From assembly GCA_019455325.1 (NCBI GenBank), contig JACFMQ010000007.1, positions 124,001 through 188,000 of the forward strand: a stretch of 64,000 nucleotides of DNA, written 5' to 3'. The notes beneath the pieces are model-generated. The model searched no databases, had not been told where the DNA came from, and saw only the letters and a program-made list of their open reading frames with translations. The stretch is from Rhodocyclaceae bacterium (GTDB taxonomy: Bacteria; Pseudomonadota; Gammaproteobacteria; Burkholderiales; Rhodocyclaceae). The translations under genes were made by a program, and so were the position numbers. Of the stretch, positions 1 to 64,000 are shown one piece after another. Position 1 is the first letter of the stretch. The number at the start of each line of letters is the position of its first letter.

Positions 1-2
1 GG

Positions 3-842
3 CATTCCGCCGGTTACCTGGCCCATGAATTCCTCGGCGAGCACTGGGAGCCGCTGCACGTGGCCGACATGCTGGCGGCTGCCGGGCAGGCGGGCTGTTC
101 GTTCGTCGGCAGCGCCACGCCGCTGGAGAACATCGACGCCGTGTCGCTGCCCGGCGGCACGCAGGCGGCGATCGGCGCGATCGCCGACACGGCGCTGCGC
201 GAGACGGCCAAGGACATCGCCCGCAACCAGACGCTGCGCCGCGACATCCATCAACGCGGCGCGCGGCCGCTGACGGCCGCCGAACACCGCGATGCGCTGC
301 TGGTGCAGCGGTTCGCCGCGCTGCCGGGGGCGCCGGCGGGCGGCGCGCTGCGCTTCGAGACCCGCATCGGGCCGGTCGACGGTCCGGCGGAAATGTTCGC
401 GCCCCTGCTGGAAAGGCTGGCCGGCGCCGGCTCGGCTTCCTTCCGCGATCTGCTGGCGTCGCCCGGCTACGCGGGGCGCGGCGGCCTGCTCAATCAGGCC
501 TGCCAGATGCTGCTGTGGGCGGGATACCTCCATCCCTGCCAGAGCGTATCGGACGCGGCGCCGGCGCAGGCGCTCAACCGGGCCTTGTGGCGCCGGGCCG
601 CCGCCGGGCACGACTATGCCTGGGTGGCGGCGCCGGCCGTCGGTTCCGGCCTGCCCGCCGGGCGTGCGGCAATGCTTGCCGCGCATGCGCTGGACAACGA
701 TCCTTCCCTGCGCGGCCCGGCGCTCGTCGCGGCGGTGCGTGCGCTCGACGCAGGGGCGGCGGACGCCCGGACGCTCGCCGCCTTCGAACACGACGCGCTG
801 CCTGCCTGGCGGCGGCTGGGCGTATTGCCGGAAAGGGGCTGA
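3..842 (+). CDS. Class I methyltransferase, C-terminal part (5' end outside window)
   Basis: This reading frame enters from the left edge and ends at TGA 840-842, so only about 279 C-terminal residues are visible. The first residues (YLAHEFLGEHWEPLHVADM) match the junction between a SAM-dependent methyltransferase core and the methyltransferase regulatory domain (PF10119 type), and the rest has the alanine-rich helical make-up of that domain. The SAM-binding core itself is outside the window, so activity cannot be judged. It runs convergent to the metallophore-transport unit on the minus strand and stops 91 bases from the end of the CDF gene. Its substrate is unknown. A role in metallophore modification is only a guess from the neighbourhood. 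Confidence 0.75.
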   Translation, partial: HSAGYLAHEFLGEHWEPLHVADMLAAAGQAGCSFVGSATPLENIDAVSLPGGTQAAIGAIADTALRETAKDIARNQTLRRDIHQRGARPLTAAEHRDALLVQRFAALPGAPAGGALRFETRIGPVDGPAEMFAPLLERLAGAGSASFRDLLASPGYAGRGGLLNQACQMLLWAGYLHPCQSVSDAAPAQALNRALWRRAAAGHDYAWVAAPAVGSGLPAGRAAMLAAHALDNDPSLRGPALVAAVRALDAGAADARTLAAFEHDALPAWRRLGVLPERG

Positions 843-933
843 AAAGGTCGGTCGGTATTGCCCGGCCCAGGACCGACTCGACCGCGTGCCGATGGCGGAA
901 CATCGGGCGCGGCCATGGCAAGGTCCGCGCCGT

Positions 934-1992
934 TCACCCCGGCCCTCCCGGCTCCTCGCAGGCGCTGCACTGCTGCACTTCGATGATGGGGTGGTGAATG
1001 CCCGCCAGGCCGTGCAGGCGGGCGCGGTAGTCGGCCGGCGAGGCCGGCGCGTGGCTGACCACGCTGGCCACCAGCGTCCACGCGCCCTGTCCCACGGACC
1101 ACAGGTGCAGGTCGACGACGCGCGTGCCGGCGACGCTCTCCAGCCGCTCGCGCACCTGGCCGCGCAGGCCGTCCGGGCCTTCGGCGTCGAGCAGCACCGC
1201 GCCGGTCTGGCGCAGCAGGCCGACCGCCCAGCGCAGGATCACCAGCGAGGCCACCAGCGCGATCGCCGGGTCCAGCCACTGCCAGCCCCATAGCCAGGCC
1301 GCGAGCAGGCCGACGATGGCGGCCACCGAGGTCACCGCATCGGCGATCACGTGCACCAGCGCGGCCCTGAGATTGTTGTCCTGCCGGGGGCCGTGGTCGT
1401 GCCCGGCATCGGCGGGGGCGTGCCCGTGCGCGTCGCAGTGGTCGTGTTCGTGACGATGCTCGTCGTCGTGTCTATGCGCGTGGCCGTGGTGGTGCGCATG
1501 CCCGTGCCCGCCCGCCAGCAGCCAGGCGGACAGCAGGTTGACGACCAGGCCGGCGACCGCCACCGTCATCGCCTCGGCCGCCATCAGCGGCTGCGGGTGC
1601 AGCAGGCGCTGGATGGACTCGGCCACCAGCCACAGCGTGCTCGCGCCGAGAAACAGCGCGCTGGTATAGGCGGCGAGGTCGCCGATCTTGCCGCTGCCCA
1701 GGCTCAGGCGGCGGTTGCCGGCATGGCGGCGGGCCAGGTAGTAGGCCGCGGCGGCCAGCCCCAGCGCCAGCGCGTGGCCGGCCATGTGGATGCCGTCGGC
1801 GAGCAGCGCCATCGAGGCGGTGAGCCAGCCGCCGATCACTTCCGCCACCATGGTGACGAGGGTCAGCAGCGTCACCCACAGGGCGCGCGTTTCCGCCCGC
1901 TGCTTGCGGCCCTGGCCGAAATCGTGCGGGTGCCGGGTGTGCAGCTCGGTTTCGCAGGGGGGATGCCGGGGCGGCAGCGTTTCGCTGGCCAT
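934..1992 (-). CDS. dmeF: DmeF-like cation diffusion facilitator
   Basis: A 352-residue inner-membrane divalent-cation/proton antiporter of the CDF family. The N-terminus carries an HDFG motif. A membrane helix holds ADGIHMAGH, the HxxxH-type variant of the CDF metal site seen in DmeF, and a later helix holds HVIADAV, giving HxxxD. Between them, about residues 163-206, lies a very histidine-rich cytoplasmic loop with many HGH and HDH pairs, as expected for metal delivery. A C-terminal cytoplasmic domain follows. DmeF family members export cobalt and nickel, but metal specificity here is inferred. It lies 68 bases downstream of the second ABC gene on the same strand, so it may be the last gene of the receptor/MATE/ABC transcript and relieve excess metal brought in by that system. 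Confidence 0.85.
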   Translation of the reverse strand: MASETLPPRHPPCETELHTRHPHDFGQGRKQRAETRALWVTLLTLVTMVAEVIGGWLTASMALLADGIHMAGHALALGLAAAAYYLARRHAGNRRLSLGSGKIGDLAAYTSALFLGASTLWLVAESIQRLLHPQPLMAAEAMTVAVAGLVVNLLSAWLLAGGHGHAHHHGHAHRHDDEHRHEHDHCDAHGHAPADAGHDHGPRQDNNLRAALVHVIADAVTSVAAIVGLLAAWLWGWQWLDPAIALVASLVILRWAVGLLRQTGAVLLDAEGPDGLRGQVRERLESVAGTRVVDLHLWSVGQGAWTLVASVVSHAPASPADYRARLHGLAGIHHPIIEVQQCSACEEPGGPG

Positions 1993-2060
1993 GTCGTTTT
2001 CCTTCGCAGGCGGTGGCCGGCGCGAGACGGGCCGGCGTGTCGGTGGGTGGGTATTCTAGG

Positions 2061-3872
2061 TCAATCCGCCTGGCCGGGATGCCACGACTTGGCCTGCTGC
2101 TGGGCCTGCCACATGGCCTGGTAGCGGCCGTCGGCGGCGATCAGTTCGGCGTGCGTGCCGCGCTCGACGATCCGGCCGTCGTCGAGGACCAGGATCTGGT
2201 CGGCGCCGACGACGGTGGACAGGCGGTGGGCGATGACGATGACGGTCCGGTCGCGGACCAGTGCGTCGATGGCCTGCTGTACGGCGACCTCGCTCTCGCT
2301 GTCGAGCGCGGCGGTGGGTTCGTCGAGGACGACGATGGGGGCGTCCTTGAGCAGGGCGCGGGCGATGGAGATGCGCTGGCACTCGCCGCCGGAGAGCCGT
2401 CCGCCGATGTCGCCGACGCGGGTGCGGTAGCCGTCGGGCAGGCGGGCGATGAATTCGTGGCAGTGGGCGGCGCGGGCGGCGGCTTCCACTTCCTCGTCGG
2501 TGGCCCCCGGCCTGGCCATGCGGATGTTGGCGAGGATGCTGTCGTCGAAGAGATAGACGTCCTGGAAGACGACGGAGATCAGCGCGTTGAGCGTTGCCGG
2601 GGCGATGGCGCGCACGTCCGCGCCGCCGATGAGCACGCGCCCGCGCTGCGGATCGGCGTGTCGCATCAGCAGGCGGGTGACGGTGGTCTTGCCGGAGCCG
2701 GAAGGGCCGACCAGCGCGGTCAGGGAACGCGGCGGCAGATGGCAGTCGATGCCGCGCAGCGCGGGCTCGCCGGCCTCCTGGCCGGCATAGCGGAAGTCCA
2801 CGTCGTCGAAGCGCACGCCGAAGGCCTGCGGTACGGCCGGCGGCGACGACATGGGCAGCGGCGGGATCGCCAGCACCTGTTCGATCTGCGCGAACCCGGC
2901 TTCCATGTGATCGAACACCGCGCTCAGGCCGCTCAACATGGACAGGGGTTCGGCGAAGCGCACCACGACCACCAGCAGCGCGGCCAGCGCCGCGACGTCG
3001 AGCCCGCCGCCCAGCACCCGCCAGACGCCCAGCGCCAGCACCACGACCAGGCCGATCTCGACCAGGCTGGCGGTCAGCAGGGTCGGCCGCATGTCGCGCG
3101 CCTGGGCGTCTTCCTGCATCGTCCGCAGCCCGGCCAGCGCGTCCTGCAGGCGCGCGGCGCGCGTGCCGGTGCAGCGGGCGGCGCGCAGCACCGGCAGCCC
3201 CTGGACGTACTCCACCAGCTCCGCCGCGGTGCGCGCGTGCGCCGCGGCCAGATCGTGCATGGTGCGTGCGGCGGTACGGCGGCGCGCGCGGTGCAGCGGC
3301 AGGGCGAGCGGGAACAGCACCATCATCGCCAGCGCCAGGCGCCAGTCGACGAACAGGGTCGCCGCCACGGCCACCGCCGGCACGATCAGGCTGCGCAGGA
3401 TGATGGCCGACACCGCGCCCATCGGCGTCACCACCTCGTCCACGTTGCCCGCCAGCACCGCGGACAGTTCGCCGGTGCGCCGGCGGTGCAGCGCCTCCAG
3501 CGGCATGCGGCGCAACTGTTCGCCCAGGCGCACGCGCAGGTCGTGGGTCACGTCGCCGAGGCGATGCGAGTAGTCGAAACCGTGCGCCTGCCAGCGCAGC
3601 ACCCAGTCGGCCAGCGCGCAGGCGCCCAGCGCGGCCAGCCAGCGCCAGGCCGCGGCGGTATCGGGCGGATCGCGCAGCACCGCCGCCAGCAGCGGATAGA
3701 AGCAGGCGAAGGCCAGCCCCTGCGCCGCGGCGGCGGCGGCCGACAGCCACAGGCTGCGGCGCAGCGCCGGCCCCTGCGCGCCGGCCACGCGCAGCATGCG
3801 GGCGAAGGTCTGGCGCAGGCCGGGCGGGCCGGCGAGGGACGGGGACGAAGCGGAGGTCGTGGCTGCGTTCAT
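2061..3872 (-). CDS. YbtP/YbtQ-like ABC transporter, fused permease-ATPase (ABC-B)
   Basis: A 603-residue half-transporter: an N-terminal six-helix exporter-type membrane domain, then an ATPase with Walker A GPSGSGKTT, signature LSGGE, Walker B IVVLDEPTA and an H-loop IVIAHRLS. Start ATG at 3872 overlaps the TGA of ABC-A (ATGA), so the two are translationally coupled and probably form a heterodimer. The exporter fold with importer function is known for YbtPQ and IrtAB, which take up ferric siderophores; that role is inferred from the receptor, MATE and AraC genes in the same unit. The last 151 codons before the C-terminal tail are identical at DNA level to the paralogue at 20299-22113 (2120-2570 versus 20382-20832), while the rest has diverged, which points to recent gene conversion. 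Confidence 0.9.
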   Translation of the reverse strand: MNAATTSASSPSLAGPPGLRQTFARMLRVAGAQGPALRRSLWLSAAAAAAQGLAFACFYPLLAAVLRDPPDTAAAWRWLAALGACALADWVLRWQAHGFDYSHRLGDVTHDLRVRLGEQLRRMPLEALHRRRTGELSAVLAGNVDEVVTPMGAVSAIILRSLIVPAVAVAATLFVDWRLALAMMVLFPLALPLHRARRRTAARTMHDLAAAHARTAAELVEYVQGLPVLRAARCTGTRAARLQDALAGLRTMQEDAQARDMRPTLLTASLVEIGLVVVLALGVWRVLGGGLDVAALAALLVVVVRFAEPLSMLSGLSAVFDHMEAGFAQIEQVLAIPPLPMSSPPAVPQAFGVRFDDVDFRYAGQEAGEPALRGIDCHLPPRSLTALVGPSGSGKTTVTRLLMRHADPQRGRVLIGGADVRAIAPATLNALISVVFQDVYLFDDSILANIRMARPGATDEEVEAAARAAHCHEFIARLPDGYRTRVGDIGGRLSGGECQRISIARALLKDAPIVVLDEPTAALDSESEVAVQQAIDALVRDRTVIVIAHRLSTVVGADQILVLDDGRIVERGTHAELIAADGRYQAMWQAQQQAKSWHPGQAD

Positions 3873-5644
3873 GCCGGGATTTCCATTGCGGTGCGCTGGC
3901 GCAACTGCCAGCCCTGGGCGCGTTCGTGGCTGTGCCACAGGCGCGCGTAGACGCCGCCGGCGGCCAGCAGCTCGGCGTGGCGTCCGCGTTCGGCGATGCG
4001 GCCCCGGTCGAAGACGAGGATCTGGTCGGCGTCGCGGACGGTCGCCAGGCGATGGGCGATGACGATGACGGTGCGCCCGCGCATCAGGTGGGCCAGCGCG
4101 GCGACCAGTGCCGCCTCGTTCTCCGGGTCGGCGAAGGCGGTGGCTTCGTCGAGCACGACGATGGGGCGGTCGAGCAGGATGGCGCGGGCGATGGCGATGC
4201 GCTGGCGCTGCCCGCCGGACAGGCGCGCGCCGCGTTCGCCGGCGACGCTGGCATAGCCCTGCGGCAGGGCCAGGATGAAGTCGTGCGCCTGCGCCGCGCG
4301 CGCCGCCGCTTCGATGGCCGCCTGGTCGGCGTCGGGGCGGCCGAGGCGGATGTTGTCGGCGATGCTGTCGTGGAACAGGAAGCTGTCCTGGAAGACGAAG
4401 GCCACCTGCCCCAGCAGCGCGTCCGGCGTCATCTCGCGCACGTCCGCGCCGCCCACGTACACCGCGCCGCGCGTCACGTCCCAGAAGCGCGGGATCAGCT
4501 TCGCCACCGTGCTCTTGCCCGCGCCCGAGGGGCCGACCAGCGCGGTCACGCTGCCGCTCGGCGCTTCGAAGCTGACGCCGTCGAGCGCGGCATCCGCGCG
4601 TCCGGCGTAGGCGAAGCCCACGTCGTCGAAGCGCACCGAGGCGTCCATGGGCTGTTGGGGCCGCTCCGGCAGCGCCAGCGCGGGCACGGCCAGCAGCGCC
4701 TGGATGCGCCGCGCGCTGGCGTCCGCCTTGCGGATGAAATGGGTCAGCCACATCAGCGGCATCAGGGATTCGGCCATGCCGGTGCCGAGCAGCAGCACCG
4801 CGATCCAGGCGGCGAAGCCCAGGCTGCCGTCCTGCACCCACCACAGCCCGCAGGCGCTCAGCGCCAGCAGCGTCGGCAGCGGGCCGAGCAGCACGATGCC
4901 CAGCCGCGCGCTGGTCGCCGAGGCCGCCAGCCAGCGCGACAGCACCGCGTGGAAGCCGTCCAGCGCGGCCTGGTAGCGGCTGAACGAGGAACTGCCGTCG
5001 TCGAAGCTGCGCACCACCGGCATGGCCTGGACGAACTCCACCACGGCGTTGTGGATGCGCTCGCACTCGGCGTCGTACCGGCGCTGCAGGTCGACGTGGT
5101 CGCGCAGCGCCAGGCGGATGGCCGCCGCCCCGAGCGCCAGCACGCCCAGCGCCACCAGCGCCAGCCGCCAGTCGATGAACAGCAGCAGCGCCAGCGTGAG
5201 CAGCGGCGCGGCGGTGCCGCGCCCGAGCAGCGGCGTGCTGTCGGCGACGAAGGCATGCAGGTTGTTCACGTCGTCCTGCATGACCTTGGCCAGCGCGCCC
5301 GAACCCTGGTCGACCAGATGGCCCAGCGGCAGGCCGGCCAGGTGCGCGGCCAGCTCGGTGCGCAGGTGCGCTTCCAGCGCGAAGGCGGCGAAGTGCGAGA
5401 TGCGCGCGGCCAGCGCGCGCAGGACGAAGGCGGCGACGGTGAGCGCGGCGGCCAGCCCGACCCACGGCCAGGGCCGCGGCGCCGGGTCGAGCAGGGCGTC
5501 TATGGTGAGCGCCAGCGCGGCGATGGCGCCCAGTCCGGCGGCGGCGCCCAGCGCGGCCAGGCCCATGGCCAGGCGCACGCGGCCGATCACCGGGCGCATC
5601 AGGGGCCAGATGCCGGCCGCTTGCGGTGCGGGGGAGCGTGTCAC
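3869..5644 (-). CDS. YbtP/YbtQ-like ABC transporter, fused permease-ATPase (ABC-A)
   Basis: A 591-residue permease-ATPase fusion. The membrane domain occupies roughly residues 1-310 and the ATPase follows, with Walker A GPSGAGKST, signature LSGGQ, Walker B IVVLDEATA followed by FADPENEA, and H-loop IVIAHRLA. I chose GTG 5644 as start because it overlaps the stop codon of the MATE gene as GTGA, and because the paralogue at 22280-24052 has a matching GTG start. It pairs with ABC-B through an ATGA overlap. Family knowledge (YbtPQ, IrtAB) suggests inner-membrane uptake of a ferric metallophore, though the fold is that of exporters and direction cannot be read from sequence. Confidence 0.88.
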   Translation of the reverse strand: MTRSPAPQAAGIWPLMRPVIGRVRLAMGLAALGAAAGLGAIAALALTIDALLDPAPRPWPWVGLAAALTVAAFVLRALAARISHFAAFALEAHLRTELAAHLAGLPLGHLVDQGSGALAKVMQDDVNNLHAFVADSTPLLGRGTAAPLLTLALLLFIDWRLALVALGVLALGAAAIRLALRDHVDLQRRYDAECERIHNAVVEFVQAMPVVRSFDDGSSSFSRYQAALDGFHAVLSRWLAASATSARLGIVLLGPLPTLLALSACGLWWVQDGSLGFAAWIAVLLLGTGMAESLMPLMWLTHFIRKADASARRIQALLAVPALALPERPQQPMDASVRFDDVGFAYAGRADAALDGVSFEAPSGSVTALVGPSGAGKSTVAKLIPRFWDVTRGAVYVGGADVREMTPDALLGQVAFVFQDSFLFHDSIADNIRLGRPDADQAAIEAAARAAQAHDFILALPQGYASVAGERGARLSGGQRQRIAIARAILLDRPIVVLDEATAFADPENEAALVAALAHLMRGRTVIVIAHRLATVRDADQILVFDRGRIAERGRHAELLAAGGVYARLWHSHERAQGWQLRQRTAMEIPA

Positions 5645-7044
5645 GATGTCTTCCAGGGGAAATGAGCGAAGCGCCGGCCGAGCCGCCACAGCAGCAGCGC
5701 GGCGGCGAGCGCGAGGCCGGCGGCGAGGGCGTACCACCAGCCGACGGTGCCCAGGGGCGCGGCCAGCCGGTCGGTGAAGCACAGCGCATGGCCGAGCGGG
5801 ATGCTGAACAGCCAATGCACCGCGGCGAGAATGACGAACGGCCCGGCCGCGTCGCCCAGGCCGCGCAGCACGAAGCCGAGCGCGATCACCAGCACGTCGA
5901 GCGCCAGCAGCCAGGCGACGATGCGCAGCAGCTCGGCGGTGGCCGCCAGCACCGCCGGATCGCGCGAATACAGCGCCGCCAGCGTGTCGGCCCGGAAGCT
6001 GGCGAGCAGCGCCAGCGGCACGGCCAGCGCCAGGCCGATGCCCAGGGTCAGGCCGATCAGGCGGCGCGCTTCCGCGCGGTCGCCGCCGCCGGCCACGCGT
6101 GCGATCAGGATGGTCGCGGCCATGGACAGGCCGGTCGGCGCCATCAGCAGGATCATCAGGACGTTGAAGGCGATCTGGTGGCTGCCGATCGCCGCCGCCC
6201 CCAGGGTGGCGATGAAGATCGCCACCACCGCCATGACCAGGTAGTCGGAGAGGAAGTTGAAGGCGATCGGCAGGCCGCCGGTGCAGAAGCGCAGCAGCGC
6301 CCGCCCGCCCAGATCGGCGGCGGCCAGCGGCCCCTGCCACGCGCCGCGCAGGCGCGGATGGCGCAGCGCCAGCGCGGCCATGACCAGGCCGGTGGCCCAG
6401 AACGCCACCAGCGTGGACACGCCGAAGCCGCTCACGCCCAGCGGCGTTGCGCCGAAATGGCCGAACACGAAGGCGAGGTTGCACAGCACCTTCAGCGCCA
6501 CGCCGAGCACGATGGTGGCGGTGACCGGCATGGGCGCGCCGTAGGCTTCGACGAGAAAGCGCATGGCGAGGAACAGCCCCATGCCGGGCAGGCCGAAGGC
6601 GACCAGGCGCACGTAGTCGCCGGCGTCCGGAATGAGCGCGGGATCGACGCCGGCCGCGCGGAACAGCGGCACGGCCAGCGCAGCCATCGCCGCGCCGAGC
6701 AGCGCGCCGCCGCCGAGGCCGACCGCCAGCCCGCGCGCCACCGTCGCGCGCACCGCGTGCTCGCGGCCCTCGCCGCGCAGGCGGCCGATGGCGGGGATGA
6801 GCGCGTACAGCAGGCCGAGCAGGAAGATCATGACCGGCGTCCATACGGCCGCGCCGGTGGCCACGGCGCCGAGCGCGGCGGTGTCGAGGCGCCCGGCCAT
6901 GAGCACGTCGACCACCGCGCTGCCCATCTGCGCCAGTTGCGACAGCACGATGGGGGCGGACAGGTGCAGCAGCGCGCCGGCGCTGTCGCCCAGCCGGTGC
7001 GCGGGGAGCGCGCCGGCGGATGACGGAATGGACGTCATCGGCAT
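5641..7044 (-). CDS. MATE family efflux transporter
   Basis: A 467-residue, about 12-helix membrane protein with the MATE hallmark stretch LAQMGSAVVDVLMAGRLDT near the N-terminus and the internal repeat of the family in its second half. MATE proteins export organic cations and secondary metabolites using Na+ or H+ gradients. The gene starts 6 bases after the receptor stop codon and ends in a GTGA overlap with ABC-A, so it is a true member of the operon. That position, between an outer-membrane receptor and a YbtPQ-like pair, suggests it secretes the apo-metallophore or a related compound; this is inference. ATG 7038 is an alternative start two codons downstream. Confidence 0.88.
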   Translation of the reverse strand: MPMTSIPSSAGALPAHRLGDSAGALLHLSAPIVLSQLAQMGSAVVDVLMAGRLDTAALGAVATGAAVWTPVMIFLLGLLYALIPAIGRLRGEGREHAVRATVARGLAVGLGGGALLGAAMAALAVPLFRAAGVDPALIPDAGDYVRLVAFGLPGMGLFLAMRFLVEAYGAPMPVTATIVLGVALKVLCNLAFVFGHFGATPLGVSGFGVSTLVAFWATGLVMAALALRHPRLRGAWQGPLAAADLGGRALLRFCTGGLPIAFNFLSDYLVMAVVAIFIATLGAAAIGSHQIAFNVLMILLMAPTGLSMAATILIARVAGGGDRAEARRLIGLTLGIGLALAVPLALLASFRADTLAALYSRDPAVLAATAELLRIVAWLLALDVLVIALGFVLRGLGDAAGPFVILAAVHWLFSIPLGHALCFTDRLAAPLGTVGWWYALAAGLALAAALLLWRLGRRFAHFPWKTS

Positions 7045-7050
7045 CGGGAA

Positions 7051-9225
7051 TCAGAAATGGTGCGCCAGGCCGATGCCGAGCATGCGCGCGCGGCCCGGAA
7101 TGCCGATGGTGGCGTCCGCGCCGCCGGGGATCATGGCCGGATAGCGGTAGGCGTACAGGTCGTACTGCTTGTCGAACAGGTTGTCGGCCCACAGGTACAG
7201 TTCGCTGCTGCCGAGCAGCAGGGCGACGCGCAGATCCACCTTGGTGTAGGCGTCCAGGTCGAAGCTGTTCTCCACGTCGGCGGCCCGCTTGCCGACGTGG
7301 CGGGCGCTGAGGGTGGTGCGCAGGATGGCGCCGTCGAGCGCGGCCAGCGGCGTGCTGTGGGTGGCCGAGACGAAGGCGCTCCAGCGCGGGCTGTCGGGCA
7401 GGCGGTTGCCGCGCCGCGCCGCGCTCGCCGCCAGGGCCTGACCGCCCTCGATGCGCGCGTCGACGAAGCTCAGCCCGGCGTTCAGGCCGAAGCTGCGGGC
7501 GGCCTGCCAGGAGAGGTCCAGTTCGAAGCCGCGGCTGCGGGTGTCCAGGTTCATCGGGCGCATCGCCCAGGTGACCGGGTCGAAGACCATCAGGTGGTCG
7601 TCGCTGCTCCGGTTGAGGAAGAGCGCGGCATTGAGGCCGAAGCGCCTGTCCGCGCTCAGGTGCTTGACGCCCACTTCATGGCTGTTGACGCGCGCGGCGG
7701 CATAGGGCGTTTCGCGCATCCCCAGGGCGACGGAGGTGTCCTGGTCGATGAAGCCACTGCTCTTGTAGCCGCGCGCCAGCACGGCGTACAGGTTGGTGGT
7801 CGGGTCGAGCCGGTAGCCCAGCGCCAGCCGTCCGGTGGTGTAGTCTTCGTCCAGGCGGTGGCGGTCGGCGGCGCTGCGCAGCGCGCCGGGATTGTCCGGA
7901 TTGGCCTGCCAGTCGATCGAGCGGTGCTTTTTCTCCCAGGTGTGGCGCAGCCCGGCGGTGAGGCTGAAGGCCTCGCCGACCGGTACGGTCAGCTCGCCGA
8001 ACAGGGCGTAGGCGCGGCTGCCGAAGCGGCGCCGGATGTCGGCGTTGAGCACGTTGGCCGGGTTGAAGCGGTCGTAGGAGTCGAGGTTGTCGAAGCGGTA
8101 TTCGCTGTCGAAGGCGTTCACCCCGGCCACCCAGCGCAGCGGCGCCTCGGGCAGCGAAGAGAGGCGCAGTTCCTGGCTCAGCAGCCGCTCGTCGATGTGC
8201 ATGCGGCGGAAGCCGTCCGGCTGGAAGCCGATCAGTTGCTGCCACAGCCGGCCTTCGTAGAACTGCAGGGTGTCGTCGAAGGTGCGCTTGGAAAGCCCGC
8301 TGACCGAGGTCAGGCGCATGTCCGCCAGGCGGTGGTTGATTTCCAGCGCCAGCTGGCGGGTCCGCTGGTCCGAATCGGCGGCGCTGGGGCGGTAGTCCAC
8401 GCTCGGCCGGCTGCCGTAGGGGCGCAGGATGGTGCCGCCGCTGCTCTGGTTGCTCTGCTCCTCGACCGCCAGCGACAGGGTGGCGTCGGTGCCGGCAGCC
8501 GGCTGCCACAGCAGCTTGCCGCGCGCGGCGGCGTTGCGCGGGCGCATCAGCGGCTTGCCGGTGTTGACGTTGTCGGCGACGTGGTCGCGCTCGTCGTAGC
8601 GCAGCGCCAGACGGCCCGCCAGCGTGGCCGACAGCGGCCCGCTGAGCACGCTTTCCAGCGCGCGCTGGTGCTCGTTGCCGTATTCCACCCGGCCGTAGCC
8701 TTCGAAATGGCGGGTCGGCTGGCGGGTCAGCACGTTGATCGCGCCGGCCTCGCTGCTGCGCCCGAACAGGGTGCCCTGCGGTCCCTTGAGCACTTCCACG
8801 CGCTCGATGTCGAGCGTGTTCAAGGTGGTGTTGGCGAGCGTCTTGGGCACGCCGTCCTGGTAGATGGTCACCGAACTGTCTTCCTGGCCGACCCGCTGCA
8901 CCGACCCCACGCCGCGGATGCGCAGGGCGGTGCCGGCCGCGTCGCCGAGCGACATCACCTGCACGCCCACGGTCTGTTCCAGCACGTTTTCCAGGCTGCG
9001 CAGGCGGCGGTCCTCGATCTCATCGGCGCTGGTCACGCCGAGGCTGAAGGGCACGTCCTGCGGGCGTTCCTCGATCTTGCGCGCGGTCACGGTGACGTCG
9101 GCGAGCGTCCTGTCCCCGGCGTCGCCATCGTCCTGCACAGCCTGGCCGGACAGCGGCCAGGCGATCAGCACGGCCAGCGCGAGCGGCGCCAGAGGCGCGG
9201 GAAAGGGGTTCGATCCGGTATTCAT
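7051..9225 (-). CDS. TonB-dependent outer-membrane receptor 1
   Basis: A 724-residue receptor. A hydrophobic signal peptide (about residues 1-30, ending SGQA) is followed by the TonB-box-like segment LADVTVTARK, a plug domain with the IRGVGS and VEVLKGPQGTLFGR motifs, and a 22-strand barrel that ends in a C-terminal aromatic residue (GLAHHF). It belongs to the same subfamily as the receptors at 17016 and 41554, which share the SSEAGAINVLTR/NSEAGAVNIVTR type plug ending. It should import a ferric chelate across the outer membrane using TonB energy. It heads the MATE-ABC-ABC operon and follows an AraC gene on the same strand. The ligand cannot be deduced. Confidence 0.93.
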   Translation of the reverse strand: MNTGSNPFPAPLAPLALAVLIAWPLSGQAVQDDGDAGDRTLADVTVTARKIEERPQDVPFSLGVTSADEIEDRRLRSLENVLEQTVGVQVMSLGDAAGTALRIRGVGSVQRVGQEDSSVTIYQDGVPKTLANTTLNTLDIERVEVLKGPQGTLFGRSSEAGAINVLTRQPTRHFEGYGRVEYGNEHQRALESVLSGPLSATLAGRLALRYDERDHVADNVNTGKPLMRPRNAAARGKLLWQPAAGTDATLSLAVEEQSNQSSGGTILRPYGSRPSVDYRPSAADSDQRTRQLALEINHRLADMRLTSVSGLSKRTFDDTLQFYEGRLWQQLIGFQPDGFRRMHIDERLLSQELRLSSLPEAPLRWVAGVNAFDSEYRFDNLDSYDRFNPANVLNADIRRRFGSRAYALFGELTVPVGEAFSLTAGLRHTWEKKHRSIDWQANPDNPGALRSAADRHRLDEDYTTGRLALGYRLDPTTNLYAVLARGYKSSGFIDQDTSVALGMRETPYAAARVNSHEVGVKHLSADRRFGLNAALFLNRSSDDHLMVFDPVTWAMRPMNLDTRSRGFELDLSWQAARSFGLNAGLSFVDARIEGGQALAASAARRGNRLPDSPRWSAFVSATHSTPLAALDGAILRTTLSARHVGKRAADVENSFDLDAYTKVDLRVALLLGSSELYLWADNLFDKQYDLYAYRYPAMIPGGADATIGIPGRARMLGIGLAHHF

Positions 9226-9329
9226 GGCAGCTTCCTGAGCGTGGAAAAGGAAAGCCGCGAGTATTTCCTGCCTTGGCGCGGCGCATGGTCCCGAAACGGA
9301 ATTTCTCCGCTCCGCGCCGGAGCCTCGAC

Positions 9330-10361
9330 TCAGCCGGCCTGCCGGGCGAAGCGCGACGGCGACACGCCGAACTGCTGGCGGAAGGCGGTGGCGAACTTGC
9401 TGGCGTTGGCGTAGCCGACGTGGTGGGCCACCGCCTGCACGTTGCCGATGCCGGCTTCGAGCAGGGACTGCGCGCGCTGCATCCGCTCAGCGCGCACGAA
9501 GGCGCCGATGGTGCGGCCGGTGCACGCGCGGAAGGCCTGCTTCAGGCTGCATTCGTTGAGGCCGACGCGGCGTGCCAGCGTGCCGATGGTGGGCGGTTCG
9601 AGCAGTTCGGCGCGCAGGATGTCGATGGCCTCGTCCACCGCGCTGCGCTGGCGCGGCGTCAGCCGGGCGCCGGGCGGCCGTTTTTCCTCCGCGAGCACGG
9701 CGGCGAGCAGGGACAGCGCGGCGGCTTCCAGTTCGAGCCGCTGCACCGCGCCCGGCACCGCCGGCAGGTCCAGCAGATGCGCGGCGATGCTTGCCGACGT
9801 GGCGGCGGCCTGGGTGCGCAGCAGGCCGGGGCCGGCACCGGCGCAGAGCAGCCTCGCCAGCGCCGGGCGCTGCGCGATGCAGCCCTCCTCGTGCCAGGCG
9901 GCGACCATGGGCGCGGGCAGTTCCAGGGAGATGACGGCGATGTGCGCGCCGGCATGCTGGATGCCGCCGATCGAACCCAGGTTGCCGCGCCGCAGCCACA
10001 GTTCGCCCGGCTGCGGCGCGCAGTGCAGGCCCAGTTCGGGGATGCGCACCTCGCAGCCGCCGGACAGGAACAGCATGACGCCGAAGTGCGAATCCAGGTC
10101 GTCGTGCCGGCTCGGCCGCGCTTGGCGCAGGGTGTAGTCGGTGCGTCCCACCACCAGACCGCTGTCGAAGCGCTGCAGGGCCATGCAGCCGTGCCCGTGC
10201 CCGGCCCGCAGGCGCGCCAGCAGATGGCGCACGGGGCCGGCGCCGCGGCGGCGGTCGATGTCGCACAGGCCGGCGAGCAGGCTGGATTCTTCGCACAGCA
10301 CGAATGCATCGTCGGCGGATTCTGCGGCGGTGAGCGAGGACATGGCGGCGTACCGGCGCAT
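9330..10361 (-). CDS. AraC-family regulator 1 (PchR/YbtA type)
   Basis: About 343 residues: an N-terminal sensing domain and a C-terminal AraC double helix-turn-helix, visible as LARRVGLNECSLKQAFRAC and VAHHVGYANASKFATAFRQ, ending FGVSPSRFARQAG. PchR and YbtA homologues sense the ferric siderophore and activate receptor and transporter genes. It is closest in this window to AraC 2 (both have LNEC and TGRTI). It is transcribed in the same direction as receptor 1, 104 bases upstream. Start codon is uncertain: ATG 10388, 10361 and 10343 are in frame; I prefer 10361 for length and a GGGGA sequence upstream. Confidence 0.85.
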   Translation of the reverse strand: MRRYAAMSSLTAAESADDAFVLCEESSLLAGLCDIDRRRGAGPVRHLLARLRAGHGHGCMALQRFDSGLVVGRTDYTLRQARPSRHDDLDSHFGVMLFLSGGCEVRIPELGLHCAPQPGELWLRRGNLGSIGGIQHAGAHIAVISLELPAPMVAAWHEEGCIAQRPALARLLCAGAGPGLLRTQAAATSASIAAHLLDLPAVPGAVQRLELEAAALSLLAAVLAEEKRPPGARLTPRQRSAVDEAIDILRAELLEPPTIGTLARRVGLNECSLKQAFRACTGRTIGAFVRAERMQRAQSLLEAGIGNVQAVAHHVGYANASKFATAFRQQFGVSPSRFARQAG

Positions 10362-10524
10362 CAGGCGATCCCCGGCGCGGCCGGGCATCGCATTGAGGCG
10401 GGAAGAGGGGAAGGCATCTGGCTATGGCGGAAAACCGGGTGTCGGGGGGAGCGCATCAAGGCCGGATGATCATATAAACGAGAATCGATAGCAATACGGA
10501 TCTGTCCGCCTCGACGTGCGAGGC

Positions 10525-10547
10525 CCGCCCCGGCAGGTGCGGGGCGG
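10525..10547. repeat. 23-bp hairpin repeat, copy 1
   Basis: CCGCCCCG-GCAGGTG-CGGGGCGG: an 8-bp perfect stem with a 7-nt loop. The same 23 bases recur at 10586-10608 and 16946-16968. All three copies sit at the edges of the accessory island between the two receptor copies. It may be a REP-like dispersed element or a terminator stem. Confidence 0.7.
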
Positions 10548-10585
10548 ACGACCAACTACCTGATCATCGCCGGCGAGCGGCGGGC

Positions 10586-10608
10586 CCGCCCCGGCAGGTG
10601 CGGGGCGG
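10586..10608. repeat. 23-bp hairpin repeat, copy 2
   Basis: Identical to the copy at 10525-10547. It lies just downstream (minus strand) of the receptor remnant and, together with that remnant, forms a block of about 348 bp that is repeated at 16943-17290. Confidence 0.7.
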
Positions 10609-10619
10609 ACCCTGCCCGC

Positions 10620-10930
10620 GATGCCGCTCGGTCGAACGCCGAACGGTGAGCCCGCTCAGAAGAACCAGTTGAAGCCGACGCCGAGGGTGCGGCCGCGCCC
10701 CGGCACGCCGACCCGGACGGATGGCGTGTACTGGTAGGCGAAGAGGTCGTATCCCTCGTCCAGCAGGTTGTCTGCCCAGGCGTAGAGTTCGAGGTTCCGG
10801 CCCTGGATGCCGGCGCGCAGGTCGAGCTTGCCGTAGGCCTTCAGGTCGAAGTTGTTCTGCGGGTCGGCCGGGCGCGTGCCGATGTAGCTGTAGGTCGCCT
10901 GGAGGTTCAGCCGCGGATTGTGCAGGCCGG
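10620..10930 (-). pseudogene. 3' remnant of a TonB-dependent receptor (duplicate of receptor 2)
   Basis: 311 bases are identical to 16980-17290, the last part of receptor 2. In frame on the minus strand they encode the final roughly 91 residues of a barrel, from GLHNPRLNLQATYSYIG to the terminal VGFNWFF, with the stop at 10656-10658. Upstream of base 10930 the similarity ends abruptly and no signal peptide, plug or barrel start follows, so this is a truncated, non-functional copy. The identity reflects a recent duplication or recombination event that bounds the island at 10931-16945. Confidence 0.9.
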
Positions 10931-11062
10931 TAGAGGACTGCATGGCTGCACTCCCCGACGGGCTTCGATGCGAGCCCAGTCCGGCGGCGCCGAACGTGGC
11001 GCTGGTGCTCTTCGCCGGTCGGCGGCAGAGCGAGGCCATCGAGGATGCGGGGTTCGACGCGG
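10931..11062. other. Unassigned junction sequence beside the receptor remnant
   Basis: This stretch shows no similarity I recognise. One plus-strand frame (10944-11067) is open and reads PNVALVLFAGRRQSEAIEDA before a stop; it has no convincing start and may be a fragment of a lost gene. It directly joins the receptor remnant, so it is likely island DNA or debris from the recombination. Confidence 0.4.
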
Positions 11063-11108
11063 CGTGACGCGGGAGTACGACGACTCCTCCCGGTCATCCC
11101 GCGTCACG
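11063..11108. repeat. 12-bp perfect inverted repeat
   Basis: CGTGACGCGGGA at 11063-11074 and its exact reverse complement at 11097-11108, with a 22-nt spacer. It lies between the receptor remnant and the AAA_14 gene. It could be a bidirectional terminator or an end of the inserted DNA. There is no T-run next to it. Confidence 0.6.
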
Positions 11109-11130
11109 GTGGCCGACAGATTCGTAAACT

Positions 11131-11189
11131 TTTCAAGTGGACGGAAGTACTCCTTTCAAGTGGACGATATCTATCGTTACAATTGGACG
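11131..11189 (+). promoter_or_regulatory. Three direct repeats with 23-bp period upstream of the AAA_14 gene
   Basis: TTTCAAGTGGACG occurs at 11131-11143 and exactly again at 11154-11166, and a degenerate copy (TTACAATTGGACG) at 11177-11189 ends one base before the ATG. The starts are 23 bp apart each time, close to two helical turns. This looks like an operator array, perhaps for autoregulation. The binding protein is unknown. Confidence 0.5.
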
Positions 11190-11190
11190 A

Positions 11191-12435
11191 ATGACTCATC
11201 CCCCTTTCGTCGACCGCCTGATTCGTCCGCGCTTGCTTGAGGCGCTTGCCGACACGCCGGTTGTCTTGATCCACGGGCCTCGCCAATGCGGCAAGACGAC
11301 CCTCGCCAAGACCGTCCCGGGTTATGGCTATATAACCTTCGACGACGCGGTTCGCCTTGCCGCGGCCAAAGCAGACCCGGTTGGCTTTGTGGCAGACCTG
11401 CCGGACAAGGTGGTACTGGACGAAATACAACGCATGCCGGAACTCTTTGTCTCGCTGAAAGCCGCCGTCGATAGCGATCGGAGAGTGGGGCGTTTCATCC
11501 TGACGGGGTCGGCGAACGTCCTGCTGGCGCCGAAACTCTCCGATTCGCTGGCCGGCCGCATGGAGTTGCTGCGCCTCCATCCGCTGGCACAGAGCGAACT
11601 TGCCGGTGGCAATCCGCAATTCATCGATACCTTGTTTGCCGCCTCCTTCAAGCCGCAAACCTTTACCCGGCTTGGCAAGGAACTCGCCGAACTCGTCGTT
11701 GCCGGCGGCTATCCCGCGGCCCTGGCGAGGAGTGCCGGTCGCCGCCGTCGCGAGTGGTATCGGGCCTATATCGAGACGCTGGTGCAGCGTGACGTCCGCG
11801 AACTGGCGCGCATTGCTTCGCTTGACGTTCTGCCGCGCTTGCTGCAACTGGCGGCCGGGCAAACGGCGAGATTGCTCAACGTCAGCGAGTTGGCCGCGCC
11901 ATTCCAGGTAAGCCGCCCGACCATTGCCGATTATGTGACCTTGCTGGAACGGATATTCCTGATCGAACGCCTGCCTCCCTGGCACAGCAACCGGCTGAGT
12001 CGGCTGGTCAAGACGCCGAAACTCCACCTGGGCGATACCGGGCTGGCCGCCGCATTGCTCGGAATCGACGCAGAAACATTGCTGGCAAAAGAGCGAAGCC
12101 TGTACGGCCAATTGGTGGAGACTTTCGTGTTCCAGGAGCTTCGCCGCCAGGCCGGGAAGCATGATGGAAACCTCGGATTCCACCATTTTCGCGACAAGGA
12201 CGGTTACGAAGTCGATATCGTCATTGAGCGCGAAGGGTGCGATATCGCCGGCGTGGAAGTCAAGGCCGCCGCCACGGTGACCGAAGCCGACTTCCGCGGG
12301 CTGCGCAAGCTCAAGGAAGCGAACGGTCCGAATTTCTCGTGCGGCGTGGTGCTATACGACGGCGAGGCCGTCGCGCGGTTCGGGGAAGGCCTTTTCGCGA
12401 TACCGATCGGGGCATTATGGCGAGAAGGGAATTGA
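11191..12435 (+). CDS. AAA_14 ATPase with DUF4143 C-terminal domain
   Basis: A 414-residue protein starting at ATG 11191 (MTHPPFVDRL). P-loop GPRQCGKTT lies at residues 29-37, Walker B KVVLDEIQRMP follows near residue 75, then a sensor-like FILTGSAN. The C-terminal DUF4143 region ends with a PD-(D/E)xK-like pattern (GYEVDIVIE, then AGVEVKAA). The family is widespread and frequently found in mobile or accessory regions. Its function is not established; a stress, toxin-antitoxin-like or defence role is often suspected. Its codon use is less GC-biased than that of the neighbouring receptors, and three 23-bp spaced repeats precede it. It lies 46 bases before the VPA1262-like gene and could be cotranscribed with it. 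Confidence 0.88.
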   Translation: MTHPPFVDRLIRPRLLEALADTPVVLIHGPRQCGKTTLAKTVPGYGYITFDDAVRLAAAKADPVGFVADLPDKVVLDEIQRMPELFVSLKAAVDSDRRVGRFILTGSANVLLAPKLSDSLAGRMELLRLHPLAQSELAGGNPQFIDTLFAASFKPQTFTRLGKELAELVVAGGYPAALARSAGRRRREWYRAYIETLVQRDVRELARIASLDVLPRLLQLAAGQTARLLNVSELAAPFQVSRPTIADYVTLLERIFLIERLPPWHSNRLSRLVKTPKLHLGDTGLAAALLGIDAETLLAKERSLYGQLVETFVFQELRRQAGKHDGNLGFHHFRDKDGYEVDIVIEREGCDIAGVEVKAAATVTEADFRGLRKLKEANGPNFSCGVVLYDGEAVARFGEGLFAIPIGALWREGN

Positions 12436-12481
12436 GTCTTGAGCGTCCTTGCGCTTCGACATTGGATGCCATTGAGGTGGT

Positions 12482-14128
12482 ATGAAACATTCCAACCCTT
12501 CGTTTGTCGACGATTTCCAATGGGCCGTGATTCGGCTGGCGACCCTGCAAGCAAAGCAGGGCGAAGCGGGGAGGCTGTTGTTCGCCACCGTGACGCTGCT
12601 GTCGCCGGAAAGACCGCCTCCCGCAAAAACGACAGGAGTCGAGCGGCGGAAGTTTGGAAGAAGCGGGATGACGGTCTTCTTCCGGCGGACGGTCTTGAGT
12701 GCTCCGGCGGCGATCGCTTGGTATCGCGCGCTTGGCGGCAACGATTCGAAGACGCCGACGCCTTCCCGTCCCGAGGACGTCGAGACCGACTATGACGGTT
12801 TGGCGTTGTCGGCGCCGGATCTCGTCGATCATCCCGCGTGGCCGAGCCTGGGGCTCCCCTTCGGCGAAAGCCTGTTGGTCGAGACCTTTTCGAGAAAAAG
12901 CAATCCCGCGCCTTTTATCGGCAGCGTTCCTGCCAGGGTGCATCGCCGCTTCGGCTGTGACGAAGGGTTTGAAACGCTGCTCGCCGACGATGGAGTGCTG
13001 GCATTCCTCGCCCGACGCTTGCACATCGATCTAAAGGACTATTCGGAGTATCTGGGCAGCGCCGTCCTGGCGGTGCCCGATCCCGTCATCCGACAAATCG
13101 ACAATTTCATGCTCCCCGCCGACGATGCACGTGGCGAGCGGATTTTCTACCGTTTCGTTCCCCGGCCGGGCAAGACGCTCGATGGGGTCAAGATCACGAT
13201 GTTCGACGAGCAGGCACAACTGCTTTCCAATTTTGAAACGCTGGAAATTCCCGCCGACGGCATTCTCGAGGTGGAGAAAGGCGCTTGCGATGGCGCTTAC
13301 GGATACGTCGTGACGCATCCCGTCCATGGCGTTCTGCTGTATCACCCGCCGGCCGGTTTCGTGCGCCAGATGAACTTGAGAATGGGCGTCGTAACTCAAA
13401 CCAGAAGGGTTCGCGTCCCAAGGAATGAGTCCCCGTCGTCCGGTCATGTCGAGTATCGCGTTCATCGAACTCAAGAAGGCCTCGATAGCGTGATCGGCGA
13501 CGCGCCGATCACGCCCAGCATGAATGTCCGCGTAGGAATCGCCGCGAGAAATCGTGAAAAGAAGGCCGACGCGGCGCGTTACGATCAGCGCTGGTTCGGC
13601 GACAAGTCGCGCGACGAAGCGATGGCGTTCATTCGTGCGCGGGTTGGACGGGCGAGAAACCGGATCATGGTCGCCGACCCGTATTTCGGCGTGCTGCAAG
13701 TGCCGCAGTACTTGCTGGCGATCGCTACCGACAAGGTAAAGATCATCGTATTGACGTCGAGATTGGCGTTTGAAGGCGGCCACTTCCCGGAAGAAGGCGA
13801 AAATGCGCCGTCCATGACGCTCGACGAGAAGCTGAAGCGGTTCGGCCAAGAGGTCGACCAGGTCAGGACGAGCGGCAATCCCGAGTTTGAAGTTCTGGTT
13901 CTTCCAAGAAAGTCGCCCGTATTGCACGACCGGTTTCTGGTCGTCGATGAGCAGGTTTGGTTTCTGGGCAACTCGCTCAATGCACTGGGCGAACGCGCCT
14001 CGATGATCGTCAAGCTCCCCGATCCCGATGAGGTCGTGCGCGAACTGGAGAAAATGCTGAAGCAGGCCATTTCGTTCGATACCTATCGGCAGCAACGGAG
14101 CTGCGTCGCGAAGAACGCAGAAAAATGA
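12482..14128 (+). CDS. VPA1262-family protein with C-terminal phospholipase-D-like domain
   Basis: A 548-residue protein. The N-terminal about 340 residues resemble the VPA1262 N-terminal family, of unknown function. The C-terminal part is PLD-like: a strand RNRIMVADPYFGVLQV followed near residue 482 by HDRFLVVDEQVWFLGNSLN, an HxR(x4)D form of the HKD motif in which Lys is replaced by Arg. Only one such motif is present, so an active site would need a partner. The stop codon overlaps the next start (ATGA, 14125-14128). No signal peptide or membrane segment is seen, so it should be cytoplasmic. A nuclease or phosphatidyl-transfer role in antiphage defence is inferred from the family and island context only. 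Confidence 0.75.
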   Translation: MKHSNPSFVDDFQWAVIRLATLQAKQGEAGRLLFATVTLLSPERPPPAKTTGVERRKFGRSGMTVFFRRTVLSAPAAIAWYRALGGNDSKTPTPSRPEDVETDYDGLALSAPDLVDHPAWPSLGLPFGESLLVETFSRKSNPAPFIGSVPARVHRRFGCDEGFETLLADDGVLAFLARRLHIDLKDYSEYLGSAVLAVPDPVIRQIDNFMLPADDARGERIFYRFVPRPGKTLDGVKITMFDEQAQLLSNFETLEIPADGILEVEKGACDGAYGYVVTHPVHGVLLYHPPAGFVRQMNLRMGVVTQTRRVRVPRNESPSSGHVEYRVHRTQEGLDSVIGDAPITPSMNVRVGIAARNREKKADAARYDQRWFGDKSRDEAMAFIRARVGRARNRIMVADPYFGVLQVPQYLLAIATDKVKIIVLTSRLAFEGGHFPEEGENAPSMTLDEKLKRFGQEVDQVRTSGNPEFEVLVLPRKSPVLHDRFLVVDEQVWFLGNSLNALGERASMIVKLPDPDEVVRELEKMLKQAISFDTYRQQRSCVAKNAEK

Positions 14129-14784
14129 AATCCTTTGGTTTTGAAATCAAGGATGCGGCAAAGCCGACACGCCCGATTCCGCAAAAGGCCATTTTGTGGG
14201 CGGCGCAGGCAGGATATGGAATCCTGCCTAACGGCGACAGGAATCGTTTCCCCGATTTTGCGGCCATTGCAGCGAGAAACGCGGCAGATAGCCCCGACCC
14301 GCTGGCGACGTTCGGCGAGGCCGTTTCGCAGGCAATAGACAGGGTCTGGATCATCGACGCTCATTTCCTCGATCCAGAAAAAGGAAATCGCCAAACCCGG
14401 ATCGATCAGATCGTCGGTTGGATGCTGGAAGCGAGCTTTGCCGCCACCGATATCCGAATCTTGACTGCCCGTCATGGCGGAAAAAACGCGGAGGACGACT
14501 TGGCAGGACAATTCGGGGGGTACGCGGAAACGATCAGCGCCTCCCGTCCACGTGGACCGCAGTGCGCCATCGAGCTGCGATTCACTTTGCGGCAGAACTT
14601 CGACTACGTGCATGACCGTTTCGCGATCATCGACGACGAACTTTGGCATTTCGGCGCGACGGTCGGCGGTTTTCATCATCAGGTGAGCGCGGCTACCCGC
14701 GGATGGCGAGCTTCCGACCACGGCGCCGAAGAGTTTTTCAAAATGGCTTGGAGTGCTGAATCCTTCAAAGGAAAACAAAAATGA
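14125..14784 (+). CDS. Small PLD-like protein, partner of the VPA1262 gene
   Basis: A 219-residue cytoplasmic protein. A PLD-like strand VWIIDAHFLD appears near residue 74, and near residue 162 VHDRFAIIDDELWHFGATVGG repeats the HxR(x4)D motif seen in the preceding protein. Start and stop overlap its neighbours by 4 bases (ATGA on both sides), which argues for stoichiometric co-production. Classical PLD enzymes place two HKD motifs in one active site; with one motif each, this protein and the preceding one could form a heterodimeric catalytic unit. That is inference. I do not recognise a named family beyond the fold. Confidence 0.7.
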   Translation: MKSFGFEIKDAAKPTRPIPQKAILWAAQAGYGILPNGDRNRFPDFAAIAARNAADSPDPLATFGEAVSQAIDRVWIIDAHFLDPEKGNRQTRIDQIVGWMLEASFAATDIRILTARHGGKNAEDDLAGQFGGYAETISASRPRGPQCAIELRFTLRQNFDYVHDRFAIIDDELWHFGATVGGFHHQVSAATRGWRASDHGAEEFFKMAWSAESFKGKQK

Positions 14785-16730
14785 CACCTCAATGGACCAG
14801 AGAACGCGAGTGCGAAAGCAGGCAGTTTCTGGATAGTTCTTTCTTCGACCCGGAGGAGGGAGTTCGTCGGCTGCTTGAAGCCTGTCCGTCGGTGGCGCGG
14901 GATAAAACATTCAGGGAAGCGGTCGAGTGGATCGCGCGAGACGGTGAGGACTTGTCGGAGTTGGAGCTACGGATGGGCGATGTCAGCGCCCGACTTGAAC
15001 TGACAGATATTCCCAAAAGCGCGAATCTGCTGCTGGCGCTGGCTTGCGCCGAAGCGCTGGCGGCGGCGCCATCATTGGCAACTTGGGAACGGGTCAGAAA
15101 GCTCCAAAGCAATTCCTGGCAGATCGAGAACTGGTTGTCCGGGGTCATGAAGGTTTGCGCGGAAGGTGATGCCGGAAAGCGAGATGCCTTCATCGGACTC
15201 GCCGAAACGGCTTTCAAGGCGCTCGACGCTTTCGCGCTTGTCTCGCAGTTTGAACGCCGCAATACCGAACGCAAACAATTCGGGGAAAACTGGAACGAGC
15301 GCGCGGACAAGCTCGAAGAAATCTGGTTTGGACGGTGTGACGTCGATTTTTTCGAATACGAGGAGTCGCCTCTGTTCCGCCTATTGGCGGCGCTGGCGCC
15401 TGCCGAATTCATTCGGATCGTTTCGCAATCGAGAAATCCGCATCTCGTCAATTCGGCGCTCGTGCATGGAGAAGCATGGTCCACCTTCAGCCTGTGGAAG
15501 GAATTCGCCAGGTCCGCTCCGACGGCTTTCGACGCTGACGGCACTTGGAACGGCTCGGTCATGATCCCCTTGTTGCTGGTGATGGCGCGCGGTGAGTTGA
15601 TGCAGGCAACCCGCATATCCCCTCGCTTTGACGCGTCGGAGATCGAAACGGAAAACGCCCGACAGGAAATTCCCAAGCTTTCGAGCGCAATCGTCGAGAT
15701 TTTGGCAAAACGCCTGGATGCGTTGCCGCTGTTTGCGCGCTGGTCGACCTGGCTGATGCGCCAGCGATTGCTGCAATGCGGCACAGCCGCAAACGGCATG
15801 CGTACATCGTCCGACGTGGATGACGCGCTGATCGAGGCGATTGGCCTTGCTTTGAAGGGAAAAGCGCTTGTCCCGGAATCGCCAGCCGATGCTCCGACAT
15901 GGGAAGCGTGGTGTTACCGGGCCGTTCTGGCTTCGCATGCGCACAGCGGCTTCATCGCCGTTCCCGGTTGCGAAGGCTTTCTGGGCGAATGGGCGATCGG
16001 TTTTGACGACTGGGCGGACGCGCGAGGCAAACGACTGAGAGCGCGGGCAGACCTGATTACGACCTTGAACAAGGAGATTCCCGGCGACGCGGCGCATGCA
16101 CTGGCTTACCCCATCGCTATGTCGGAATCGCCCGTCAACAAATGGCTCGCGTTGTGGGATGCGACCCTGGTTTTGCGTGAAGTCGTTGAATTCGGCGAGG
16201 AGTATCAAGAGCGTGGCGAGGCCGGCCGATTGCTGTTGCTGGTTTTTTGCATGGGCTTGGCGATCCTGGATCAACGCGTTGCCCAGCATCCGGCAAGCGA
16301 TTCCGTCCAGGCTAGGGATCTGGCGCGCTTGCACGAGGCGCTCGCCCTGGCGGTGCGTGAAATGCGCGAGATCGACGTCTCGCTGAACCGCGAGCAATGG
16401 CGGCAGGCCAACCGGCATTTGGCGGTGAGGCGGCTGATCTGGGAAGAAAAGGCATCCAATGCAGGCGCGGGGCCGAACTTCTCAGTTTTTCTTCCCACGG
16501 ATAAGCCGACGTTCGATGATTATCTGATCGAGACCCAAAACGATGTCATGGAACTCGTCCCGCTGCTGCAAATGGCGCGGCGCAATGGCGCGGCCGACAA
16601 GGCCGTTCGCGAGAAACTCGTCGCCGCTTCGATTGACCTGTCGCGGATTGTCGCAACGGCAAGGCGATTGAACGAAATCAGCGCACGCCGATACCCGATG
16701 GACGAAATGCAGATGGAAAAAGTCTTATAG
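14781..16730 (+). CDS. Large helical protein of unknown function, third gene of the PLD operon
   Basis: A 649-residue protein, soluble and rich in Leu/Ala helices, with no recognisable catalytic motif, signal peptide or membrane helix. It starts inside the stop of the preceding gene (ATGA, 14781-14784), so all three genes form one translationally coupled operon. It could be a scaffold or sensor for the two PLD-like proteins. The operon ends in a strong stem-loop at 16752-16801. Base composition is lower in GC than that of the receptor genes on either side, consistent with acquired DNA. No function can be assigned from sequence. Confidence 0.75.
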   Translation: MTPQWTRERECESRQFLDSSFFDPEEGVRRLLEACPSVARDKTFREAVEWIARDGEDLSELELRMGDVSARLELTDIPKSANLLLALACAEALAAAPSLATWERVRKLQSNSWQIENWLSGVMKVCAEGDAGKRDAFIGLAETAFKALDAFALVSQFERRNTERKQFGENWNERADKLEEIWFGRCDVDFFEYEESPLFRLLAALAPAEFIRIVSQSRNPHLVNSALVHGEAWSTFSLWKEFARSAPTAFDADGTWNGSVMIPLLLVMARGELMQATRISPRFDASEIETENARQEIPKLSSAIVEILAKRLDALPLFARWSTWLMRQRLLQCGTAANGMRTSSDVDDALIEAIGLALKGKALVPESPADAPTWEAWCYRAVLASHAHSGFIAVPGCEGFLGEWAIGFDDWADARGKRLRARADLITTLNKEIPGDAAHALAYPIAMSESPVNKWLALWDATLVLREVVEFGEEYQERGEAGRLLLLVFCMGLAILDQRVAQHPASDSVQARDLARLHEALALAVREMREIDVSLNREQWRQANRHLAVRRLIWEEKASNAGAGPNFSVFLPTDKPTFDDYLIETQNDVMELVPLLQMARRNGAADKAVREKLVAASIDLSRIVATARRLNEISARRYPMDEMQMEKVL

Positions 16731-16751
16731 GATTCTGCCGGGTGAGCCTGC

Positions 16752-16801
16752 GCCTGCGCCCCGCAAGACGCCAGACGGCCGGCGTCTTGCATGGCGCAGG
16801 C
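16752..16801 (+). terminator. Stem-loop after the PLD operon
   Basis: An outer 9-bp stem (GCCTGCGCC with GGCGCAGGC) encloses an inner 10-bp stem (GCAAGACGCC with GGCGTCTTGC) and an 8-nt loop. It starts 22 bases after the stop of the large helical gene, so it is a likely transcription terminator. No long T-run follows. Confidence 0.65.
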
Positions 16802-16945
16802 AGGCAAGGAGGGCGGGTTTTGCGAAAGTGCGGCGGAATTTCGGTGGCAATTCCTGGTTGGCTATGGGCGGCAAGCGCCGAGATACTCGCGGCATAGGGG
16901 TTGAATTTCCTATCCTTTATCCTTCTATCCTTCGATGCACGAGGT

Positions 16946-16968
16946 CCGCCCCGGCAGGTGCGGGGCGG
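16946..16968. repeat. 23-bp hairpin repeat, copy 3
   Basis: Same 8-bp stem and 7-nt loop as at 10525 and 10586. It sits just downstream of receptor 2 on the minus strand and is part of the roughly 348-bp block shared with 10583-10930. Confidence 0.7.
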
Positions 16969-17015
16969 CCCCTGTCTGTGATGCCGCTCGGTCGAACGCC
17001 GAACGGTGAGCCCGC

Positions 17016-19160
17016 TCAGAAGAACCAGTTGAAGCCGACGCCGAGGGTGCGGCCGCGCCCCGGCACGCCGACCCGGACGGATGGCGTGTACTGGTAGGCG
17101 AAGAGGTCGTATCCCTCGTCCAGCAGGTTGTCTGCCCAGGCGTAGAGTTCGAGGTTCCGGCCCTGGATGCCGGCGCGCAGGTCGAGCTTGCCGTAGGCCT
17201 TCAGGTCGAAGTTGTTCTGCGGGTCGGCCGGGCGCGTGCCGATGTAGCTGTAGGTCGCCTGGAGGTTCAGCCGCGGATTGTGCAGGCCGGCAAAGGCCGG
17301 CAGCGGGTGATGGTATTCGGCGCCCAGATGGCCGCTCCAGCGGGGCACGTCCTTGATGCGGTTGCCCGCGGCCACGTCCCCGCCATACACGCCGGCGACC
17401 GTCTTCGCCACCTCGGCGCGGGTATGGGTCAGGCCGGCGGACAGCCGGAAGCGCGGGTGGAGGCGCCAGTTCCCCTCCAGCTCCAGGCCGCGGCTGCGGG
17501 TGTCGGCGTTGAAGATGAGCGCGCCGTTGGTCAGCGGGTCGAAGCCCCACAGGTGGTTGTCGCGGGTCTCGTTCACGAAGAGAGCGCCGTTCAGCGCCAG
17601 GCCGCGCGCCGGCAGCTCGGTCTTGAAGCCGATCTCTCCGGACAGCGTGGACGATGCCTTGGTCGGCGTCGTGTCGTAGCTGCTGCCGGTCATGCCGGTG
17701 GTGAAGTTCTTGAAGCCGCCGGAGGTATGGCCGCGCGACAGCACGCCGTACAGGTTGGTCGCGGCGTTCAGCGCATAGGAGAGGGCGACGCGCCCGGTGG
17801 TGTAGTCGTCCTGCAGCGCGGCGCGCTGCGCCACCGCGTGGTAGGCCACGCGCTTCCGGTCCCAGGAGTGGCGCAGGCCGCCGGTGAGTTTCCAGCGTTC
17901 GGCGACGGGGTAGGTGATTTCGCCGAAGAGCGCGTGGCTGCGCTGGGACAGGTCGTTGTCCGCCTTCGGATACCAGGGGCCGGCGTCCACGTAGGTGCCG
18001 CTGTCGCTGTCCATGAAATACAGCCCGCTCGTCCAGAACACCGCGGCGCCGGGCAGGGACTGCCAGCGCAGTTCCTGGCTGGTCGTCGTTTCGCCCTTGA
18101 CGCCGCCGGTCAGGCTCGATTCCATGTCGATGCCCATCAGCGCCCGGTAGTAGGCGCGGTCGTATACGCTGGTCGTCTCCATGTCGACCTTGACCAGGCT
18201 GGTGATGGACGTGAGGCGGCTGTTCGCCAGGTCGTGATCGAGTTCCAGCGAATAGCGCTCGTGGCTGCGGAAGTTGCCGTCCATCAGGCCCGGCCGGACG
18301 TCGAGCGCGGGATGGTCCTTGTACGGCATCATCACCTGCATCACCGGTTTGTGCCGGCTTTTCTGCCGTTCGGCGATCAACAGGGCGGAGGTCCGGGCGC
18401 CGATGTCCCAGCGCAGGCTGCCGCGAAACGCCAGTTCTCTGGGCTCGACCTCGGGTTTGCCGGTATGGCGGTTGTCGATCCAGTGGTCGTAGCCGGAACG
18501 GCGGATCGCGAAGCGCCCGCTCAGGCTCTCCGACAGCGGGCCGCCGACGGCGGCTTCCTGCAGGTGCTGGCCTTCCTCGCCGATTTCCGCGCGCACGTGG
18601 CCTTCGCGTTCCCGGCCGGGCCTGCGGCTGACCACGTTCACCGTGCCCGCCTCGCTGGTGCGGCCGAAGACCGTGCCCTGCGGCCCCTTCAGCACTTCGA
18701 TCTGGTCGATGTCCAGCGTGCCGATGGAAATGTCGCGCCCCGACATCGACACGCCGTCCACGGTGAAGCCGACGAAATTGCTGTCCGGCCCGGTGTGGTA
18801 GAGCGTGCCCACGCCCCGGATGCGGATGGTGGAACTGACGTCGCCCTCGAAGTTCTCGACCACGACGCCCGGCGTGCGGCGCAGGGTTTCCTCCAGATTC
18901 AGCAGGCGGCGGCGCTCCAGTTGCTCGCCGCTGATCGTGGTGATGGCGAATGGCACGTCCTTGGCCTGTTCGCTGCCGCGCCGGGCGGTGACGGTGACGG
19001 CGGGCAGCTCGGTCGTGGAATCGGCTTCGGCCGGCGCCGTGCGGTCGGCGGCGGCGGAAACCGGCGGGCAGGCGGCAAGGGCCAGTACGACGGCTACGGC
19101 CAGCGGTTGCCGGCGCATCTGCCGGGTGCCTGCGGTGCCGCGATTTTTCAGAGAGCGCAT
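17016..19160 (-). CDS. TonB-dependent outer-membrane receptor 2
   Basis: A 714-residue receptor. The start ATG 19160 has a GGGAG ribosome-binding sequence at good spacing; the hydrophobic signal segment is at about residues 15-37 (VAVVLALAACPPVSAAA). ELPAVTVTARR is the TonB-box region, IRGVGTL and IEVLKGPQGTVFGRTSEAG lie in the plug, and the barrel ends VGFNWFF. It is the intact parent of the remnant at 10620-10930. It lies downstream of AraC 2 on the same strand and probably belongs functionally to the ABC-A2/ABC-B2 unit. The ligand is unknown, presumably a ferric chelate. Confidence 0.93.
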   Translation of the reverse strand: MRSLKNRGTAGTRQMRRQPLAVAVVLALAACPPVSAAADRTAPAEADSTTELPAVTVTARRGSEQAKDVPFAITTISGEQLERRRLLNLEETLRRTPGVVVENFEGDVSSTIRIRGVGTLYHTGPDSNFVGFTVDGVSMSGRDISIGTLDIDQIEVLKGPQGTVFGRTSEAGTVNVVSRRPGREREGHVRAEIGEEGQHLQEAAVGGPLSESLSGRFAIRRSGYDHWIDNRHTGKPEVEPRELAFRGSLRWDIGARTSALLIAERQKSRHKPVMQVMMPYKDHPALDVRPGLMDGNFRSHERYSLELDHDLANSRLTSITSLVKVDMETTSVYDRAYYRALMGIDMESSLTGGVKGETTTSQELRWQSLPGAAVFWTSGLYFMDSDSGTYVDAGPWYPKADNDLSQRSHALFGEITYPVAERWKLTGGLRHSWDRKRVAYHAVAQRAALQDDYTTGRVALSYALNAATNLYGVLSRGHTSGGFKNFTTGMTGSSYDTTPTKASSTLSGEIGFKTELPARGLALNGALFVNETRDNHLWGFDPLTNGALIFNADTRSRGLELEGNWRLHPRFRLSAGLTHTRAEVAKTVAGVYGGDVAAGNRIKDVPRWSGHLGAEYHHPLPAFAGLHNPRLNLQATYSYIGTRPADPQNNFDLKAYGKLDLRAGIQGRNLELYAWADNLLDEGYDLFAYQYTPSVRVGVPGRGRTLGVGFNWFF

Positions 19161-19274
19161 GGAATTCTCCCAGCCATGGATGATTGAACGAACAGCCGTG
19201 GATTGTCGGAAGATGCCGGGCCTGCGTCTGTCTATGGCGGGCGAAAGCCGTTTCCGGCGGGAAAATTTCTTGCG

Positions 19275-20252
19275 CTATTTCAGGCAGGAAGGGGCGAAGC
19301 CGTAGTGCGCCTTGAAGGCCGCCGAAAACATGCTCTGGCTGGTGTAGCCGACGAACAGGCCGGCCTGCAGGACGTTCATGCGCCCGCTCTCGATCGCCTC
19401 GCGCGCCCTGTCCATGCGGATGCCGCGCAGATAGGCGGCGATGGTCCGGCCGGTGACGCAGCGAAAGGCCGACTTGAGGTAGCACTCGTTGAGATGCGCC
19501 CGCCGGGCCAGCGAGGCGATGGTGTGCGGCGCGGCGAATTCCTCGTGCAGGATGTGCCGCACTTCGTCGACGGCCACGCGCTGGCGGTACGGCAGCGGGC
19601 AGTTCGGCGCACAGCCGCGCTGCCCGGCCAGCAGGGCGACCAGGCCGAGCGCCAAGGACTCCACGTGCAGCCGGCCGACGGTCGTCGCCGTCGATGCGTG
19701 CAGCAGGGCGTGCGCGGTATGCACGCCCTGTCGGTGCAGGCCGTGGCCGCGGTCCATCAGCACGATCTCCGGGTCGAACATGTTGCCCGGACCGCTTTCC
19801 GCCATCATCTCGGCCATTACCCCGTCGGGGATCATGATGCCCACGCCGAGGAAGGGGCAGCCGTCCTTCCACTCGTACACGGCTCGTTTCTTCGGCGCCT
19901 GCGACGGGCACAAGACCACCGCGCACGCCGGGAGGCGGTCGCCGGCGCTCCCGGTTTTCCAGGAGACGGTGCCGGACAGCGAGATCAGGAGGCCGAAATA
20001 GCCGGCAAGCCCTTCGATGTCGGCGCTCTTCGACGAGCCGGGGCGCAGGTCGTAGGCGCTGCGTCCGACCAGGATGCCGTGGTTGACCTGGTACAGATCC
20101 ATCCAGCCCTGGCCGATCTCCCGGTCGATGTCGTGGCGCACGTAGTCCGCGCGTACCGGGGGCGGCGCCGGAGCGATGACGCCCGCGCCCTGCAGCGCCT
20201 TGCGGCACTGGTCGAGGCCCGGTTCCCGACGGGAATCCGGGCCTGGCGGCAT
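19275..20252 (-). CDS. AraC-family regulator 2 (PchR/YbtA type)
   Basis: About 325 residues with a C-terminal AraC DNA-binding domain: LARRAHLNECYLKSAFRCV and the second helix-turn-helix around AGLFVGYTSQSMFSAAFKA, ending FAPSCLK. It pairs with AraC 1 by sequence (LNEC, TGRTI). In-frame starts at 20330 and 20264 also exist. The first would overlap the ABC-B2 stop by 32 bases. I prefer ATG 20252 because GGAG precedes it at 6-base spacing. It should activate uptake genes in response to the ferric ligand; its binding site is not evident. Confidence 0.85.
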   Translation of the reverse strand: MPPGPDSRREPGLDQCRKALQGAGVIAPAPPPVRADYVRHDIDREIGQGWMDLYQVNHGILVGRSAYDLRPGSSKSADIEGLAGYFGLLISLSGTVSWKTGSAGDRLPACAVVLCPSQAPKKRAVYEWKDGCPFLGVGIMIPDGVMAEMMAESGPGNMFDPEIVLMDRGHGLHRQGVHTAHALLHASTATTVGRLHVESLALGLVALLAGQRGCAPNCPLPYRQRVAVDEVRHILHEEFAAPHTIASLARRAHLNECYLKSAFRCVTGRTIAAYLRGIRMDRAREAIESGRMNVLQAGLFVGYTSQSMFSAAFKAHYGFAPSCLK

Positions 20253-20298
20253 GCGGCGCTCCATTTCCGGGTTCCGGCAGACGGGCTGTGCCGCCCGC

Positions 20299-22113
20299 TC
20301 AGGGCGCCGTCGGGCTGCCGGCATGGCCATGCCGCTCGACGTGCCAGGATTTGGTCCGCTGCTGCGCTTCCCACATGGCCCGGTAGCGGCCGTCGGCGGC
20401 GATCAGTTCGGCGTGCGTGCCGCGCTCGACGATCCGGCCGTCGTCGAGGACCAGGATCTGGTCGGCGCCGACGACGGTGGACAGGCGGTGGGCGATGACG
20501 ATGACGGTCCGGTCGCGGACCAGTGCGTCGATGGCCTGCTGTACGGCGACCTCGCTCTCGCTGTCGAGCGCGGCGGTGGGTTCGTCGAGGACGACGATGG
20601 GGGCGTCCTTGAGCAGGGCGCGGGCGATGGAGATGCGCTGGCACTCGCCGCCGGAGAGCCGTCCGCCGATGTCGCCGACGCGGGTGCGGTAGCCGTCGGG
20701 CAGGCGGGCGATGAATTCGTGGCAGTGGGCGGCGCGGGCGGCGGCTTCCACTTCCTCGTCGGTGGCCCCCGGCCTGGCCATGCGGATGTTGGCGAGGATG
20801 CTGTCGTCGAAGAGATAGACGTCCTGGAAGACTGCCGAGATCATGGCGCTGAGCTGGTCGGGCCGGAGGCGCCGGATGTCGATGCCGCCGATGAGCACGC
20901 GCCCGCGCTGCGGATCGGCGTGGCGCATCAGCAGACGGGTGACGGTGGTCTTGCCGGAGCCGGAGGGGCCGACCAGCGCGGTCAGGCTGCGCGCCGGCAG
21001 CGTCGCGCTGAACTCCTTGATCGACGGCGCGTCGGCCTGCGCGTAGCGGAAGCGGACGTCGTCGAATTCGACGTCGTGGGCGGCCGGGCGGCCGGCCGCC
21101 GGCTCGGCGACGGGCAGCGCGGGCACGGCGAGCAGCGTTTCGATGTTTTCCAGCGCGGTCTCGATCAGTTCCAGGATGGCGGTGTACATCACGAAGGTGG
21201 CCAGCGGCTCGGCGAAGCGCACGACGATGACGAAGACGGCGGCGAGGATCGCCGGGTCGAGCGTGCCGGCCACGGCCCAGGCGACGCCGGCGGCGAGCAT
21301 CAGCAGCAGGCCGAGTTCGACGACGCTGGTGACGACGAGGTTCGGCCGGGCGCCCTTCCGGTGGCCGAGGGTCTGGATGTGCTCCAGGTGCGCGAAGCCG
21401 GCGCGCAGGCGTTCGGCCTTCTCGCCGGTCTGGCAGGCCGCCCGCAGCACCGGCAGGCCCTGCACGTATTCGAGGATGTCGGCGCTGGTCCGCTGGTGCG
21501 CCTGCGCCAGCGCGCGCATGCCGCGCCCGTAGGCGGGCCGGCGCCAGCGGTAGAGGGGGACGATGGCGGGAAAGACGAGCAGCAGCGCCAGCGCCAGCCG
21601 CCAGTCGAAGGCGAACAGGGCGAGGGCGCAGGCCAGCGGGGCGAGCAGCGCGGTCAGGATCAGGTTGAGGATGGTCAGCGTGTAGGCGAGGTTCTCGTCC
21701 ACGCTGCCGAGCAGCATGGCGTTGAATTCGCCGGCCCGCCGGTCCTGGAGCTTTTCCAGCGGCATCCGGCGCAACTGTTCGCCGAGGCGGGTGCGCAGGT
21801 CGTGCGTGGCCTCGGCCATGCGGCCGCGGTAGTCGAAGCCCTGGGCCAGCCAGCGGCAGACGGTGGCGAGCGCCATCAGCGCGCTCATCGCGACCAGCCA
21901 GGCGAGCGCGGCGTCGCCGTCGCGCGCCGTGGCGACGGCGACGAACAGCGGCACGACGCAGGCCAGCGCCAGCCCCTGCAGCACGGCGGCGGCGGCCAGG
22001 CCGATCACGCTGGCGCGGAAGGCGCGGCCGTGCCGGCCGGTGCTGCGCAGCAGTTGCCGCCAGGTCTCGCGCCAGGGGGTGATCTTCTTCACGGAAGCGG
22101 GCATGTCGTTCAT
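20299..22113 (-). CDS. YbtP/YbtQ-like ABC transporter, fused permease-ATPase (ABC-B2)
   Basis: A 604-residue paralogue of ABC-B, with six-helix membrane domain and ATPase (GPSGSGKTT, LSGGE, IVVLDEPTA, IVIAHRLS). The segment 20382-20832 is identical in DNA to 2120-2570 while flanking parts differ, including the C-terminal tail (here ending GHAGSPTAP). Unlike unit 1 it does not overlap its partner: 166 bases holding a long inverted repeat separate it from ABC-A2. It probably forms a heterodimer with ABC-A2 in the inner membrane for ferric-chelate uptake, by analogy with YbtPQ. Confidence 0.9.
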   Translation of the reverse strand: MNDMPASVKKITPWRETWRQLLRSTGRHGRAFRASVIGLAAAAVLQGLALACVVPLFVAVATARDGDAALAWLVAMSALMALATVCRWLAQGFDYRGRMAEATHDLRTRLGEQLRRMPLEKLQDRRAGEFNAMLLGSVDENLAYTLTILNLILTALLAPLACALALFAFDWRLALALLLVFPAIVPLYRWRRPAYGRGMRALAQAHQRTSADILEYVQGLPVLRAACQTGEKAERLRAGFAHLEHIQTLGHRKGARPNLVVTSVVELGLLLMLAAGVAWAVAGTLDPAILAAVFVIVVRFAEPLATFVMYTAILELIETALENIETLLAVPALPVAEPAAGRPAAHDVEFDDVRFRYAQADAPSIKEFSATLPARSLTALVGPSGSGKTTVTRLLMRHADPQRGRVLIGGIDIRRLRPDQLSAMISAVFQDVYLFDDSILANIRMARPGATDEEVEAAARAAHCHEFIARLPDGYRTRVGDIGGRLSGGECQRISIARALLKDAPIVVLDEPTAALDSESEVAVQQAIDALVRDRTVIVIAHRLSTVVGADQILVLDDGRIVERGTHAELIAADGRYRAMWEAQQRTKSWHVERHGHAGSPTAP

Positions 22114-22137
22114 CCTGAAAACCGCAGTCGACCCCCA

Positions 22138-22257
22138 CCGCAGAGGCGCAGAGACGCAGAGGAGACGCAGAGAAAATCAAAAACGGAGTGACCCATCGGG
22201 TGAGCCATTCCTGCCCTGGTTTTCTCTGCGAATCTCTGCGTCTCTGCGCCTCTGCGG
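22138..22257. repeat. Long inverted repeat between ABC-B2 and ABC-A2
   Basis: 23 bases at 22138-22160 (CCGCAGAGGCGCAGAGACGC...) are exactly reverse-complementary to 22235-22257. An inner pair (CGCAGAGAAAA with TTTTCTCTGCG) extends the structure. This GCAGAGGCGCAGAGACGC type sequence is a dispersed repeat I have seen in many bacterial genomes. Inserted inside an operon, it would fold strongly in the mRNA and may uncouple the two ABC genes. Confidence 0.8.
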
Positions 22258-22279
22258 TAGGTGTTCTCGTCTTTTAGGT

Positions 22280-24052
22280 TCATCGGGCCTCCGTCGCCGG
22301 CCTGCCGCCGAGCGCCCAGGACTGCGCCCGTTCGTGGCTGCGCCACAGGCGCGCGTAGGTGCCGTCGCCGGCGAGCAGTTCGTCGTGTCGGCCGCGTTCC
22401 ACCAGCCGGCCGCGGTCGAAGACGAGGATGCGGTCGGCGTCGCGCACGGTGTTCAGGCGGTGGGCGACCAGGATCACGGTCTTGCCGCGCATCAGTTCGG
22501 AGAGCGCGGCGACGAGCGCGGCCTCGTTCTCCGGGTCGGCGAAGGCGGTGGCCTCGTCGAGCACGAGGATCGGCCGGTTCTGCAGGATGGCGCGGGCGAT
22601 GGCGATGCGCTGCCGCTGGCCGCCGGAGAGGAAGGCGCCGCGCTCGCCGGCCGGCGTGTCGTAGCCCTGCGGCAGCGCCGCGATGAAATCGTGCGCCTGC
22701 GCCGCCTTCGCCGCCGCGACCACTGCCGCCATGTCGGCCTCCGGCGTGCCGAGCCGGATGTTGGCGGCGACGCTGTCGGCGAACAGGAAGTTTTCCTGGA
22801 AGACGAAGGCGACGTGCCGCATCAGGGTTTCCGCCGGCATCTCGCGCACGTCGACGCCGCCGACCAGGATGCGGCCGGCGGTGACGTCCCAGAAGCGCGG
22901 GATCAGCCGGGCCACGGTGCTCTTGCCGGCGCCCGAGGGGCCGACCAGCGCGACGACGCTGCCCGGCGCGACGCTGAAGCCGACCCCGGCCAGCGCCTCG
23001 GCGCCGCCTTCGCCGTAGCGGAAGTCCACGTCCTCGAAGCGGACGCTGGCGTCGACCGGCCTGCCGGCCTGCCCGGTCGCCGGCTGCGTCGGCGCGGCCA
23101 GCACCTGCTCGATGCGGGCGATGCTGAGCTTCACCCTGTCCACCAGGTGCTTGAGCATCATCATCGGCATCATCGCCTCGGCCATGCCGGTGCCGAGCAG
23201 CAGCACGGCGAGCCAGCGGCCGAAGTCCAGCCGGTCCGTCCAGGTCAGCCAGGCGCCGAGCCAGAGCAGCACCGCCAGCGTCGGCATCGGGTTGAGCACG
23301 GCCATCGCGAAGCGCGCCGCGAAGCCGGCCTCGCGGTACCAGCGGGAAACCACCGCCAGGTAGTTGTCGAGCGCGCGCCGGTAGCGGCCGAAGGTGCTCT
23401 CGCCGCTGTCGAAGGTGCGCACTACGGGCATCGCCTGCACGAACTCGACGACCGCGGCGCTGACCTGTTCGCGGGCCGCGTTGTAGAGGCGGGTCATCTC
23501 GCCGCGGTTGCGCATGGCCAGGGCGAGCACGGCGAAGCCGAAGACGAGCACCGCCGTCGCGCCCAGGGCCAGGCGCCAGTCGAGCCAGAGCAGCGCGGCG
23601 AAGGTGACGACGGGCGCTGCGTAGGCGCGGGCGTAGAGCGGCGTGCTGTCGGCGACGAAGACGTGCAGCGCCTTGACGTCGTCGTACACGACCTTGGCCA
23701 GCGCGCCGGCGCCGGCGTCCTGCACGTAGCCCAGGGAAACCCGCGCCAGGCGCTCGGCGAGGGCGGTGCGCAGCAGGGTTTCCAGGCGGAAGGCGGCGTA
23801 GTGGGATTGATCGAAGGCGGTCAGGCGCAGCAGGTAGGCGGCGGCGGTGCACGCCAGCACGCCCAGCGCGCTTTCCCAGGGCCAGAGGGCCGGCGCCGCC
23901 ATCAGTCGATGCAGGGTCAGCGCGAGCAGGCCCATGCCGGCCAGGCCGAACATCGCCGAGGCGACGGCGAGCGCCATGGCGAAGCGGATCTGGCCGCGCA
24001 CCGGGCGCATGATGCGCCAGGCGCCGCCTTGCCCGGCCTCAGTCCGCGGCAC
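22280..24052 (-). CDS. YbtP/YbtQ-like ABC transporter, fused permease-ATPase (ABC-A2)
   Basis: 590 residues from GTG 24052, which overlaps the end of the fused permease gene by 14 bases; ATG 24010 (MRPVRGQIRF) is an alternative. The GTG start gives a length and N-terminus that match ABC-A. Membrane domain first, then ATPase with GPSGAGKST, LSGGQ, ILVLDEATAFADPENEA and ILVAHRLN. Paralogue of ABC-A and presumed partner of ABC-B2. The operon position after an ABC-2 exporter suggests that export and import of the same compound are made together; this is inference. Confidence 0.88.
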   Translation of the reverse strand: MPRTEAGQGGAWRIMRPVRGQIRFAMALAVASAMFGLAGMGLLALTLHRLMAAPALWPWESALGVLACTAAAYLLRLTAFDQSHYAAFRLETLLRTALAERLARVSLGYVQDAGAGALAKVVYDDVKALHVFVADSTPLYARAYAAPVVTFAALLWLDWRLALGATAVLVFGFAVLALAMRNRGEMTRLYNAAREQVSAAVVEFVQAMPVVRTFDSGESTFGRYRRALDNYLAVVSRWYREAGFAARFAMAVLNPMPTLAVLLWLGAWLTWTDRLDFGRWLAVLLLGTGMAEAMMPMMMLKHLVDRVKLSIARIEQVLAAPTQPATGQAGRPVDASVRFEDVDFRYGEGGAEALAGVGFSVAPGSVVALVGPSGAGKSTVARLIPRFWDVTAGRILVGGVDVREMPAETLMRHVAFVFQENFLFADSVAANIRLGTPEADMAAVVAAAKAAQAHDFIAALPQGYDTPAGERGAFLSGGQRQRIAIARAILQNRPILVLDEATAFADPENEAALVAALSELMRGKTVILVAHRLNTVRDADRILVFDRGRLVERGRHDELLAGDGTYARLWRSHERAQSWALGGRPATEAR

Positions 24053-27000
24053 GTCGGTTGTCCTTGGGTTCGCGCTCGTAGGCCGGCCAGTCGTCGAGGA
24101 ACAGGGCGTCGGCGGCGGCAGCGGATTCCGCATCCCGGCGCAGGCGGCCGTCGGCGACGCGCAGGGCGAGCGGATGCGGCGGTGCGGCCACCGGCTGCCA
24201 GCCGCCGTCGCGCCACGTCCAGCGTTCGCCGGCCGGCCTGCCGTCGCGGGCGTGCAGGTCGACGGCGTTCGGCGGGCCGAGCCAGAGCGCGGTCTCGTCG
24301 GCGCCGAAGGCTTCCGCCAGCGGCCCGCGCACCGAGCCGGCGCCGCGGACGGCGGCGAACAGGGCGCGCAGCGTTTCCGGTTCGAGACGGGAGGCCCAGG
24401 GCAGCGCCGCCAGCGGCGCGTAGTCGGCCGCCCAGTCGCCCTGCCGGGCGAGCGCCAGCGGGCCGACCGGCACGTCGGCGCTGGCCAGCGCCTCGGTCGT
24501 CCGCTGGGCACCGCGCGAAAGCAGCGCCTGCAGCGCGCCGACGCCGTCGCTTTCGGCGACGCAGAGCAGACCGACGGCGCCGGGCAGGCCGGCGCTCAGC
24601 CAGGCAGCGCCGTGGCCCTCGCGCAGGTCGGCGGCGTCGGCCACCGCCCGCCGCGCCAGCGCCGCGGCGATGTCGGCGCGCCGCGCCAGCCGGCCGGTGC
24701 CCCGCTCGGCCACGTCCCAGTGCGGCTCCTCGGCGAGCAGCAGCAGCGTGCCGGCCAGCGCCGCGTCGCCGTCGCCCGGCGGCAGGCCGCGCGGCCACTG
24801 GGCGACGGCGGCGACGGCCGGCGCCGCGCCGAGGCGGCGGGCGACGCAGGCGCGCATGGCCGCGAGGTCGGCGGCGATGGCCCTGGCGTCGTCGTCGCGG
24901 CTGGCGTCGTGGATCAGGACGACGCCGTCCGCCTCGGTTCGCCGGGCGTCGGCGGCGAACAGCGCGGCGAAGTCGAGCAGTCCGGTTTGCCGGCCGTGGG
25001 CCGCGGCGTCGGCCCGGCCTTCGACCTCGACCCGCCAGCGCCAGTCCCCGGACGGCGCGGCGGCGACGTCGGCCAGGCCGGCCCGCCAGGCCGGCAGCGC
25101 GAATTGCGCCGGCAGGCCGAAGCGGGTGCGCTCGGACGGTGTCCGCAGCACCCGGTCGCCGTCGAGGCCGAGGCGCGGCATGACGTCGCCGGCGCGCAGC
25201 CAGAAGGAATCGCCGACCAGCCACGAAGGATGCGCCAGCTCGCCGTCGCCGACGACCGGCCAGCCGGCGACGGGCAGGCGCCAGGCGATGTCGACGACGC
25301 AGGCCCGGTGCCGGCAGTCGGCGAGCGGAATCGCCAGTTGATCGTCGTCGACCGTGGCTTCGACCGGCTGGCCGTCGACCTGCGCGGCCAGCAGCGCGAA
25401 GCCGTTCGGCAGCGCGGCATGCAACTCCGGGCCGTAGACGCGCACGCCTTCGAGCCGCCACCGGCCTTCCAGTTCGCGGCCGGCCGGCCGCACGGTGAGA
25501 AGCACCTCGCCGCCGTCGACCGAATATTCCCCCTGGCGCGGCAGCCAGCGTTCTTCCCAGGCCGCGTCCCCGGCCAGCTCCTGCTCGCGGGTTTCGTAGC
25601 CGCCTTCGGTGACGTAGCGCTGATGCAGCCAGGCCGCGCAGCCGACGAGCGCAACGACGCCGGCGACGGCGGCCAGGCCGGGCGCGCCGAAGAGGCCGCG
25701 CCGCCACTGGCGCAGGCGTGGACGCCAGCCCTCGTCGGTGCCGCGCCGGACGACGATGGCGGCGAGGGCGACGAGAACGGCGATCAGCGACAGCTTGAAC
25801 AGATCGCTGGCGAGCAGCTTCTCGCTCCACGGGGCGAAGCCGGTCAGCCCGGAAACCGCGATGCCGGCGCCCTTGCCGATCTGGTACGGCGGGTAGGTGA
25901 CCAGCCCGACCTCGAAATTGACCACCATGATGAAGGCGACGAGGATCGCCGCCGCGTGCGCGGTGCCCGGATGGCGGATCAGCGCGTGCAGCAGCAGCGT
26001 GATCGCCGCCATTTCCAGGATCGCCGGCAGCAGCACCGTCATCAGGTGCACGACCGGCTGCAGGACGGTGCCGTGCGGCGTCGTCAGCAGGCCGGCGAGG
26101 ACCGTCCCGAGGGCCGGGATGGACACGCAGACGACGCCGACGACCAGCGCGGCGACGCTGCGGCCGGCCAGGCGGACCGAATTCGGCGCCGGCGCCGCGT
26201 CGAACATCTCCGAGAGGCCGGGCTGCTCGTCGCGGCGGGCGGCCATGCCGACCATCGCCGCGACCATGAAGACGACGATCAGGTAGAAGGTCCGGCTCAG
26301 CACCGGCGCGATGTACTCGGCGCGGGCGACCATCGGGCCGTAGGCGTGCTGGATGCCGTGCACGAAGGCGGCGGCCACCGCCAGCAGCACGAGCAGGGCG
26401 AGCGCCACCCACAGGCTGCGCCGGTTCAGGATCTGCCGGGCCTGCCAGCGCGCCTCGGCGGCTGCCGCGCGCAGCCACGAACTGCCGGCGATCGGGCCGG
26501 GCAGCGTTGCCCCGGAAGCGGCCGTCTGCTTCCCGCCGCCCGCCGCCGGCGCGGCCGGGCTTTTCTCGCTTTTCTCGCCGCGCCCGTGCAGCAGGGATTC
26601 GCGCGTCGTCCGCGCGACGAACAGCGCCAGCAGCGCGATCGGCAGCAGGCCCCAGAGCAGCCGGTTCAACTGCAGGGCCGGGGTCAGCGCCAGCAGCGCG
26701 GTGCTTTTCTCGTGCGGCGTCCACTGGTCGACGACCTGGTGCTCGGCCTCGGCAAAGCCCGAGGGATCGAGCACGGTGACCAGGAAGGGATCGGCGTGGC
26801 CTTCCTTGAAGACGATCATGGCGACCATCCAGAAGGCCATCAGCGCGGCGGCGACGGCGAAGGCGCCGCCGACGCTGCGGCTGCGCAGGGCGGCGATGAA
26901 GTACAGCGCGCCGGCGCCCGCCGCCAGCGGCAGCGTGAAGATCAGGAAGGCCCAGCCGAAGGCGGCCCACGGCGCGGCGGCCACCGAGCCGGGCGGCACG

Positions 27001-27410
27001 GCGCCGACGGCTTCGAGCAGGGGCGCGGCGAGGAAGCCGACGATCTGCGAGGTGCCGAGCAGCAGCGCGACGCCGAGCGCGCCGACGTAGCGCGCGGCGA
27101 GCAGTTGGCGCAGGGAGAGCGGCGCGGCGAGCACGATCTCGTGCAGTTGCGCGCTGCGGTCGCGCACGATGGGCTGGGCGAAGACCCAGGCCCAGGCGAA
27201 GAACAGGAAGAAGGCGTCGCCCGAGGTCATCAGATAGACCAGCCCCGGCGCGTTGCGCGGGATGTCCACCGCGCCCATGCTGCGCAGGTTGTCGGCGCTG
27301 GTCATCACCAGCAGGATGTAGCCGGTGAGGACGACGTAGATCAGCGGCAGCACGCCGCCCTTGATGCCGGCGCGGAATTCGTGCCAGGCCTCGCGCAGGA
27401 AGAAGCTCAT
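24039..27410 (-). CDS. ABC-2 type permease fused to a degenerate M1-peptidase-like domain
   Basis: A 1123-residue protein. Two sets of about six membrane helices (residues about 1-260 and 325-580) are each typical of ABC-2 permeases. A large soluble part of more than 500 residues follows that resembles the aminopeptidase-N-like region of 'permease/M1 aminopeptidase' fusions. I find no HEXXH zinc motif: the equivalent region reads REGHGAAWLSAGLPG, so peptidase activity is doubtful. Its ATG directly follows the TGA of the ATPase gene with no gap, making them one exporter. The cargo is unknown; it could export the metallophore or act on the outer membrane or periplasm. Confidence 0.8.
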   Translation of the reverse strand: MSFFLREAWHEFRAGIKGGVLPLIYVVLTGYILLVMTSADNLRSMGAVDIPRNAPGLVYLMTSGDAFFLFFAWAWVFAQPIVRDRSAQLHEIVLAAPLSLRQLLAARYVGALGVALLLGTSQIVGFLAAPLLEAVGAVPPGSVAAAPWAAFGWAFLIFTLPLAAGAGALYFIAALRSRSVGGAFAVAAALMAFWMVAMIVFKEGHADPFLVTVLDPSGFAEAEHQVVDQWTPHEKSTALLALTPALQLNRLLWGLLPIALLALFVARTTRESLLHGRGEKSEKSPAAPAAGGGKQTAASGATLPGPIAGSSWLRAAAAEARWQARQILNRRSLWVALALLVLLAVAAAFVHGIQHAYGPMVARAEYIAPVLSRTFYLIVVFMVAAMVGMAARRDEQPGLSEMFDAAPAPNSVRLAGRSVAALVVGVVCVSIPALGTVLAGLLTTPHGTVLQPVVHLMTVLLPAILEMAAITLLLHALIRHPGTAHAAAILVAFIMVVNFEVGLVTYPPYQIGKGAGIAVSGLTGFAPWSEKLLASDLFKLSLIAVLVALAAIVVRRGTDEGWRPRLRQWRRGLFGAPGLAAVAGVVALVGCAAWLHQRYVTEGGYETREQELAGDAAWEERWLPRQGEYSVDGGEVLLTVRPAGRELEGRWRLEGVRVYGPELHAALPNGFALLAAQVDGQPVEATVDDDQLAIPLADCRHRACVVDIAWRLPVAGWPVVGDGELAHPSWLVGDSFWLRAGDVMPRLGLDGDRVLRTPSERTRFGLPAQFALPAWRAGLADVAAAPSGDWRWRVEVEGRADAAAHGRQTGLLDFAALFAADARRTEADGVVLIHDASRDDDARAIAADLAAMRACVARRLGAAPAVAAVAQWPRGLPPGDGDAALAGTLLLLAEEPHWDVAERGTGRLARRADIAAALARRAVADAADLREGHGAAWLSAGLPGAVGLLCVAESDGVGALQALLSRGAQRTTEALASADVPVGPLALARQGDWAADYAPLAALPWASRLEPETLRALFAAVRGAGSVRGPLAEAFGADETALWLGPPNAVDLHARDGRPAGERWTWRDGGWQPVAAPPHPLALRVADGRLRRDAESAAAADALFLDDWPAYEREPKDNRRAAD

Positions 27411-28298
27411 TCACTCCTCCTCGTCACTGAGGCCGGCGGCGGCCAGCGCGACGTGGTAGGCGTCTTCCAGGCTGGCCGGATGCGGCGCGAAATCCGCGCC
27501 GGGCGAAGCGTCGGCGAGGACCACGGCGAGCGTGCCGGTGGGCACGGCGGTGAGCTGCACGGCCGCCGGCAGCGGCTCGCCGCGCGGCACGACGCGCGAC
27601 CACAGGCGGCCGGCGAGTGCGTCGCTCAGCGCGGCCGGCGTGCCCTCGGCGACGATGCGGCCGCGCGCCAGGATGGCCAGGCGGCTGCACAGGTTCTCGA
27701 CGTCCTCGACGATGTGCGTGGACAGGAGGACCACGGCCTCGGCGGCGACGTCGGCGAGCACGCGGTGGAAGCGGTTGCGCTCGGCCGGGTCGAGGCCGGC
27801 GGTCGGTTCGTCGACGATGAGCAGCCGCGGCGAGCCGATCAGCGCCATGGCGATGCCGAAGCGCCGCAGCATGCCGCCGGAGTAGGTGGCGACGGCGCGG
27901 TGGGCGGCGTCGGCGAGGTTCACGCGGTCGAGCAGCGCGTCGACCTCGGCGCGCCGGTCGGCGCGCTCGGTGCGGCCCTTCAGCCAGGCGAAGCGGTCGA
28001 GCAGGTCGCGGCCGGAGACGCCGGGGTAGGCGCCGATGGCCTGCGGCAGGTAGCCGAGGCGGCGGCGCAGGTGGTCGGGGTCGGCGAGTACGTCGACGTC
28101 GTCGAGCCGGATGCTGCCCGCGTCGGGCGCCTGCAGCGTGGCCAGCGTGCGCATCAGCGTGCTCTTGCCGGCGCCGTTCGGGCCGAGCAGGCCGTAGAGG
28201 CCGGGCGGGACGTTCAGGTCGATGCCGGCGAGCGCCTTGACGCCGTTGCCGTAGGTCTTGGTCAGACCGCGGATGGAGAGGCCGGAAGTGTCGGACAT
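27411..28298 (-). CDS. ABC transporter ATP-binding protein (partner of the fused permease)
   Basis: A 295-residue ABC-2 type ATPase: Walker A GPNGAGKST near residue 40, signature YSGGMLRR, Walker B LLIVDEPTAGLDP, H-loop LLSTHIVED. The C-terminal about 80 residues are the extension common in export ATPases of this class. Its stop codon abuts the start of the permease gene. The gene lies 97 bases downstream of the methyltransferase in a five-gene minus-strand operon driven from the composite control element at 29253-29310. Confidence 0.92.
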   Translation of the reverse strand: MSDTSGLSIRGLTKTYGNGVKALAGIDLNVPPGLYGLLGPNGAGKSTLMRTLATLQAPDAGSIRLDDVDVLADPDHLRRRLGYLPQAIGAYPGVSGRDLLDRFAWLKGRTERADRRAEVDALLDRVNLADAAHRAVATYSGGMLRRFGIAMALIGSPRLLIVDEPTAGLDPAERNRFHRVLADVAAEAVVLLSTHIVEDVENLCSRLAILARGRIVAEGTPAALSDALAGRLWSRVVPRGEPLPAAVQLTAVPTGTLAVVLADASPGADFAPHPASLEDAYHVALAAAGLSDEEE

Positions 28299-28395
28299 GG
28301 GCGGTGTGCTTTCGTGATCGTGAAGGGGGCGGGCGCCGGGGCGGCGCCGGACCGGGGACGGGGATGCGGCCGGCGCCGCGAGGGCCGGCCGGGGC

Positions 28396-29211
28396 TCAGC
28401 AGGTGCGGGCGTGCACGATGCACGGCGCGACGTTGCGCAGGCCGGGCACGCGGACCAGCCAGGGGAACAGCGCGGCGGGAAAGCCGCGCATGCGCCGGTA
28501 GGTGAGGATGCGGACTTCCGCGATGCCGGGGCACCACGCGCGCAGCAGCGGCTCGATGCGGTCGCGGCGGACGCCCCAGGGCATCGGCGGCGCCCGATAG
28601 TGGCCGGTCTTCCACAGCCCCTCGGGGCTGAGGGTCTTGCGCGAGAACCAGGGGGGAATGGTGTCGAACATCAGCTCGACGCCGGGGAAGCGTTCGCACA
28701 GCGTCGCCAGCAGCGTCCGCACCTCGTCCTCGGTGAAGTACATGAGCAGGCCCTGGGCGGTGACGAAGACGCCGTGCACGGGGTTGACCTCGTCCATCCA
28801 CGACAGGTCGAGCGCGCTCCGGCGCAGGTGCCGGCAGCGTTCGCTCGGCGAGAGGAAGCGTTCGCGGACGTCGATGGCTTCCGGCACGTCGACGCACAGC
28901 CAGCGCACCCGGCCGTCGTCGCAGCGCTGGAACTGCGTTTCCAGTCCGCAGGCCAGCTCGACCACGGTGCCGCCGGGGTGGGCGGCGAGCCACGGTTTGA
29001 GCGCCTCGTCGAAGACCAGCGAGCGCATGGCGTGCGACGAATCCGGCCGGCCGAAGCTCTTCTCGTAGTCGTAGCGGATGGCGCGGTAGATGCGCACCGC
29101 GTCGTCGTCGCGCAGCCAGGCGTCTGCGCGCAGGGCCTCGCTGGCCCGGTTGTGCAGCGTCCACAGCATGGTTTCCGGGACGCCGCCCAGTTCGCAGGTC
29201 TGCCCTGTCAT
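28396..29211 (-). CDS. LCM/Tcmp-family O-methyltransferase
   Basis: A 271-residue class I SAM methyltransferase of the leucine-carboxyl-methyltransferase-like family (PF04072 type). The SAM-binding motif is GTVVELACGLETQFQR around residue 83, followed by VDVPEAI and an inner motif GVFVTAQGLLMYFTEDEV. Relatives methylate polyketides and nonribosomal products as well as proteins. It is first in the operon, 41 bases downstream of the Fur/AraC composite element, so it is likely induced by iron starvation. Its position with metallophore transporters suggests tailoring or degradation of a chelator; the substrate is not known. Confidence 0.85.
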   Translation of the reverse strand: MTGQTCELGGVPETMLWTLHNRASEALRADAWLRDDDAVRIYRAIRYDYEKSFGRPDSSHAMRSLVFDEALKPWLAAHPGGTVVELACGLETQFQRCDDGRVRWLCVDVPEAIDVRERFLSPSERCRHLRRSALDLSWMDEVNPVHGVFVTAQGLLMYFTEDEVRTLLATLCERFPGVELMFDTIPPWFSRKTLSPEGLWKTGHYRAPPMPWGVRRDRIEPLLRAWCPGIAEVRILTYRRMRGFPAALFPWLVRVPGLRNVAPCIVHARTC

Positions 29212-29252
29212 CGAAACACCTCCGGCACTCGTACGGGATAAGTGCCGGAGAT

Positions 29253-29310
29253 GATAATAATTCCTATTATTTACGCTACCCGGATCGGGTCGGTCACGAC
29301 CCCATTCGGT
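29253..29310 (-). promoter_or_regulatory. Composite Fur-box/AraC operator, copy 1
   Basis: Begins GATAATAATTCCTATTATT (Fur-box-like) and, 24 bp from its start, continues as TACCCGGATCGGGTCGG then ACCCCATTCGGT. The same 58-bp arrangement occurs at 35905, 40209 and 43817. The Fur-like half faces the methyltransferase start (29211), so it controls that operon. The AraC half runs into the last six codons of the RND gene (stop 29294-29296), so the operator is partly embedded in coding sequence. Confidence 0.75.
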
Positions 29311-32300
29311 CGCCGGCGACGCGCCCCGGCCACAGCCGGACGATCAGTCCGGTGACGTAGCTGAACACCACCGGCACCACCAGCAGGCTGAGGAAGGTCG
29401 AGGTGACGAGGCCGCCGATGACGACGATGGCCATCGGCGCGCGGAAGCTCGGATCGGTGCCGAAGCCGACGGCGATCGGCAGCATGCCGGCGCCCATGGC
29501 CATGGTGGTCATGACGATCGGCCGGGCGCGCTTGCGGCAGGCGTCGAGCATGGCGGCGCGGCGGTCCAGCCCGGCGCGCATGGCGAGGATGGCGTAGTCG
29601 ATGAGCAGGATCGAGTTCTTCGCCGCGATGCCCATCAGCATGATCAGGCCGATCATCGAGGGCATGGACAGCGCGGTGCCGGTGACGAAGAGGGCGAGGA
29701 AGGCGCCGGGCACCGAGAGCACGAGGGCGACGAGGATCGTCGCCGGCTGCACGAAGTCCTTGAACAGCAGCACCAGCACCACGTAGATGCAGAGCACGCC
29801 GGTGGCCATGGCCAGGCCGAAGCTGGCGAACAGCTCGGCCATGGCCTCGGCGTCGCCGACCGTGGTCTGCATGATGCCCGGCGGCAGGTTCTTCAGGCTG
29901 GGCAGCGCCAGCGTCGCCTTCTCCACCTCGCCCAGCGGCTGGCCGTTCAGCTCGATCTCGAAGTTGATGTTGCGCAGCCGGTCGTAGCGGTCGATCTCCG
30001 CCGGCCCGCCGGCGATCTCCAGCCGGGCGACGTTGCCCACCGCCACCGGGCCGCGTGCGCCGGGCACGGTCAGGCGGGCGAGCAGGTCGAGGTCCTGGCG
30101 CGCCGCCGGCGGCAGCTTGACGACGATCGGCACCTGGCGCTGCGAGAGGTTCAGCTTGGCCAGGCTCTGGTCGTAGTCGCCGGCGGTGGCGACGCGCAGG
30201 GTGTCGGCGAGGTCGGCCGAGGTGACGCCGAGGTCGGCCATGCGCGCGAAATCCGGCCGCACCACGAGTTCCGGCCGCACCAGGCTGGCGGTGGTGACGA
30301 CGTTGCCGATGCCGGGGATGCCGCGCAGCTCGCGCTCCACCTGGCGGGCGTGGGCGGCGAGCTGATCGCCGTTCTCGCCGGCCAGCACCAGCACGTATTT
30401 TTCGTTGGCCGAGCCGAGGCCGACGCTGACGCGCGCGCCCGGCAGTTCCGCCAGCGCGGCGCGCAGCGCGCCCTCGACGGCCTGCTTGCTGACGCCGCCG
30501 CGCTCGCCGCGCGGCGTCAGGTTGAGGGTGAGCGTCGCCTTGCGCACCTCGGCCGCGCCGGCGACGAAGGGGTCGCCGCCGGCCCTGCCGCCGCCGACGG
30601 CGGTGTAGACCATCCTGACGTGGGGGTTCCGCTGCACGATGGCGCGCGCCCGCTCCGCCGTCGCCAGGCTCTCCTCGAAGGTGCTGCCCGGCGGCAGGGA
30701 AAGGTAGACCTGGGTCTGCGACAGGTCGTCCGGCGGGATGAAGCCGGCCGGCAGGTACGGCACCAGCGCGAAGGAGCCGGCGAAGAAGGCGGCGGCCGCG
30801 GCCAGCGTCGCCGGGCGGTGCGCGAGGCACCATTCGGCCCAGGACGTATAGATCGCCAGCCAGCGCGGCGCGTGCGCTGCGCGCGGCGGGCGCAGGCAGT
30901 AGGCGGCCATCATCGGCGTCAGCATGCGCGCCACGACCAGCGAGAAGAACACGGCGATGGCCGCGGTCCAGCCGAACTGGACGAAGAACTTGCCCGGAAC
31001 GCCGCCCATGAAGGCGGTGGGCAGGAAGACGGCGATCAGGGTGAAGGTGGTGGCGATCACCGCCAGGCCGATCTCGTCGGCGGCTTCCATCGCCGCCTGC
31101 CGGGGGCTCTTGCCCTGGCCCAGGTGGCGCATGATGTTCTCGATCTCGACGATGGCGTCGTCCACCAGGATGCCGATCACCAGCGACATGGAGAGCAGGG
31201 TGACGACGTTCAGCGTGAAGCCGAGCAGATGCATGGCGGCGAAGGTGGGCACGATGGACAGCGGCAGGGCCGTGGCCGAGACCAGCGTGGCGCGCCAGTC
31301 GCGCAGGAACAGCCAGACCACCAGCACGGCCAGCAGCGCGCCCTCGGCGAGCAGCGACATCGACCCGCTGTAGTTGTCGAGCACCGGGTCGACGAAGTTG
31401 AAGGCTTCGACGATGTCGATGTCCGGATGCTCGGCGCGCAGCTTCTCCAGCGCCGCGCGCACCGCCTCGGCCACCGCCACTTCGCCGGCGCCGCGGCTCC
31501 TGACGATCTCGAAGCCGACCACCGGCCGGCCGTCGAGCAGGGCCGCGGAACGGCGTTCGGCGACCGTGTCGGCCACCGTCGCCATCTGGTCGAGGCGGAC
31601 GCGGCGGCCGTCGGAAAGGGTGATGTCCAGCGCCGCCAGCTCCTCGGCGCTGCCCACGGTGGCGATGGCGCGCACCGCCTGCTCGGCGCCGCCGAGGTCG
31701 GCGCGGCCGCCGCCGGCCTCCTGTTGGATGCGCCGCAACTGGCGCGAGATGTCGGCCGCCGTCGCGTCCAGCGCCAGGAGCTTGGCCGGGTCGGGCTCGA
31801 CGCGGATCTCCCGGCTCACCCCGCCGACCCGCGCCACCGCGCCGACGCCGCGCACGCCGAGCATGGCCTTGGCCACCTCGTGGTCGACGAACCAGGACAG
31901 GGCTTCCTCGTCCATGCGCGGCGAGGCCACGGTGTAGGTCAGGATCGGGCTGCCGGCGAGGTCGACCTTTTCCACCACCGGGTCCTTGAGGTCGCCGGGC
32001 AGGTCGGAGCGGATGCGCGCGACGGCGTCGCGCACGTCGTCCACCGCCTCCTGCGTCGGCTTTTCCAGGCGGAACTCGGCGGTGACGATGGCCGTGCCGT
32101 CGAGCACCTTGGTGTAGACGTGCTTGAGGCCCTGCACGGCGGCCACCGAGTTCTCGATCTTGCGCGCCACCTCGGTTTCCATCTGCGCCGGCGCGGCGCC
32201 GGGCAGGAGGGCGGTGACGCGCACCATGGGCAGGTCCACGTCCATGAACTGCTGGATTTCCATGGCGCGGAAGGAGACCAGCCCGGCCAGCGTCAAGAGC

Positions 32301-32356
32301 GCGAAGAACAGGATGGCTGGAATCGGGTTGCGGATCGACCAGGCGGAGACGTTCAT
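29294..32356 (-). CDS. RND efflux pump, inner-membrane transporter
   Basis: A 1020-residue resistance-nodulation-division transporter of the AcrB/MdtB type: 12 membrane helices and two large periplasmic loops. The helix after the first loop region carries the family segment VIGILVDDAIVEIENI, with the DD proton-relay pair. Near the C-terminus GIAAKNSILLIDYA is the conserved end motif. It starts in an ATGA overlap with the adaptor gene. No outer-membrane factor gene is adjacent, so it must use one elsewhere. Cotranscription with a TonB receptor implies a link to iron-chelate traffic, for example export of spent or apo-chelator; this is inference. Confidence 0.93.
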   Translation of the reverse strand: MNVSAWSIRNPIPAILFFALLTLAGLVSFRAMEIQQFMDVDLPMVRVTALLPGAAPAQMETEVARKIENSVAAVQGLKHVYTKVLDGTAIVTAEFRLEKPTQEAVDDVRDAVARIRSDLPGDLKDPVVEKVDLAGSPILTYTVASPRMDEEALSWFVDHEVAKAMLGVRGVGAVARVGGVSREIRVEPDPAKLLALDATAADISRQLRRIQQEAGGGRADLGGAEQAVRAIATVGSAEELAALDITLSDGRRVRLDQMATVADTVAERRSAALLDGRPVVGFEIVRSRGAGEVAVAEAVRAALEKLRAEHPDIDIVEAFNFVDPVLDNYSGSMSLLAEGALLAVLVVWLFLRDWRATLVSATALPLSIVPTFAAMHLLGFTLNVVTLLSMSLVIGILVDDAIVEIENIMRHLGQGKSPRQAAMEAADEIGLAVIATTFTLIAVFLPTAFMGGVPGKFFVQFGWTAAIAVFFSLVVARMLTPMMAAYCLRPPRAAHAPRWLAIYTSWAEWCLAHRPATLAAAAAFFAGSFALVPYLPAGFIPPDDLSQTQVYLSLPPGSTFEESLATAERARAIVQRNPHVRMVYTAVGGGRAGGDPFVAGAAEVRKATLTLNLTPRGERGGVSKQAVEGALRAALAELPGARVSVGLGSANEKYVLVLAGENGDQLAAHARQVERELRGIPGIGNVVTTASLVRPELVVRPDFARMADLGVTSADLADTLRVATAGDYDQSLAKLNLSQRQVPIVVKLPPAARQDLDLLARLTVPGARGPVAVGNVARLEIAGGPAEIDRYDRLRNINFEIELNGQPLGEVEKATLALPSLKNLPPGIMQTTVGDAEAMAELFASFGLAMATGVLCIYVVLVLLFKDFVQPATILVALVLSVPGAFLALFVTGTALSMPSMIGLIMLMGIAAKNSILLIDYAILAMRAGLDRRAAMLDACRKRARPIVMTTMAMGAGMLPIAVGFGTDPSFRAPMAIVVIGGLVTSTFLSLLVVPVVFSYVTGLIVRLWPGRVAGDRMGS

Positions 32357-33516
32357 GGCCGCTCGTCCGCCAGCCGCACGGCGTCGCCGTCGGCGAGGAA
32401 GCCGGCGCCGGCCGCCACCACCCGGTCCTGCGGCGCGACGCCGGCGAGGATCTCGACGCGGTCGCCCTGGAGGCGCCCCGGCGTCACCTTGGTCTGCGCC
32501 ACGCGGCGCAGTTGGCCGGCTTCGCCGTCCGCCGCTTCCAGCCGGAACACGTAGGCGAAGCCTTCGCGCCGGACCACCGCCGACTGTGGCAGGCTCAGCG
32601 CCGGCGCGCGGCCGAGCTCGATCTCGCCGCGCGCGAACATGCCGGCGCGCAGCGGCCCCGGCGCCGGCAGGTCCACGTAGGCCAGCCCGTTGCGGGTGCG
32701 CGGGTCCACGCTCGGCGCGGCCAGCCGCACGCGGCCGGCGACGCGCTCGCCGTCCGGCCCGGCCAGCGTCGCCGCGGCGCCCGGCTGCACCTTGGCGAGA
32801 TCTGCCGCCGGCACCTCGGCGCGCCATTCCACGCGGCCGCCGCGGATCAGGCGGAACAGCTCCTCGCCGCTGCGGGTCAGCGAGCCGACGGCGGCGGTGG
32901 CGGCCGAGATGACGCCGTCGTCCGGCGCCGTCACCGCGGTCTTCGCCATCCTCACCTCGGCCGCCGCCAGTCGCGCCCGCGCCGCGTCGAGGCGCGCGGC
33001 GGCGGTGTGCTCGGCGGTCTGGTACTGGCCGTGCAACTGGGCGCTGTAGAAACCCTTTTCCTTCAGCTCGCGGGCGCGGACGGCATTGCCGGCGGCCTCG
33101 GCCAGACCGGCTGCCAGTTCGGCCGCCGCCGCCCGCGCCGCGGCCAGCTCGCTGGCCACCGTGTCGCCGTCGATGCGGGCGAGCACTTCGCCCTTCTTCA
33201 CCCGGTCGCCGACCTGGGCGCGCACCTCGACGATGCGGAAGTTGTCGATCTCGGCGCCGATCACCGCCTCCTGCCAGGCGACGACGCTGCCGTTGGCGGC
33301 CAGGGTGCGCGGCCAGTCGGCGGTTTCCGGCGCGGCGACGGTGACCGTCAGCGCCGGCCTGGCCGCGGCCGGCGGAGCAGCGGCCGCGTCGTCGCCGGGA
33401 GCGGCGCCGAAGGCGACGGCGAGAGCGCAGGCCGCGGCGATGGCCAGGGCGGGGACGATGCGGGTCGTGCGGCCGGTGCGGGCCAGCGGTGGCGGAATCC
33501 AGCGGAAGGAAGGCAT
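32353..33516 (-). CDS. RND periplasmic adaptor (membrane fusion protein)
   Basis: A 387-residue HlyD/AcrA-type adaptor. An N-terminal anchor or signal helix (about residues 20-40) is followed by the barrel-sandwich half-motifs (VIGAEIDNFRIVEVRAQVGDRVKKGEVLARID, shown here only as positions about 85-115), an alpha-helical hairpin rich in alanine, and KTAVTAPDDGVISA as the second half of the lipoyl-like domain. The stop overlaps the start of the pump gene (ATGA). It bridges the pump to an outer-membrane channel. It lies 129 bases downstream of receptor 3 and probably shares its transcript. Confidence 0.92.
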   Translation of the reverse strand: MPSFRWIPPPLARTGRTTRIVPALAIAAACALAVAFGAAPGDDAAAAPPAAARPALTVTVAAPETADWPRTLAANGSVVAWQEAVIGAEIDNFRIVEVRAQVGDRVKKGEVLARIDGDTVASELAAARAAAAELAAGLAEAAGNAVRARELKEKGFYSAQLHGQYQTAEHTAAARLDAARARLAAAEVRMAKTAVTAPDDGVISAATAAVGSLTRSGEELFRLIRGGRVEWRAEVPAADLAKVQPGAAATLAGPDGERVAGRVRLAAPSVDPRTRNGLAYVDLPAPGPLRAGMFARGEIELGRAPALSLPQSAVVRREGFAYVFRLEAADGEAGQLRRVAQTKVTPGRLQGDRVEILAGVAPQDRVVAAGAGFLADGDAVRLADERP

Positions 33517-33645
33517 GGCGGAGGTGTCTGCGGGTCGGGAACGGCCGGCCGCGGGTGCGGCCGGCGCGGGTCGGAGCGGATTGTAGCGGCTCGGCGTCGT
33601 CGCCGGGGGCCGTCGGGCCGCCGGCGCGGCCCGGACGGGTGGATT

Positions 33646-35778
33646 TCAGAACTGGTAGCGGACGCCGACGCCGACCCGGCGCGGTGCGCCGAAGGAAGCC
33701 ATGGTCGCGGCTGCCGACGACATGAAGCCGGTGAGGTATTCCTCGTCCGTCAGGTTGCGGACGAAGGCATAGACGTCCCAGTCGGCGAAGCGGTAGCCGG
33801 CCTTGAGATCGACGGTGGTGTAGCCCTTTTCGCGCGCGAAGCCCTTGGCCGCGTCGTCGTAGAAGAAGACGCGCCCCTGGTTCCTGAGGTCGATGCGGGC
33901 GTAGCCGCCGCCCGGCGCCAGATAGGCGGCGCTCAGGCGCAGCGTGCGGGAGGGCGTGTTCTCGATGGTCTTGCCGTCGAAATCGTGCGTGCCGGCGTCG
34001 TAGTCGTCGTATTTGGCGCGGATCAGGCCGAGCGCGCCGCTCAGCTCCCAGTTTTTAGCCGGCAGCCAGGTCAGTTCGAGTTCGGCGCCCGTGGAATGGG
34101 CCTTCTTGGCGTTGCTGGTGGTGTACAGCGCGCCCTGCGCCTTGTAGATGTGGATGTCCTCGATGTCCATGTGGAAGAGGTTGGCGGCCAGCGTGAAATC
34201 GCCGCTGCGCCCCTTGATGCCGATTTCGTAGTTGTCGGAAATCTGCGGCTTGAAGCGGTTGTCCGCGACCACGCCGCCGCTGGAGAAGTAGTTGTAGCCG
34301 CCGGGCATGTAGCCCTTGGAATACGAGGCATAGGCCGTCCAGTTCTGGTTGAGCGCGTAGCTCAGCGCGGCTTTGGGCAGGAAGGCGTTCCAGGTTTTCT
34401 TGTCCGTCAGGCTGTACATCGCCGGCCATGCCATGCCCACCGGCTGGTAATAGGTGTCGACCTCGAAGTCCTTCTTGATGGTCTGCCAGCGGCCACCCAG
34501 CGTCAGTTCGGCCTTGCCGAACGGATAGATGATCTGCCCGAACAGCGCGCGGGTGCTGGTGTCGGTCACCGAATCGGCGTTCATCTCGAAATTGCCGAGG
34601 TAGGTGAAGGTGGCGGGGTCGAAATTGGGGAACTGCATGCCGTAAGGCCCCTGCTTGTATTCTTCCTTCTCGAAATACAGGCCCGCCACCCAGCGCAGGC
34701 CCTCGGTGGCGCTGCTCGACAGCCGGATTTCCTGCGACCAGTTTTCCGTTTCCGTCTGGTTGAACTGGATCAGTCCGGCATAGAGCGGATTGGCCATGAA
34801 GTCGGCGTCGTAGACGCCGTCCAGACTGAAGGTCTTGTGCGCGGTCACTGCGTCCAGCGTCACCGCGCCCAGGCGCCAGGTCAGGTTCAGGCTCTGGGCG
34901 TCGGTGTCGCCTCTCTCCTTGGGCGCGACGTCGAAACTGGCTTTTTCCGCCGCGCGGCGCGAGAAACTCCCGATCGGCGTGCCGCCCGGCGCGGCTATCG
35001 CGCCTTCATACCAGCGCGAGGTATAGCGATCCTGCGAGAAGGAAAACCGGGCGTCGAGGTCGCGCGTGGGCGTCCACAGGAAAAACGCGCCCAGCTTGCC
35101 GCTGTGTTCGGCCGCCGCGTCCTTCTTCATGCCCGGCCAGGTGTTTTCGATCCAGCCGTCGTCGCTTTTGTACTGGCCGTTGATGCCCGCAAACAGCATG
35201 TCCTTCGCCAGGGTGCCGCTGGTGTTGAAGGTGACGAAGCGGCCGTCGTCCTCGGCCAGTTCCACGCCCACCGCGCCGCGCCACTCGTCTCCCGGCTTCT
35301 TCGTGACGATGTTGATGACCCCGCCGATGGCGTCCTTGCCGTACAGCGAACCCTGCGGGCCGCGCAGCACCTCGACGCGCTCGACGTTGGCCAGCGAGGG
35401 ATCGAAGTCGTAGCGGTTGGAGTAGGGAACGCCGTCGATGTAGACGACGACGGGATTGTTGTTGGTGAACATCGAGTTGTTTATGCCCCGGAAGCTGGCG
35501 CTGGTGCCGTGGCCGAACTTGTTGGCGGACATGTTCGGAATCTCGTGGATCAGGTCGGCGATCCGGGTGATGCCTTTCTCTTCCAGCGTCGCGCCGTCGA
35601 TGACGGTGATCGCCTGCGGCACGGACTGGAAATCCTGCTCGATCTTGTTGGCGGTGACGGTCACGGAGGACAGGGCCCTGGCCTGATCGTCGGCGGCATG
35701 GGCGCCGGCAAGGGGGATTAGCGGGATGGCCGCGGCCAGGGCGCGCAGCTTGAACCGGGTGCGGGTTTTCTTGTTCAT
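33646..35778 (-). CDS. TonB-dependent outer-membrane receptor 3
   Basis: A 710-residue receptor from ATG 35778 (MNKKTRTRFKLRALAAAIP), chosen because it begins a clean signal peptide ending GAHA. LSSVTVTANK is the TonB-box region, VEVLRGPQGSLYGKDAIGG lies in the plug, and the barrel ends VGVGVRYQF. The plug signature VVVYIDGVPYSNR and general layout resemble pesticin/yersiniabactin receptor relatives. It is divergent from AraC 3, with the composite operator at 35905-35962 between them, so both Fur and the AraC protein should control it. RND adaptor and pump genes follow on the same strand. Confidence 0.92.
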   Translation of the reverse strand: MNKKTRTRFKLRALAAAIPLIPLAGAHAADDQARALSSVTVTANKIEQDFQSVPQAITVIDGATLEEKGITRIADLIHEIPNMSANKFGHGTSASFRGINNSMFTNNNPVVVYIDGVPYSNRYDFDPSLANVERVEVLRGPQGSLYGKDAIGGVINIVTKKPGDEWRGAVGVELAEDDGRFVTFNTSGTLAKDMLFAGINGQYKSDDGWIENTWPGMKKDAAAEHSGKLGAFFLWTPTRDLDARFSFSQDRYTSRWYEGAIAAPGGTPIGSFSRRAAEKASFDVAPKERGDTDAQSLNLTWRLGAVTLDAVTAHKTFSLDGVYDADFMANPLYAGLIQFNQTETENWSQEIRLSSSATEGLRWVAGLYFEKEEYKQGPYGMQFPNFDPATFTYLGNFEMNADSVTDTSTRALFGQIIYPFGKAELTLGGRWQTIKKDFEVDTYYQPVGMAWPAMYSLTDKKTWNAFLPKAALSYALNQNWTAYASYSKGYMPGGYNYFSSGGVVADNRFKPQISDNYEIGIKGRSGDFTLAANLFHMDIEDIHIYKAQGALYTTSNAKKAHSTGAELELTWLPAKNWELSGALGLIRAKYDDYDAGTHDFDGKTIENTPSRTLRLSAAYLAPGGGYARIDLRNQGRVFFYDDAAKGFAREKGYTTVDLKAGYRFADWDVYAFVRNLTDEEYLTGFMSSAAATMASFGAPRRVGVGVRYQF

Positions 35779-35904
35779 GGCGGGTTTCCGAAAAAGCATG
35801 GAGAGTGTCGGCGGCCGGCGCTTGCGGCCGCCCCGGTGTGCGCACGTGCGATGCCCTGTCGTCGAAGTCCCCCCGGCACCTTGCGGAATGTGAGCGCGGT
35901 GGAT

Positions 35905-35962
35905 GATAATTATTCCCATTTGTTCCGCCACCCGAATCGGGTCGATCACGACCCGATTCGGT
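35905..35962 (-). promoter_or_regulatory. Composite Fur-box/AraC operator, copy 2
   Basis: GATAATTATTCCCATTTG (Fur-box-like) followed by the best palindrome of the set: CCCGAATCGGGTCG, centre ATCA, then CGACCCGATTCGGT, 13 of 14 positions matching as an inverted repeat. It lies between divergent receptor 3 (start 35778) and AraC 3 (start 35987). Fur-like half faces the receptor. Confidence 0.8.
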
Positions 35963-35986
35963 CATCGGACCGGCAGGGGGACGCGC

Positions 35987-36910
35987 ATGTCATCGACCAT
36001 CGGAACGGATTCTTCCGCGGAAATCGCGGCGTCGGAGCTGATCGCCGACGTCTCGCGCCTCGTCCGCGGGCCGGGCGACGAATCCCGGCTGACGCAGGTG
36101 GCGCTGCAGGACGGCGTCGAGCTGCTGCTCTGGCGCGGCCACTTCGCGCAGCCCCTGGAGACGTGCCTGCGCGACGACAGCGACCGCGTCCATTTCACCT
36201 ATGTGCTGGAGGGCAAGGCGGCGTGCGAGATCCGTCGGCACTGCCGCTGCCAGCTCTGGGAAGCCGGTGCGGCGGCCGGCATCATCCATTTCGGGCCGGA
36301 GCGCCGCGGCCGCTTCCTGCAGCAGGGCAGCTACGCCAGCGTCGCGGTGATGATGCGGCCGGACGTGTTCGCGGCCTGGGGCGATGCGGTCGACCCGGAG
36401 CTGCGCCGTTCGGTGCGCGACGGCTGGTGCTTCGCCGGCGATTGCCGCGGCGCCGAGCTGCACGCGACGGCGCAGTTGCTCTGCCGCGCCCTGCCGGAGG
36501 CTTCGGAGCGCAATCGCATGTGGCTGAAGGGGCAGGGTCTGGCGCTGTGCGGGCTGCTGCTGGAAAGCCGGTCGGCGCCGACGCAGCGGGTCGGCGTCGC
36601 CGACCGGGCGAAGCTGCTGCGCGCCCGCGACCTGCTGCTCGCCGATCTCTCGCTGGCGCCGACCCTGACCGAACTGGCGGCGTACAGCGGTCTCAGCCTG
36701 CTCAAGCTCAAGCGCGGCTTCCGGGCGCTGTTCGGCAACAGCGTCTACGGGCTGTTCATGCAGGAACGTATGCACGAGGCCCGCCGGCGCCTGCTGAGCG
36801 GCGCCGGCTCCGTGACCGAGGTGGCGACCGACCTCGGCTATGCGAACGTCAGCCACTTCGCGGCGGCGTTCCGCAAGCGGTTCGGTGTTAATCCGGCGTC
36901 GCTGAAGTGA
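35987..36910 (+). CDS. AraC-family regulator 3 (PchR-like)
   Basis: 307 residues from ATG 35987, preceded by AGGGGG at suitable spacing; an upstream in-frame ATG (35903) lies inside the Fur-like box and is rejected. The N-terminal ligand-sensing region precedes a typical AraC domain: LAAYSGLSLLKLKRGFRALFG, then VATDLGYANVSHFAAAFRKRFGVNPASLK. It is nearly identical in this last part to AraC 4 and to the pseudogene at 40288-40739. It most likely binds the palindrome repeated beside all three, activating receptor 3 and others when the ferric ligand is present. Confidence 0.9.
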   Translation: MSSTIGTDSSAEIAASELIADVSRLVRGPGDESRLTQVALQDGVELLLWRGHFAQPLETCLRDDSDRVHFTYVLEGKAACEIRRHCRCQLWEAGAAAGIIHFGPERRGRFLQQGSYASVAVMMRPDVFAAWGDAVDPELRRSVRDGWCFAGDCRGAELHATAQLLCRALPEASERNRMWLKGQGLALCGLLLESRSAPTQRVGVADRAKLLRARDLLLADLSLAPTLTELAAYSGLSLLKLKRGFRALFGNSVYGLFMQERMHEARRRLLSGAGSVTEVATDLGYANVSHFAAAFRKRFGVNPASLK

Positions 36911-37020
36911 GCCGGCGGCTGCCGCGGGTTGCGATAGCGGAAAACGATGGCTGTGCTCAGGATGCTGTCGAGGATTGGAACGAGCATGGGTATGCTGGAG
37001 CCGGCGGCTCCGTGCATGAT

Positions 37021-37710
37021 TCAGTGTGTTGTAGGACGGAATACCAACTGTTCTACCGCATTGGCACCTTGGCGACGTGGTGTTTTAGTGAAGAAATTTT
37101 CTACTGAGTGGATACCTGCTTTGGCTGGCAGTACTGCCAGGAATTTGCCTGACAGCCCCGTATCAGTTTTCTTCCCGCGTGTTTGCCACATACTCAGGAA
37201 CTGCTCGCGGCTGTAGGTACGATTGCCAAGGCTCGGGTCGGCCAACCATACTGCCTCGTTACTGATGCCGCGCAGTACGGAAAAGTGATCGTCTTGGCGA
37301 TGGTTTACATAGACAACGACAGGTATCTTGAGCTTGCTCAATTGCGCCCAACTGGCGGCAAACCCTTGGGCTTTGAAGCCGAACTGCGGCAGGGCACGCG
37401 CCATGTCGTCGAAACTGGCGCGGCCGTCGCCTTTGTCCATGGCCTTGAGCAAGGCCTCCTCGGTTACATCCTGACCATAGTAGGCATTGAGCAAGGTGGC
37501 CAGCGACGCCGCGCCGCAGGAGTAGTCAAGGTCTTGCTTGACGATGCGCGCATCGCGCAGGGTCTTCCAGCTCTTGATCGCCACCTGAAATGTGGCGCTG
37601 TGGGTGACAACCCATGCACTCTCGCCGACGCTGCCTTCAGCGGCGTGGGCGCTATGTCCCAGAATGATTGGCAAGATCGCAGCAAGCAGTACGGGAGCCC
37701 ACTTACTCAC
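37021..37710 (-). CDS. Periplasmic C39-family (double-glycine) peptidase
   Basis: 229 residues from GTG 37710, which overlaps the previous stop as GTGA. A signal peptide (LLAAILPIILGHSAHA) implies export, unlike the usual cytoplasmic C39 domains of bacteriocin ABC exporters. Catalytic elements of the family are visible: Cys in QDLDYSCGAASLATLL, His in RQDDHFSVLRG and Asp in WLADPSLGNRTY. Stand-alone secreted C39 proteins include FapD of functional-amyloid systems. The likely substrate is the precursor at 38691-39011, which has a Gly-ending leader. The last about 36 residues (from LPAKAGIHS) read like a translated dispersed repeat and may be a tail added by repeat insertion. Confidence 0.85.
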   Translation of the reverse strand: MSKWAPVLLAAILPIILGHSAHAAEGSVGESAWVVTHSATFQVAIKSWKTLRDARIVKQDLDYSCGAASLATLLNAYYGQDVTEEALLKAMDKGDGRASFDDMARALPQFGFKAQGFAASWAQLSKLKIPVVVYVNHRQDDHFSVLRGISNEAVWLADPSLGNRTYSREQFLSMWQTRGKKTDTGLSGKFLAVLPAKAGIHSVENFFTKTPRRQGANAVEQLVFRPTTH

Positions 37711-38285
37711 CTTACCCCCAGCGGTGCGCCGGATTCCGAGATCGGAACCACGCCCAGCACGGCCATGACGATACCGCCCAAGGCAAATATGACACCAGAG
37801 GTAAGCATTGCGGGAATCAGGCCGATAATGATGCCAGCTATGCTATAGCCGAGGCTCGCCTTCGGAATCGCCCCGGATAGGGCATTACCTCCGACCCACA
37901 CTGCGTATAGCCAAAGCGGCAGGGTCAGCAGTGGCGTCACTCCCAAGGCCACTGTGCCTATGCCGAGGAAATTTGCCACCAGCCAGGAAGCCGCCAACAG
38001 GTTGAACAGATCGCCTTGTCCATTCCAACGGGCGCTGCGCTTCATCCACCAGCGAAGGATGCCCATGGTGACGAGGAAAACTGCCCACACCGACAGTACC
38101 GTTACCGGGATGAGTAACCATAGTGGCATGGTGGGCATTTCAGTAGCACCCACTCTCATGATGGAACCAAAGCCGCCTAGAAAACCAATTAGCGTGATAG
38201 CCAGTGCAGATTGCCAACGTGGAAATGTGAATCGTTCGAAAGGCTGTTGTCGGAGTGTGAATAGTGAAAATGCAGTTGTAAGCAT
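37707..38285 (-). CDS. Multi-helix inner-membrane protein of the peptide island
   Basis: 192 residues with about five hydrophobic segments: ALAITLIGFLGGFGSIM, LWLLIPVTVLSVWAVFLV, a pair around LLAASWLVANFLGIGTVALG and LLTLPLWLYAVWVGG, and IAGIIIGLIPAMLTSGVIF with a final AVLGVVPI. The layout recalls Yip1-like proteins but I cannot assign it. It is coupled to the C39 gene by a GTGA overlap. It could anchor the processing machinery or give immunity to the peptide. GC content is clearly lower than in the flanking receptor genes. Confidence 0.75.
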   Translation of the reverse strand: MLTTAFSLFTLRQQPFERFTFPRWQSALAITLIGFLGGFGSIMRVGATEMPTMPLWLLIPVTVLSVWAVFLVTMGILRWWMKRSARWNGQGDLFNLLAASWLVANFLGIGTVALGVTPLLTLPLWLYAVWVGGNALSGAIPKASLGYSIAGIIIGLIPAMLTSGVIFALGGIVMAVLGVVPISESGAPLGVR

Positions 38286-38478
38286 GGGTTGTTCCTTTGT
38301 AAAAGGAGGCTAATCTGACAAAATCGGCTCCTGTCTATTGGCCCGGTTCAATGGGCGAGCAAGATGATCACGGCCGACACGAAGTAACCAAGCTAGTGAG
38401 GTAGTGATTGGTATCGACTCAAGAACTGAATGAATGGCTGTCAGGCAGTGCGTATTATTTTGCCCTCCGCATTGCCCA

Positions 38479-38613
38479 TCAATACCAATCCAGCACCCAA
38501 CCCAGAAACCCGAGGCCTAGAATCGTGATTTCTGCTACGGTTAGCCAGAATATCGTGTTGCCCATGGGGCCATCGCTAGTCTTTTCGGCTCTGTTGTTAT
38601 TGAATTTTTTCAT
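38479..38613 (-). CDS. 44-residue single-helix membrane protein
   Basis: A short frame on the minus strand: MKKFNNNRAEKTSDGPMG followed by a hydrophobic stretch NTIFWLTVAEITILGLGFLG and a short tail ending DWY. The charged start and single transmembrane segment are protein-like, and it lies between the precursor and the membrane protein on the same strand. The ribosome-binding sequence upstream (CTGGAGTCAGGTT) contains GGAG at slightly long distance. It may be an immunity peptide, a second exported peptide or a complex subunit. No homologue is recognised. Confidence 0.55.
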   Translation of the reverse strand: MKKFNNNRAEKTSDGPMGNTIFWLTVAEITILGLGFLGWVLDWY

Positions 38614-38632
38614 AACCTGACTCCAGTTACAG

Positions 38633-38656
38633 GCAGGCAGGGGATCCCCTGCCTGC
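38633..38656. terminator. 24-bp perfect palindrome between precursor and downstream genes
   Basis: A 12-bp self-complementary arm, GCAGGCAGGGGA then TCCCCTGCCTGC, lies 35 bases after the precursor stop and 20 bases before the 44-residue gene on the minus strand. It could act as a leaky terminator giving more precursor than processing enzyme, a common arrangement in bacteriocin operons. Confidence 0.55.
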
Positions 38657-38690
38657 TACTGCCGTTGCTATCAATCACTAATCTTGGCTT

Positions 38691-39011
38691 CTATTTGTAA
38701 AGAATGGAATTAATCGTGGACCCAAGCCGAGGTGCTGCGTTGTATCCCCACATGGCGGCTGCAGTCATCTGTGGTCCATACAGGTAGAAAAGCCAAACCC
38801 AAGCTCCTTCTGTTTCTTTCATTTCATCGGTAGACAGCGTGGCCAGTTGCATGTGCTTGTCTGAGGCTTCGAATAGCGTATACACGTCTGCTTGGGTGAA
38901 GCTGGGAGTGAGCTGGCCAGATGCTTGGAGTTTTCCATCGCTGGCATATGCCTGTGTAGATATAATGCTGCCGGTAGCCGCCAAGACGAAAAAGATGTGT
39001 TTCAATGACAT
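38691..39011 (-). CDS. Secreted peptide precursor with double-glycine-like leader
   Basis: 106 residues from ATG 39011, which has AAGGAG at 8-base spacing. It starts with a Sec signal peptide (HIFFVLAATGSIISTQAYA). The middle then looks like a bacteriocin leader: LATLSTDEMKETEGA has the L..(D/E)EM....G(G/A) pattern recognised by C39 peptidases. Cleavage after EGA or EG would free a hydrophobic, aromatic, glycine-containing peptide of about 36 residues (WVWLFYLYGPQMTAAAMWGY onward). A precursor with both a Sec signal and a double-glycine-like leader is unusual and fits the periplasmic C39 peptidase encoded nearby. The function is unknown: bacteriocin, signal or amyloid subunit are options. Confidence 0.65.
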   Translation of the reverse strand: MSLKHIFFVLAATGSIISTQAYASDGKLQASGQLTPSFTQADVYTLFEASDKHMQLATLSTDEMKETEGAWVWLFYLYGPQMTAAAMWGYNAAPRLGSTINSILYK

Positions 39012-39073
39012 GATGTGGACTCCTTGTGTTTCACCAAAACAACAATAAAGCCTCGATAGGCTCCGAGGCACCT

Positions 39074-39099
39074 TTTGGCGGTGCGCTACCACCGCCAAA
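39074..39099. other. Stem-loop upstream of the precursor gene
   Basis: TTTGGCGGTG pairs with CACCGCCAAA across a 6-nt loop in the gap between the barrel gene and the precursor. It has no adjacent T-run on the minus strand. It may protect or separate transcripts. Confidence 0.5.
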
Positions 39100-39166
39100 T
39101 TTTGCGCGGATCGGGCTTGTTGCCCGTTCCGCCCATTTTTTTCTCGCCTGACGGCCTTGAATATGC

Positions 39167-40042
39167 TCAGAATGTATAAAGCCAGTTCATTCTGAACTCC
39201 GTCCCATTACTACCTGAGGTATTGGCCTTAAAGGTTGCATTGAGGGTGTTGCCTTTGTCGAAGCCGTATCCCGCACCAAGGATCAGATCTGTTGCTGTAC
39301 GGGCAATACTCAGGGCTTTGCCGTCAATTTTGTCGGCCGTGCGTCGTGTCCACTGAATTCCTGTGGTGAGTGTTACTCGGTCGTTTACCGCGAAGCCAAC
39401 CAAAGGGTTGATGAGGATCAGGTTGCTTGGTTGGTAATCCATGTCGCCGTCCTTACGGCGCTGGTTGAAACGATAGCCAGCAGTCAGTGAGAAAACGATA
39501 GGGTCGATGGCTTTGTATGTGGTTATTCCCAGCATGGCGGATTTGAAGCTTATGCTGTCGCTGCGGTGTTTTTCGCTCAAGGCGATTTCGGTAAAACCCA
39601 GTAGCGCGGGTGTGTGATCATCCTCCTTGAACTGGTAGTTGATGCCTATCCAGGCATCGGCGAAGCGGGAATCGCTGTTCGATGACGTGCCCGAGACGCC
39701 GCTGCTACGCTGGCGGGATGATAGGCCGCTCAATCGCGCATATACCTCGGCCTTGGCGGCAAGCCCGTAACGCAGCCCCAGTGTTCCTACGAAAGCATCG
39801 CTGTTGCCGATGCTTTCGCCGATTGCCGTCGGTAAGGTAACAAAGGAGGTCGGGCCGGTTTGTACGGTGATGGGGGTGCCAATGGAAATACCCTCCCGGT
39901 CCACATTGGCGTAGGCAAAAGACAGATCGAGCTTGATTTTGCCTTTGTCGGTCATGAGATTCTCGACAGTGAGCGGCAAGTCGGCCCAAACCTGTGTAAC
40001 TGCCACCAAGAGGAAGGCAGGAATAAAGCAATGAGTTCGCAT
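39167..40042 (-). CDS. Outer-membrane beta-barrel protein (PF13557/FapF-barrel-like)
   Basis: 291 residues from ATG 40042 (AAGGA 6 bases upstream); GTG 40063 is a poorer alternative. A signal peptide (AFLLVAVTQVWA) is followed by LPLTVENLMTDKGKIKLDLS and then alternating amphipathic strands (FVGTLGLRYGLAAKAEVYARL, LVGFAVNDRVTLTTGIQW), ending NWLYTF with a C-terminal Phe, typical of outer-membrane barrels. It resembles the 'transporter' barrels of the phenol-degradation/FapF type. As first gene of the peptide operon it is the likely exit pore. Its promoter faces the composite Fur/AraC element at 40209-40266. Confidence 0.78.
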   Translation of the reverse strand: MRTHCFIPAFLLVAVTQVWADLPLTVENLMTDKGKIKLDLSFAYANVDREGISIGTPITVQTGPTSFVTLPTAIGESIGNSDAFVGTLGLRYGLAAKAEVYARLSGLSSRQRSSGVSGTSSNSDSRFADAWIGINYQFKEDDHTPALLGFTEIALSEKHRSDSISFKSAMLGITTYKAIDPIVFSLTAGYRFNQRRKDGDMDYQPSNLILINPLVGFAVNDRVTLTTGIQWTRRTADKIDGKALSIARTATDLILGAGYGFDKGNTLNATFKANTSGSNGTEFRMNWLYTF

Positions 40043-40208
40043 GAAATTCCTTGTGTACAGCACGACTTTTCACCGCGGAGTGTTTGTCTAGCTGGCTACT
40101 TTTGTTGAAGTTTTCGTTTTTCAGCCCTTTTATATGGCGAATGATTTTTGAATTTTCGAACGATTCGCTCTAGGTTTTATGACGTTGTTCAATGCAATAC
40201 GGCTTAAT

Positions 40209-40266
40209 GATAATTGTTCCTGTTTGCTCAGCTACCCGAATCGGTTCGGTTAGCACCCGATTCGGT
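40209..40266 (-). promoter_or_regulatory. Composite Fur-box/AraC operator, copy 3
   Basis: GATAATTGTTCCTGTTTG followed at the same offset by TACCCGAATCGGTTCGG and ACCCGATTCGGT. It sits in front of the regulator pseudogene, and its Fur-like half faces the barrel/peptide operon, whose first start is 167 bases away. In the other copies this position belongs to a receptor or transporter operon. Confidence 0.75.
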
Positions 40267-40287
40267 ATCCGTGTCGGAGGAATGGGC

Positions 40288-40739
40288 ATGGCGCCATCCT
40301 TCCCGGGCCGAAATGCTGCGATCGGTTCCGGTAGCAGGGCAGCTACGTGAGCGTGTCGGTGAACATGTGGCCGGATGTGTTCGCGGTCTGGGGCGATGTG
40401 GTCGCCCCGGAACTGTGCCGTTCGGTGCGCGACGGCTAGTTGTGCTTCGCCGGGGATTGCTGTGGCGCCGAGCTGTATGCAACGGTGCAGTCGCTCAGCC
40501 GCACCCTGCCGGAGGCACCGGAGCGCAATCGCATGTGGTTGAGACTGAAGGGGCTGGGCCTAGCGCTGGCGGCTTTACGGCTGTTCATGCAGGAGCGCAT
40601 GCACGAGGCCCGCCGGCGCCTGCTGAGCGGCGCCGGCTCCGTCACCGAGGTGGCAACCGACCTCGGCTATGCGAACGTCAGCCACTTCGCGGCGGCGTTC
40701 CGCAAGCGCTTCGGCGTCAATCCTGCGTCGCTGAAGTGA
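40288..40739 (+). pseudogene. AraC-family regulator pseudogene (copy of AraC 3)
   Basis: The sequence follows AraC 3 but lacks much of the sensing domain and the first part of the DNA-binding domain, and carries an in-frame TAG near 40437. The 3' part (about 40585-40739) still reads MQERMHEARRRLLSGAGSVT through FGVNPASLK, almost identical to AraC 3. The similarity continues past the stop (CCGGCGGCTGCCGCGGG, then CAGGATGCTGTCG), so it is a duplicate of the whole regulator unit. No functional AraC protein can be made. Confidence 0.88.
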
Positions 40740-40809
40740 TCCGGCGGCTGCCGCGGGTGCGGCGGCAGGAGGCGGCGACCGTGCCCGGCAGGATGCTGTC
40801 GGCCAGGGA

Positions 40810-41240
40810 TCAGCGCCGGAGAAAATCCAGGCAGCCGGTGGGCGATACGATGGCGCTGCCGGGACGCGGGTTTTCCAGCAGCAGCCGATCCCCGCTCACC
40901 AGCACCGCGGCAAGTTCGCTGGCCAGCAAGGCCCACAGATGATCGTCCCCCGGATCGGATGCGGCATGGGTGGCATCGTTCGCGGGTTCTCGCCAAACGG
41001 CGTTGGCGGTGATCTCGGTCAGCAGCGTGTCGACTTCGGCTTCATCGAGACCGTGGGCGCGGCAAAGTTTCGGGCGGAGCAACACGGCGCGGTATTCCGC
41101 AAGCAGCGCCGGAGAAAGCAGGCAAGGCAGGCCCCGTCCAGCATGGCATCGAGAATGCGCGCCGTGGGGCTGGCGGCGTCGCCCGTGAGCAGGCCGGCGA
41201 CAAGGACGTTGGTATCGATGATGAAAAGATGCGGCTTCAT
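40810..41240 (-). pseudogene. VapC-like PIN toxin with an apparent frameshift
   Basis: The N-terminus (MKPHLFIIDTNVLVAGLLTG) has the first PIN-domain aspartate, and a second frame carries the rest (LLSPALLAEYRAVLLRPK, then DPGDDHLWALLASELAAVLVSGD), with the remaining acidic residues. The two halves are in different frames. Similarity passes from one to the other near 41120-41135, consistent with loss of one base. Start ATG 41240 overlaps the antitoxin stop (ATGA). Either the toxin is inactivated or the window has a one-base error there. Confidence 0.75.
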
Positions 41241-41473
41241 CTGCCGCGCGCCGCGCGCGTTTCTGCGACGGAGAGATCGAGCGCCTCCTCGTCTGGCAGT
41301 CGTGCACGGCTGCGCGCCCGGGCGACCAGTTGCCGCGCGCTGTCCATGGGCTTGATGCCCCGCAGCAGCAGGCTTTCCTCGATGATCCGGGCAATCGGGC
41401 GCCCCTGCCGTGCCGCAGTTTCTTTCAGCGCCCGATGGAGGGAATCTTCCAGCGTGATCGTGAGCCGGCTCAT
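41237..41473 (-). CDS. Ribbon-helix-helix antitoxin
   Basis: 78 residues beginning MSRLTITLEDSLHRALKETA, the beta-strand and first helix of a ribbon-helix-helix DNA-binding domain, followed by IARIIEESLLLRGI as helix two and an arginine-rich tail for toxin binding. It overlaps the PIN gene by ATGA, the usual antitoxin-toxin order. It should repress its own promoter. With the toxin frame broken, it may persist as an orphan. Confidence 0.82.
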   Translation of the reverse strand: MSRLTITLEDSLHRALKETAARQGRPIARIIEESLLLRGIKPMDSARQLVARARSRARLPDEEALDLSVAETRAARGR

Positions 41474-41553
41474 GGCAGTCTCCTTGCGATATTGCGGCTT
41501 TCAACTTAGTAGCACGAGAGCACCAATACACCAAATCATTGCAGGATGACCTG

Positions 41554-43770
41554 TCAGAACATGTGCGAGACGCCGAGCCCGAGCGACCTGCCGCGCCCGG
41601 GCATGCCGATCCGCGCGTCGGAGCCGCCGGGGAAGTACGGGGCGATGTAGTAGCCGTACAGGTCGTATTGCTTGTCGAGCAGGTTGTCGGCCCAGACGTA
41701 GACCTCGGTGCCGCCTTCCCGGATGCCCAGGCGGAAGTCGAGCTTGTTGTAGGCCGCGAGGTCGAAGGTGTTCTGCGGGTCGGCCGCGCGCCGGCCGACG
41801 TAGCGGTTGGTCAGCCGGGCGTCGAGCACCGGGCTGCGCATGCCGAGCATGGGCGCGACGGCGCTGCGGTAGCTGACCGTCAGGCTGCCGCCCCAGCGCG
41901 GCGCCTCGGGAACGTCGTTGCCCTTGCGGGCGGTGCCGGCCGGCCCGTCGCCGCTGACGATCCGGGCCCGGGTGTAGGCCAGCCCGCCGGACAGCGACCA
42001 GCCGCCGCCGATCCGCCACTGCGCCTCGATTTCCAGGCCGCGGCTCTCGGTGTCGCGGTTCTCCTTGTCGGTGGCCATGGTCTGCGGGTTGAAGGCCAGC
42101 AGGTGGTCGTCCTCGACGCGGTTGAGGAACAGCGCGGCGTTGAGGCCGAGGCGCTGGTCGGCGCTCTCGTACTTGACGCCGGCCTCGTAGCTGTCGACCT
42201 TGGCCGGCCGGTAGGGCGCGTCCTCGGCGCCGGCGGTGAAGTTGATGCCCTCGTCGTCGAAGCCGCCGGTCTTGTAGCCGCGCGCGTAGACGCCGTAGAG
42301 GTTGGTCTGCGGGTTCAGCGCGTGGCTGAGGGCGAGCCGGCCGGTGGCGTAGTCGTCGGAGAGCCTTTGCGAATCCCAGGCTTCCCGGATCGGGCTGGCG
42401 TTGGTCGGGTCGGCCAGCCAGTGGGCCTTGTAGGTCTTCCGTTCCCAGGTGTAGCGGCCGCCCAGCGTCAGCTTCGTGGCGCGGGCTACGGGCAGGGTGA
42501 CTTCCCCGAACAGGGCGCGGGATTTCGTCGTGAATTTTCGCCGGGCGTCGGAGGCCGTGGGATTGTCCGGGTAGAAGGTGTCGTAGGAGTCGAAGCGGTC
42601 CAGCGAGCGGTCGGAATCGAGGAAGTTGCCGCCGACGACCCAGAACGTTTCGGCGCCGGGGAGGGACGACAGGCGCAGCTCGTGGTTGCCGACCTTTTCC
42701 TTGGTCAGGCTGTTCCACATCGCGTCGGGTTCGAAGCCGAGCAGGCGGGTGTAGGTCCGGCCCTCGTAGATGGGCGTGGTGCTGCGGTGGTTCGTCCGCG
42801 CGTAGCCGGTGAGGAGGGTCATTTCGGTACGCTCGAAGCGGTGCGTCAGCTCGGCGTTGTAGCGGTCGACGGCGCGGCGGTTCGCCTCGCTGCCGGGCGG
42901 GATGCTGCTGTGCGGCTCGCTGCCGTAGGGATGCAGGGTGTAGATCCAGTCGCGGTCCTTCTGGACCTCGCGGCCGGCGCTGAAATTCAGGCGGGTGGCG
43001 GGGGCGACGTCCCACTGCAGGCTGGCGCGGGCGCTGAGTTCGCGCGGCTCGGCCAGCGGGTCGCCGTCGCGGTCGTTGCGGATGTAGCTGTCCATGCCGC
43101 TGCCGCGGATCGCCAGGCGCGCCGCCACGGTGTCGGAGAGCGGCCCGCTGATCACGCCTTCGAGCAGGCGCTGGCGGTCTTCGCCGATTTCCGCCCGCAC
43201 CTGTCCTTCCAGCCAGCGCGTCGGCCGGCGGGTGACGATGTTGACCGCCCCGGCCTCGGAGTTGCGCCCGAACAGGGTGCCCTGCGGGCCTTTCAGGACC
43301 TCCACGCGCTCGACGTCGAGGACGTTGAGCGTGGCGTTCGACGCCGACATGGGCATGCCGTCGACGTTGATGACGACGGAGGTGTCGTCGCCGCTGACCT
43401 TCTGCAGCGCGCCGACGCCGCGCATCCGCAGCGTGGTGTTGGCGGTGCCCATATTCACGACGAAATCGAGCGAGGGAACCTGCCGCAGCACGTCCTCCAG
43501 GCTGTGCAGCCGGCGCGCCTCGGCCTCGTCGCCGCCGATCGTGGAGATGCTGAAGGGAAGATCACGGGCCAGCTCTTCCGAGCGCCGGGCGGTGACGGTC
43601 ACCGGGCGGAGCTCCTGTTCGTCGGCGGCGCGGGCGCCGGCCGGCGCGGCATCGGCGGCGGCGACGGCGGCCGGCGCGAAGGCAAGAAGCAGGGCGGCGT
43701 ACAGCGTGCCTCCGGCGAAGGGCGCGGGCTTTCCGGCGCGGCGTCCGTGGGGTCTGGCGGTTTGCGGCAT
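41554..43770 (-). CDS. TonB-dependent outer-membrane receptor 4
   Basis: 738 residues. The N-terminal signal region ends AAVAAADA; LRPVTVTARR is the TonB-box region, MRGVGALQKVSGDDTSVVIN and VEVLKGPQGTLFGRNSEAG mark the plug, and the barrel ends LGLGVSHMF. It belongs to the same subfamily as receptors 1 and 2. It is divergent from AraC 4 across the composite element at 43817-43874, 47 bases from its start, so Fur and a PchR-like protein should control it. No transporter genes follow it; it may feed the ABC systems elsewhere in the window. Confidence 0.93.
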   Translation of the reverse strand: MPQTARPHGRRAGKPAPFAGGTLYAALLLAFAPAAVAAADAAPAGARAADEQELRPVTVTARRSEELARDLPFSISTIGGDEAEARRLHSLEDVLRQVPSLDFVVNMGTANTTLRMRGVGALQKVSGDDTSVVINVDGMPMSASNATLNVLDVERVEVLKGPQGTLFGRNSEAGAVNIVTRRPTRWLEGQVRAEIGEDRQRLLEGVISGPLSDTVAARLAIRGSGMDSYIRNDRDGDPLAEPRELSARASLQWDVAPATRLNFSAGREVQKDRDWIYTLHPYGSEPHSSIPPGSEANRRAVDRYNAELTHRFERTEMTLLTGYARTNHRSTTPIYEGRTYTRLLGFEPDAMWNSLTKEKVGNHELRLSSLPGAETFWVVGGNFLDSDRSLDRFDSYDTFYPDNPTASDARRKFTTKSRALFGEVTLPVARATKLTLGGRYTWERKTYKAHWLADPTNASPIREAWDSQRLSDDYATGRLALSHALNPQTNLYGVYARGYKTGGFDDEGINFTAGAEDAPYRPAKVDSYEAGVKYESADQRLGLNAALFLNRVEDDHLLAFNPQTMATDKENRDTESRGLEIEAQWRIGGGWSLSGGLAYTRARIVSGDGPAGTARKGNDVPEAPRWGGSLTVSYRSAVAPMLGMRSPVLDARLTNRYVGRRAADPQNTFDLAAYNKLDFRLGIREGGTEVYVWADNLLDKQYDLYGYYIAPYFPGGSDARIGMPGRGRSLGLGVSHMF

Positions 43771-43816
43771 GGTCTTTTCCGAAAGGGTGGGTTTGTCAGG
43801 TCGTGCCGCTGTCGAT

Positions 43817-43874
43817 GATAATAATTCTTGTTTTTGGCTCTACCCGGATCGATGCCGGCAGTGTCCGATTCGGT
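43817..43874 (-). promoter_or_regulatory. Composite Fur-box/AraC operator, copy 4
   Basis: GATAATAATTCTTGTTTTTG, then TACCCGGATCGATGCCGG and TCCGATTCGGT at the same spacing as the other three copies. It lies between divergent receptor 4 and AraC 4. The left palindrome arm is the most diverged of the set. Confidence 0.75.
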
Positions 43875-43893
43875 TTTTTTCGAGGAGCGCAGG

Positions 43894-44832
43894 ATGAGCG
43901 AAGGGCTTGCCGGCACGGCCGGAGAAATGCTGGCGTCGGCGCTGCTGTTCGATGCGTCGGCCCTCAACGCGCGGCCCGGCGACCGCTGCCGTCTGAAGAC
44001 CGTGCCGATCCAGGACGGCGTCGAGCTGCAGCTATGGGAAGGCTCTTTCGCCGCGCCGTGGCAGATGAGCATCCTCGACGACAGCGAGCGCATCCACTTC
44101 ACCTGGGTCGTCGAGGGCTCGGCCCGGATGGAACTGGGCGGCGGGCGGCTCGCCGGCGAGCGCGAGGCCGTCTCCGGCGCCGGCGTGATCCATTCCTGCC
44201 CCGGCGAGAAGGGCCGGTTCCGGCAGCACGGGGACTATTCGAGCGTCGTCGTCATGGTCCGGCCGGACGTGCTGCTCGGCTGGAGCGAGGTGGCGGCGAC
44301 CGAACTGCAGGAGACGGTGCGCCGGGGCCGGTGCTACGTCGATGGGGTCAGGGGGGCCGAGCTGCAGGCCGCCGCCTGGCATCTGCATCGCGCGCTGGGC
44401 GCGACGGACGGGGCGGACCGCAACAGCCTGGAACTCCAGGCGCGGGGCCTGAGCTTCGTGGCCGCGTTCCTGGAAGGGGCCAATTTCCCGCTGGCGGCAT
44501 CCCTGTCCGGCGCCGAGAAGATCCGCCTGAAACGGGCGCGCGACATCCTGCTCGCCAACCTGGCCAAGGCGCCGACCCTGGCCGCGCTGGCCGCCGCCAG
44601 CGGCCTCAGCCTGATCCGCCTGAAGCGCGGCTTCCGCGCGCTGTTCGGCAACAGCGTCTACGGGCTGTTCATGCGGGAACGCATGCACGAGGCCCGCCGC
44701 CGCCTGTGCCGCGGCGAAGCGGTGATCCGGGTCGCCGCCGATCTCGGCTATACCAACGCCAGCCATTTCGCCGCCGCGTTCCGCAAGCAGTTCGGCGTCA
44801 ATCCGGCGGTACTGAAGCGCGGGCGGAACTGA
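43894..44832 (+). CDS. AraC-family regulator 4 (PchR-like)
   Basis: 312 residues from ATG 43894, preceded by GAGGAG at 8-base spacing; upstream in-frame starts lie in the operator and are rejected. The C-terminal domain reads LAAASGLSLIRLKRGFRALFG and VAADLGYTNASHFAAAFRKQFGVNPAVLK, close to AraC 3. It should bind the adjacent palindrome and activate receptor 4 in response to its ligand. It ends directly against the stop codon of AraC 5 on the other strand (TGA then TCA, no gap), a tail-to-tail pair. Confidence 0.9.
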   Translation: MSEGLAGTAGEMLASALLFDASALNARPGDRCRLKTVPIQDGVELQLWEGSFAAPWQMSILDDSERIHFTWVVEGSARMELGGGRLAGEREAVSGAGVIHSCPGEKGRFRQHGDYSSVVVMVRPDVLLGWSEVAATELQETVRRGRCYVDGVRGAELQAAAWHLHRALGATDGADRNSLELQARGLSFVAAFLEGANFPLAASLSGAEKIRLKRARDILLANLAKAPTLAALAAASGLSLIRLKRGFRALFGNSVYGLFMRERMHEARRRLCRGEAVIRVAADLGYTNASHFAAAFRKQFGVNPAVLKRGRN

Positions 44833-45825
44833 TCAGCGCAGGCCGTCGCGGAAGCGCGCCGGCGACTGGCCGTAGCGGCGGCGGAAATGCCGCGCCAGGT
44901 GGCTGCCGCTGGCAAAGCCGCAGCGGCCGGCGATCTCGCCGATGCCGTCCTCGGTCTGCCGCAGCAGCCGGGCCGCTTCCGCCAGCCGGCAATGGATCAC
45001 GTAGGCATAGACGCTTTCGCCGAACAGGGCGGGGAAGGCTTCCTTCAGCAGGCGCGCGCCGATGCCGGCGGCCTCGGCGATGCCGGCGACCTGCAGGGGC
45101 TGGCGCGCATTCCGTTCGATGAAGCCGCGGGCGGCGAGCAGGGCGCGGCGCTGCCGGGCGGAAAGCCGGAGGGCGCCGGCCGGCAGCGCCGCGGCGTCGG
45201 CCAGGGGCGGCGTGCGCAGGCCGAGCAGGACCCGGTGCAGCATCTGCAGGGCGGTGCATTCGACCTGCAGCGCGTCGAGCGGGTCGACGGGCAGGCCGGC
45301 GTCGATCAGCGACTCGGTCTGCGCGCGCTGGGCGGCGTCCATGGGCAGGCGCGCCACCCAGGCCCGCGCCCTGGGGTGGGGGAAGAGCGCCAGGCCGCCG
45401 TGGGCGACCGGCGGCTGGCCTTCGGCCAGCAGGCGCAGATGCGAGCGGAATTGCAGGATCGCCGCCCGGAAGCGCGTGTGGGCGGGAATGAAGTCGATGC
45501 CGTCGAAGCGTTCCCAGGACCAGCTCAGATAGCAGTGGCCGCCGGCGAAGGGGCAGGGCGCGGTCTGTCCCGGCTGGCTGCCCATGGCGAAATAGCCGTC
45601 CCCTTCGGCCACCAGCGCGAGCGAGAGATGGGGGCCGACGCGCGTGCGCATGGCGATTTCGCCCTGCGTTTCGCCATCGACCACGGCCAGCCGCAGGCTG
45701 TCGCCGATCGCGCCGAAGCGGATGCCGCTCAGGGCGAAGTGGGAACTCACCGCCGGCGCGTCGCCGGCCAGCGGATTGGGCTGCATGGCCGGTCTCGGCA
45801 GGGGCGTGGCAATCGGCTTGGCCAT
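44833..45825 (-). CDS. AraC-family regulator 5 (YbtA-like)
   Basis: About 330 residues from ATG 45825; ATG 45882 is in frame but lies in the Fur-like site, and ATG 45786 is also possible. C-terminal domain: IAEAAGIGARLLKEAFPALFG and IAGRCGFASGSHLARHFRRRYG, ending SPARFRDGL. It differs from the other four AraC proteins and is divergent from a FyuA-like receptor, as in yersiniabactin loci where YbtA activates fyuA. The intergenic region holds a Fur-like box and two direct repeats suited to AraC-protein binding. Confidence 0.87.
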   Translation of the reverse strand: MAKPIATPLPRPAMQPNPLAGDAPAVSSHFALSGIRFGAIGDSLRLAVVDGETQGEIAMRTRVGPHLSLALVAEGDGYFAMGSQPGQTAPCPFAGGHCYLSWSWERFDGIDFIPAHTRFRAAILQFRSHLRLLAEGQPPVAHGGLALFPHPRARAWVARLPMDAAQRAQTESLIDAGLPVDPLDALQVECTALQMLHRVLLGLRTPPLADAAALPAGALRLSARQRRALLAARGFIERNARQPLQVAGIAEAAGIGARLLKEAFPALFGESVYAYVIHCRLAEAARLLRQTEDGIGEIAGRCGFASGSHLARHFRRRYGQSPARFRDGLR

Positions 45826-45851
45826 GGCGCGGCGGTGTCCGGTGCGGTGGA

Positions 45852-45907
45852 AATGAGAATTCTTATTATATATACGGATCATGCTCCGATCCGGCGGATC
45901 GTGCTCC
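45852..45907 (+). promoter_or_regulatory. Fur-like box and 20-bp spaced direct repeats in front of the FyuA-like receptor
   Basis: AATGAGAATTCTTATTATATA at 45852-45872 resembles a Fur box. CGGATCRTGCTCC occurs at 45875-45887 and 45895-45907, starts 20 bp apart (about two helical turns), as expected for a dimeric AraC-type activator such as YbtA. It lies between divergent AraC 5 and receptor 5 (ATG 45972). Confidence 0.65.
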
Positions 45908-45971
45908 CGGCCGCGCCGGCTGCCGCCCTAAGCTGCGCCCGACCGCATTTCATCCGCCAGGAGCCATTGCC

Positions 45972-47957
45972 ATGAATCCCGTTTCCCGCTGCCTTGCCGC
46001 CGCGTTCGCCTGTGCCGCCTGCCAGGCGCTCGCCGCCGATCCGGAGACGACGCTCGGCGACGTCGAGGTCACCGCCAACAAGCGCCAGCAGGCGAGTTTC
46101 GACGTTGCCGCCGGCGTCAGCGTGCGCACCGGCGAGGCCCTCGAACGGGCCGGCGTCGAGGCCACGGACCGGCTCGACGCCGCCTTCCCCGAACTGGCCT
46201 CGATGGGTCGCAGCAGCCGCGTCTACAACAACATGACCGTGCGCGGCATCGGTTCCGCCGATTTCTACGGGCCGGCCGTGGCGCTGTACGTGGACGGCGT
46301 GCCGCAACTGCCCCACGCCTATGCCCAGTCGCTGCTCGACGTGGACCGCGTCGAACTGCTGAAGGGGCCGCAGGGCGCGATCTACGGGCGCGGCGCCCTG
46401 GGCGGCGTGATCAACGTCGAAAGCCGGCGGCCCGGCAGCCAGGCCACCGGCTGGACGAACGTCCAGTTCCACGACGGCGGCCACCGCCTGACGGCGGGCG
46501 CCGACAGCGGCTTCGGTCCCTCGGGCCTGGCCATCCAGGCCAGCCTGACGGACCAGCGCGACGGCGGTTCGCTGGACGATCCCGGCCGCGGCATGCGCGA
46601 CGTGGACGACCGCCGGACCACCGGCGGCCGGCTGGCCCTGCACTACCTCGCGCCCGCCGTGCCCCTGGAGCTGCGCCTGCGCGCGGGCAGCGAACGCTAC
46701 CGCTCGCACGAGGAGTACTACGTTCCCTTCTCGCCCCTGTCGCGCAGTGCGGTGCTGCCCGTGGCCACGCGCCCGTCGCTGACGCGCACGGTGGACGACG
46801 CGGCGCTGGATCTGCGCTACGAGATCGACGAACGCTGGTCCTTCGCCGGCGTGCTGGCGCGGCAGAAGGTGGACCTCGAGCGGACCATCGGCACCTACGG
46901 CATGGAGACGCCCGAGCAGCAGCGCAGCGATTTCGTCGAACTGCGCTTCGCCTACCGCGGCGCCGGCGTCGATGCCCTGTTCGGCCTTTCTTCCCAGCGG
47001 CTGGGCTTCGACCGCCAGGTCGGCAGCTTCGCCTGGGGGCCGATGACGATGGGCGCCGCCCGTTCGGAGAACGACGTCCTGCACCGGGCGGTGTTCGCCG
47101 ACGGCGCCTGGCGCTTCGCCGAACGCTGGGAGCTGGGCGCCGGCCTGCGCTGGGCCAGCGAGCGGGCGGAGGTGGACATGCAGCGCAGCGGCGGCACGCC
47201 GGGCACCGACGTTACCTACGCCAACGACCGGCGCTTCACGGCCGTCACGCCGCGGCTGGCGCTGGCCTTCCTGCCCGATGCGCAGCAGCGTTTCTTCGCC
47301 GGCGTCGGCCGTGGCTTCAAGCCTGGCGGCTTCAACAAGGCGGGCAGCGGCACGGCGGATTCGATTCCCTACGATTCCGAGACCTCCACCAGCGTCGAGG
47401 CCGGCTGGAAATGGCGCAGTGCCGACGCGCGGCAGCGGGTGGAATTGACCCTCTATCGCATCGACAGCGAGAAGGTGCAGGGCTGGGTCGGCCCCCTCGG
47501 CCTGCAGACCCTGTCCAATCTCGGCGACGGGCGCAGCCGGGGCGTCGAATTCCAATGGAGCGCCCGCATCGACGAGCGGCACGAACTGACGCTGGCCGGC
47601 ATGGTGAACGACAGCCGCTACCGGAGCGGCCCGCACGACGGCAAGCGCGTCGCCTACGCGCCGCGCCACAGCCTGAGCCTGGCCTGGAATGCGCGCCTGG
47701 GCGAGGGTGGCCGCTGGCGGCCGGGCGTCAGCCTGCGCCGGATCGGCGCGCATCATTTCGATCCGGACAATACCCTGCGCCAGGGTGCCTATACCGTGGC
47801 CGATGCCCAGCTCATGCGGGAGGTCGCCAGGGATACCGAGACCGGTCTCTACGGCAGGAACCTTGCGGACACGGAATATCGCGTCTATGCGGACAGCATC
47901 GGCGCCCAGCTCGGCGCCGGGCGCGAGGTCGGCGTCAAGCTGACCAGCCGCTTCTGA
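45972..47957 (+). CDS. FyuA-like TonB-dependent receptor (receptor 5)
   Basis: 661 residues. Signal peptide ends ACQALA; LGDVEVTANK is the TonB-box region. Motifs match my memory of FyuA, the yersiniabactin/pesticin receptor: FYGPAVALYVDGVPQLP, LLDVDRVELLKGPQGAIYGR, WVGPLGLQTLSNLGDGRSRG, and HHFDPDNTLRQGAYTVADAQ near the end, closing KLTSRF. Length is close to FyuA (about 670). It is paired with a divergent YbtA-like AraC gene and followed 14 bases later by a PepSY membrane protein. Likely ligand: a yersiniabactin-like ferric chelate, taken onward by the YbtPQ-like pairs. Ligand identity is inferred from similarity only. Confidence 0.9.
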   Translation: MNPVSRCLAAAFACAACQALAADPETTLGDVEVTANKRQQASFDVAAGVSVRTGEALERAGVEATDRLDAAFPELASMGRSSRVYNNMTVRGIGSADFYGPAVALYVDGVPQLPHAYAQSLLDVDRVELLKGPQGAIYGRGALGGVINVESRRPGSQATGWTNVQFHDGGHRLTAGADSGFGPSGLAIQASLTDQRDGGSLDDPGRGMRDVDDRRTTGGRLALHYLAPAVPLELRLRAGSERYRSHEEYYVPFSPLSRSAVLPVATRPSLTRTVDDAALDLRYEIDERWSFAGVLARQKVDLERTIGTYGMETPEQQRSDFVELRFAYRGAGVDALFGLSSQRLGFDRQVGSFAWGPMTMGAARSENDVLHRAVFADGAWRFAERWELGAGLRWASERAEVDMQRSGGTPGTDVTYANDRRFTAVTPRLALAFLPDAQQRFFAGVGRGFKPGGFNKAGSGTADSIPYDSETSTSVEAGWKWRSADARQRVELTLYRIDSEKVQGWVGPLGLQTLSNLGDGRSRGVEFQWSARIDERHELTLAGMVNDSRYRSGPHDGKRVAYAPRHSLSLAWNARLGEGGRWRPGVSLRRIGAHHFDPDNTLRQGAYTVADAQLMREVARDTETGLYGRNLADTEYRVYADSIGAQLGAGREVGVKLTSRF

Positions 47958-47971
47958 GCGCCGCCGTGGCA

Positions 47972-49075
47972 ATGCCGGCCGTTTCGCGCGGGCGCGGCCC
48001 CGTCCTGGGCCGCGCCTGGCATCGCGCCCTGGCCTGGACGCTGGGCTTCGTCTTCATCCTGCAGGGCCTGAGCGGCAGCCTGCTGGTCGTCGCGCCGACG
48101 CTGGACGAGTGGCTGAACCCCGCCATCGCCGCGGCCGCGGGCAGCGAGGAGGCGCTGCTGCGCGCCGCCGACCGGCTGGAACGGGAGCGTCCGGACGGCA
48201 TCGGCATGGGCGTGCAGCGGGAAGGCGGCGACGGCAAGCTGCTGATCGCCTTCTGGCCGACGCCCGATCCGCACGTGCCGGGCGAGCGGCTCTACTGGCT
48301 CGCCCGCCTGCATCCGGACAGCGGCGAAAGTCTCGTCGAGCGTCCCTACGGGGCATGGCCGCAGGGACGCCTCGAACTGTTCGCCTTCGTGCATGCCATC
48401 CACACCAACCTGACCCTCGGCGCCATCGGCAAGTTCTTCCAGATCGGCGCCGCCGTCCTGCTCCTCCTCCTGCTGTGGAGCGGCGTGCGGACCTGGCTGG
48501 CGCGCCGCCGCGCGCTGCGCGGCAAGCCCGCCGATCGCATCCGCGACACCCGGTCCGGGCGCCTGCACCGCGGTCTCGGACTGGGAGCGGCCGCCATCCT
48601 CGCCCTGCTGCTGGCGAGCGGGATCGCCCTGCAGTTCGAGACCGTGCTCGACCGCTCCTTCGCCCTGCGCTCCGAGGATGCGGGAGAGCGGCGCCTGAGC
48701 CTGCGGCAGGCCTGGCAGGCGGCCAAGGCGCACTATCCGGACAGCCGGACGCGCCTGGTCATGGCGCCCTTCGTGCCGGGCGGCGCCTTCCGCGTGGATC
48801 TCATCCCGACGACCGGCCCGCGGGCGGGGGAAACCCAGGAACTGTTTCTGGACGCCCGTTCCGGGCAACTGCTGGCGGTGCGCAACGACGGCAGCCGGCG
48901 CGGCGCCGACGGCCTGGTCGCGCTGCTCGAACCGATCCACGGCGGTTCGCTGCTCGGCGCGGTCGGCGAACTGCTCGCCTTCCTGGCCGGCCTGGTGCCG
49001 GCGGCCATGCTGCTGAGCGGCTATCTCAATCGTCGCGCCTGGGGGGCCGGTGCGCCGGGGCTGCGTCGTCGATGA
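47972..49075 (+). CDS. PepSY-associated membrane protein (PiuB/FoxB-like)
   Basis: 367 residues with four transmembrane helices: ALAWTLGFVFILQGLSGSLL, IGAAVLLLLLLWSGVRTWL, AAAILALLLASGIALQF and a last one around LLAFLAGLVPAAMLLSGYL. Histidines on helices (AWHRALAWT, HAIHTNLTLG, LHRGLGLG) fit the haem-binding or reductase-like pattern of the PepSY-TM family. FoxB and PiuB relatives help release iron from siderophores at the inner membrane. It starts at ATG 47972 just after the receptor stop, so it is probably cotranscribed and completes the uptake route. Confidence 0.85.
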   Translation: MPAVSRGRGPVLGRAWHRALAWTLGFVFILQGLSGSLLVVAPTLDEWLNPAIAAAAGSEEALLRAADRLERERPDGIGMGVQREGGDGKLLIAFWPTPDPHVPGERLYWLARLHPDSGESLVERPYGAWPQGRLELFAFVHAIHTNLTLGAIGKFFQIGAAVLLLLLLWSGVRTWLARRRALRGKPADRIRDTRSGRLHRGLGLGAAAILALLLASGIALQFETVLDRSFALRSEDAGERRLSLRQAWQAAKAHYPDSRTRLVMAPFVPGGAFRVDLIPTTGPRAGETQELFLDARSGQLLAVRNDGSRRGADGLVALLEPIHGGSLLGAVGELLAFLAGLVPAAMLLSGYLNRRAWGAGAPGLRRR

Positions 49076-49102
49076 CGCGGGCGGGGCTGAAGACCGGAAG
49101 GG

Positions 49103-49987
49103 CTATCTGCCCGGCTTCGCGCCCGTCTCTCCCAGTAGGCCGCCGGCTTCCCGCTCGTCGAGTTCCAGCTTGGGCGTGGCTTTCCTGAGGCGCTTCTCGA
49201 CCGCCTTGATGTGCTCGGCGACGGGAATGTCTTCCGGCGGGGTGCCGCCGATGCGCTCGATGGCGTCGCGCACTTCCTTGCCCACCTGTTCGTGGGTCCG
49301 GATCGCCCGCGCCTGGTTGCGCACGCCGTCGCGGGCGAGCTTGTCGCGGGTCTGGGTCATGCGGAACTGGTTGGCGGCGAGTTCCGTGGCGTTCATGCGG
49401 TCGAGCAGCTTGTCCTTTTCCGGGATGCTCTTGCGCCGCTTGATGGCATCGCTCCCCAGTCCGCCGTAGAGGCCCTTGTAGCCGGCGTCGTGGAAGACGC
49501 CGAACATCCGGCTCTGCACGCCGGCATCCTGCGCGGCGCCGGAGAGGGCCTTGAATTCCTCGGCCGTCTGCTTGCGCAGTTCCAGCCGCTCCATGTCGGC
49601 GGCGGCCTGATCGTTCAGCTCCTGCCGGCGGGTCTGGACGGCGAAATACTTCTGGGCCTGGGCGATCTCGGGCTTGCGCGGGTCGCCGTTCTGGGCGATG
49701 AGATAGCAGGCAAAGCGGGAAAGGTGGTAATCCTCGACGGCTCTTTGGCTGCCCGATCCGAGGTCGACCATTTTGCCGGCGCCGGCAAAATGGTAGTCGG
49801 GGCGATTTCCCGATTGTTCACAAGAGGTTACCGCCCGTTCGACGGCCTGTTCGAAGCGCCGCCACTGGCTGTAGCCGAGGAGATTTTGCAGGTCGCGGGC
49901 GCTCCAGTATTCGGCGCCATGCTCGTTGGTCTGCTTGATGCCCTCGAAGGATTTGCCGCCCAGCGTGGGTAGTCGTTTGCGGCTCAT
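49103..49987 (-). CDS. dinD: DNA damage-inducible protein D
   Basis: 294 residues with the family's N-terminal pattern SFEGIKQTNEHGAEYWSARD and LLGYSQWRRFEQAVERA, the PDYHFAGAGKMVDLGSGSQR segment and VEDYHLSRFACYLIAQNGD. A helical C-terminal half follows (LNDQAAADMERLELRKQTAE, GYKGLYGGLG). DinD is an SOS-induced protein in Escherichia coli that counteracts RecA filaments. It is an isolated gene between two iron operons, so it may have been acquired separately. I did not find a clear LexA box in the short upstream region. Confidence 0.9.
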   Translation of the reverse strand: MSRKRLPTLGGKSFEGIKQTNEHGAEYWSARDLQNLLGYSQWRRFEQAVERAVTSCEQSGNRPDYHFAGAGKMVDLGSGSQRAVEDYHLSRFACYLIAQNGDPRKPEIAQAQKYFAVQTRRQELNDQAAADMERLELRKQTAEEFKALSGAAQDAGVQSRMFGVFHDAGYKGLYGGLGSDAIKRRKSIPEKDKLLDRMNATELAANQFRMTQTRDKLARDGVRNQARAIRTHEQVGKEVRDAIERIGGTPPEDIPVAEHIKAVEKRLRKATPKLELDEREAGGLLGETGAKPGR

Positions 49988-50056
49988 GTTCGCGCTCTCC
50001 AGTCATCGGTGCTGGAAATGATATACCAATGACATGAATCCGCGCCAACCCTCCGG

Positions 50057-51316
50057 TCACGGATGCGCGGCGTCGATGATCCCCTCGCAGCCCGTGCCGC
50101 CGTCCGTGCGCGGCCCGGTAAGCAGCGGCGCCATGTACCACAGCCAGACGACGAAGGGCAGCAGCCAGAAGAGCGCGGAGAGCGCCAGCAGCAGGGGGGC
50201 CGGGGCGTCGGGCAGGGCGGTGGCGGCGCGCAGCAGCGCCGAAAGCGCCAGCGCCGCGGCGCCGAGCGGCACCCACGCCCGCTCGTCGAGCGGCCGGCCG
50301 CAGTGCATGCGGCCGGCGATGTTGAGCACGGCGTAGATGGCCAGCCCGAGCGCGCCGACGGTGAGCAGATGGCGGCCGGCCGAGAAGCCGTCCGTGCCGG
50401 CGACCAGCGAGAAGCCGATCAGACCGTAGCCGGCGGCCATCATCAGGTAGGTGCCGAAGAGCATCAGCGGCCAGCGGCGGAAGAGCGCGCGGCCGACGTG
50501 CCAGTCGCTCTGCAGGTGGCAGAGCGCGGCGGCGGCGGCGAGCGCCAGCCAGCCGCCGATGCGCGCGCCGGGCGCGAGGAATTCGGCGGCGGTGTAGGCG
50601 GCGATGCAGACCACGGCGAGATTGCGCTTCGGCGGCCGGGCACGGTATTCGGTCGCGCGCTCGTCGTTCGCATCGCCACCCGCGGCGTCGGCCTGTTCGT
50701 CGATGGCGGCGTTCACGATGCGCATCGAGATGCGGCTCATCGCCAGCACGATGAGGATCATCAGGAGACCGATGGTCGCGTACAGCCAGCGCGCCGGCGC
50801 GCCGCCGGCCAGCGCCTCGGCGTAGAAGCCGGCGATGAGCAGGCCGAAGGCGAGCAAGGCCCACAGGAACGACAGGTGGCGACGCTCCGGATCGCTGAAC
50901 AGGCGCGGCGCGAGCAGCGCGACCAGCCCGGTGACGAGGCCGAGATGGGCGAGGCCGGCGACGGCGAGCGCCGGCGCGCCGAGCCAGCCGGAAAGCCAGA
51001 AGCCGGCGCGGCCGAGCAGCCAGAGGCCGGCGAGCAGCCGCACCGGCCGCGGTGGCACGGCGGCGGTGCCGGTGAACTCGGGGATGGCGGTCAGCGCGAA
51101 GCCGGCCACCGCGGCCAGCGCGAAGCCGAAGATCAGTTCGTGCGCGTGCCAGACGAAGGGTCCGCCGACCACCGGCGGCAGCGGGAAGCCATGGCCGAGG
51201 AAGGCGATCCACAGCGCGATCAGCCCGGCGGCGGCGCCGGCCGCGGCCAGGAAGAAGGGGCGGAAGCCGCACAGCCAGAGCGGGTGGCCGGCGGCGACGG
51301 GGTTGCGGTTCAGCAC
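50057..51316 (-). CDS. nnrS: NnrS family membrane protein
   Basis: 419 residues from GTG 51316, which overlaps the end of the ATPase gene. About 12 membrane helices. Family features visible: LWLCGFRPFFLAAAGAA at the N-terminus, VGGPFVWHAHELIFGFALAA and LTAIPEFTG early, SRISMRIVNAAID in the middle, and a late LNIAGRMHCGRPLDE. NnrS proteins are haem- and copper-containing membrane proteins linked to nitric-oxide stress. Here it is the last gene of an ABC/TonB-receptor operon, which is an uncommon place for it. Confidence 0.88.
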   Translation of the reverse strand: MLNRNPVAAGHPLWLCGFRPFFLAAAGAAAGLIALWIAFLGHGFPLPPVVGGPFVWHAHELIFGFALAAVAGFALTAIPEFTGTAAVPPRPVRLLAGLWLLGRAGFWLSGWLGAPALAVAGLAHLGLVTGLVALLAPRLFSDPERRHLSFLWALLAFGLLIAGFYAEALAGGAPARWLYATIGLLMILIVLAMSRISMRIVNAAIDEQADAAGGDANDERATEYRARPPKRNLAVVCIAAYTAAEFLAPGARIGGWLALAAAAALCHLQSDWHVGRALFRRWPLMLFGTYLMMAAGYGLIGFSLVAGTDGFSAGRHLLTVGALGLAIYAVLNIAGRMHCGRPLDERAWVPLGAAALALSALLRAATALPDAPAPLLLALSALFWLLPFVVWLWYMAPLLTGPRTDGGTGCEGIIDAAHP

Positions 51317-52197
51317 GAGAAGCCTTTCTTGCGCGGGGCCGGCGTTGCGCCGCCGTCGGCGCCGACGGCGCGCAGTGGCAGCACGGCGCAGCCGCCGTCT
51401 GCGTCCGCCTCGGGGTCGGCGGCCGGCGGTTCGAGGCCGAAGCTTGTGCACACCGCCGGATGCTGCAGCAGCTCGGCGGTGGTGCGGTAGACCTCGGCGT
51501 CGCCGCGCCGCCGCGCCGGCGTCGTCAGCTCGACGCGATGCACGATGCGTCCCGGGTCGGCAGCCATGACCAGGATGGCGTCGGCCAGCCGCACCGCCTC
51601 CATCAGGTCGTGCGTGATCATCAGCACGGCCAGCCCGTGCGCCGCCTGGTGGTCGAGCAGCAGGCGGTGCAACTGGCCCTTGAGGCCGACGTCGAGCGCC
51701 GAGAAGGGCTCGTCCATCAGCAGCAGGTCGGGCGAGAGCGCCAGCGCGCGGGCGAGCGCGGCGCGGCTCTGCATGCCGCCGGAGAGCGCGTGCGGGAACT
51801 GGTCGAGCGCCAGCGCGTCGAGGCCGACGGCGCGGCCCATGGCCTCGGCGCGCGCGCTGCGTTCGCCGGCCGGCACGCCGAGCGCCTTCAGGCCGAGCGC
51901 GATGTTGTCGCGCGTCGTCTTCCACGGCATCAGGCGCGGCTGCTGGAACATCACCGACGGCCGCAGGAAGCCGTTTTCCAGCGTCCCCTTCTGCACCGTC
52001 AGCAGGCCGGCGCAGAGGTGCAGCAGCGTCGTCTTGCCGCAGCCCGAAGGGCCGACCAGCGCGACCGTGCGGCCGGCCGGCAGGTCGAGGTCGATGCCGT
52101 CGAGCACCGTACGCAGCGCGTAGGCGTGGCTGAGGCCGTGAATGGCGAGCCGGCGGTTCACCGGACCCTCCTGTGGCTGCGCGACGGGGGCGCTCAT
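51310..52197 (-). CDS. ABC transporter ATPase (nitrate/sulfonate/taurine-type)
   Basis: 295 residues from ATG 52197, overlapping the permease stop (ATGA). Walker A GPSGCGKTT, Q-loop region MFQQPRLMPWKT, signature LSGGMQSR, Walker B LLLMDEPFSALD and H-loop MITHDLMEA are all present, as in SsuB/TauB. The C-terminal about 60 residues are longer than usual and contain cysteines (AVCTSFG, GCAVLPL, final FSC). It energises uptake with the permease and binding protein upstream. Confidence 0.92.
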   Translation of the reverse strand: MSAPVAQPQEGPVNRRLAIHGLSHAYALRTVLDGIDLDLPAGRTVALVGPSGCGKTTLLHLCAGLLTVQKGTLENGFLRPSVMFQQPRLMPWKTTRDNIALGLKALGVPAGERSARAEAMGRAVGLDALALDQFPHALSGGMQSRAALARALALSPDLLLMDEPFSALDVGLKGQLHRLLLDHQAAHGLAVLMITHDLMEAVRLADAILVMAADPGRIVHRVELTTPARRRGDAEVYRTTAELLQHPAVCTSFGLEPPAADPEADADGGCAVLPLRAVGADGGATPAPRKKGFSC

Positions 52198-52994
52198 GCG
52201 GCGCTGCCTTCCTGCCGCCGCCAGCCTTCCAGCTCGCGCTTGATTGGCTCCAGCAGCAGGTATTCGACGGCCAGCAGCGTGCCGACGACGGCGGCGATCC
52301 AGGCCAGCGTCGCCGCCGTGTCGAGGTGCGAGCGACTGACCGCGAGCGCGGCGCCGACGCCGTCGGCCGAGGACAGCAGCTCGGCCATGACGACCACCTT
52401 CCACGAGGTGCCGAGCGCGGTGATCCACGCCGGGAAAAGGTAGGAGACGACGTGCGGCAGGTAGAGGTCGAAGAGCTTCATGCGCGCCGGCAGGCGGAAC
52501 ACCGTCGCCACCTCCTTGAGGTGGCCGTCGAGCGTGCGCGTGCCCTGCAGCGCGCCGACGAAGATCACCGGGAAGCAGGCGATGAAGACGGTGAACACCG
52601 GCGTGCCGTCGCTCGCGCCGAACCACAGCATGGCCAGCACCAGCCAGGCGATCGGCGGCGTGCCCAGCAGCACGGTGACGAGCGGCCGCGACATCATCGA
52701 CGCCGTCATCGAGATGCCGGCGAGCATGCCGAGCGTGCTGCCGGCGGCGATCGCCAGCGTCAGGCCGATCAGCGCGCGGCGCGCGGTGGTGGCCAGCTCC
52801 GGCCAGGCGGCGCCGCTGTCGATCAGGCCGGCGAGCGTGGCGAAGACGGTCGCCGGGTCGGGCAGGATCAGCGCGCCGTAGGCGGCGCTGGCGCCCTCCC
52901 AGGCGGCGAAGAGCAGGAACAGGCTGGCGACGGCGCCCCAGCCGCTCCACAGGTAGGCCGGAATGCCGGCCAGCCAGGCGCGCAGGAGGCTCAT
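52194..52994 (-). CDS. ABC transporter permease (SsuC/TauC-like)
   Basis: 266 residues from ATG 52994 (MSLLRAW), preceded by GG-rich sequence; an upstream in-frame ATG (53063) would translate a palindromic spacer and is rejected. Five to six membrane helices and the EAA-like loop around ALQGTRTLDGHLKEVATVFR followed by KLFDLYLPHVVSYLFPAWIT, typical of the BPD-type importers for nitrate, taurine and sulfonates. It overlaps the ATPase gene by 4 bases. Confidence 0.9.
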   Translation of the reverse strand: MSLLRAWLAGIPAYLWSGWGAVASLFLLFAAWEGASAAYGALILPDPATVFATLAGLIDSGAAWPELATTARRALIGLTLAIAAGSTLGMLAGISMTASMMSRPLVTVLLGTPPIAWLVLAMLWFGASDGTPVFTVFIACFPVIFVGALQGTRTLDGHLKEVATVFRLPARMKLFDLYLPHVVSYLFPAWITALGTSWKVVVMAELLSSADGVGAALAVSRSHLDTAATLAWIAAVVGTLLAVEYLLLEPIKRELEGWRRQEGSAA

Positions 52995-53009
52995 TTCGCC
53001 ATCCCCCCG

Positions 53010-53032
53010 ACCCCCTGCCCGGGGCAGGGGGT
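53010..53032. repeat. GC-rich perfect inverted repeat between binding protein and permease genes
   Basis: ACCCCCTGCCC and GGGCAGGGGGT flank a single central G. With an 11-bp arm it would form a cruciform or, with a larger loop, a stem in the mRNA. It lies in the 112-base gap inside the operon and may be a processing or leaky termination site, or a dispersed repeat. Confidence 0.55.
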
Positions 53033-53106
53033 GACGACGGTTCGCGGGCCTCGCCCGCTCCATGTCGTACGCTGCGCCGCCCTTGGGGCGGCCCGACAGG
53101 CGGCGC

Positions 53107-54129
53107 TCATTGCGCCGGCGCGTGATAGAACGCCGCGTCCGGCAGCCTGCCGCCGATCAGCGCGGGCTGGCGCGCGTGCAGTTGGGTGAAGAAGAATTCG
53201 AGTTCCGGCTTGGCCTGCTGCGCCGGCACGAATGCGGTGTTGTCGGCGCGCACCGAGTCGGCGACGCCCTCGGCCGTGAGCATGTCGACGCGCTTGGCGA
53301 CCATCGCGCCGCACTCGTCCGGCTTCGCCTCGCACCACTTGAGCGAATCGGCGTAGGCCCGCTGGAAGCGTTCGATCAGCGCCGGGTCGGCGAGCGCCTG
53401 GCCCATCGCCGCGATGCCGGCCTGCGGGATGCGCGCCTCGCGCTGCAGCAGCCGGCCCCATTCCTGCTGCAGGTCGACGGCGCGGTACAGATCCGGCGCG
53501 ACGAGGCTGACCGGGAAGGACTTGGTCTTCCGCAGCGCCATCGACACCGCCGGTTCGGAGAGCAGCGCGTGGTCGGCCTGGCGCGCGATGAGCAACTGCA
53601 TCGCGTCGAGCGGCGTGCCGACGTAGCGCAGCCGGAAGTTCTTCTTCGGGTCCAGCCCGGCCTTGTCGGCGAGCGTCTGGAAGACGATGTCCGGCATGTC
53701 GGCGCGGAAGGGCATCAGCACTTCCTTGCCCTGGAAGTCGGCGAGCGTCTTCAGCGACTTGTCGCGCGAGACCAGCCAGAGCACGCCCCAGGTCGAGACG
53801 TTCACGAGCTGCAGCTTGACGCCGCGGTTGTACAGATTGGCGGCGACGTTGGTCGGCATGGCGATGAAGTCGACCTTGGCCTTGCCGTCGATGGCCAGCA
53901 CGCGCAACTGGTCCGGATCCTTCCACGGCACGAACTCGACCGTTTCGGCCACGTCCTTCAAGGCGCCGCTCTCGGCCATGTGGATCAGCGGGTAGGAGAC
54001 GGCGGCGAAGGGGCCGGAGAGCGTGAGCTTCGGCAGCTTGTCGGCGATGGCGGGCGCGGAAGCGAAAACGGCGGCTGCCATCAGGCAGCCGCCGATCGTC
54101 CGGCGCAGGAGGCGGTGGATCGGAATCAT
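53107..54129 (-). CDS. ABC transporter substrate-binding protein (NMT1/SsuA-like)
   Basis: 340 residues. Signal peptide (TIGGCLMAAAVFASAPAIA) and a type-2 periplasmic binding fold of the nitrate/sulfonate/taurine family: FIAMPTNVAANLYNRGVKLQ, LADFQGKEVLMPFRADMPD, YVGTPLDAMQLLIARQADHA. It should capture a small ligand in the periplasm and deliver it to the permease encoded downstream. Its placement directly after a TonB receptor suggests that the ligand first crosses the outer membrane in an energised step. The ligand is unknown. Confidence 0.9.
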   Translation of the reverse strand: MIPIHRLLRRTIGGCLMAAAVFASAPAIADKLPKLTLSGPFAAVSYPLIHMAESGALKDVAETVEFVPWKDPDQLRVLAIDGKAKVDFIAMPTNVAANLYNRGVKLQLVNVSTWGVLWLVSRDKSLKTLADFQGKEVLMPFRADMPDIVFQTLADKAGLDPKKNFRLRYVGTPLDAMQLLIARQADHALLSEPAVSMALRKTKSFPVSLVAPDLYRAVDLQQEWGRLLQREARIPQAGIAAMGQALADPALIERFQRAYADSLKWCEAKPDECGAMVAKRVDMLTAEGVADSVRADNTAFVPAQQAKPELEFFFTQLHARQPALIGGRLPDAAFYHAPAQ

Positions 54130-54187
54130 CCGGCGTTCCTCGTCGGTTGTTGAAGACCCGGCGCTTGGCCGGGCATCGGGTGGTGCA

Positions 54188-56284
54188 TCAGAAGTCGCCC
54201 TTCCACGAGAGCACCAGGCTGCGGCCCGGCATGTGGATCTCCTGGCCGGAGACGCCCTCGGTCAGGTGCTCATGATACTCGCGGTCGAAGGCGTTCTTCA
54301 GCGCGACGCGGAAGGAATGCTGCTTGTTCAGGCGATAGGTGGCGCCGAGGTCGGCGGTGACGAAGCCCGAGGTCTTGTTCTCGCTGCCGCGCGCGAAGAC
54401 GGTGGCGACGCGGTTCTGCTCGCGCACGAAGCGGCCGGTGACGTCCGCCGTCCAGCCCGGCGCGACGTGGCCTTCCCAGCCGAGGCGCAGTTCGTCGGCG
54501 GGCATCTGGAACAGCGGCTCGTTCAGCTCCTCGTTGTCGCCGCGCAGGATGGAGACGCCGGCCTTCAGCCACTGGCCCTGCCAGGCCTGCCACTTGGCGT
54601 TGGCCTCGAAGCCGTCGATGATCACCTTGCTGATGTTCACCGTCTGCTTGCAGGCGCCCTGGTTGGCCGGGCCGCAGAGGGCGAGGGCGGCGGGCGTGCC
54701 GGAGATGTCCTGGCCGCTCATGTAGTCCTTGATGCGGTTGCGGAAGGCGGCCGCCGACCAGATGAACCTCTCGTTCTGGCCCTTGACGCCGAGTTCGAGC
54801 TGCGTCGAGATCTCCGGCTTCACCTGCGGGTTGCCGACGTAGAAATAGCCGTCGCCGCGCGGCGAGGATTCGTAGCGCTCGCGCATCTCGCCGGCGCGGA
54901 AGCCGCGCGACAGGCTGGCGTAGGGGCGCAGCAGCGGAGCGATCTCGTAGCTGGCGCCGAGGCTGCCGGAGAAGGCGCTGTCGCTGCGGTCGAGGCCGGT
55001 CGAGACGCGCGGGCCGGTCGGGTTGGCCGAGTTCGCCACCGAGTCGGCATCGCCCTTGACCCGGTCGTAGCGGCCGGCGGCGAGCACGTTCAGCTTGCCG
55101 AAGCGCATGTCGTCCTGCACGTAGAAGCCGGTGGCGCGGATGCGGCCGTCGGTGAAGGGGTCGGTGCGCACGTAGGTGGTGCTGTTCGGCGGATTGGCGT
55201 TCAGGCGCCGCGGCGAGGCGTCCATCTCCCACAGGTTCACGCCGAAGGAGAGCAGGTGCTGCGGGTGCACCAGCCAGTCGGCCTTGGCGTCGAAGCCGTC
55301 GGTGGTGAAGCTGACGTGCGTCGTCGTGATGTCGCGGTTGAGGCGGTTCGACCAGGCGTAAATGGTCCGTTCCATCTCCTGCCGCCAGGCGCGGACGTCG
55401 AAGTTGAGCGGCGACTCGCCCGAACCCTTGTAGCTGTAGCCGATCTCGGCGAGCGAACGGTCCTGCTTCGGCGAATGCACGGTGGTGCTGCCGACGGCGG
55501 CGGCGACCGGCGCCATCGGGTGCGTGAAGGGCTTGGTCGAGCCCGGATACCAGACGTCTTCGTCCTGGTGCTTCTGCAGCGACAGGCGCAGTTGCTGCTG
55601 GCCGTCGATGCGGAAGCGGTACTGGCCGATGAAGCTGTCGGAGTCGTAGCCGGTGCGCCTGACGCGGCCGTCCGGCGCCTTGTAGTCGTCGATGCGCGCG
55701 AGCGAGGCGCCGAGCATCAGCGCGTGGTCGCCCTGCGAGAAATTGCCGATGCCGGTGCCGCGCACGCCCTTGCTGGCGCTGTCGTAGCTGGCGCCGGCCG
55801 AGAACTTCACGCCCGGCTCGAAGCGCGCCTGCGGCGTCAGCACGTTGATGGCGCCGCCGAGCGCGCCGGTGCCGTAGAGCACCGAGGCCGGCCCCTTCAC
55901 CGCCTCGACGCGGTCGGCCAGCCCGAACGACATGAACGAGGCGATGGCGCCGGCCGGCTGCGCCGAGTTGAAGCGCATGCCGTCGACCAGCAGGACGATG
56001 CTTTCCTTCTTCAGGCCGCGGATCACCGGGTTCTGCCCCTGCGCGCCGTCGCTGGCGACGGCGAAGCCGGGCTCGCCGCGCAGCGCCGCGCCGAGGTTCT
56101 CGGCGCCGTCGCGGCGCAGCTCATCACCGTCGGCGACGAAGACCGACGCCGGGGTGGACAGGGTGTCGGCCTCGTAGCCCTTGGCGGTGACGCTGACCGG
56201 GGCGAGGGTGGTGTCGGCGAAGGCCAGCGAGCTGGCGCAGAGGGCGGCGAGGGCGGCGGCTAGCGGGCGCAGCGTGAAGTGCAT
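54188..56284 (-). CDS. TonB-dependent outer-membrane receptor 6
   Basis: 698 residues from ATG 56284 (GGGAG 7 bases upstream). Signal peptide ends ASSLAFA; LAPVSVTAKG is the TonB-box region, IRGLKKESIVLLVDGMRFNS and VEAVKGPASVLYGTGALGG mark the plug, and the barrel ends LVLSWKGDF. It differs from receptors 1-5 and resembles haem/outer-membrane receptors of the TonB-hemoglobin type in its plug. First gene of an operon with a binding protein, permease, ATPase and NnrS. A Fur-like box lies 60 bases upstream (56344-56363). Confidence 0.92.
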   Translation of the reverse strand: MHFTLRPLAAALAALCASSLAFADTTLAPVSVTAKGYEADTLSTPASVFVADGDELRRDGAENLGAALRGEPGFAVASDGAQGQNPVIRGLKKESIVLLVDGMRFNSAQPAGAIASFMSFGLADRVEAVKGPASVLYGTGALGGAINVLTPQARFEPGVKFSAGASYDSASKGVRGTGIGNFSQGDHALMLGASLARIDDYKAPDGRVRRTGYDSDSFIGQYRFRIDGQQQLRLSLQKHQDEDVWYPGSTKPFTHPMAPVAAAVGSTTVHSPKQDRSLAEIGYSYKGSGESPLNFDVRAWRQEMERTIYAWSNRLNRDITTTHVSFTTDGFDAKADWLVHPQHLLSFGVNLWEMDASPRRLNANPPNSTTYVRTDPFTDGRIRATGFYVQDDMRFGKLNVLAAGRYDRVKGDADSVANSANPTGPRVSTGLDRSDSAFSGSLGASYEIAPLLRPYASLSRGFRAGEMRERYESSPRGDGYFYVGNPQVKPEISTQLELGVKGQNERFIWSAAAFRNRIKDYMSGQDISGTPAALALCGPANQGACKQTVNISKVIIDGFEANAKWQAWQGQWLKAGVSILRGDNEELNEPLFQMPADELRLGWEGHVAPGWTADVTGRFVREQNRVATVFARGSENKTSGFVTADLGATYRLNKQHSFRVALKNAFDREYHEHLTEGVSGQEIHMPGRSLVLSWKGDF

Positions 56285-56670
56285 GTCGATCTCCCTTGAA
56301 GGCGTTGGAACGGGCTGGCTTTGATAGGCATCGGAGTCTAACAAATGAGAATTGTTCTTGTTTGATTTGTATCAATAAATGAGGCGGCGGCGGCAACACT
56401 GTTGCGTGGGCGCGACACCTGCCGGCGATTGCCCCGATGCGCCGTTCCGAGGCGGTGCAGCACCTCGTTCTGCCTTGGCGAAGCGACATGTCGACCGCAC
56501 GCTTTGCCGTTGCTGGTGCGCCACGAGGGGTCGCGAGTATCCGATGCTGATGACAATCTAGGTAAGAATTGTTACTATTTGTAAAAAATAGCCAGCCAGG
56601 GGAGGGAGGCCGCATGCGTTTCGACCCAGCCAGCCACATTTTTCAATTCCTGACTGACCGGAGCGTATCA
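56285..56670. promoter_or_regulatory. Divergent promoter region between receptors 6 and 7 with two Fur-like sites
   Basis: No gene is seen in these 386 bases. AATGAGAATTGTTCTTGTTT at about 56344-56363 serves receptor 6 on the minus strand. GGTAAGAATTGTTACTATTT at 56561-56580 serves receptor 7 on the plus strand. Both match a degenerate Fur box (GATAATGATAATCATTATC type). The GC-rich middle (56380-56520) shows no recognisable element. Confidence 0.65.
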
Positions 56671-58869
56671 ATGACCAAACTTCCGCAGCGCGCCTTTCCT
56701 TCCCGCAAGCCGCTTGCCCTGACCCTTTCCCTGCTCTTCTCCTGCGGCGCCGCCTGGGCGCAGCAGGCCGGCGACGAACGCAAACTGACGGACGTCGTGG
56801 TCACGGCCTCGGGCTTCGAGCAGGAGCTCAAGAATGCGCCGGCCAGCATTTCCGTGGTGACGCGGCAGGATCTGGAAACCAAGCAGTTCCGCGACCTCGC
56901 GGAAGCGCTCCTGGACGTGGAAGGCATCGACGTGCGCGGCGCCACCGGCAAGACCGGCGGTCTGAACATCAGCATCCGCGGCATGCCGAGCGAGTACACG
57001 CTGATCCTCATCGACGGCCGCCGCCAGAACGTTGCCGGCGACGTTGCGCCGAACGGCTTCGGCGACGCGCTGACCAGCTTCATTCCGCCGATCTCGGCGA
57101 TCGAGCGCATCGAGGTCATTCGCGGCCCGATGTCTACGCTCTACGGTTCGGATGCGATGGGCGGCGTGGTGAACATCATCACGCGCAAGGTGGCGAAGGA
57201 GTGGGGCGGTTCCGTCGGCGTCGAAGTCGGCTTGCCGCAGGACCGCGACTTCGGCGATACCCGCAAGCTCAATTTCTACGCCAACGGCCCGATCGCGCAG
57301 GACGTGCTCGGCATTGCGCTGCGCGGCAACGTCTATCGCCGCGACGACACCGAGCGTCTGCGCCCCGACGTGCAGCTCACCGCCGGCGGCGTGCGCGACC
57401 CGGCGCCGGCGGAGAGCCGCCAGTACAACATCGGCGCCCGTCTGACCCTGACGCCGAACAAGAGCAACGACATCTGGCTCGACGTCGAACAGGGCAGAAC
57501 CTGGTACGACAACGAGGACTGCCGCCTCGGCCGCGTCGACCGGACCAACTGCCTGACCGGCGGCACCGTTCCCCAGTCCTACGGCTACAAGGACTACATG
57601 CGCCTGAACCGCGACCAGGTCGCCATCGGCCACGTTTCCCGCCTCGGCATCGGCGTGCTCGAATCCAGCCTGATGCGGACGGAGACGACGACCGAAGGCC
57701 GCACCATCCCGACCGAGGCGCGGCCGGCCGGCTCGCCCGACATCGGCACCGACCGCAAGCTGGAAACGACCAACGTGGTCTTCGACACCAAGCTCGTGGC
57801 GCCGCTCGGCGAGTCTCACGTGGCGACCGTCGGCGCCCAGTGGTGGGATGCCAAGCTGGTCGATGGTCTGCTCACCGAGAAGCACAGCCAGACCATATGG
57901 TCGGTGTTCGCCGAAGACGAATGGCGGCTGACGCCGACGCTCGCCGCCACCTTCGGGGCGCGCTACGACGATCACGATACCTTCGGCGGCGAGGTCAGCC
58001 CGCGCGCCTATCTGGTCTGGAACACCACCGAGGCGTGGACCTTGAAGGGCGGCGTCAGCAAGGGCTTCAAGGCGCCGACGCTCAATCGTCTGATCGACGG
58101 CGTCAGCGGCATCGGCGGCCAGGGCACGTCGATCTCCATCGGCAACCCGAACCTCAAGCCGGAAACGAGCACCAACACCGAATTCGGCGTGCTCTACGAC
58201 AACGCGCGCGGCTTCAGCGGTTCGGCCACGCTGTTCCACAACAAGATCAAGGACAAGATGGTCAGCGGCGCCGGCGACTGTGCGGTGGCGTGGATTTCGA
58301 GCTGCGCCGCCAACCCCGCCGCCACCTACATGGACAACCGGGACGAAGCGAAGACCTGGGGTATCGAACTGTCCACCCGCATCCCGCTGGCCGAGCGCTG
58401 GGCGCTCAACATGAACTACACCTGGACCGACAGCGAAGTGCGCGAGAACGGCCGGGATGCCGGCAAACTCAGCGACACCGCCAAGCACATCGCCAATGCG
58501 CAACTGCGCTGGACGGCGACCGACAAGCTCGATGTCTGGCTGCGCGGCGAGTACCGGGGCAAGAGCCGTCGCTTCGACCAGGATGCGAAGGATCTGACCG
58601 GAAACAGCCTGCTCGAGTACCGTGCCCTCGGCGATCTGAAGGGCTATTCCCTGCTGCACCTGGGCGGTTCGTACAAGCTCACGAACAACGTGCGGATCAA
58701 TGCCAACATCTTCAACCTGCTCGACAAGGACTTCACGAAGTACAAGACCTGGGTGGACACCGCTGGTGTGACGCAGATCGGCAGTGCATACTACAAGTCT
58801 GCGCAGTCGACCAAGGGCACGGTGCCGTTTGGCCGTACCTTCTGGCTTTCGGCCAACATCGACTTCTGA
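56671..58869 (+). CDS. Catecholate-type TonB-dependent receptor (receptor 7, CirA/BfeA-like)
   Basis: 732 residues from ATG 56671, preceded by GGAG; upstream in-frame starts overlap the Fur-like site. Signal peptide ends GAAWA; LTDVVVTASG is the TonB-box region, IRGMPSEYTLILIDGRRQN and IEVIRGPMSTLYGSDAMGG are classical FepA/CirA plug motifs. GGVSKGFKAPTLNRLI and IGNPNLKPETSTNTEFG occur in the barrel of catecholate receptors, and the end is FWLSANIDF. It likely imports ferric catecholate siderophores. PepSY, DUF2271 and DUF4198 genes follow. Confidence 0.92.
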   Translation: MTKLPQRAFPSRKPLALTLSLLFSCGAAWAQQAGDERKLTDVVVTASGFEQELKNAPASISVVTRQDLETKQFRDLAEALLDVEGIDVRGATGKTGGLNISIRGMPSEYTLILIDGRRQNVAGDVAPNGFGDALTSFIPPISAIERIEVIRGPMSTLYGSDAMGGVVNIITRKVAKEWGGSVGVEVGLPQDRDFGDTRKLNFYANGPIAQDVLGIALRGNVYRRDDTERLRPDVQLTAGGVRDPAPAESRQYNIGARLTLTPNKSNDIWLDVEQGRTWYDNEDCRLGRVDRTNCLTGGTVPQSYGYKDYMRLNRDQVAIGHVSRLGIGVLESSLMRTETTTEGRTIPTEARPAGSPDIGTDRKLETTNVVFDTKLVAPLGESHVATVGAQWWDAKLVDGLLTEKHSQTIWSVFAEDEWRLTPTLAATFGARYDDHDTFGGEVSPRAYLVWNTTEAWTLKGGVSKGFKAPTLNRLIDGVSGIGGQGTSISIGNPNLKPETSTNTEFGVLYDNARGFSGSATLFHNKIKDKMVSGAGDCAVAWISSCAANPAATYMDNRDEAKTWGIELSTRIPLAERWALNMNYTWTDSEVRENGRDAGKLSDTAKHIANAQLRWTATDKLDVWLRGEYRGKSRRFDQDAKDLTGNSLLEYRALGDLKGYSLLHLGGSYKLTNNVRINANIFNLLDKDFTKYKTWVDTAGVTQIGSAYYKSAQSTKGTVPFGRTFWLSANIDF

Positions 58870-58879
58870 TCGGCTGAGT

Positions 58880-58917
58880 GCGTGGCGCCGACTGCCGTCA
58901 GGCAGTCGGCGCCACGC
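58880..58917 (+). terminator. 17-bp perfect stem-loop after receptor 7
   Basis: GCGTGGCGCCGACTGCC pairs perfectly with its reverse complement across a 4-nt loop (GTCA), 10 bases after the receptor stop. A short TTTCGCTT stretch follows. It is a strong candidate terminator or attenuator, because the next gene starts only 20 bases later on the same strand. Confidence 0.75.
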
Positions 58918-58937
58918 GCGTTTCGCTTCCCTTCCGC

Positions 58938-59585
58938 ATGCAAGATCGCACCGCCTCGCCCCCACTTCCTGCCGCCCGGAGCCGCGCGCGCTGGGTCCGG
59001 CAACTGCACCAGTGGCACTGGATCAGCTCGGCCATCTGCCTGGTCGGGATGATTCTCTTCGCCGTCACCGGCATCACCCTGAATCACGCCGGCCAGATCG
59101 AGGCCAGGCCCAGCGTCACGCGCCAGGAGGCGCAGCTTCCCGACGCCCTGCTGCAGACCCTGAACGACGGCCAGACCGACGCTGCCGGCGCGCCGCTGCC
59201 GGCCGCCGTGCGCGACTGGCTGCGCGCCGAGATGGGGCTGCGCACCGCGCCGGCGGCGGCCGAATGGTCGGCCGACGAGGTCTACCTGCCGCTGCCGCGG
59301 CCGGGCGGCGACGCCTGGCTGCGCATCGACCGCGAACTCGGTGAGGTCGAATACGAGCGCACCGACCGCGGCTGGATCTCCTGGCTCAACGACCTGCACA
59401 AGGGGCGCCACACCGGCGCCGCCTGGTCCTGGTTCATCGACATCTTTTCCGTGGCCTGCCTGGTCTTTTCGGTCACCGGCCTGCTGCTGCTCAAGGCGCA
59501 CGCGGCCAATCGCGGCATGACCTGGCCGCTCGTCGCCGGCGGCCTGGCGCTGCCCGCGGCGCTCATCGTTTTGTTCGTGCATTGA
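58938..59585 (+). CDS. PepSY-associated membrane protein
   Basis: 215 residues from ATG 58938. An N-terminal helix with preceding His pair (VRQLHQWHWISSAICLVGMILF, then AVTGITLNHAG), a periplasmic domain of about 110 residues, LNDLHKGRHTGAAWSWFIDI with further histidines, and two C-terminal helices (VACLVFSVTGLLLL, PLVAGGLALPAALIVLFV). This is the short PepSY-TM type found next to siderophore receptors, possibly a haem-dependent reductase. It is followed after 10 bases by the DUF2271 gene. Confidence 0.87.
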   Translation: MQDRTASPPLPAARSRARWVRQLHQWHWISSAICLVGMILFAVTGITLNHAGQIEARPSVTRQEAQLPDALLQTLNDGQTDAAGAPLPAAVRDWLRAEMGLRTAPAAAEWSADEVYLPLPRPGGDAWLRIDRELGEVEYERTDRGWISWLNDLHKGRHTGAAWSWFIDIFSVACLVFSVTGLLLLKAHAANRGMTWPLVAGGLALPAALIVLFVH

Positions 59586-59595
59586 CGGAGTATCC

Positions 59596-60108
59596 ATGCC
59601 TTATCGCAAGATCGTCTGCGCCCTCCTCGGGGCGACGCTGGTCCACCAGGCCCAGGCCGCCGAACTGGCCGTGCAACTGGAGATCCCCCGCCTCAACGTG
59701 GCCGAGTACCACCGCCCCTACATCGCCGTCTGGCTGGAAGGGGAGCGCCGGGACGTGCACAACCTCTCGGTCTGGTACGACCTGAAAATGGCCAATGAAG
59801 AGGGGGTCAAGTGGATCAAGGATCTGCGCCAGTGGTGGCGCAGGAGCGGCCGCGAACTGAGCTTCCCCGTAGACGGCGTGACCAGCGCCACCCGCGCGCC
59901 GGGTTCGCACCGGCTGAGCTACACCTCCGACGGCGTTCTCGCCAGGCTGCCCGCCGGCAACTACCGCCTGGTGATCGAGGCCGTCCGCGAAGTGGGCGGC
60001 CGCGAGGTGCTGAGCCAGCCCTTCGCCTGGCCGCCGCAGCAGCCGGCCCGCTTCCAGTTGCAGGGTAAGGAAGAGCTGGGTGCCGTCGTCGTCGAACTGA
60101 AACCCTGA
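59596..60108 (+). CDS. DUF2271 periplasmic protein
   Basis: 170 residues with signal peptide ending HQAQA. The body matches DUF2271: VQLEIPRLNVAEYHRPYIAV near the start, then VHNLSVWYDLKMANEEGVKWI, LRQWWRRSG and DGVTSATRAPGSHRL. Function of the family is unknown. It recurs with PepSY and DUF4198 proteins beside TonB receptors, so a periplasmic role in iron release or redox transfer is plausible. Confidence 0.85.
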   Translation: MPYRKIVCALLGATLVHQAQAAELAVQLEIPRLNVAEYHRPYIAVWLEGERRDVHNLSVWYDLKMANEEGVKWIKDLRQWWRRSGRELSFPVDGVTSATRAPGSHRLSYTSDGVLARLPAGNYRLVIEAVREVGGREVLSQPFAWPPQQPARFQLQGKEELGAVVVELKP

Positions 60109-60173
60109 TGCGAACGCCGCTTCGCCGACCCCCGCCTTTTCTTCCCCGTTTCCCTTTGCGCAAGGAGATTCCC

Positions 60174-60977
60174 ATGCTGCGATCCATCGCCCTCGCCGCC
60201 CTGGCGGCCGGAACCCTGTCCTTCTCCACCGCGGCCAGCGCCCACAACGTCTGGCTGCTGCCGTCCTCGACCGTGCTCGCCAAGGCCGAGACCATTACCG
60301 TCGATGCCGCCGTCTCCAACGACCTGTTCTTCTTCAACTATGTGCCGCTGGCCCTCGACAACCTGGAAATCCTGGCGCCCGACGGCCGGCGCCTGGCGGC
60401 CGAGAACCCGCACCGCGGCAAGCTGCGCAGCGTCTTCGACCTGCGCGTCGAGCAGCCCGGCAGCTACCGCCTGGCGGTGGTCAACCGGGGCCTGTTCGCC
60501 AGCTACCAGTTGAAGGGCGAGCGCAAGCGCTGGCGCGGCTCGCCCGAGGCGCTCGGCCGGGAAATCCCGGCGGAAGCCACCGACCTGCAGGTCACGGAAA
60601 GCCTCGGGCGCATCGAGACCTGGGTGACGCTCGGCAAGCCGACCGTGCCGTCGCCGGCCGGCCAGGGGCTGGAGCTGCGGCCGGTCACCCATCCCAACGA
60701 CCTGGTCAGCGGCGAGAGCGCCCGCTTCGTGCTGCTGCTCGACGGCCAGCCGGTCAGCGGCGTCGAGGTGACGGCGATCCGCGGCGCCACGCGCTACCGC
60801 GACCGGCAGGAGGAAATGACCGCGAAGACCGACGAACGCGGCGAATTCGCCTTCACCTGGGAGCAGCCGGGCATGTACTGGCTGGAAGCCTCGGCCAAGG
60901 ACGGCAAGGTGTCGGTGCCGGCGGCCAAGGAGCGCCGCCTGATGTACGCCGTGACGCTGGAAGTGATGCCGCAGTAA
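60174..60977 (+). CDS. DUF4198 periplasmic protein
   Basis: 267 residues from ATG 60174 (AAGGAG 7 bases upstream; an earlier in-frame ATG at 60108 overlaps the previous stop but would hide the signal peptide). The signal peptide ends AASA and the mature protein begins HNVWLLPSSTVL, the typical DUF4198 start with an N-terminal histidine. A carboxypeptidase-like Ig fold is suggested by SGVEVTAIRG and KTDERGEFAFTWEQPGMYWLEA. In other genomes this family accompanies TonB receptors; metal binding by the N-terminal His is possible but not shown. Confidence 0.87.
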   Translation: MLRSIALAALAAGTLSFSTAASAHNVWLLPSSTVLAKAETITVDAAVSNDLFFFNYVPLALDNLEILAPDGRRLAAENPHRGKLRSVFDLRVEQPGSYRLAVVNRGLFASYQLKGERKRWRGSPEALGREIPAEATDLQVTESLGRIETWVTLGKPTVPSPAGQGLELRPVTHPNDLVSGESARFVLLLDGQPVSGVEVTAIRGATRYRDRQEEMTAKTDERGEFAFTWEQPGMYWLEASAKDGKVSVPAAKERRLMYAVTLEVMPQ

Positions 60978-61277
60978 GGCCAGGCCAGGGCGGCGGCCGC
61001 GGGGTTTCCCGCCGCCGCCCGCGGCTCCGGGCGCCGGCTGACGCGCGGGCTTGACCGTCGCCGTCATGCGGTGAACACTGCCGACTGCGGCGCCTCCGAT
61101 CCGGGGGCGCCGGAACGTTCACCCGCACGCACGGAAAACCCGGAATCGCATCGTGAGCAGGCCGCCCGTCCCTCCGCGCCTCCCCTTTTCGTCCGCCGCC
61201 CGGCGCCGGCCCGGCCGTTGCGCCGCCGGCCGCGACCCTTCGGGGAGGATGTCGCGCAGCGACAGGAGAGTCGTCCC
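60978..61277. other. Intergenic region with GC stem-loop before the GGDEF/EAL gene
   Basis: A 10-bp stem (GGGCGGCGGC with GCCGCCGCCC) at about 60988-61020 follows the DUF4198 stop and may end the receptor 7 operon. The remaining sequence continues the GGDEF/EAL reading frame upstream to a GTG at 61071, but no ribosome-binding site supports that. No other element is recognised. Confidence 0.5.
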
Positions 61278-63179
61278 GTGAGTATGCAGGCGGCACAGCC
61301 GCGTACCGCCGACTGGTCGCCGCCGGCCGCCGGACGTGGTGTCGCGCTGCGCCTGACCGGGCTGGCGGCGGCGCTGTCGCTGCTGGCGCTGCTCTGGTGG
61401 CAGGAGTCGCCGTGGCCGCTGCTCGTCGCGCTGGCGGCGCTGATCCTCTACGGCGGCGTCGGCACCGTCGGGCAGTTGCGCCGCCTGCGCGCGACGCAGC
61501 GCGCCTACCAACTGGCGATGCAGGCGGCGCACGACGGCTTCTGGGAATGGAACCCGGTGAGCAAGCGCCTCGCCGTCGGCCCGCGTCTGCTCGAAATCCT
61601 CGGCTACAGCCAGAATTTCCTGCCCGACACGCACGCCTGGCTGGAGCTGGTGCACCCGGACGACCGCGCGCACTACAACCGCACCGTCGCCGAGCACCTG
61701 AAGGGGCGCACGCCGTTCTTCTACTGCGAGTACCGGGTGCGTTCGCACAGCGGCGAATACCGCTGGATCGCCTCGCGCGGCATCGCCGTCCGCGATGCGC
61801 GCGGCGTCGCCTACCAGATGGCCGGCTCGGTCACCGACGTCACGGAGCGCAAGCGGCACGAGGAGCAGATCGCCCACCTCGCCCGCCACGACCAGTTGAC
61901 CGGGTTGTCCAACCGTTTCCTGCTTGCCGAGCGGCTCGACGAGGCGCTGGCGGCGGCGCGGTCGGCCGGCGGCTGCGTCGCGCTGATCTTCATCGACCTC
62001 GACCGCTTCAAGGATATCAACGACTCGCTCGGCCACCGCCTCGGCGACCACCTGCTGCAGGCCGTCGCCGGGCGCCTCGCCGGCGGCGTGCGCGCGGGCG
62101 AGACGCTGGTCCGCCAGGGCGGCGACGAGTTCATCGCGCTGCTGCCGGATGTCACCGGGCGCGAGGCCGCCGAGGCGCGGGCGCAGGCGCTGCTCGAACT
62201 GCTGGAGACGCCGTTCCTGGTCGACGGCAACCACCTGCACGTCGGCGCCAGCGTCGGCCTCAGCCTGTTCCCGGACGACGGCGACGACGCCGAGCAACTG
62301 CTGCGCAACGCCGACACCGCGATGTACGCCGCCAAGCGCGACGGCGGCGGCACCGTGCGCCGGCACACGCCGGCGATGAAGGAGCGCGTGCTGCACCGTG
62401 CGTCGATGGAGGCGCGGCTGCGCCGGGCCATCGAGCAGGAAGCCTTCGCGCTGCACTACCAGCCGCAGTTCGAGACGGCGACCGGCCGCCTCCTCGGCGC
62501 CGAGGCGCTGCTGCGCTGGCGCGACGGCGAGGAATGGATTCCGCCCGACCGCTTCATCCCGGTGGCCGAGGAGACCGGCCTAATCGTGCCGATCGGCGAC
62601 TGGGTGCTGGAAAACGCCGTCGCCTGCCTCGGCCGCTGGCGCGGGGCGCTGCCGCGGCCGCTGCGCATGGCCATCAACCTGTCGCCGCGCCAGTTCTGGA
62701 GCGGCGACCTGACGAGCCGCGTGCTGGCGGCGGCCGAGCGGCACGGCGTCGACCCCGGCCAGCTCGAACTGGAGATCACCGAGTCCATGCTGCTGCGCGC
62801 CGAGGGCGAGCACGTCGCCGTGCTGCGCGCGCTGCGCGGGCGCGGCGTGCGGCTGGCGCTGGACGATTTCGGCACCGGCTATTCGTCGCTCTCCTACCTG
62901 CACCGGCTGCCGTTCACCAGCCTGAAGATCGACCGCAGCTTCGTCGGCGCGCTGTTCGACGAGGACGGCAACTACTCCGAGGGCGGCGCGCTGATCCCGG
63001 CCATCGTCGCCATGGCGCACAGCCTGGAGCTGGAGGTCGTCGCCGAGGGCGTCGAGACCTCGGCGCAACTGGTGCTGCTGCGCGACCTCGGCGTCGATCT
63101 GCACCAGGGCTTCTTCAGCGGCCGGCCGGCGGCCGAGGCGGATTTCGTCCGCCGCTTCCTGGCTGCCGGCGGGCGCTGA
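61278..63179 (+). CDS. PAS-GGDEF-EAL cyclic-di-GMP signalling protein
   Basis: 633 residues from GTG 61278, chosen for AGGAG 9 bases upstream; ATG 61284 is next. Two N-terminal membrane helices (GLAAALSLLALLWW, PLLVALAALILYGGVG), a PAS domain at about 80-205 (QAAHDGFWEWNPVSKRLA, VTDVTERKRHEEQ), GGDEF at about 215-370 with intact VRQGGDEFIALLP, and EAL at about 385-630 with GAEALLRW, LALDDFGTGYSSLSYL and EGVETSAQL. The usual inhibitory RxxD before GGDEF reads RAGE, so product inhibition may be absent. Both catalytic motifs are intact; net activity cannot be predicted. Confidence 0.93.
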   Translation: MSMQAAQPRTADWSPPAAGRGVALRLTGLAAALSLLALLWWQESPWPLLVALAALILYGGVGTVGQLRRLRATQRAYQLAMQAAHDGFWEWNPVSKRLAVGPRLLEILGYSQNFLPDTHAWLELVHPDDRAHYNRTVAEHLKGRTPFFYCEYRVRSHSGEYRWIASRGIAVRDARGVAYQMAGSVTDVTERKRHEEQIAHLARHDQLTGLSNRFLLAERLDEALAAARSAGGCVALIFIDLDRFKDINDSLGHRLGDHLLQAVAGRLAGGVRAGETLVRQGGDEFIALLPDVTGREAAEARAQALLELLETPFLVDGNHLHVGASVGLSLFPDDGDDAEQLLRNADTAMYAAKRDGGGTVRRHTPAMKERVLHRASMEARLRRAIEQEAFALHYQPQFETATGRLLGAEALLRWRDGEEWIPPDRFIPVAEETGLIVPIGDWVLENAVACLGRWRGALPRPLRMAINLSPRQFWSGDLTSRVLAAAERHGVDPGQLELEITESMLLRAEGEHVAVLRALRGRGVRLALDDFGTGYSSLSYLHRLPFTSLKIDRSFVGALFDEDGNYSEGGALIPAIVAMAHSLELEVVAEGVETSAQLVLLRDLGVDLHQGFFSGRPAAEADFVRRFLAAGGR

Positions 63180-63209
63180 CGGCCGCCTGCCGGGATTTCA
63201 GGGCGCCCC

Positions 63210-63605
63210 TCACCGGTCGTGGAGCGGGCCGTAGAGACTGATCATGCGTGCCCGCTCTTCCGGCGAGATGTTCCTAAGTTCGTCGAGCACCTGCGCGCGC
63301 GTCTTTCCGGGAGCGGCGTTCCGGGAGGGGCCCGGATAGCCCAGGAAGCGGTAGTCGTAGCTTCCGTCCGCCTTGGCCCGTTCCAGTTCCTCCAGCACCT
63401 GCGCCCGCGTCTTCTCGGGACCGGCGCGACGGATCGGCCCGGGGTATCCGAGGAAACGGTAGTTGTAGCTTCCGTCCGCCTTGGCTCGTTCCAGTGCCTG
63501 CAACACCTCGGCCCGGGTCGGTGCGGCGGTGTCGGCGAAGGACGGCGCGGCGAGCAGCGCGGCGGCGAGAGCGGGCAGAAGGACGATGGCGCGAATTTTC
63601 GACAT
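63210..63605 (-). CDS. Small periplasmic DUF4148-like protein with tandem repeat
   Basis: 131 residues from ATG 63605 (MSKIRAIVLL, with AGGAG upstream). Signal peptide ends APSFA. The mature protein holds two nearly identical units of about 36 residues, each with ERAKADGSYxYRFLGYPGP and ending KTRAQVLxEL. DUF4148 proteins are small, secreted, often tandem-arrayed in betaproteobacteria and metal- or stress-induced. It is divergent from the response regulator gene, with a shared 165-base promoter region containing a palindromic site. Confidence 0.78.
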   Translation of the reverse strand: MSKIRAIVLLPALAAALLAAPSFADTAAPTRAEVLQALERAKADGSYNYRFLGYPGPIRRAGPEKTRAQVLEELERAKADGSYDYRFLGYPGPSRNAAPGKTRAQVLDELRNISPEERARMISLYGPLHDR

Positions 63606-63719
63606 GATGAAGCTCCTTTCTCTATCGAGAGCGTGCCCGAGGTCCGGCGGCGAAATGCCGTCGCCGGCGGACACGGACGCACTCTAGGTCGCCGCCCTCG
63701 TCGAATCGCGAACAGCCCG

Positions 63720-63735
63720 ATTACGAATTTGTAAT
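63720..63735 (+). promoter_or_regulatory. Palindromic response-regulator site
   Basis: ATTACGAATTTGTAAT is a 16-bp near-perfect palindrome (one mismatched pair), in the style of binding sites for metal-responsive OmpR-type regulators (CzcR/CusR class). It lies 35 bases before the regulator ATG and 115 bases before the divergent DUF4148 gene, so it may control both. Confidence 0.6.
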
Positions 63736-63770
63736 GCCGGCCCCGGCTCGGCTCGGCAATAATCGGTCGC

Positions 63771-64000
63771 ATGAAGATCCTGGTCGTCGAAGACGAACCC
63801 AAGCTCGCCGAGTATCTGCGCAAGGCCCTCAGCGAGAACAGTTACGTGGTCGACGTCGCCCGCGACGGCATCGACGGCCACTACCTCGCGACCGAGGGAA
63901 GCTACGATCTGGTGCTGCTCGACATCATGCTGCCGGGCCGCGACGGCCTGGCGCTTCTGCGCGAACTGCGGGATCGCAGTCGGGTGCCCGTGCTCATGCT
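63771..64000 (+). CDS. OmpR-family response regulator, N-terminal part (runs off window)
   Basis: The first 76 residues are visible: MKILVVEDEPKLAEYLRKAL with the acidic pocket ED, and LVLLDIMLPGRDGLALLREL with the phospho-accepting Asp. The sequence resembles heavy-metal regulators of the CusR/CzcR/PcoR group. The DNA-binding domain and any sensor kinase gene lie outside the window. The palindrome at 63720-63735 could be its own operator. Confidence 0.9.
   Translation, partial: MKILVVEDEPKLAEYLRKALSENSYVVDVARDGIDGHYLATEGSYDLVLLDIMLPGRDGLALLRELRDRSRVPVLM

Follow-up and report, generated by a model that had tools for sequence, protein, structure and literature searches.

Five genes on the minus strand at positions 37,021 to 40,042 of the 64,000-nucleotide stretch of DNA analyzed here (the window) probably constitute an export locus of the haemocin/Nap type for one small bacteriocin-like peptide. 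Systems of this kind are already known from haemocin and the Neisseria nap island, and the suggestion of the sequence-only reading that the system is new was not supported, given that the same scheme was proposed for the nap island in 2025 (PMC11798529) and that the same three parts are present at the haemocin locus of plasmid p250. What is new here is the peptide, together with a 192-residue membrane protein that is a candidate helper.

All five ORFs were confirmed to be open and intact on the one strand. They encode an outer-membrane barrel of 291 residues counted from an ATG (39,167–40,042; a longer GTG start is also listed), a precursor of 106 residues (38,691–39,011), a 44-residue one-helix protein that is a candidate immunity protein (38,479–38,613), the 192-residue multi-helix membrane protein, a candidate export helper (37,707–38,285), and a C39 peptidase of 229 residues with a GTG start and a signal peptide, predicted to be secreted (37,021–37,710). 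The genes for the last two overlap by four bases (GTGA). Within the precursor, a Sec signal peptide was assigned by eye and hydropathy to residues 1–23 (38,943–39,011), ending ..STQAYA, and is followed by a leader at residues 24–70 (38,802–38,942) that ends MQLATLSTDEMKETEGA. The predicted mature peptide (38,694–38,801) has 36 residues, is rich in aromatic residues and has a net charge of +2.

The peptidase matches the C39 family (PF03412) with an E-value of 3.1e-24 and a score of 85.8 bits, where the cut-off is 22, and its residues C65, H142 and D158 are identical across an alignment of five sequences of which it is one. The secreted C39 peptidase of the sequence-only reading is supported. 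It is the sole PF03412 match at E ≤ 0.001 in its genome, and the same search detected no fusion of a C39 domain with an ABC exporter there. Its identity to the gonococcal C39 protein is 51% overall and 56% over 181 residues, and the gonococcal protein compared here fits the published description of napP. In a tree computed by a quick method with a midpoint root, which omitted 13 loci where trimming by the cysteine motif failed and had no row for the haemocin C39, 59 rows including those of the window and of Neisseria formed one group (SH-aLRT 98). Against the equivalog cut-off for FapD, which is 330 bits, the window protein scored 90.7 bits, and it also fell below the cut-off of 475 for FilB of the Fil putative pilus system, with 78.4 bits.

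A profile built from 31 barrels matched the FapF entries 5o67, 5o65 and 5o68 (E 3.4e-11 to 1.4e-10). The AF2 model of the window barrel, a protein that carries a signal peptide, has a pLDDT of 83.9 and 12 long strands, and the 18 best Foldseek matches to it were all FapF. Profile and predicted fold both identify the barrel as a homologue of FapF, in agreement with the earlier proposal of a FapF-like barrel as the putative exit. Homology of barrel and peptidase to FapF and FapD brings in the reading of a Fap-type functional amyloid or fibre system, in which a C39/barrel pair like that of Fap would export the short aromatic peptide as the subunit of a fibre, and a secreted C39 peptidase and FapF-type barrel are indeed the parts that export amyloid in Fap (PMC5557850). 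We consider this reading highly improbable and, like the sequence-only reading, rejected a Fap operon: no FapB/FapC-like repeat subunit was seen by eye among the five operon proteins, nor was there a Pfam amyloid match; the C39 score is far under the FapD cut-off; and the peptidase belongs to its own group in the tree. The loci L087, L088, L092 and L093, which fall apart from that group, carry repeat-bearing secreted proteins (cluster 3; repeats judged by eye), and L088, the best FapD-like row tested, itself scored 284 bits, likewise under the FapD cut-off. In addition, the window barrel is shorter than that of Fap, and the first strand of its model starts at residue 36, too early to accommodate the coiled coil that FapF has at its N terminus and that is reported to be critical there.

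The haemocin/Nap-type reading draws further on the leader of the precursor, which ends LSTDEMKETEGA and is conserved by profile in relatives. The Sec-type precursor with a double-glycine-like leader stands as first described. Methionine at −7 and threonine at −4 were present in all 62 registered precursors, where the pattern used for registration required E/D at −8, M/L/I at −7 and G at −2 and those columns are therefore not free counts. The set excludes five matches that did not have the motif, namely four truncated or partial ones and that of L078, with Gln at −8 and Ile at −4. Outside the 62, position −4 varies (Ile in L078, L142 and L144, Ala in L147 and Val in haemocin). The putative cut site is uncertain because residue −1 is other than Ala in 12 of the 62 precursors, and is Glu in six of those 12. 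The leader profile, the training set of which includes the window precursor, recovered the haemocin precursor, which was absent from training, at E 2.6e-6 with Z=1000. The leader consensus of class II bacteriocins and microcins is LSxxELxxIxGG. The window leader is in the register of those peptides, which have peptidase-containing ABC transporters, but at the window a signal peptide stands ahead of the leader and the C39 protein is separate and secreted.

Co-occurrence was assessed in a nap-type set of 71 loci, some of them near-identical, that was defined by a C39 E-value below 1e-50 plus four loci added by hand (L061, L064, L076 and L077). Fifty of these had at least 3.5 kb of upstream sequence, and among them a barrel was found at 42, a precursor at 44 and both at 38, with matches counted anywhere in the fetched stretch and with barrel and leader profiles that were trained on the very loci counted. 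The expectation that homologues would keep the leader thus held at the 44 loci with a precursor match. That the C39 gene would be accompanied by its partners held in part: both were absent from the fetched stretch at only two of the 50 (L028 and L059), but the barrel was absent at eight, which means that a C39 gene is at times found with no barrel beside it. A genome-wide barrel search for seven of these eight (all but L077) gave a match elsewhere in four genomes and none in three. Nine further regions in four genomes, which remained from 13 after four on contigs already used were set aside (L138, L140, L141 and L149), had a barrel in 9/9 and a precursor in 7/9, several of the precursor matches being weak. 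Among 369 genomes of the class, a precursor match occurred in four of the seven with a nap-type C39 versus one of the 362 without (Fisher 2.3e-7, or 4.4e-4 when the genome of the window and one training genome were dropped). Since barrel, leader-bearing precursor and C39 peptidase recur together in many genomes, their grouping is more than chance.

We propose that the precursor would pass the inner membrane via Sec and then lose its signal peptide, that the periplasmic C39 peptidase would recognise the remaining leader (LSxxEMxxTxGA) and cut after GA, and that the 36-residue peptide would exit by way of the FapF-like barrel. In Neisseria gonorrhoeae the nap island comprises napR, napABC, napI, napH, napP and napF, and the 2025 PLoS Biology paper describing it proposes that NapP cleaves in the periplasm and that NapF mediates secretion, with NapH suggested for the inner-membrane step (PMC11798529). 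Its main text contains neither 'Sec' as a whole word nor 'signal peptide'. The precursors of Neisseria bergeri (L050) and N. viridiae (L051) resemble that of the window in having a signal peptide and an EMKETEGA leader, and an ordinary Sec signal may explain how Naps pass the inner membrane; a leader-profile search of the gonococcal stretch L007 found no precursor. The window barrel is 39% identical to that of the nap island over 158 residues. The window differs in having one precursor, with an aromatic and unrelated core; no relative of its 192-residue protein was found by phmmer in the fetched Neisseria loci, and the window has nothing that corresponds to clusters 7, 9 and 13, which are accessory clusters in Neisseria.

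The haemocin locus on plasmid p250 of Avibacterium paragallinarum (NC_005245.1) encodes HmcD, a C39 protein, an AAA ATPase, the hemocin structural protein and an immunity protein. Its barrel is homologous to that of the window (hhalign probability 98.8, E 7e-17), its C39 protein is 32% identical to the window's over 143 residues, its precursor has a signal peptide followed by LSQKEMSEVKGG, and its immunity gene adjoins the toxin gene. PMC4943601, a literature match for haemocin, did not concern this locus. It differs in the AAA-family ATPase, in gene order, in a core with several cysteines, in having Val for Thr at −4 and in that a 192-residue protein is not annotated there.

Across the family, similar cargos pair with similar next genes, as toxin–immunity pairs do: this was the case in 17 of 20 pairs from eight cargo groups, while shuffles, which ignore relatedness, gave a mean of 0.93 and a maximum of 6, with 0 of 10,000 reaching 17. 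For this test three ORFs of the 192-residue type were dropped and six near-identical groups were collapsed, which kept 54 of 66 units. The covariation was observed at the level of the family rather than for the 44-residue protein itself, which lies beside the cargo where a cognate immunity gene is expected and may serve as one. Small one-helix proteins also come after related cores (by eye), and similarity between them and the 44-residue protein was not detectable; its sole detected relative is at L028, beside a truncated precursor. The covariation also bears on whether the peptide is instead a secreted signal or autolysis factor that acts on the producer's own population, as was proposed for Naps, and is not a weapon. 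The gonococcal peptides, when made synthetically, inhibited none of the bacteria they were tried on and promoted autolysis (PMC11798529), and the window peptide is small. We nonetheless hold such a role to be unlikely, as the covariation of next genes with the core is a better fit to immunity than to reception, the cargos include large ones, one cargo has a sub-threshold resemblance to a GIY-YIG nuclease (E 0.0041), and the relative haemocin is described as a bacteriocin; a putatively toxic peptide is our preferred reading.

The 192-residue protein is a membrane protein encoded between cargo and C39, a usual position for immunity genes, and could in principle be the immunity protein in place of the 44-residue one. 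This is very unlikely, and we rejected it: at 16 further loci a relative of the protein, in some cases broken or incomplete, is encoded immediately upstream of C39, and the cores beside it there fall into five single-linkage groups (one is broad), as would be expected of machinery, while the genes linked to the core are different ones. Because it recurs at those loci, the protein looks like machinery, and it is a candidate lineage-specific helper in maturation or export. The idea of a Yip1-type protein was discarded, as ten members of the family matched no Pfam family above its cut-off and the window protein matched no PDB entry at E ≤ 0.001.

The searches lent no support to a phage origin: none of 45 pattern matches in viral_contigs was confirmed as a relative, and phage records gave four weak matches of 27–34% identity. 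A contrary point is the reported similarity of napC to an Inoviridae phage protein (PMC11798529). In the six remaining genomes of the genus the flanking regulator gene gave only short matches, which precluded an empty-site comparison.

We rate as evenly balanced the broader proposition that a Sec signal, a C39-type leader, a periplasmic C39 peptidase and a FapF-like barrel make up a general, unrecognised secretion route for polymorphic interbacterial toxins that range in size from ~20-residue peptides to ~300-residue proteins, are each paired with a dedicated immunity gene and have spread horizontally in Pseudomonadota and Campylobacterota. To this route the window would add a new class of aromatic peptide and a new inner-membrane component. 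Those parts of the polymorphic-toxin survey PMC3482391 that were available do not describe a secretion route with these components. Such a route would join haemocin with the gonococcal nap island and with the export of Fap amyloid, and would suggest that peptides with double-glycine-type leaders can mature without an ABC exporter. The conserved leader may also offer a handle for genome mining, in that, across many environmental bacteria, one profile leads to precursors with hypervariable cargo and to the candidate immunity genes linked to them.

Relatives of the locus are widespread and, as judged from the precursor sequences, the cargo is hypervariable while the leader is conserved. Cores reach 200 residues, and open frames of 282–363 residues occur in genome G310. 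Searches of 56 precursors with Pfam and NCBIfam, in which E-values up to 0.05 were admitted, placed none of them convincingly in a family, the most suggestive matches being the GIY-YIG one and a class IIb bacteriocin model (6/56 precursors, best E 0.0052). Five cargos from G310 and G238 had only sub-cut-off Pfam matches, and a His-rich core common to L009, L010, L048 and L054 had no convincing match. Cores similar to that of the window are present at L011 and L049 and, via L011, at L014 and L024.

In the window, five open genes occupy 37021-40042 on the minus strand: a barrel protein of 291 aa with a signal peptide (39167-40042), a precursor of 106 aa (38691-39011), a one-helix protein of 44 aa (38479-38613), a multi-helix membrane protein of 192 aa (37707-38285) and a C39 peptidase of 229 aa with a signal peptide (37021-37710), the genes of the last two overlapping by GTGA (signal peptides were called by eye and from hydropathy). 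The sequence-only reading, which had proposed a new system of peptide maturation and export, had seen the parts and their logic rightly, but systems of this kind are already known from the published nap island of Neisseria gonorrhoeae (PMC11798529) and from the haemocin locus. The gonococcal C39 protein is 56% identical to that of the window over 181 residues (tblastn), and over 158 residues the window barrel shares 39% identity with the part of the gonococcal barrel whose frame is still open in the record. The haemocin relative, on Avibacterium paragallinarum plasmid p250, surfaced in a barrel search, and its gene order is HmcD (the barrel), C39 peptidase, AAA ATPase, hemocin structural protein and hemocin immunity protein. 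HmcD aligned with the barrel profile at an hhalign probability of 98.8 (E 7e-17), and the p250 C39 is 32% identical to the window C39 over 143 residues. Apparently new are the family's breadth, the presence of a signal peptide ahead of the leader, the covariation of cargo and next gene, and the 192-aa component; searches of open-access literature, which did not extend to subscription papers and preprints, showed no description of the wider family.

A contig scan with five C39 proteins as queries confirmed 111 relatives, and the analysis continued with the best 80 loci. In a quick C39 tree, built without 13 loci because of trimming and with warnings on several long branches, 59 of 74 rows grouped together (SH-aLRT 98), apart from rows resembling FapD, the secreted C39 protein of functional-amyloid systems. 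Besides the window, the group held rows from Neisseria, Acinetobacter, Helicobacter (four) and many beta- and gammaproteobacteria. A barrel and a leader-bearing precursor each turned up in most loci akin to the nap island: among the 50 of these 71 loci with at least 3.5 kb upstream of the C39 gene, a barrel was present in 42, a precursor in 44, both in 38 and neither in 2. Nine regions from four genomes outside these loci, six of them from the single genome G310, had a barrel in all nine cases and a precursor in seven (precursor E 2e-7 to 1e-3); at L142 both genes were oriented away from the C39 gene. Eight loci lacked a nearby barrel; when seven of them were searched genome-wide, four genomes had a barrel match elsewhere (one at only 5.5e-8) and the other three had no match; the short-contig loci L066 and L069 had no barrel genome-wide either. 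Across 369 genomes of the class, a C39 match (E <1e-40) was found in seven and a precursor match (E <=0.001) in five, with at most 10 precursor candidates scored per genome and at least one known precursor missed (G433). Four of these five were among the seven with a C39 match (Fisher 2.3e-7, or 4.4e-4 without the window's own genome and one training genome), and the fifth match (E 6e-4) covered the signal-peptide part only.

G310, of the same class, had seven C39 matches (E <1e-30) in six regions (L143-L148), with a barrel match in 6/6 and a leader match in 5/6, four of the leader matches lying in open frames of 282-363 aa. A further family (cluster 2), mostly of 260-314 aa with signal-like N-termini, occurred near the C39 or barrel gene in 13 loci (L014, L019, L020, L021, L024, L040, L058, L062, L065, L068, L069, L070 and L073, with fragments in L024 and L062) and is possibly another accessory of the export route. 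C39 peptidases were also seen on small plasmids of Campylobacter jejuni and Escherichia coli (L162, L163), and a hypothetical protein beside the former matched the barrel profile (E 1.8e-29, Z=1000). Two Neisseria gonorrhoeae records, NZ_CP119142.1 (171135-171953) and NZ_CP119140.1 (172000-172818), had a match to 94% of the barrel length at a distance from the C39 place near 495 kb; three C39 places were present in each.

The C39 domain of the window peptidase was clear in a profile search, and it is the sole PF03412 match in its genome, so that no fused C39/ABC exporter was detected for cutting leaders in the cytoplasm. Its nearest NCBIfam models were FapD and FilB, both scoring far under the cut-off. 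Used singly, the window barrel matched nothing in the PDB (E up to 5), but combining 31 barrels into a profile gave matches to crystal structures of FapF, the outer-membrane barrel of Fap systems (E 3.4e-11 to 1.4e-10). The AlphaFold2 model of the barrel (pLDDT 83.9) has 12 long strands, and its best 18 Foldseek matches were all FapF chains (TM-scores 0.63-0.77).

The canonical double-glycine leader is LSxxELxxIxGG, and the precursor leader has the same register. Counting back from the predicted cut site in 62 registered precursors, we found L-12 in 60, S-11 in 58, E-8 in 61, M-7 in 62, T-4 in 62, G-2 in 62 and A-1 in 50, where the pattern required E/D at -8, M/L/I at -7 and G at -2 and excluded five non-matching hits. 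Outside this set, residue -4 was Ile (L078, L142, L144), Ala (L147) or Val (haemocin). In the hemocin precursor, LSQKEMSEVKGG comes after a signal peptide; the leader profile found this precursor (E 2.6e-6, Z=1000) despite its absence from the training set. An ordinary-looking signal peptide precedes the leader in the precursors. For the inner-membrane step the nap paper proposes NapH, and its main text does not contain 'Sec' as a whole word or 'signal peptide' (PMC11798529); the signal peptide ahead of the leader is likely the answer to that step, as predicted from sequence. The cut site, peptide activity and transport through the barrel are likewise predicted.

The cargo behind the leader is hypervariable (66 cores of 21-200 residues, median 75), with a net positive charge in 56/66 cores and 181 GxxxG motifs versus 132.5 in shuffled cores (s.d. 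9.2), a number equalled in 0/2,000 shuffles. In 54 precursor units left after near-identical loci were collapsed, the gene following the precursor was similar in 20 pairs, and in 17 of these the cores were similar too; shuffling, which ignores relatedness, gave a mean of 0.93 and a maximum of 6, and never reached 17 in 10,000 trials. The 17 pairs form eight cargo groups, the largest contributing six, and span C39 proteins as low as 40-62% identical (e.g., Acinetobacter L009 and Shewanella L072 at 40%). Such covariation is the behaviour of toxin-immunity pairs. The window core resembles those of L011 and L049 and, via L011, those of L014 and L024. The next gene in the window encodes the 44-aa protein, and small proteins with one hydrophobic stretch come next in all four related loci (by eye), with no detectable similarity to it. 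A relative of the 44-aa protein was detected only at L028, a locus with several small one-helix genes in tandem next to a truncated precursor. At 4889-5969 of this locus are four small ORFs (58, 49, 64 and 40 aa), each with a single hydrophobic stretch; three lie consecutively between the truncated precursor and the C39 gene and one just before the precursor, and together they are perhaps an orphan immunity array.

Relatives of the 192-aa protein were found in 16 further loci, directly upstream of the C39 gene, some broken or partial, and the cores beside them form five groups under single linkage, of which one is broad. The protein matched no Pfam family above its cut-off. Its modelled structure, at pLDDT 79.9, has five long helices and gave no hit in the PDB (E <=0.001). 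The most plausible reading is a putative lineage-specific helper of maturation or export.

The window locus looks like an acquired island: G+C is 50-61% across 37000-40499 versus 61-76% in the flanks (500-base steps), the C39 profile matched only the window's own genome among seven of the genus (several incomplete), and a C39 match at E <1e-50 was found in 3/61 family genomes, its own included. Between the barrel and precursor genes (39074-39099), a perfect 10-bp inverted repeat with a 6-base loop, noted by eye and with no T-run on the coding strand, is perhaps an element of mRNA processing or stability. The island is flanked (35903-36929, 40290-40758) by an AraC-like regulator gene and by a second copy of this gene that is shorter and has diverged. 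The two share direct repeats (180, 151 and 116 nt, with identities of 95, 81 and 84%), and a TonB-receptor-like large ORF adjoins each copy (all named by eye).
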